Virus record (IMG/VR): IMGVR_UViG_3300032285_001058
Location: 1-20,153 of that record
Source: a virus
Reading direction: 5' to 3' (one strand)
DNA length: 20,153 bases
The first letter of the stretch is position 1. Each line of letters begins with the position of its first letter. Both the position numbers and the translations under genes were made by a program. The notes under the pieces were generated by a model that saw only the letters and a list, made by a program, of their open reading frames with translations, searched no databases and was not told the DNA's origin. Below are positions 1 through 20,153 of this stretch, in pieces.

Positions 1-1
1 C

Positions 2-625
2 CCTACTGCGGTAACTGGACAGTCTTACAAGGATACTCTGTCAAACAGCACTGCTGTCCGTAACATTGGTTACACAAACAACGGTCTTGAACTAACCTTC
101 ACACCAACCTTTGGTGACGTTGTTGTTGATCAGCTACTGGACGTAGCAAAGCTTTACAAGTCAGGTATGCAGGTAACTCTAAAGACTTCATTCGCTGAAG
201 CAACTCTAGAAAACCTTCTCGTTGCAATCGGTCAGAAGGGTTCAGTATTGAACTCAACTGCTACTGGTAGCACTTGGACAGAAACTCTGATTGGTACTCC
301 AACTGGTACTTCAGGTTCAAGCACTACTGCTGCAACTAACGCTGCTGGAAGCTACATTGACATTCTTTCAGGTGATCTAGGTGACTACCCTGTAGAGCGT
401 AGCATCGTTGCTGTTGGTCCTGGACCAATCGGTAACAACGCTAACATTCCAGACAGCAACATCACAAGTCAGAAAGAGCGTGTCTACATCGGCTACCGTG
501 CAGTTTCAATTACTAACGTAACTGTTGCTGCAAAGCGTGATGCTGCGACTATGTTCGACGTTGAATTCCGTCTACTACCATTGGATAATGGTGTTTACGG
601 TAAGATCGTTGACCGCACATTCTAA
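2..625 (+). CDS. Probable major tail (tube) protein, 5' end missing
   Basis: The reading frame is open from the first complete codon of the window to TAA at 623-625, giving 207 residues of a protein that starts upstream. The ATG at 167 is an internal methionine, since the frame before it is open and reads as similar protein. The identification rests on position (directly before tail chaperones and tape measure, the standard siphovirus order), on a Thr/Ser/Gly/Val-rich beta-type composition, and on a C-terminal stretch ending in FRLLPLDNGVYGKIVDRTF that fits tail tube proteins. As tube subunit it would polymerise into the tail tube. All seven arginine codons are CGT or CGC, unlike the AGA-rich tail-tip genes downstream, which suits a very highly expressed structural protein. 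An intrinsic terminator follows. A capsid decoration protein is a less likely alternative. Confidence 0.72.
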   Translation, partial: PTAVTGQSYKDTLSNSTAVRNIGYTNNGLELTFTPTFGDVVVDQLLDVAKLYKSGMQVTLKTSFAEATLENLLVAIGQKGSVLNSTATGSTWTETLIGTPTGTSGSSTTAATNAAGSYIDILSGDLGDYPVERSIVAVGPGPIGNNANIPDSNITSQKERVYIGYRAVSITNVTVAAKRDAATMFDVEFRLLPLDNGVYGKIVDRTF

Positions 626-641
626 TAACTAAATAGTTGAG

Positions 642-677
642 ACTGCCCTGGGGTGACCTGGGGCAGTTTCTTTTTTT
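642..677 (+). terminator. Intrinsic terminator after the major tail protein gene
   Basis: ACTGCCC at 642-648 pairs with GGGCAGT at 661-667, a 7-bp GC-rich stem around a 12-base loop. It is followed immediately by a T-rich run (TTTCTTTTTTT, 667-677). It sits 16 bases after the TAA of the probable major tail protein gene. It should insulate the chaperone and tape measure genes from the high transcription expected for that gene. The T-run directly abuts the next promoter. Confidence 0.85.
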
Positions 678-685
678 GGTATACT
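677..685 (+). promoter_or_regulatory. Extended -10 promoter, leaderless start for the long chaperone
   Basis: TGGTATACT (677-685) matches the extended -10 pattern TGnTATAAT with one change (C for A at the fifth position of the hexamer). I see no -35 box at 16-18 bp upstream, as is common for extended -10 promoters. Six bases separate the box from the ATG at 692, so transcription would begin at or next to the A of ATG. No Shine-Dalgarno sequence exists between the terminator and the ATG, consistent with a leaderless mRNA. Confidence 0.62.
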
Positions 686-691
686 TATAGA

Positions 692-1393
692 ATGACCACT
701 ACAGTTTATAAAGAAGAAACAATAAAGTTAATTGATGGAACAGAGTTAGAACTGTCACCACTAAAAATTAAGTATCTTAAAGAGTTTATGGATACATTTA
801 AAATGGCACAACTAAATTCTCAAAGTCAGGACGATGCACTTGACGCATTGATTGCATGTGTAAGGATAGCAATGAAACAATTTTGTCCATCCATCAAAAC
901 GGCGGAAGACGTAGAAGATAATTTTGATATGAAAACAATGTATAGGGTTCTTAATATTGTTGCAGGAATTAAAATGGGTGAGCAAACAGAGGGTCAGCAG
1001 GTAGTAGACTCAACAGCCCAAGCCGCAGCTGAAAAATCATCATGGGAAGACCTTGACCTAGCAAAGATAGAGTCAGAAGTATTTATCATGGGGATGTGGA
1101 AAAATTATGACGAACTGGAAAGAAGCATGTCTATGCCAGAGTTACTAATAACACTTGAGACTAGCCGAGAGCTTGACTATAATGAAAAACGATTCTTGGC
1201 TGCAATGCAGGGTGTAGATCTTGACGAAGAACTTGGAACCAAAGAGCCAGATGCATGGGAAGCCATGAAAGCCAGGGTAGCTACAAATGGTCTAACTAGT
1301 GATCCTAATGATATTGTATCCTATCAAGGTATTCGTGCTGCTCAGTCTGGATTTGGAATTGGCATGGGGCTTGAATACGCAACAGAGCTATAG
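692..1393 (+). CDS. Tail assembly chaperone, long (GT-like) form
   Basis: This encodes 233 residues. The first ~95 form a chaperone domain paralogous to the product of the next gene, sharing LxDGT, PLKI, FMxxF, CVxxAMxQ, YxVhxxxxGIKhG in the same order. Residues ~114-233 are an extra acidic helical extension with FIMGMWKNYDELERSMSMPE and LDYNEKRFLAAMQGVDLDEE, which resembles the T part of siphovirus G/GT chaperones that contacts tail tube subunits. Placement between the major tail protein and tape measure genes fits. A GTG at 653 would add 13 residues but lies inside the terminator hairpin, so I chose the ATG at 692, which follows a -10 box at leaderless distance. Arginine codons are mostly AGG, AGA and CGA, suggesting modest expression. 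The T-domain assignment is inference from pattern and position. Confidence 0.78.
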   Translation: MTTTVYKEETIKLIDGTELELSPLKIKYLKEFMDTFKMAQLNSQSQDDALDALIACVRIAMKQFCPSIKTAEDVEDNFDMKTMYRVLNIVAGIKMGEQTEGQQVVDSTAQAAAEKSSWEDLDLAKIESEVFIMGMWKNYDELERSMSMPELLITLETSRELDYNEKRFLAAMQGVDLDEELGTKEPDAWEAMKARVATNGLTSDPNDIVSYQGIRAAQSGFGIGMGLEYATEL

Positions 1394-1399
1394 CCTTTA

Positions 1400-1408
1400 T
1401 GTTATAAT
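1400..1408 (+). promoter_or_regulatory. Consensus extended -10 promoter for the short chaperone
   Basis: TGTTATAAT (1400-1408) is a perfect TGnTATAAT extended -10 element just after the TAG of the long chaperone gene. No good -35 hexamer is seen at 16-18 bp. The expected start near 1415 leaves an ~18-base leader that includes a strong Shine-Dalgarno. This promoter is closer to consensus than the one before the long chaperone. Confidence 0.62.
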
Positions 1409-1421
1409 TATTAAGTCTAAC

Positions 1422-1429
1422 AAGGAGGA
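1422..1429 (+). promoter_or_regulatory. Strong ribosome binding site of the short chaperone
   Basis: AAGGAGGA (1422-1429) is a near-complete anti-16S complement, three bases before the ATG at 1433 (six if the core AGGAG is counted). It is among the strongest Shine-Dalgarno sequences in the window. It contrasts with the long chaperone, which has none, and it fixes the start codon of the short chaperone. Confidence 0.8.
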
Positions 1430-1432
1430 CAA

Positions 1433-1750
1433 ATGAGTATTACAGTAACAGAAGAGCAGCAGCTAACGCTGCTTGACGGTACAACTTTCGTTGCACGACC
1501 ACTAAAGATTTCACTACTTCGTAAATTTATGAAGGCATTTGATGGAATCGCAGAAGTGTCTGCAGATAATGACAAGTCAATGGACTTGCTAATCAAGTGC
1601 GTTCAGGTAGCTATGGAGCAGTATGCCCCAGAGGTTGCAGCAGACGCAGCAAAAATGGAAGATCTTCTAGACCTTCCTACTGTATACAAGGTCATTGAGG
1701 CTGCGTCAGGCATCAAGCTTGGCGATTCAGGTCTACCTGGCATTGTCTAA
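1433..1750 (+). CDS. Tail assembly chaperone, short (G-like) form
   Basis: This 105-residue protein consists only of the chaperone domain and aligns along nearly its whole length with residues 1 to ~95 of the preceding product. Shared signatures include DGT, PLKI, FMxxF, CVxxAMxQ and GIKhG. It corresponds to lambda gpG-type chaperones that coat the tape measure protein in several copies before tube polymerisation. It has its own promoter and a strong Shine-Dalgarno, so it is probably made in excess over the long form. The gene ends 27 bases before the tape measure start, leaving no room for a separate T-coding overlap in another frame. The usual programmed -1 frameshift therefore does not apply here. 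The family assignment is confident from context and paralogy, and the stoichiometry is inference. Confidence 0.8.
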   Translation: MSITVTEEQQLTLLDGTTFVARPLKISLLRKFMKAFDGIAEVSADNDKSMDLLIKCVQVAMEQYAPEVAADAAKMEDLLDLPTVYKVIEAASGIKLGDSGLPGIV

Positions 1751-1777
1751 ATAAAATAAAAAAGAAGGTGTTTATGA

Positions 1778-4700
1778 ATGGCTGAGGAAATTCAGTCCAA
1801 TATTAGAGTTAATATTGATACTGCTGGTGCTCTAGCAGGATTGAAGCTTCTCCAGAAGGAGATCTCAGCCTTTCATACACAAATGTCAAAGGCAGGAGCC
1901 GCTTCAGCGGCTACCTCTGCTCAAATGGGCAGTAACCTAGTAAATACTATTAATCAAACTGGCAAATTTGCAGCCAGCATGACAACTGTAAAGACAAGTG
2001 CTCAAGCATTTACTACAGCACTTGAAAAGAACCAACTGTCGATGGGACAGTATTTTCGTTATGCAGCAGGTGCATCAAAAAGTTTCGGTAAACAGTTTGC
2101 CACTGAATTTAATACAATTCAAAACGTAGCCATTGAAAGAGTAAAAAGCTTACAGACCCAATATATCAAAATGGGTACTGCCGCTAATGGTGCAATTACA
2201 GCAATCAAAGTAAGACCACTTACCCTTGACATGGAAAACCTTGGCACAAGAACTATGATTGCTGCTCAAAGGCAGCAACTGCTTAACCAAATGCTTGACC
2301 TTGGATCTACTAAACTTCTAAACTTTGGTAAAAATATGCAATGGGCAGGTCGCCAACTCATGGTTGGTTTCACAGTTCCACTTACAATGTTTGCTGCATC
2401 AGCAATGAATTCTTACAAGCAGATTGAAGCAGAGCGTGTTCAACTTACTCGTGTTTATGGAACATTTGAGACAACTGCCGCCGAGGCAAATCGTGCTGCA
2501 GATTCAGTACAGAAACTTGCTAGCCAATATACTGCGTATGGTCTTGCTGTTAAAGATACAATGGCTCTTGGTGCTACTGTCGCAGCTGCTGGTGCTACAG
2601 GAAAAGATTTAACAGAGCAGGTTGCTGCATCTAGCAAGCTTGCTGTTCTTGGTAGAATGTCTCAAGATGAAGCATTCAAGAGCATCATGGTTCTTAAAAA
2701 TGCTTTTCATTTAAGTGGTCAGGGTCTTACAAATACCATCGGTTTAATGAATGCTACTCAAAACCAAACAGTTAACTCTATTCAAGACATTACAGAAGCA
2801 ACCATCAAAGCTGGACCAGTAGTTCAAGCACTTGGTGGAAATATGAGCGATTTGTTATTCTTCACAACAGCAATGCGTGAAGGTGGCATCTCTGCAAGTC
2901 AGGGTGCTAACGCTCTAAAGTCAGCACTCGCATCCATGATTAATCCAACAGCAAAAGCTGCTGCCACTCTAAAGGGAATGGGTATTGATCTAAATGGAAT
3001 TGTTCAGCAAGACAAGGGTAATCTTCGTCAAACAGTAATGGATTTTGGTCAGGCATTAGATAAACTTGACCCACTAAAACGAGCACAAGCACTTGAAACA
3101 TTGTTTGGTAAGTTCCAGTTTGCTCGTGTATCAGCACTTTTTAATAACATTAACCGAGCAGGTAGCCAAGCTTCTGCGGTAGCAGGACTCGGAAATGCTT
3201 CATCTAAGCAACTACAAGACCTGATGGATAGAGAAATGAAGAAAGTTTCTGATTCACCTCTATACAAATTCCAAAAACAACTAGCAGACTTCCAGGCAGC
3301 TATGGCTCCAATTGGTGAACAGTTTATGAAGTTCCTAACCCCAATTATGAAATTCTTTACTGATTTGGCAAAGGGATTCCAAAATCTTCCAGATGGAATG
3401 AAACAGGCAATTGTTGGTATATCTGTAATTCTTGGTGGAGTGGCTCCGCTAGTGTTAATGCTTGTTGGTCTTATCTCCAACGGTGCTGCCAACATGATGA
3501 AGTTCTTAGTAACTATTAAAAAATTCTTTAATGGCTTGACATCTGGATCACAAATTCTTGGTGAACAAGTAAGATACATGAGCACAGCAGAAATTGATGC
3601 CGCTGCCGAAGCAGCATCCCTTGATCAAATTCATCAAAAGCTAGTGCAAACATTTACAGTTGAGGCAGAAGCGGTTGATCTACTTGCAGCAGCATATGAA
3701 AGGGCAGCATTTGCTGCTAGAAGTTTTGGTCCAATGCCAGGAATGGCTTCAGCAGCAGCAGCAGAAGCAGCAGTTATCAAGGGATATAGTGCAAGTTCAA
3801 GAAATGCAATTCGTGGAATTCAAGGATATGCCGAAGGTGGAATTCTTAAAGGTCCAGGAACTGGGACTAGCGATTCTATGGTTGCTCGTGTATCTACTGG
3901 CGAAGCCATTATTCCAGCGGCATCTGTAAAGAAAAATCCAGACGTAGTCAATGCACTTATTAGTGGAGACATGCCAGGATATGCTGGTGGATATGTTCCA
4001 CCGTTTACCTCTGCATATAAATCAGAAGCCAAACTAGCATACGAAGCAGAGCAACGCAGACTTGCAGAGATTCGTGCAAATAGCCCAGAAGGCAAGGCAT
4101 TAGCCCTAAAGCGTCAGCAAGCAGCAAAAGAAAGAATGTCCAAGCTATTCCTATATGATCCATTGATTGCTGGAGTGCTTGATGAAAATAGTCCAGTTGC
4201 ACACAGAATGCTAATTGATCAAAATGTTGGAAAGCTTGGATTTGTTACTCCTAGAACAGATCTACAGTTTGTCTCATCTCCAGAGCACACCTTGATGCGT
4301 AGACTTGGAATGAGAGCCAACCGTTGGCGCACAGTTAAACCAGGCGACAACTCTTGGCTAGGAAAATATTTTAATGTAAGTGAGTATGGTCCACTTGGAG
4401 AAATTGTTAGACGATTTGCTAATGGTGGAATTGTTAATGGTCCAGGAACTGGAACTAGTGATTCTGTTGTAGCCAGAGTTTCAAATGGTGAAGCAATTAT
4501 TCCTGCAGAATCTGTTAACAAAAATCCAGATGTAGTTTCTGCACTTGTATCTGGAAATATGCCAGCATATAGCACAGGCAAAATGCCAGATGGAATTCAA
4601 ATTTCACGAACAGATGCAATGGAACAAGGTCACCTTGGAACAGCAATTGAAAGAACTGCCGAAGAGTTCAATAAATTTGTTGATGAATTAGTTAAAACTA

Positions 4701-7700
4701 ATAGAGCAACAGAAGAAGAAGCGGCAAAGATGAAAGATCTTCAAGCCAGGGCACTCAAGAATGAAGAAGAAAGACTTAGAAAACAAAATCCAGAAATGTC
4801 GAATGCACAAATTTCGGATGCTGCATCTAAAACTAAATTTAAAAATTACAATGAGTTGACTGCTCTACAACCAGCAAAATGGAATAACCTGGGGGATCAA
4901 AGTAAAATTCCTGGAGGCGTTGCTGCAGTTTCAAAGGTATACGATGTGGCTGGTGCAAAAGATCAGTATGCAAACTTTACAAGACACTTTAAAGATGCTG
5001 GAATGGAACTATCTGAAGTCGATGAAATTATAACTTTGGCTGGAGAAAAATTTAGGGAATCTGTAGCTGCATTGGGTCAAGATGCTGAAATTACTAAAGA
5101 ACAACTTGAAAAAATTCAGATGGAGTCAATTTCTAGTGCTGCTGCAACAAATCCTATTGCTGCAAAAGAAATTCAAAGAATGGAAGACCAGGTTCACACC
5201 ATTGGTCGTCCAGGAAACGGAAGATCTGGATACAGCAGAATGTCAACAGATGAGTCATATAGAATTAATGCTCAAGAAAATATGGCAGCCCATGCAGCAG
5301 TTACTGGTCAAGAAAATTCATTTAATTATGCTGGAAGATCCAGTGCTCCAAGAGAATTTAAGAATGTGCTTCAAAGTGCACAGGCAATGGGTGGAGACAC
5401 AGAAGCCAGAGCAAATCAAATTGTTTCAGAACTTGAAAAAGACAAAACTCGCATGTCTCAACTTTTTATTGAGCTTCAGGAACTTGTTCCCGAAAGTGTT
5501 AATCTAGCATCTGAAGCTGCTTCGCCATCCAAAAAAGCTGCAATGCAAGCTGGTAAAAATATTTCAGATGGTGCAATGCTTGGTATTCAGGAAGGTCTTT
5601 CTACAACACAAACTACTGTGGCAACAGCAATGGAAGAAGTTGGTTCATCAATCGCCACAAATACAATGTCTTGGGCAGAGTGGAAGGCTGCTGTAGCATC
5701 AGCCTCAGCCTCACTTGATGTTGCAGCTGCAGATCAAATTCTTTATGAAGAAATTATGAAGCAAATGTCTACAGCCATTAGGACAACTATTCCTGCTGCA
5801 GAAACGTTGGATGAAAAACTTCAGCTATTGACTTTGGCTGGCGGAGAGTTTGGTGAAATGGCACTAAAAGCTTCGGCACAACTTGAAAGAGGTGGTTCTG
5901 GTATTGAACTTGGAACCAACATAGCAACCAAGGCTTTTGATGATTATGTCATAAAAATGCAGGCTCAAATGGTAGCCGAAGAAGAACTTGCAAATATGAC
6001 AACGCTTGATGCAGAAGCCCTACAGGCATTTATCGCTGAATTCGGGGCATTGCATCCAATGATTACTGCAATGAGAACTGGAACAAGTCAGGCTATGTCA
6101 AGAGCTAAAGAAGCCAACGATCCAGGAATGTATCAAACTGTTAATCGAAGAGGTGAAGAATTAAAGGCTTATGCCTATAACAGAGCACCAGTTGATGAGA
6201 TGGATGAATCTCCTCGTACACAGGCTCCCAAGTTTACACAGGCATTGCCATCATCACAACAACCAGTTGTGACAGCAGCACAAGGAACTGTAGCAACATT
6301 TGCAGAAACAGTACAAACAGAGTCTAAGGTAGAAATGCCAGTCGTTGCTGGAACAGTTGTTCAAGAAATGGTCACAGCAGTTGAGGCATCTATTCCAGAA
6401 ATTTCTGTGGCAGCAGAAACACTTGTTACAGCAATGTCCGAACCAATTATCGCATCTGCTCCAGAAATTGCAGCAATTGGTAACGGAATGTCGCTATCAA
6501 TTTCAGAACCACTTAAGGTGGCAGCAGCAGAAGTACAATCGTTTGGTACATATAGCCAGGGAACAATGCAACATGTCACTGAACAAATCTCAAAAATGCT
6601 AAATGGAATTAGCGAAAATGGAGTTATCAGTATAGAAAATCTAAACAAGGCATATTTAAAAAATGTTGAACTTGTTAATGGAGCTATTACTGCTGAAGAT
6701 ATTAGAAACATTAATCTTCGTGAAGGTGTTCAATTACTTGAACTTGCAAATGCGCCAATGAATATGTTATATGGTGCAATTGAAAAAATTGGAGCCGCAT
6801 CGGAGCAGATCTTGCCAATGCTTACATCTGCTGGAGAAAGACTACAAATTGAATTTATTAAAGTAAGCAACAGCCTTGAGCAATTAGCAACTGCTGGAAT
6901 TGCTACAGCAACAAAATTTGGAGTTGCAGCAAAAGAAATGGCTATTACTGCTGGAACTGCTGTGAAAAATGCTGCAGTAGCCACTGGAACATATTTAACA
7001 ACTGCTCAACCAAATAGAATTTCTCAATCATTGAGGACCAAACAAGCCAACTTAAGAGGTGACAATGGTGCACAAGCTCAGGCTGGTGCTCGTGGCGGTG
7101 GCGGCAAGGGAATGATGGCAACTATGGGATTGATGATGGTAACTGGTATGCTATCTGGAGTAAAGGGACCGCTTGGAGATTTTGCAAATTTCCTTCAACC
7201 AGTCCTTATGGGTCTATCCGTAATGTCTATGATTTTGCCATTACTTACTGCAGAACAGACAACAGCTATGGTTGGTCTTGGAGCAGCAATGATGGAGTTT
7301 ATTGTTCCAATCATGGCAGTAATTGCAGTTATTGGATTGCTAGTGTTGGCATTTAATCTTGTAGCCGATCAAGCCAAGAAAGATGCAGAAAAAACAGCAG
7401 CAGCAAATAGAAAAGCTGCAGATGCAATTGTTGGATTCGGTTCTGCACTTGGTGCTTCAAAAGATCAAATACAAAACTTTAATGATACCTTCCAAACTAA
7501 TCTAGGTGGTTCTGCAATGACAGAATCTCATATTGCTACTACTGGTTCTGGATATCATCCTGTTGTTCAAACAAACGAAGACCTACAAAAAACTAACCAG
7601 CTAGTCGGTGACGAAAACTTTAAGAGTGCAAACTCTAATCTTATCGATCAACTAAAAAAGGCTAAAGGTGCTCAGGGTAATGTTCTTATAAACTCATTTG

Positions 7701-9571
7701 CACAGACACTAAAATCACAAGGTGCAGCAGACAAAGATATTTCACTATATGTAGAAGCATTGAAAAAGTCTGCATCAAGACAAGACCTACAACTTGATTT
7801 TAAAACACTTGACATTGGCTCTAAACTTGGTCAGGCTCAAATGGAAGAACAAATTAAAAATAGTGTAAAACAATTTACTAGACTATCTAAGATATATTCT
7901 CCAGAAGTGCTTGCTCAAGGAGAACAACTTAGTTCTAATGCCTCAAGTGTGCACGGATTAAGTGCAAAATCCTATGTTTCAAAAATTAAAAAGATTGGCA
8001 CTGGGGAAGATACGGCAGATGCAAGAAATGCATATAGAGATCAAATCCTAAATCAACTTAAAGAAAATACCGATTTCCAACAATATATGGCTACCTACTC
8101 AGCACCAATTGCTGGTTCTGGTGGTGCTTTTGGTTTAAATGGTGCTAAGAAGAGAACCGTTGATGAAAACATTGCAATCTTTAAGAAAAACTCTGCTGGT
8201 CAAGATAATAATGAAAACAGCGATTTTGCAAAAATGATTACCGCAGTTTCAGGAAGCTCTAATGCTAATCTAAAAGCTTTTACAGATAGTGGAAAAATGT
8301 CTGCAGGAGACCTTCAAATTATGAGCACACAGGCACAAATGTCTGCAACTGATATTACAAATCTTGGAACGGCATTTAAAAATGGTCAGGTAAATGTACA
8401 TGACTTTAACAAAGACATGAAAATGATTGGTGATACAATCTCAACATTGGGAGCAGCAAAGGGAAATAACTACATCAACTCTATTGTAGACTCAATGAAA
8501 GATTTGGATACAGGAACTAAGACAGCGATCAAGGGACTGTCTGTCATGGGTGACAAGATGCTACTGATTAAAGCTGCAAGTCTTGGAATTAACATCGATC
8601 CAGAAGTAGTTAAGGCAATTTCTGCTGGTGAGGCAGCACAGCAACAATTAAAGAACAACCCAAACATGACTGGTCAAGGTGCTACAATATTGGCAAATCA
8701 GGTAGCAGCTATGGAATCAGCAAAGGGCGGACTGACACAGTCAATTACTGACATGATGAATGCAACTGCAAAAGCCGCAGAGGCAGCCAAAACACCACTT
8801 GATAAAATTAATGAAAAGTATCAAAAGCAAAAAGACCTACTTGATGCAGAAAGCACACTGCTTGGAAAAGTTCAGTCTAAGATTGAGGCAGCTTATAAGA
8901 AACGCATCGATGCTCTTAATACAATTTCTAAAATTAACGAAACCATTGCCCAATCTCAAAGAGATCAACTTAGCCTAGCAACCGCTCTCTCTCAGGGTGA
9001 TATTGCACAAGCAGCGGCAGCAGCTCAAACAATGAGAGCAAACAATGCTAAGAATGCACTAGATCAACAGGCTTCAGCCCTGCAAGCCCAATCTGACCGT
9101 GCAGTAGCCTCAGCAACAATTACCTATAAGGGCAAGAAGCTTAATCAGTCACAGATTGATGCTGCTAAGGAAAAAGCCGATACCGCCAACTTGCTAGCAA
9201 ATAACCCTGGTCTTGGATATTCTATTGGAGGATATGTAACTGGTTATGCTACTGGTGGAATGGTTGCTCCAAAGTATTTTGCAGATGGCGATTTGGCAAA
9301 AGGCACAGACATTATTCCAGCAATGCTTACACCAGGAGAATTTGTTATGACTAAATCTACTGTAGATAGAATTGGGGCTAGCAATCTTTCTGCAATAAAT
9401 AGTGGAGGATCTGTAAATTCTGGTTCGGAAAGCGAGGGTTCAGTGTATAATTATAGTGTGAACGTTAATGTTGCTACTGGAGCCAACCCAGAAGAAATTG
9501 CAAACGCTGTAATCAAGAAGGTTGAAAAACTTAACTCACAAAATCTTAGAGGGAACACATACGGAGCATGA
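1778..9571 (+). CDS. Tape measure protein, 2,597 residues
   Basis: This is by far the longest gene in the window. It sets tail length and occupies the tube lumen before DNA ejection. Residues ~210-460 match the TP901-type tape measure core (AAAGATGKDL, LMNATQNQTVNSIQDITEA, GGNMSDLLFFTTAMREGGIS). Hydrophobic segments lie near 544-575 and in a block near 1778-1863, which may enter the host membrane. A module rich in GPGTGTSDS is duplicated at 686-737 and 882-933. A related GTDIIPAMLTPGEFVM motif is at ~2509-2524. SPSK plus GKNISDGAMLGI, common in tape measures, begins at residue 1249. Much of 934-1760 is Ala/Glu/Gln-rich and helical. The C-terminal region with ALSQGDIAQAAAAAQ resembles actinobacteriophage tape measures. 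AGAAGG precedes the ATG at 1778. The ATG at 1774 is out of frame and stops at once. The stop overlaps the next start as ATGA. Confidence 0.95.
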   Translation: MAEEIQSNIRVNIDTAGALAGLKLLQKEISAFHTQMSKAGAASAATSAQMGSNLVNTINQTGKFAASMTTVKTSAQAFTTALEKNQLSMGQYFRYAAGASKSFGKQFATEFNTIQNVAIERVKSLQTQYIKMGTAANGAITAIKVRPLTLDMENLGTRTMIAAQRQQLLNQMLDLGSTKLLNFGKNMQWAGRQLMVGFTVPLTMFAASAMNSYKQIEAERVQLTRVYGTFETTAAEANRAADSVQKLASQYTAYGLAVKDTMALGATVAAAGATGKDLTEQVAASSKLAVLGRMSQDEAFKSIMVLKNAFHLSGQGLTNTIGLMNATQNQTVNSIQDITEATIKAGPVVQALGGNMSDLLFFTTAMREGGISASQGANALKSALASMINPTAKAAATLKGMGIDLNGIVQQDKGNLRQTVMDFGQALDKLDPLKRAQALETLFGKFQFARVSALFNNINRAGSQASAVAGLGNASSKQLQDLMDREMKKVSDSPLYKFQKQLADFQAAMAPIGEQFMKFLTPIMKFFTDLAKGFQNLPDGMKQAIVGISVILGGVAPLVLMLVGLISNGAANMMKFLVTIKKFFNGLTSGSQILGEQVRYMSTAEIDAAAEAASLDQIHQKLVQTFTVEAEAVDLLAAAYERAAFAARSFGPMPGMASAAAAEAAVIKGYSASSRNAIRGIQGYAEGGILKGPGTGTSDSMVARVSTGEAIIPAASVKKNPDVVNALISGDMPGYAGGYVPPFTSAYKSEAKLAYEAEQRRLAEIRANSPEGKALALKRQQAAKERMSKLFLYDPLIAGVLDENSPVAHRMLIDQNVGKLGFVTPRTDLQFVSSPEHTLMRRLGMRANRWRTVKPGDNSWLGKYFNVSEYGPLGEIVRRFANGGIVNGPGTGTSDSVVARVSNGEAIIPAESVNKNPDVVSALVSGNMPAYSTGKMPDGIQISRTDAMEQGHLGTAIERTAEEFNKFVDELVKTNRATEEEAAKMKDLQARALKNEEERLRKQNPEMSNAQISDAASKTKFKNYNELTALQPAKWNNLGDQSKIPGGVAAVSKVYDVAGAKDQYANFTRHFKDAGMELSEVDEIITLAGEKFRESVAALGQDAEITKEQLEKIQMESISSAAATNPIAAKEIQRMEDQVHTIGRPGNGRSGYSRMSTDESYRINAQENMAAHAAVTGQENSFNYAGRSSAPREFKNVLQSAQAMGGDTEARANQIVSELEKDKTRMSQLFIELQELVPESVNLASEAASPSKKAAMQAGKNISDGAMLGIQEGLSTTQTTVATAMEEVGSSIATNTMSWAEWKAAVASASASLDVAAADQILYEEIMKQMSTAIRTTIPAAETLDEKLQLLTLAGGEFGEMALKASAQLERGGSGIELGTNIATKAFDDYVIKMQAQMVAEEELANMTTLDAEALQAFIAEFGALHPMITAMRTGTSQAMSRAKEANDPGMYQTVNRRGEELKAYAYNRAPVDEMDESPRTQAPKFTQALPSSQQPVVTAAQGTVATFAETVQTESKVEMPVVAGTVVQEMVTAVEASIPEISVAAETLVTAMSEPIIASAPEIAAIGNGMSLSISEPLKVAAAEVQSFGTYSQGTMQHVTEQISKMLNGISENGVISIENLNKAYLKNVELVNGAITAEDIRNINLREGVQLLELANAPMNMLYGAIEKIGAASEQILPMLTSAGERLQIEFIKVSNSLEQLATAGIATATKFGVAAKEMAITAGTAVKNAAVATGTYLTTAQPNRISQSLRTKQANLRGDNGAQAQAGARGGGGKGMMATMGLMMVTGMLSGVKGPLGDFANFLQPVLMGLSVMSMILPLLTAEQTTAMVGLGAAMMEFIVPIMAVIAVIGLLVLAFNLVADQAKKDAEKTAAANRKAADAIVGFGSALGASKDQIQNFNDTFQTNLGGSAMTESHIATTGSGYHPVVQTNEDLQKTNQLVGDENFKSANSNLIDQLKKAKGAQGNVLINSFAQTLKSQGAADKDISLYVEALKKSASRQDLQLDFKTLDIGSKLGQAQMEEQIKNSVKQFTRLSKIYSPEVLAQGEQLSSNASSVHGLSAKSYVSKIKKIGTGEDTADARNAYRDQILNQLKENTDFQQYMATYSAPIAGSGGAFGLNGAKKRTVDENIAIFKKNSAGQDNNENSDFAKMITAVSGSSNANLKAFTDSGKMSAGDLQIMSTQAQMSATDITNLGTAFKNGQVNVHDFNKDMKMIGDTISTLGAAKGNNYINSIVDSMKDLDTGTKTAIKGLSVMGDKMLLIKAASLGINIDPEVVKAISAGEAAQQQLKNNPNMTGQGATILANQVAAMESAKGGLTQSITDMMNATAKAAEAAKTPLDKINEKYQKQKDLLDAESTLLGKVQSKIEAAYKKRIDALNTISKINETIAQSQRDQLSLATALSQGDIAQAAAAAQTMRANNAKNALDQQASALQAQSDRAVASATITYKGKKLNQSQIDAAKEKADTANLLANNPGLGYSIGGYVTGYATGGMVAPKYFADGDLAKGTDIIPAMLTPGEFVMTKSTVDRIGASNLSAINSGGSVNSGSESEGSVYNYSVNVNVATGANPEEIANAVIKKVEKLNSQNLRGNTYGA
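3833..3988 (+). repeat. Tape measure internal repeat, copy 1
   Basis: This encodes residues 686-737 of the tape measure, with GGILKGPGTGTSDSMVARVS followed by GEAIIPAASVKKNPDVV and ALISGDMPGY. It aligns without gaps to copy 2, which lies exactly 588 bases (196 codons) downstream. Nucleotide divergence is mostly at third positions, so the copy is old and selected at the protein level. The motif is a Gly-rich loop plus amphipathic segment related to the GTD-PAMLTPGEFVM motif often seen near tape measure C-termini. Confidence 0.85.
4421..4576 (+). repeat. Tape measure internal repeat, copy 2
   Basis: This encodes residues 882-933, with GGIVNGPGTGTSDSVVARVS, GEAIIPAESVNKNPDVV and ALVSGNMPAY. It matches copy 1 residue for residue apart from conservative changes. 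The 144 residues between the copies are unrelated, charged and helix-prone. They include a stretch with several tryptophans and prolines near residues 850-870. The arrangement suggests that a module was duplicated together with, or around, an inserted segment. Confidence 0.85.
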
Positions 9572-10290
9572 CATATTCAGCAGAGCAGTATCTAACAAAT
9601 AAGGTCAAGTACCGCAGACCTTCGGCTATCATGTTTGCAGAAAACGCAGGTACTTTGGTTAATGCTACCGACAAAAATGGGAATCCAATTTATTACAAAA
9701 ATGCAGACGGTACAACATCAAGCACACCAGTAGTAACATACATGCCTATCGGATATGACATTTATGCAAATCAGTCTGGCAATACAGACGCATCATTAAC
9801 AGATCAATTTCTAATCCTATCCGATCACAATAGAGATGCTCTTGATTTTAAACAAAATCGTATTGAAAAACGTGAGCGTATGATTAACGGTCGTATGCGT
9901 TCATTTTGGACAGCAGACAAGGTAAGTATTTCTACTTCTTGGAAAAACCTTCCTTCTCGTGCATATTCTGGTCCACCCCTTTTCGATCCAGTAACTGGTG
10001 CTCCAAACCATGCTGTTGATGGAAACATATTTTTTCAGTATACTGTAGATGGCGGTGCTGGTGGTAATGAGCTTTTAAACTGGTATGAAAACCACAAAGG
10101 TTCATTCTGGGTATACCTGTCATATGACAAATATCCTAATTTTACAGATGGCATAACATCATACCAACACCTAAATCAATATAACCAAGTCATTGAGATG
10201 TTTATCTCTGATTTTAGCTATACGGTTGAAAAGCGTGGTGGAACTAATCACGATATGTGGAATATTTCATTGGCTTTGGAAGAGGCATAA
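9568..10290 (+). CDS. Distal tail (Dit)-like minor tail protein
   Basis: This 240-residue protein is encoded directly after the tape measure, and its ATG overlaps the tape measure stop in ATGA, suggesting translational coupling. The order tape measure, this protein, then a giant hub is that of Dit and Tal proteins in siphoviruses. The protein has many aromatics and short strands typical of beta-sandwich tail-tip proteins. Its middle carries an Arg/Lys-rich stretch (KQNRIEKRERMINGRMRSFW) that could contact a neighbouring subunit. It ends in a pattern of aromatic, VEKRGG, W, LALEEA, common at the C-termini of minor tail proteins. No enzymatic motif is seen. I infer that it forms the ring joining tube and hub. 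The role rests mainly on order. Confidence 0.6.
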   Translation: MTYSAEQYLTNKVKYRRPSAIMFAENAGTLVNATDKNGNPIYYKNADGTTSSTPVVTYMPIGYDIYANQSGNTDASLTDQFLILSDHNRDALDFKQNRIEKRERMINGRMRSFWTADKVSISTSWKNLPSRAYSGPPLFDPVTGAPNHAVDGNIFFQYTVDGGAGGNELLNWYENHKGSFWVYLSYDKYPNFTDGITSYQHLNQYNQVIEMFISDFSYTVEKRGGTNHDMWNISLALEEA

Positions 10291-13200
10291 TGTTTAAAGT
10301 ATATAACTCCGATGGTAGTGTAGATACCGAAACATCTGCAAGTTTGCAAAATCACTTAAATACTACTTCATTTGTTCAGAGTGACGGCTTTGTTATTGCT
10401 GAATGGAATCTAAATATTGCTGAAAACATAAACACTGTTGGAAATTATTATCACAATCCAAATGGAACAGTTGCGGCATCTAGGTTTGTACAAGAAACAG
10501 AACTTACAACAAATCCAACCTGGTTTGGTGCTACCGATGCAAGGATAGTCAATAACGGTTCTGTGTATGATTCTAGTGTTAAAGACGTTGTCCCACAATC
10601 TTTTATATCATCAAAACAAAAAACTCAATATTTATTTTCATTACAAGATTGTTTTGGAAAGTTTAGACCACGTTCTGGAATTAACAAGGCAGTTTATTTT
10701 CCTAAGCGTCAAATTAATTATGGTGTAGGAAATCCAGACCAAACAAAGCCAATCGTTGGTGCTAGTGCAGAGTATGCAAACAGACCACGATACTACATGC
10801 CAGATATGAATGATCAATTTAAATACTGGAGTTCTTATAGAGCCACGGTAGACGAAACTGGTCAAACTCCAGTTGCTACCGAGCGAGGGATATCCACCAC
10901 CAAGAACAACACTGACAATGGATACTACATTCAAGATGCTGCACCATTTGTTGCATACGGAGAAAAGATGGCTACTAACAGAGTAGTCATTAAAATGCAG
11001 ACAAACTCAAGTGATGTTGACCTTACTGAAAGTCTTGGATTCGCTGATCCATTTTATGGCTACGGAAATTCTACAACTCCAGTTACTTGGAAAGTTCAGT
11101 ATTTAGATCCAGCAGATGCCGATGTGGATGGCAATCTTGCTTGGAAAACTCTATGGACTTCTCCAACTGGTTTTCAAGTTCCTTCAGATGGTAACGTAGA
11201 ACTTGCTTATGGATTTTCAGTTCCAAGTGATTTTAGAAATTCATTTAATTATGCTGGAAAATATTCAAATGCCGCCTATCTACCTGTTGTATCAGTTAAT
11301 GGCTATGCTTATTTAGTTGAAGCAACTTCTAACGCAGGAAAATTTTACATTTGGTCAGATGCGGATAGCACATATCACCAATACGATGCTACCCCAACTT
11401 GGTTTGTGAATGATCCAACTTTTACAAACTCAACTCCACTGGTAACTCAAACGGTAGGAACCAATGCAGACTCTCCAGACCCATCTGGACGAGTAGAGAA
11501 TTTTCCACAATACAAAGATGTAAGTGGAGTAACCCACTACAGAGAGTTTCAATACATTAACGGTTTAAGAATAGTTGTTGATACAATGAATATTCAAGAT
11601 TGCAGCTTTGATTTAATTGAATTATCTGCAAGATTGACGGTAGACCTAACGGACAAAACAACAGACCTATCTTTAAAAAAGAGTTCATCAGATCTTAATC
11701 AGACAGGACTACCTGTAGGACAACTTCTGGTATCCACTGGCAGCTTAACATTGTTTGATTATGATAAGGCATTTAGCGATAACAATGAATACAGCATTAT
11801 CTCTCAGTTTTCTATGAACAGTAGATATAAACCAATTAGAAAAATGAGAGTCAAGCCTCCCAAAAAATCTAAGAGTTCTGCCAGTTATATTCAAATTAAA
11901 GCATTTGATGTTTTAAGAAATATCAATAATCAGGATTATTATGTTCCTGTAAAAACAATGTATGTAGATGGCTTTCCAGAAATTGGAGCACCAAACAGAA
12001 GCGTTACTATAAACTTGCGTGATCTATATTTTTACTTTGAGTCAATGACAGCTCCTCAATTATTTATTCCAGAGTGTTCCCTTAGCTTTGCCATAACAAC
12101 ACTTATGGACTCTATTGGTTTTACTAACTATAAATTTAAAAAGACTCCAGATGAAAAAGATCCAGTTATTCCATTCTTTTTTGTAGCACCAAATACAACG
12201 GTAGCACAAGTTCTCAATGATTTGGCGGTATCATTCCAGGCAGCAATGTTCCTTGACGAATCAAATGACTTAATTATTATGTACAAAAACTATCTATTGC
12301 CATCACTGAATGATAGAGAGACAGATTTAGTGCTATACGGTTCAGACGATTCTAATACTAACGGTGTAATAAAGAATTCAACTACCTATGATATTTCTGC
12401 GATATCCAATAATGGATCTTATGTTACATATACTTGCAACAATAACTTTGTTGTTGGAAAACATGTTACTATTTTTGGTGCTACCTCGTCTGCTTATAAT
12501 ATTGTGGATGCAGTGGTTACAGAAGCAACAGGAACATACTTTAAAGTTGCTTCCACTGCAACAGGAACTACGTCAACTGCCAAAGTAAAAATAAGTCCTG
12601 CCTTAGCCAACATCATTGATATCAAAACTGAACAGGATAGGGTATTCAATGACGGAAAAATTACATTCTCAAGCAGATACATTCAAAAGAGTCTACCAAC
12701 AGTAAGGTCGGTATCTCTAGATTCCAGAGATGTTAACTGGTACTATAAGCCAGTATTACTTTGGGAAATTGCTCCACCACAAAGCACAAAGCCAGCAAAT
12801 GAACAGGTGGGGACTCAACAAGGCTACGCTCTTACAGCACTTGCCCTAAATGCAGACATTTCAGAAAATGCTCCTTCGGTTGAAGCAAGCACGTCAGATC
12901 CTTCAGTCCATACTCTAGTTAACAACACTATTGATTTTGGAGAATCGGTGTCTTGGATGCCTAGATACAATGGATACTTTTATGCTAATGGTGAAATAAT
13001 TAGATATGATGCGGTTGAATATTCTGTAACTGGAATTGAAAATGTGTGGATTACAAGTCCACAGGAATATCAAAAATATTTTGCAAAAGTTCCATTCGGA
13101 GGTAAAATTTATCCAACAGGAAGAGTTAGAATTTATGCCGAACCATATTATGAATTAATGTTTGATGCATATGGAAATCCAATTTATGGCACGGACAATG

Positions 13201-15146
13201 TTCAAAAAGTCAGACTAAAGCTGGGACCAGTTGCCAAGCATGGTCGTGGACAATTTGGAACTAGTATTGTTGCTCACAGCTTTGGCATTAATTCCGAATG
13301 GACTAACCCAAACAATATTTATGGTTGTTTGATGGACTCTAGCTATATTGTTAATCCAGATAATTTTTCTATAAGTAAAGATAAGCAGCCAACCTTTACA
13401 GAAGTTGCAGGCAAGGGCAATACTGTAGATGGTTTAAAAACATACGATAAATTTGCAAGAACTAGCAAAATTACTGGAACAATTAAAAATATTTTAAGTG
13501 CAAACAATACTCCAGAAACACCAGCAAACAATACAAATAGTGCAACCCCTGGAAACGTTCAGGCATCAGCATTAATATTTTCTGGAGCAAAACCAACTGC
13601 CAAACTTGGAACAGAAGCTTTTGCCAAAAACCCAATGGATTTTATTTCATATATAATTAAAAATCTTGATAATGACTACAGACATGTTGGTTCCAGAATG
13701 CGTATTATTGGAGAGGTTAAAGAAAACAAAGACAATACGGCTGTGGTGTCCCAAACGCCTGTTGGTAGCGTGACCTATTATAGTGGTGTTGGTGCGTCTT
13801 CTGGTGGCATCGCCGTTGGAGTAAATCCTAACACTAATCACGGATACTACTTTGAAATTGCAGCACTAACAGATGCAACCATTAATACCAAAGCTACAGG
13901 AAAAACATTAAACAATGTATTCTTTTACAAAATTGGCAAAGATAACACAAAGATTCATCCAGGGGCAACAATAAATAATCAGACCCCTGCAATTCCACAA
14001 TTACTATGGACTGGTCTAACTAATATCCTGGTTGACGATGGAAATTTTGTGGGGCAAAATAGACGCTCTGGAGATTCTCAAGTAACTGTTTACGACCTAG
14101 CTGTTGAACACGAACCATACATTGATTCAACTGGAGGTTTTGCTGGAATTAAATTTTATCTATACATTAATGACAAACTTGTTGGCACTGCGGTTGATCA
14201 ATATCCAGTAACTCAAACATTGTCATCAACAATTGCCTTATTTGTTCGTGGTAATGCAAAGATGATGTTTGAAAATGTTTATGCAGTAACTCAAAATTAT
14301 GCAGATGGAGATTCTTCTAAGATGCTATCACCTGCTCAAGCAGCATTAACCCAAAGTAAGGGATCATTTACAAATGCCAGCTTTAGAAAATACACTGCGT
14401 CACAATCAATTCAAAATACATACATGTCTGGTTTACACCCATCTGGCTCTCCAGCATATAGTTTATACTTTGAAGAGTTTGGAACAATTATGAGGGAAGC
14501 TGCATACATAAACGCACAATACGATAAGGCATACCCAGCCTTGACTGCACGAATCTCTCCGACATTTAATGATATTCAAGGTTATGTTGTTGCAGGATTT
14601 ACTGCCAGTGCCTATAGTGCAGAGTTTTTAATTATTAATACTACAGATACTGTTTTGGTTTTAGACGATTCTTCTGGAAACTTTTTAAGAATTCAGGGGG
14701 TAACTTTTACTCAGGAATCACAAAACCAACTTACAGTTGATGATTATTTTGGAAAGAAAACTAATTTTTCGGATACAACTCTAATAAATGATAGTAGTAA
14801 AGATTCTCCTTATGGGGCTAACGCTACTTATGCAGATATTAAAAATAGTCAAATGACATATGGTAAAAATGCTTTTACCCTGGATGCTAAATATGTTCAA
14901 AGTCAAGATGCTGCAAATGAATTAATGGAGTGGCTAACTTCCAAAGTTCTTCAGCCTCGCATTGCTGTTGGATTAAGTTTATATGGAAACCCAACTATTC
15001 AACTTGGTGACGTTGTTGAGGTTCAATACAATGTTCCAAATGAAATTGCAATAGATGGAACTAGATTTGTTGTTTATGCTATACAGTATGATCGCACACC
15101 AGATGGTCCAACTATGATAGTATATCTATCGGAGGTAACTGCATAG
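10290..15146 (+). CDS. Giant tail hub / Tal-like minor tail protein, 1,618 residues
   Basis: The start is the ATG at 10290, overlapping the previous TAA as TAATG and preceded by GGAAGAGG. An upstream in-frame GTG at 10257 lies inside the previous gene and is less likely. Residues ~219-450 look like a discoidin-type beta-sandwich (NRVVIKMQT, then TWKVQYLDP and a Trp-rich strand). Residues ~446-690 resemble the gp27-type hub fold (SFAITTLMDSIGF, TTVAQVLNDLAVSFQAAMFL). Residues ~1117-1333 look like a LamG/concanavalin-type jelly roll (FAGIKFYLYINDKLVG, IALFVRGNAKMMFENVYAV). The C-terminus (ANELMEWL, then IQLGDVVEVQYN) matches hub proteins that close the tip. It would anchor fibres and may bind glycans. 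I see no clear hydrolase motif. The domain labels are by eye. The hub role is likelier than the insert identities. Confidence 0.75.
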   Translation: MFKVYNSDGSVDTETSASLQNHLNTTSFVQSDGFVIAEWNLNIAENINTVGNYYHNPNGTVAASRFVQETELTTNPTWFGATDARIVNNGSVYDSSVKDVVPQSFISSKQKTQYLFSLQDCFGKFRPRSGINKAVYFPKRQINYGVGNPDQTKPIVGASAEYANRPRYYMPDMNDQFKYWSSYRATVDETGQTPVATERGISTTKNNTDNGYYIQDAAPFVAYGEKMATNRVVIKMQTNSSDVDLTESLGFADPFYGYGNSTTPVTWKVQYLDPADADVDGNLAWKTLWTSPTGFQVPSDGNVELAYGFSVPSDFRNSFNYAGKYSNAAYLPVVSVNGYAYLVEATSNAGKFYIWSDADSTYHQYDATPTWFVNDPTFTNSTPLVTQTVGTNADSPDPSGRVENFPQYKDVSGVTHYREFQYINGLRIVVDTMNIQDCSFDLIELSARLTVDLTDKTTDLSLKKSSSDLNQTGLPVGQLLVSTGSLTLFDYDKAFSDNNEYSIISQFSMNSRYKPIRKMRVKPPKKSKSSASYIQIKAFDVLRNINNQDYYVPVKTMYVDGFPEIGAPNRSVTINLRDLYFYFESMTAPQLFIPECSLSFAITTLMDSIGFTNYKFKKTPDEKDPVIPFFFVAPNTTVAQVLNDLAVSFQAAMFLDESNDLIIMYKNYLLPSLNDRETDLVLYGSDDSNTNGVIKNSTTYDISAISNNGSYVTYTCNNNFVVGKHVTIFGATSSAYNIVDAVVTEATGTYFKVASTATGTTSTAKVKISPALANIIDIKTEQDRVFNDGKITFSSRYIQKSLPTVRSVSLDSRDVNWYYKPVLLWEIAPPQSTKPANEQVGTQQGYALTALALNADISENAPSVEASTSDPSVHTLVNNTIDFGESVSWMPRYNGYFYANGEIIRYDAVEYSVTGIENVWITSPQEYQKYFAKVPFGGKIYPTGRVRIYAEPYYELMFDAYGNPIYGTDNVQKVRLKLGPVAKHGRGQFGTSIVAHSFGINSEWTNPNNIYGCLMDSSYIVNPDNFSISKDKQPTFTEVAGKGNTVDGLKTYDKFARTSKITGTIKNILSANNTPETPANNTNSATPGNVQASALIFSGAKPTAKLGTEAFAKNPMDFISYIIKNLDNDYRHVGSRMRIIGEVKENKDNTAVVSQTPVGSVTYYSGVGASSGGIAVGVNPNTNHGYYFEIAALTDATINTKATGKTLNNVFFYKIGKDNTKIHPGATINNQTPAIPQLLWTGLTNILVDDGNFVGQNRRSGDSQVTVYDLAVEHEPYIDSTGGFAGIKFYLYINDKLVGTAVDQYPVTQTLSSTIALFVRGNAKMMFENVYAVTQNYADGDSSKMLSPAQAALTQSKGSFTNASFRKYTASQSIQNTYMSGLHPSGSPAYSLYFEEFGTIMREAAYINAQYDKAYPALTARISPTFNDIQGYVVAGFTASAYSAEFLIINTTDTVLVLDDSSGNFLRIQGVTFTQESQNQLTVDDYFGKKTNFSDTTLINDSSKDSPYGANATYADIKNSQMTYGKNAFTLDAKYVQSQDAANELMEWLTSKVLQPRIAVGLSLYGNPTIQLGDVVEVQYNVPNEIAIDGTRFVVYAIQYDRTPDGPTMIVYLSEVTA

Positions 15147-15147
15147 C

Positions 15148-15744
15148 ATGTCATTTATAAGTACAAATCAAGCCGATAGAGTGGCAGGAGTAAATTATTC
15201 TACAGGAATAGTCTCAGCTAAACCAGCAACAGTAACCAAGGTTGCAGTGTCAACTGCCCCCAAAGATGTTATTAAAGTTGCAACTTCAAATTTGTTTAAT
15301 TTGGGGGAACCTCCTGTTAATCCAGACACGCTGACAGATTTACTTTTTCAAGAAATGGGCGGTCAGGACATTATAAATATTTTAAGAACTGATACGGTAA
15401 ATGGGTCTTCATTTAAAAATAATGTTATAACCAATCTATCTCAAATTAATGAAAAATTTAATTCTCTTAATTTAATAACTATGTCTGGAGAAAGCTCTGG
15501 TTATTTTAAATCAATGCATTACGAACTACTTGATCACATACCAGAAGGAAAAACCTTGGTGGCTGGACTAAATCCATTACCAGTAACAGTGGTCAGCAAT
15601 GTTCCAACAAACTATTATGTTGACCCAGCAACTGGAGATATAACGTTCTACTTCTCAGGTCTATCTGATGATCAGCAAGTTCAATTTGAATTTATAGAAA
15701 TGAAGAAAAATCCAAAATCAACAGGAGGATATCCATTGATATAA
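15148..15744 (+). CDS. Small tail-tip protein of unknown family
   Basis: This encodes 198 residues, starting one base after the hub gene's stop. GGAGGT at 15131-15136 is the Shine-Dalgarno, 11 bases before the ATG. The N-terminal ~60 residues are Val/Thr/Ser-rich and look extended. The middle has an amphipathic helical stretch (DTLTDLLFQEMGGQDIINIL). The C-terminal ~80 residues are beta-rich, with NYYVDPATGDITFYFSG ending in an FEFIEMKK strand. It probably sits on the tail tip as an adaptor between hub and fibre, judged only by its position between the hub and a fibre-type gene. No catalytic motif or membrane segment is visible, and I do not recognise the family. A promoter for the next gene overlaps its last codons. 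Confidence 0.6.
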   Translation: MSFISTNQADRVAGVNYSTGIVSAKPATVTKVAVSTAPKDVIKVATSNLFNLGEPPVNPDTLTDLLFQEMGGQDIINILRTDTVNGSSFKNNVITNLSQINEKFNSLNLITMSGESSGYFKSMHYELLDHIPEGKTLVAGLNPLPVTVVSNVPTNYYVDPATGDITFYFSGLSDDQQVQFEFIEMKKNPKSTGGYPLI

Positions 15745-15753
15745 TGGTATAAT
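15737..15753 (+). promoter_or_regulatory. Two overlapping extended -10 elements, leaderless start
   Basis: TGATATAAT (15737-15745) and TGGTATAAT (15745-15753) are two perfect TGnTATAAT elements sharing one base. They lie across the stop codon of the preceding gene. The second ends seven bases before the ATG at 15761, placing the transcript start at or next to the ATG. The only purine-rich stretch (AGGAGG, about 15722-15728) is more than 30 bases away, too far to act as a ribosome site. No -35 hexamer is apparent. Confidence 0.65.
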
Positions 15754-15760
15754 AATAAAT

Positions 15761-16921
15761 ATGATTACTAATACTGGAAAAGACATTGTTTCAAAATACT
15801 TAATTGGTCAGACACCTGCCTATGCATCTTATCTTGCACTTGGCTGTGGATCAATCCCCATGAAAGAGTCTCACACCATCACTAGTGCCGAAGCTTTTGG
15901 GGTAGATGGTGTAGGGGGATTTGTGAATCAAAAAGCATTGGAGTTTGAAATGTTTAGAATTCCAATTATTTCTAGAGGGTATGTTAGCGAAAACGGAGTA
16001 TCTAAAATAATTTTTACAGGAGAACTTCCTACAACTGACAAATATAGCATTACAGAAATTGGAGTATATCCTGCCTCTAGCAATCCTGCTGCCAATATAG
16101 ACAGTTACGGAATATTCTCTTTTACTTCTGATGAAGGATGGATTTATAATAACGGTTCAGATACTGCCATTCCTTCTGTATCTGGAACGCTTGACCTATC
16201 GTCTTCTGCAACTCCAATTTTTCAAACAAACGTGGACAACGTTACCCTTAATACTGAAACAAGAAAATATAGGTATGAGCAACTAAGAATGTCTGGTAAT
16301 GGAGTGTATGTTCGTGGAGACTTTTCATCTGTAGATGTTTCTGGAAGTACGCCAACGGTCAGTGGAAATTATCTGTCGCTTTCAACTCCAAACATTAATC
16401 TTTTAAAGAGTAATCCAGAAGACGAACTTCGTTTGGCATTTTCTGTAATCAGTGCTAGTGAAGTAAACAACTCAATTCCAGATGAAGTAAGAATTGTTGT
16501 AAAGTTCCTTACTGCATCAAACTCCGAATATGCAACCATGACTAGCGTAACCTCTGGTGGTAGTTTGGTTGCAGGTGGCATTAATACTGGTAATCGGTAT
16601 ATAGTATCCAAGGTGGCTCTAGGTAGCTCAGGCTTTGATAAAACTTCTGCATTCAGCTGGGCTGCTGTAAATGCTGTAAGAGTATATATATCAACAGTTA
16701 ATGGATCATCCTCAACTTCAGATTTCTGGATTGGTCTTGACGGTTTAAGACTTGAAAATCTTTCTGATACTAGCCCACTCTATGGTTTGGTTGCATATAC
16801 TAATTTAAAAAATAGCGAATATTCAACTGTAGGTTCTGTAACGGAATACGCATCACCTGCAATCAAGCCATTGAATGCGTCTGGGTTAGTGGAGTTTAAG
16901 TTTGCACTGGATGTGAGTTAA
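15761..16921 (+). CDS. Tail fibre-type protein with C-terminal carbohydrate-binding-like domain
   Basis: This encodes 386 residues. The N-terminal ~120 residues resemble the attachment domain of many tail fibre and collar proteins: an opening ITNTGKDIVSKYLIG, YASYLALGCG, and the signature ITEIGVYPA at residues 97-105. Residues ~165-335 form a beta-rich domain with GVYVRGDFSSVDVSG, VRIVVKFLTASNSEY and a run ending in AVRVYISTVNGSS and FWIGLDGLRLEN. That run recalls carbohydrate-binding beta-sandwiches in which a Trp-flanked strand leads to a concluding LDGLxLE strand. It probably binds a host surface glycan. It has its own leaderless-type promoter and no Shine-Dalgarno, and its stop overlaps the next start by one base. 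The fibre role is inferred from the N-terminal signature and position. Confidence 0.68.
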   Translation: MITNTGKDIVSKYLIGQTPAYASYLALGCGSIPMKESHTITSAEAFGVDGVGGFVNQKALEFEMFRIPIISRGYVSENGVSKIIFTGELPTTDKYSITEIGVYPASSNPAANIDSYGIFSFTSDEGWIYNNGSDTAIPSVSGTLDLSSSATPIFQTNVDNVTLNTETRKYRYEQLRMSGNGVYVRGDFSSVDVSGSTPTVSGNYLSLSTPNINLLKSNPEDELRLAFSVISASEVNNSIPDEVRIVVKFLTASNSEYATMTSVTSGGSLVAGGINTGNRYIVSKVALGSSGFDKTSAFSWAAVNAVRVYISTVNGSSSTSDFWIGLDGLRLENLSDTSPLYGLVAYTNLKNSEYSTVGSVTEYASPAIKPLNASGLVEFKFALDVS

Positions 16922-17445
16922 TGCCAGATAATATTAAAAAAGTAACTATTGCAAATACAGATTTGCCAGCTATTCACCCAGACGGTAGTTATTTAATTAG
17001 ATTTAGAATTATTTCAAAAGATGCAGAAAAGTCTTCGTCTTGGTCAGCGACTCAAACAATATCAGTTCCTAACAGGGTTAGCAATGTGGTTTCTGGATCA
17101 ATAGTTTCAGATAATACTGGAATAACAATTGGATGGGATGCCAAAAGCCTGGCAACAAAGCCAAGTTTTGATATTTATTTAAAATGGACATATCCAAGTG
17201 GAACAGAAACATCATACACATATGTAGGAACTGTAAAGTCAAATAATTACTATACAGTGATTCCTTCACAAAGTGGTCAAAAAGCAACAAACGTCAACGT
17301 GGTGGTTCAACAAGAAACTAGCATAAAGCAGGTAGCATCTACAAATCAATCAACAAACCCAGTATTGGTTTATCAAGGGACCAATTCCACAACGGCTGTA
17401 ATTGTTGGATTGCCATCATCATTTGATGGTGGAGTTATAGCCTAA
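16921..17445 (+). CDS. FN3-like tail protein
   Basis: This encodes 174 residues. The ATG overlaps the preceding stop as TAATG. No Shine-Dalgarno is close by, so translation probably depends on coupling. The layout suggests fibronectin type III-like domains. A first partial module ends with YLIRFRIISKDAEKSSSWSA. A second begins with RVSNVV and continues with ITIGWDAKS, a Tyr-rich strand and a pattern ending in NVNVVVQQ. FN3 modules are common on phage tail proteins and are thought to mediate weak carbohydrate contacts or spacing. The C-terminal ~40 residues are Ser/Thr/Asn-rich and low in complexity. It likely works with the fibre protein encoded just before it. The FN3 assignment is by strand pattern only. 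Confidence 0.55.
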   Translation: MPDNIKKVTIANTDLPAIHPDGSYLIRFRIISKDAEKSSSWSATQTISVPNRVSNVVSGSIVSDNTGITIGWDAKSLATKPSFDIYLKWTYPSGTETSYTYVGTVKSNNYYTVIPSQSGQKATNVNVVVQQETSIKQVASTNQSTNPVLVYQGTNSTTAVIVGLPSSFDGGVIA

Positions 17446-17457
17446 CTTGTGCTATAA
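17435..17457 (+). repeat. Inverted repeat overlapping the next promoter
   Basis: TTATAGC (17435-17441) and GCTATAA (17451-17457) are perfect 7-base inverted arms around a 9-base loop. The left arm covers the last codons of the FN3-like gene. The right arm covers most of the -10 region of the following promoter. There is no T-run after it, so a terminator is unlikely. A protein binding here would block the promoter, so it is a candidate operator. In AT-rich DNA, chance is a real alternative. Confidence 0.4.
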
Positions 17458-17458
17458 T
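17450..17458 (+). promoter_or_regulatory. Extended -10 promoter, leaderless start for the lectin-like gene
   Basis: TGCTATAAT (17450-17458) is a perfect extended -10 element in the 22-base gap after the FN3-like gene. Nine bases separate it from the ATG at 17468, so any leader would be about 0-3 bases. No Shine-Dalgarno is present before the ATG. No clear -35 hexamer is found. Confidence 0.62.
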
Positions 17459-17467
17459 TAACTTACT

Positions 17468-17920
17468 ATGGCAACTATTCCAGTACCTCAGCGTGGTCAA
17501 CCAATTGACTTTAATTATATTTATACAATTGTGCAATCATTAAACGAACTAAGTTCGTCAATTGCCAATCAATCCAAACACATGAACTTTACTCACAGTG
17601 ATGGTACACAAGAAAGTATGGATGCCTCTACTATGGCGATAGATATTGCTCATCAAACTGTGGTCGGAACATCGGTATCTACAACTAAGCCATTTACAGG
17701 AACCTACCAGTTTAAAACAAAATTTAAAGCAACTCCGATTGTAACAATTACTGTTGTTCAAAATAATACCAGTGCTGGAAATGATGATGCCATTGTTCAG
17801 ATTACCAATACATCAGCCTCTCAGGTTGACTATCAAGTTGCATTTCCTGGGGCAAAGGCTAAGGCTGCTGCATCTGTTAGCGTAAATCTAATTGCTATTG
17901 GTTTAGCACAAAACAGTTAA
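17468..17920 (+). CDS. H-type-lectin-like tail protein
   Basis: This encodes 150 residues. The N-terminal ~45 residues contain a helix (FNYIYTIVQSLNELSSSIAN) that could form a trimeric coiled coil or attach to the tip. The C-terminal ~85 residues have the pattern of the H-type lectin fold: a strand before FKTKFKATPIVTITVVQ, a Ser/Asn-rich loop, VQITNTSASQVDYQVAF and a final VNLIAIG strand. Many phage tail proteins end in such a domain, which binds sugars. It is a good candidate for a short receptor-binding tip protein. It is transcribed from its own leaderless-type promoter, unlike most neighbours, which may allow separate dosage. The lectin assignment is by strand pattern and needs a profile search. 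Confidence 0.58.
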   Translation: MATIPVPQRGQPIDFNYIYTIVQSLNELSSSIANQSKHMNFTHSDGTQESMDASTMAIDIAHQTVVGTSVSTTKPFTGTYQFKTKFKATPIVTITVVQNNTSAGNDDAIVQITNTSASQVDYQVAFPGAKAKAAASVSVNLIAIGLAQNS

Positions 17921-17928
17921 GGAATAGT

Positions 17929-18459
17929 ATGCCAAAGGTTACTATGGAAGAGTACAATGCTGCTCCACCAATTGTGGGCAGTAAAAAGGTTTGGTTTTTA
18001 AATGGCAAACTGGTAAGATCACATCACATCAATCGCTCCAATGGGATAATGTCTGTTTATAACATTATTGATGATCAAATTGAAAGCTGCCTCATTTCTG
18101 ATTTTAAAAAGAATAGGCTTAGGGCTTACACTGTTGGAGAAACAGCAATCCTGGTTAATAGACATAAGAAGTATATGCCATCACTAATGAAACGAGGAGT
18201 CATTCCACATCCTACTGGTTCTCAAAAAGGTGGGGCAACTGGATGGCAGGTAAGAAGTTATTACTCAGAGTTGCAAGTTCGTGAGATCCGTGATATACTT
18301 GCAACATACCACATTGGTCAGCCACGCAAAGACAAATTAATTACCAATGACATTACACCTTCAAAACAGGAGTTGACAAGACGTATGGGAGATGGTATAC
18401 TTACATATACAAGGACAGACGACGGAAGATTTATCCCAGTCTGGACCGAATCAATTTAA
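17929..18459 (+). CDS. MerR-type winged helix-turn-helix protein
   Basis: This encodes 176 residues. Residues ~66-128 read as a MerR/excisionase-type winged HTH. AYTVGETAILVNRHKKYMPS gives the first helix and turn, LMKRGVIPHPTG the helix and proline bend, and SYYSELQVREIRDILATYHI the Tyr-rich strand plus following helix that mark the wing and second helix pair. The N-terminal ~60 residues are a separate beta-type segment (KKVWFLNGKLVRSHH) that I do not recognise. No effector domain or cysteine-rich metal site is seen. TAAGGA at 17918-17923 is a Shine-Dalgarno, five bases before the ATG. The gene separates tail genes from replication genes, so it may regulate the switch between them or act as a terminase- or excisionase-type DNA binder. 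Its 3' end carries a strong promoter. Confidence 0.65.
   Translation: MPKVTMEEYNAAPPIVGSKKVWFLNGKLVRSHHINRSNGIMSVYNIIDDQIESCLISDFKKNRLRAYTVGETAILVNRHKKYMPSLMKRGVIPHPTGSQKGGATGWQVRSYYSELQVREIRDILATYHIGQPRKDKLITNDITPSKQELTRRMGDGILTYTRTDDGRFIPVWTESI
18271..18299 (+). promoter_or_regulatory. Candidate upstream promoter inside the HTH gene
   Basis: TTGCAA (18271-18276), a 17-bp spacer and TATACT (18294-18299) with an extended -10 TG at 18291-18292 form a second sigma70-like element. It has the same geometry as the stronger one 102 bp downstream. The -35 matches consensus at four of six positions. Because it is inside a coding region and weaker, it may be coincidental. Confidence 0.35.
18373..18401 (+). 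promoter_or_regulatory. Strong sigma70-type promoter of the replication unit
   Basis: TTGACA (18373-18378, perfect -35), a 17-bp spacer, and TATACT (18396-18401) preceded by TG at 18393-18394 make a near-ideal promoter with an extended -10. It lies within the last quarter of the HTH gene. The expected start is near 18408, giving a ~67-base leader with AGGAG at 18466-18470 before the ATG at 18475. It would drive the two small genes and the DnaB-like helicase. It has the best -35 of any promoter in this window. Confidence 0.65.
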
Positions 18460-18474
18460 TCCATTAGGAGAGAT

Positions 18475-18681
18475 ATGGAAAACGAGAACACTAAAGTAAC
18501 AGTAGGTCTGGGATATACCCTGAACCTTGGCAACTTCCAGTCACTACGCATTGATGTGTCTGTTTCAGACAACAAGCGTGAGGGTGAGAATACCAACGAT
18601 GCATTTGAGCGTGTCTACAAGTTTGTAGAAGAGAAGCTCGCTGAAAAGGTGCGAGAGTCACAAGACGAAGCTGAAGCATAG
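18475..18681 (+). CDS. Small conserved-looking protein, function unknown
   Basis: This encodes 68 residues, with AGGAG at 18466-18470 four bases before the ATG. The N-terminal half is beta-type (TVGLGYTLNLGNFQSLRIDV) and the C-terminal half is an acidic helix (DAFERVYKFVEEKLAEKVRE). It is the first gene of the unit with the strong internal promoter, followed by another small gene and the replicative helicase, so a role in replication or early takeover is plausible. I recall similar short proteins beside replication genes in phages, but I cannot name a family or function. There is no signal peptide, membrane segment or catalytic motif. Codon choice resembles the helicase and major tail protein genes (for example CGT/CGC for most arginines). 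Confidence 0.6.
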   Translation: MENENTKVTVGLGYTLNLGNFQSLRIDVSVSDNKREGENTNDAFERVYKFVEEKLAEKVRESQDEAEA

Positions 18682-18684
18682 CAC

Positions 18685-18993
18685 ATGGCTGATCGCAAAG
18701 ACCGCATGGCTTTGCTCAGTCGCTACAGCAAGTTACACACTGTAAGGTATGAGCAAAAGCCATCCCTAAATCTAAATGTTGAGCAATGGGCAGCAGATGC
18801 CCTTATTGAATCATATGGTTTGCCAGAGTGCTATGACCTCTTGCATTACTATTTTGACACGGCTACCAGCCCCAGCTGGAAGTGGTTTGCAAACTACGCA
18901 GACAAAATCATTGACGGAAAAGCTTCCGTAGAACAAGATCTTAAGGAGAGAGCCGAACGCCGTTTAAGGGCTAAGGAGTGGCTAAATGAATAA
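18685..18993 (+). CDS. Small protein overlapping the helicase gene, function unknown
   Basis: This encodes 102 residues, starting three bases after the previous stop with no clear Shine-Dalgarno, so it is probably translated by coupling. Its last 8 bases overlap the helicase start. It is helical and basic at both ends (MADRKDRMALLSRYSKLH; DLKERAERRLRAKEWLNE). The middle holds several Trp, Tyr and Leu residues (SWKWFANYADKIIDG). Tight coupling to the helicase gene suggests a partner such as a loader or accessory factor, but no loader motif is recognised and I treat this as inference only. No membrane segment or enzyme motif is visible. Confidence 0.55.
   Translation: MADRKDRMALLSRYSKLHTVRYEQKPSLNLNVEQWAADALIESYGLPECYDLLHYYFDTATSPSWKWFANYADKIIDGKASVEQDLKERAERRLRAKEWLNE
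18973..18978 (+). promoter_or_regulatory. Ribosome binding site of the helicase gene
   Basis: AAGGAG (18973-18978) lies seven bases before the ATG at 18986, inside the preceding coding region. It supports 18986 as the helicase start, and the 8-base gene overlap suggests coupled translation. Confidence 0.75.
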
Positions 18994-20153
18994 CACCGAA
19001 TCCAAACTAATCTCTGCTGTTCTGGCAGACAAGCAGGTACACGTTCTGCTACAGGCAAACGTAGAAAACATTCTTCGTACCCATACAGATATCTGGACTT
19101 TCATCAGAAACTATTCAGAGGCAAACGGTACAGTCCCACCAGTATCTCTCGTAGTGGACAAGTTCCGTGACTTTGCTCCTGTGGATGGTATTGGTGCTAC
19201 CAAGTATCACCTAGAAGAATTACAGGCAGAGTTTCTAAATGATAGCCTGAAGGATGTTCTTCGTTCGACTGCTGCCGAGGTACAGGCAGGTCAGGGTACA
19301 AAGGCACTAGAAGACCTCATCCAGAAGACCTCAGAACTAAAGAAGAATACTGCTGTCATTCGTGACATTGATGCTACCGATATTGATTCTGCTGTTGCCT
19401 ACTTTGAAAACCTTGCTCGCCAGAATGAGTTAGGCTCTATTGGTATTAAGACTGGTCTTCCAGGATTTGACAACTATCTACCTGCTGGTATTACTCCAGG
19501 TCAGCTAGGCGTATTCCTAGCCTACCCAGGTATTGGTAAGTCTTGGTTCGCCCTTTACATGGCGGTACAGGCATGGAAGCAAGGTAAGTCACCACTAATC
19601 ATCTCACTTGAAATGTCAGAGACAGAGGTTCGTAACCGTGTGTTTGCTATCATGGGTGAGGGTCTATGGTCACACCGCAAGTTGAGCAACGGTCAGGTAG
19701 AGATTGAAGACCTAAAGCGTTGGCACAAGAAAGAGTTGCAGGGTAAGCCAGAGTTCCACATTATTTCAAATGACAATGGTGGAGAAGTAACCCCATCTGT
19801 TATTCGTGGCAAGATTGATCAGTATAAGCCAGACCTAGTTATTGTAGACTACCTACAGCTTATGTCGCCTAACCAGAAGTCAGACAATGAGACTGTTCGT
19901 ATGAAGAACCTTTCTCGTGAACTAAAGCTTATGGCTATTAGCGAAGAGATGCCTATCATTGCCATCTCATCTGCTACACCAGACGATGTTACCAAGTTGG
20001 ATACTGTTCCTACGCTTGGTCAAACTGCTTGGTCACGCCAGATTGCTTACGATGCTGACTGGGTTCTTGCTCTTGGTCGTGCCACCAACTCTGATATTCT
20101 TGAGTGTGTATTCCGTAAGAACCGCAATGGTTTTATGGGTGAGTTCTTAGTTC
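18986..20153 (+). CDS. DnaB-like replicative helicase, 3' end missing
   Basis: The frame runs open from the ATG at 18986 to the window edge (389 complete codons). Residues 1 to ~130 form a DnaB-type N-terminal helical domain. A linker follows, then a RecA-type ATPase domain from ~155. The P-loop is AYPGIGKS at residues 179-186, the AxPxxGKS/T form typical of DnaB. Walker B is LVIVDYLQLM with Asp288. ISLEMSETEVRNR matches the conserved DnaB ISLEM motif. A QTAWSRQIAYDADWVLAL stretch near the end corresponds to the sensor/arginine-finger region. It should unwind DNA as a ring hexamer at the replication fork. Arginine codons are CGT or CGC apart from an AGA at codon 41. The role is confident. A recombination helicase is less likely. 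Confidence 0.93.
   Translation, partial: MNNTESKLISAVLADKQVHVLLQANVENILRTHTDIWTFIRNYSEANGTVPPVSLVVDKFRDFAPVDGIGATKYHLEELQAEFLNDSLKDVLRSTAAEVQAGQGTKALEDLIQKTSELKKNTAVIRDIDATDIDSAVAYFENLARQNELGSIGIKTGLPGFDNYLPAGITPGQLGVFLAYPGIGKSWFALYMAVQAWKQGKSPLIISLEMSETEVRNRVFAIMGEGLWSHRKLSNGQVEIEDLKRWHKKELQGKPEFHIISNDNGGEVTPSVIRGKIDQYKPDLVIVDYLQLMSPNQKSDNETVRMKNLSRELKLMAISEEMPIIAISSATPDDVTKLDTVPTLGQTAWSRQIAYDADWVLALGRATNSDILECVFRKNRNGFMGEFLV

Follow-up and report, generated by a model that had tools for sequence, protein, structure and literature searches.

Separate long and short tail-assembly chaperone genes, long form first, in a phage clade that appears to have given up programmed frameshifting

Introduction

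Lambda-type G/GT tail-assembly chaperones are reportedly made by a −1 frameshift, a finding ascribed to Xu, Hendrix and Duda in 2004. Few recoding events are as well conserved among tailed phages as the G/GT frameshift, which is usually explained as a means to fix a low GT:G ratio. In lambda, the −1 frameshift mechanism gives a short to long ratio of about 30:1 (review PMC5009743). Other solutions have been described as well: some T4-like phages possess one short and one fused long gene and use no frameshifting (PMC10885494, citing Vladimirov et al., 2022), and Microbacterium cluster EA phages have two chaperone ORFs that show no evident frameshift and are described as separately expressed (PMC7302621).

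The locus considered here is located on a stretch of 20,153 nucleotides, positions 1 to 20,153 of the IMG/VR virus record IMGVR_UViG_3300032285_001058, which as a whole is referred to as the window. From its sequence alone, an earlier note had proposed a tail chaperone pair that is built by gene duplication instead of programmed frameshifting, with the long form first. Features of the locus lie on the + strand and, unless another contig is named, coordinates refer to the window.

Results

The pair is flanked by the genes for the major tail protein and the tape measure, and it is these two neighbours that identify the locus as one for tail-assembly chaperones. The upstream gene, of which the 3′ part is covered (1..625, the gene start being outside the window), matches phrog_2175 with E=1e-14 and takes the same position as the annotated major tail protein gene in the Streptomyces phages Forrest, Coruscant and BoomerJR; the downstream gene (1778..9571) codes for a tape measure protein of 2597 aa (TIGR01760 E=2e-28, PF10145 E=1e-22). 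The gene boundaries proposed previously were correct, with the long GT-like gene extending from ATG692 to TAG1393 (692..1393, 233 aa) and the short G-like gene from ATG1433 to TAA1750 (1433..1750, 105 aa). In one single frame, the long gene encodes a G domain (approximately 692-982), a variable linker and a T domain (approximately 1037-1393); the short gene is a paralogue of the G domain only, and the T-like extension is, as had been noticed, confined to the long protein. That the short protein resembles the N-terminus of the long one was borne out by an alignment of 98 aa to its residues 1-97, of which 39% are identical (BLASTP E=4e-23), and the profile-profile comparison that had been suggested as a check, with 85 long proteins set against 102 short or single G proteins, gave an hhalign probability of 99.9 at E=1e-37; at the level of sequence, the paralogy of the two proteins is confirmed. 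An alternate-frame T after the short gene had been reported missing, and indeed no forward-strand T relic is present up to the tape measure gene in 85 divergent loci. Three weak T-relic matches after the short gene, all on the reverse strand of one locus (L116), were taken as chance.

Family searches matched both chaperones to PHROGs of 'unknown function' only, and Pfam and NCBIfam gave no informative match for either protein. When the long profile was compared with PDB sequences, nearly all matches were prion proteins at E>0.2 and were attributed to chance. In AlphaFold models built from the present alignments (mean pLDDT 81.5 for the long and 74.6 for the short protein), the G domain consists of two short strands followed by helices. 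In a PDB fold search the short model found the HK97 tail assembly chaperone 2OB9 at ranks 1 and 2, a suggestive but not significant match (E 1.2-1.5, TM 0.36-0.44), and the long model found no relative.

Scans of IMG/VR, with the best 80 matches kept per scan, provided 281 distinct core loci, and the survey of related phages for one-gene and two-gene forms recommended in the earlier note found both. Among these best matches, a fused GT gene followed by G is present in 238 of the 281 loci and G followed by T in 38 (including four phage records and one MAG contig), with the remaining 5 cut by contig ends; the sampling is biased to window-like sequences, and 238:38 is not a population estimate. 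The long-before-short order first seen in the window is constant in all 238 two-gene loci, all two-gene loci that escape truncation at a contig end include the fused long gene, and neither the opposite order nor a fused gene alone occurs in the 281 loci except at contig ends. An assembly or sequencing artefact is ruled out by the 238 distinct loci. One long gene (L009, 5270-5941 of its contig) misses about 8 residues of an otherwise conserved segment of the G domain before the linker.

Among 50,697 phage records, tblastn identified about 130 relatives, nearly all of them Streptomyces phages (Stanwilliamsviridae) besides a few Rhodococcus phages. Each relative has a single G place, the number of two-gene cases in these records is 0, and no fused G-T over 80% of the query is found among the relatives. 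Homologues are annotated as tail assembly chaperone in 127 Streptomyces and some Rhodococcus phage records, annotations which are third-party and not experimental, and in all four phage relatives examined in detail the T domain follows G in the −1 frame. A scan of genome contigs had a single match, a one-gene locus in a cyanobacterial MAG, and plasmids searched for the chaperones gave none. On this MAG contig (L252, approximately 4678-5282), which is either a provirus or a misbinned phage, the one-gene chaperone with slip site CCCAAAC stands beside a tail protein relative. The host may be an actinobacterium, to judge from the low G+C (39%), the leaderless starts and the cultured phages most closely related, and the two-gene phages would, judged from their relatives, be siphovirus-like with a non-contractile tail.

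In the one-gene loci, T is in the −1 frame in 38 of 38 cases, and the overlap contains an X_XXY_YYZ heptamer in 36 of 38, mostly GGGAAAC besides CCCAAAT, CCCAAAC and GGGAAAA. A more distant one-gene group from two further scans, which partly overlaps the 38 in that some contigs are repeats of earlier ones, comprises 63 loci, all with T in the −1 frame and 54 with a heptamer (CCCAAAC 38, CCCAAAT 12, GGGAAAC 4, no canonical heptamer 9). As −1 frame and heptamers occur in sister and outgroup phages alike, frameshifting is most simply considered ancestral around the two-gene clade. The long gene of two-gene loci, on the other hand, reads through the variable linker into T in frame; the short-gene tail contains no slip heptamer in the two-gene loci inspected, and in the window neither the long nor the short gene has one. 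The way in which the lambda type makes its long form, with a −1 slip at a heptamer in the gene for the short form, is thus found in the one-gene relatives and not in the window, in agreement with the proposal that duplication stands in for frameshifting.

The proposed origin by gene duplication is supported by a G tree that combines 18 two-gene loci with 10 one-gene loci of environmental origin (mostly GGGAAAC) and, as outgroup, 12 further G genes, in which each paralogue forms one clade of single origin (long G 100/99, short G 99/97). A recent local duplication is ruled out, the copies being two old clades. The best tree also joins the environmental single G to the short G with the long G outside (96/88, similar in two other trees), which speaks for a history in which the duplication predates the split from the GGGAAAC one-gene phages, these having lost the long copy and kept frameshifting. 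Such a history is a serious possibility, to be held tentatively, since a sister pairing of long and short G is not rejected (p-AU 0.42), the outgroup could attract the fast-evolving long G, whose stem branch measures 0.86-0.98 changes per column, and a single clade for each of the two types, two-gene and one-gene, is not rejected by trees built from the major tail protein. It concerns the order of events and can be compatible with the explanation preferred below. The T domain was too short for a tree to separate one-gene from two-gene forms. In the major-tail-protein tree, the row of locus L073 probably derives from a wrongly called tail protein; upstream of its single G (approximately 5840-5980), the usual major tail protein and terminator are replaced by a stretch that by eye resembles a piece of an HNH endonuclease and may have been inserted as a homing endonuclease.

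Both genes are, on the sequence evidence of 62 independent pairs, under strong purifying selection, with a dN/dS of 0.066 for the long and 0.074 for the short gene. Across the same two-gene pairs, the median dS of the short gene (0.22) is far under that of the long gene (0.77), which could reflect codon selection or recombination.

The two genes of the window are preceded by distinct start signals. Upstream of the long gene, an intrinsic terminator hairpin with a 14 bp stem followed by a T run (639..670; −26 kcal/mol, z −6.7), not mentioned in the earlier note, is followed by an extended −10 element TGG-TATACT (677..685) that ends 6 nt upstream of ATG692, with no Shine-Dalgarno sequence; the short gene has the consensus extended −10 TGT-TATAAT (1400..1408) and the Shine-Dalgarno sequence AAGGAGG (1422..1428). 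A terminator-like hairpin between major tail protein and long gene is present in 82 of 82 divergent two-gene loci, compared with 0 of 79 coding controls, and between the long and short genes no terminator was found in any of 85 divergent loci.

A script that selects the best −10-like hexamer upstream of the start codon placed it 5-9 nt before the start of the long gene in 234 of 234 loci, a distance at which the mRNA would be, and probably is, leaderless. The long-gene hexamer departs from TATAAT in 206 of these loci (TATACT 81, TAGAAT 43, TAAAAT 36) and is perfect in 28, and Shine-Dalgarno matches of at least 5 nt are absent (0/234), with 4 nt reached in 11 versus 27% of random positions. The short gene, by comparison, is preceded by a perfect TATAAT in 227 of 233 loci, typically 23-29 nt upstream, by the extended TGn motif in 232 and by a Shine-Dalgarno match of at least 4 nt in 232; the G gene of one-gene loci resembles it (perfect TATAAT 26/33, Shine-Dalgarno 33/33). 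The difference in start signals that had been pointed out for the window is consequently conserved in more than 230 loci, and it is matched by codon usage. Of the one-gene loci, 31 of 33 have a TATAAT near the stop codon that precedes the tape measure gene, and of the two-gene loci only 3 of 224, so that the tape measure gene of two-gene phages appears usually to be without a promoter of its own.

Elsewhere in the window, the genes at 15761 and 17468 also look leaderless, with a perfect extended −10 (TGnTATAAT) 7-9 nt before the ATG (15737-15761 and 17450-17468) and, in the first case, two such boxes side by side at 15737 and 15745. The distinguishing mark of the long gene is therefore its weaker hexamer and not leaderlessness alone. 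Leaderless mRNAs in actinobacteria can be well translated which, together with the minority of long genes that have a perfect TATAAT, means that weak expression of the long gene is not proven.

Rare arginine codons, remarked upon for the long gene of the window, are a property of the group: AGA and AGG make up 85% of arginine codons in the long gene, 39% in the short gene and 12% in the major tail protein. Median codon adaptation, calculated relative to the major tail protein, reaches 0.474 in the G domain and 0.486 in the T domain of the long gene, 0.635 in the short G and 0.706 in the reference itself; for comparison, the tape measure has a value of 0.555 and the gene that precedes the major tail protein gene one of 0.501, and in one-gene relatives G has 0.655 and T 0.487. 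The whole long gene (approximately 0.48) thus resembles the T of one-gene relatives, which is reached by slippage only, and the short gene (approximately 0.63) resembles their G. In the window, the values are approximately 0.50 for the long gene (group median approximately 0.48) and 0.64 for the short gene, and adaptation is higher for the short than for the long gene in 220 of 226 loci, 80 of 82 when restricted to divergent ones. Mutation bias hardly accounts for this gap, since the two G domains share their origin and lie next to each other; it is an indirect sign whose simplest reading would be a lasting difference in expression. The codon bias is, as are the paralogy, the loss of the slip arrangement, the conserved signals and the selection, shown from the sequences themselves.

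Discussion

It is probable that duplication in combination with separate start signals has replaced frameshifting in these phages, with signals that point to little long and much short protein, and that the pair represents the chaperone of a long-tailed phage. In the ancestor, both forms would have been made from one gene by a −1 ribosomal slip. Upon one duplication in the clade, the first copy would have become an in-frame G-linker-T fusion, and the second would have kept the ancestral strong promoter and Shine-Dalgarno sequence and lost slip site and T region. The terminator may shield the long gene from major-tail-protein transcription, the weaker −10 would start a leaderless long mRNA with poor codons, and consensus −10 and Shine-Dalgarno sequence would drive the short gene jointly with the tape measure gene. 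By analogy with lambda, abundant short G would coat the tape measure protein and scarce long G-T would enter the tape measure complex by its G domain, with the T domain recruiting the major tail protein. Expression levels, the long:short ratio and these assembly roles are what we infer from the arrangement. It is moreover reasonably likely that a single ancestral event in a large non-contractile clade moved the setting of the ratio from the frameshift to the signals at which transcription and translation start, while a sister group survived that still frameshifts. The whole long gene would have adopted a codon usage like that of a T region reached by frameshift only, and with the loss of its own promoter the tape measure gene would share one transcript with the short gene.

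Alternatively, the ratio of a genuine two-gene chaperone might not be set by promoters, both genes being read mainly from long upstream transcripts and the balance arising from the efficiency of translation or the turnover of the proteins. The leaderless start of the long gene and its poor codons do take effect on the mRNA or in translation, and long transcripts can run into the short gene as no terminator intervenes, but the consistent terminator in front of the long gene in the divergent loci and the systematic difference between the −10 elements of the two genes render this unlikely. That the long protein is no longer equivalent to GT, but is a fused paralogue with another role next to a short protein that alone acts as chaperone, would fit the long stem branch of its G domain and is nevertheless very improbable, as the T domain has remained similar to the T that relatives encode by frameshift (45-58% identity with that of the window), the low dN/dS argues against it and the fused gene accompanies every complete two-gene locus. 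That a cryptic frameshift persists in either chaperone gene of the two-gene phages is scarcely credible, since heptamers such as AAAAAAG in some long genes vary in position by locus, the window genes have none and no T reading frame follows the short gene.

With duplication and separate start signals as the preferred explanation, a well-populated clade has given up the frameshift beside relatives that keep it. The low codon adaptation of the long gene and its weaker start signals suggest that selection maintains the low ratio and not the slip itself, and the standing question whether tail assembly needs frameshifting or stoichiometry alone becomes testable. For annotation, a fused 'GT' gene is not necessarily a sequencing error, and its short partner can lie downstream.

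In common with the lambda-type G/GT, the pair consists of a short G and a long G-T that begin with a common N-terminal domain and whose genes separate the major tail protein gene from that of the tape measure. The lambda-type layout is kept by the one-gene relatives of the window with their slip sites GGGAAAC, CCCAAAC or CCCAAAT, whereas the window and 237 other loci have two separate genes, an in-frame fusion and no slip site and, as had been claimed for the window, differ from lambda also in order, the long gene coming first and each gene having its own start signals. The Stanwilliamsviridae phages Forrest, Coruscant and BoomerJR, as the closest cultured relatives of both domains, share the surrounding gene order, but in them G is present in a single copy and T follows in the −1 frame of this one gene. 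Lack of an evident frameshift is shared with the Microbacterium cluster EA phages, for which the passage concerned does not mention a fused long paralogue (PMC7302621). A tandem long-first pair with frameshifting sister phages was not found described in the literature searched, from which subscription papers were mostly absent.

Genes 26 and 51 of T4, presumably its chaperone pair, are weakly similar to each other (BLASTP E=2e-6) and divergently oriented, and gp26 itself has 208 aa. That short and fused long forms can be encoded by separate genes has already been reported for T4-like phages, and the present case shares this separation. T4 has a contractile tail and divergent genes; here the genes are in tandem with the long one first and belong to a clade with frameshifting sister phages and a conserved asymmetry of start signals and codons.
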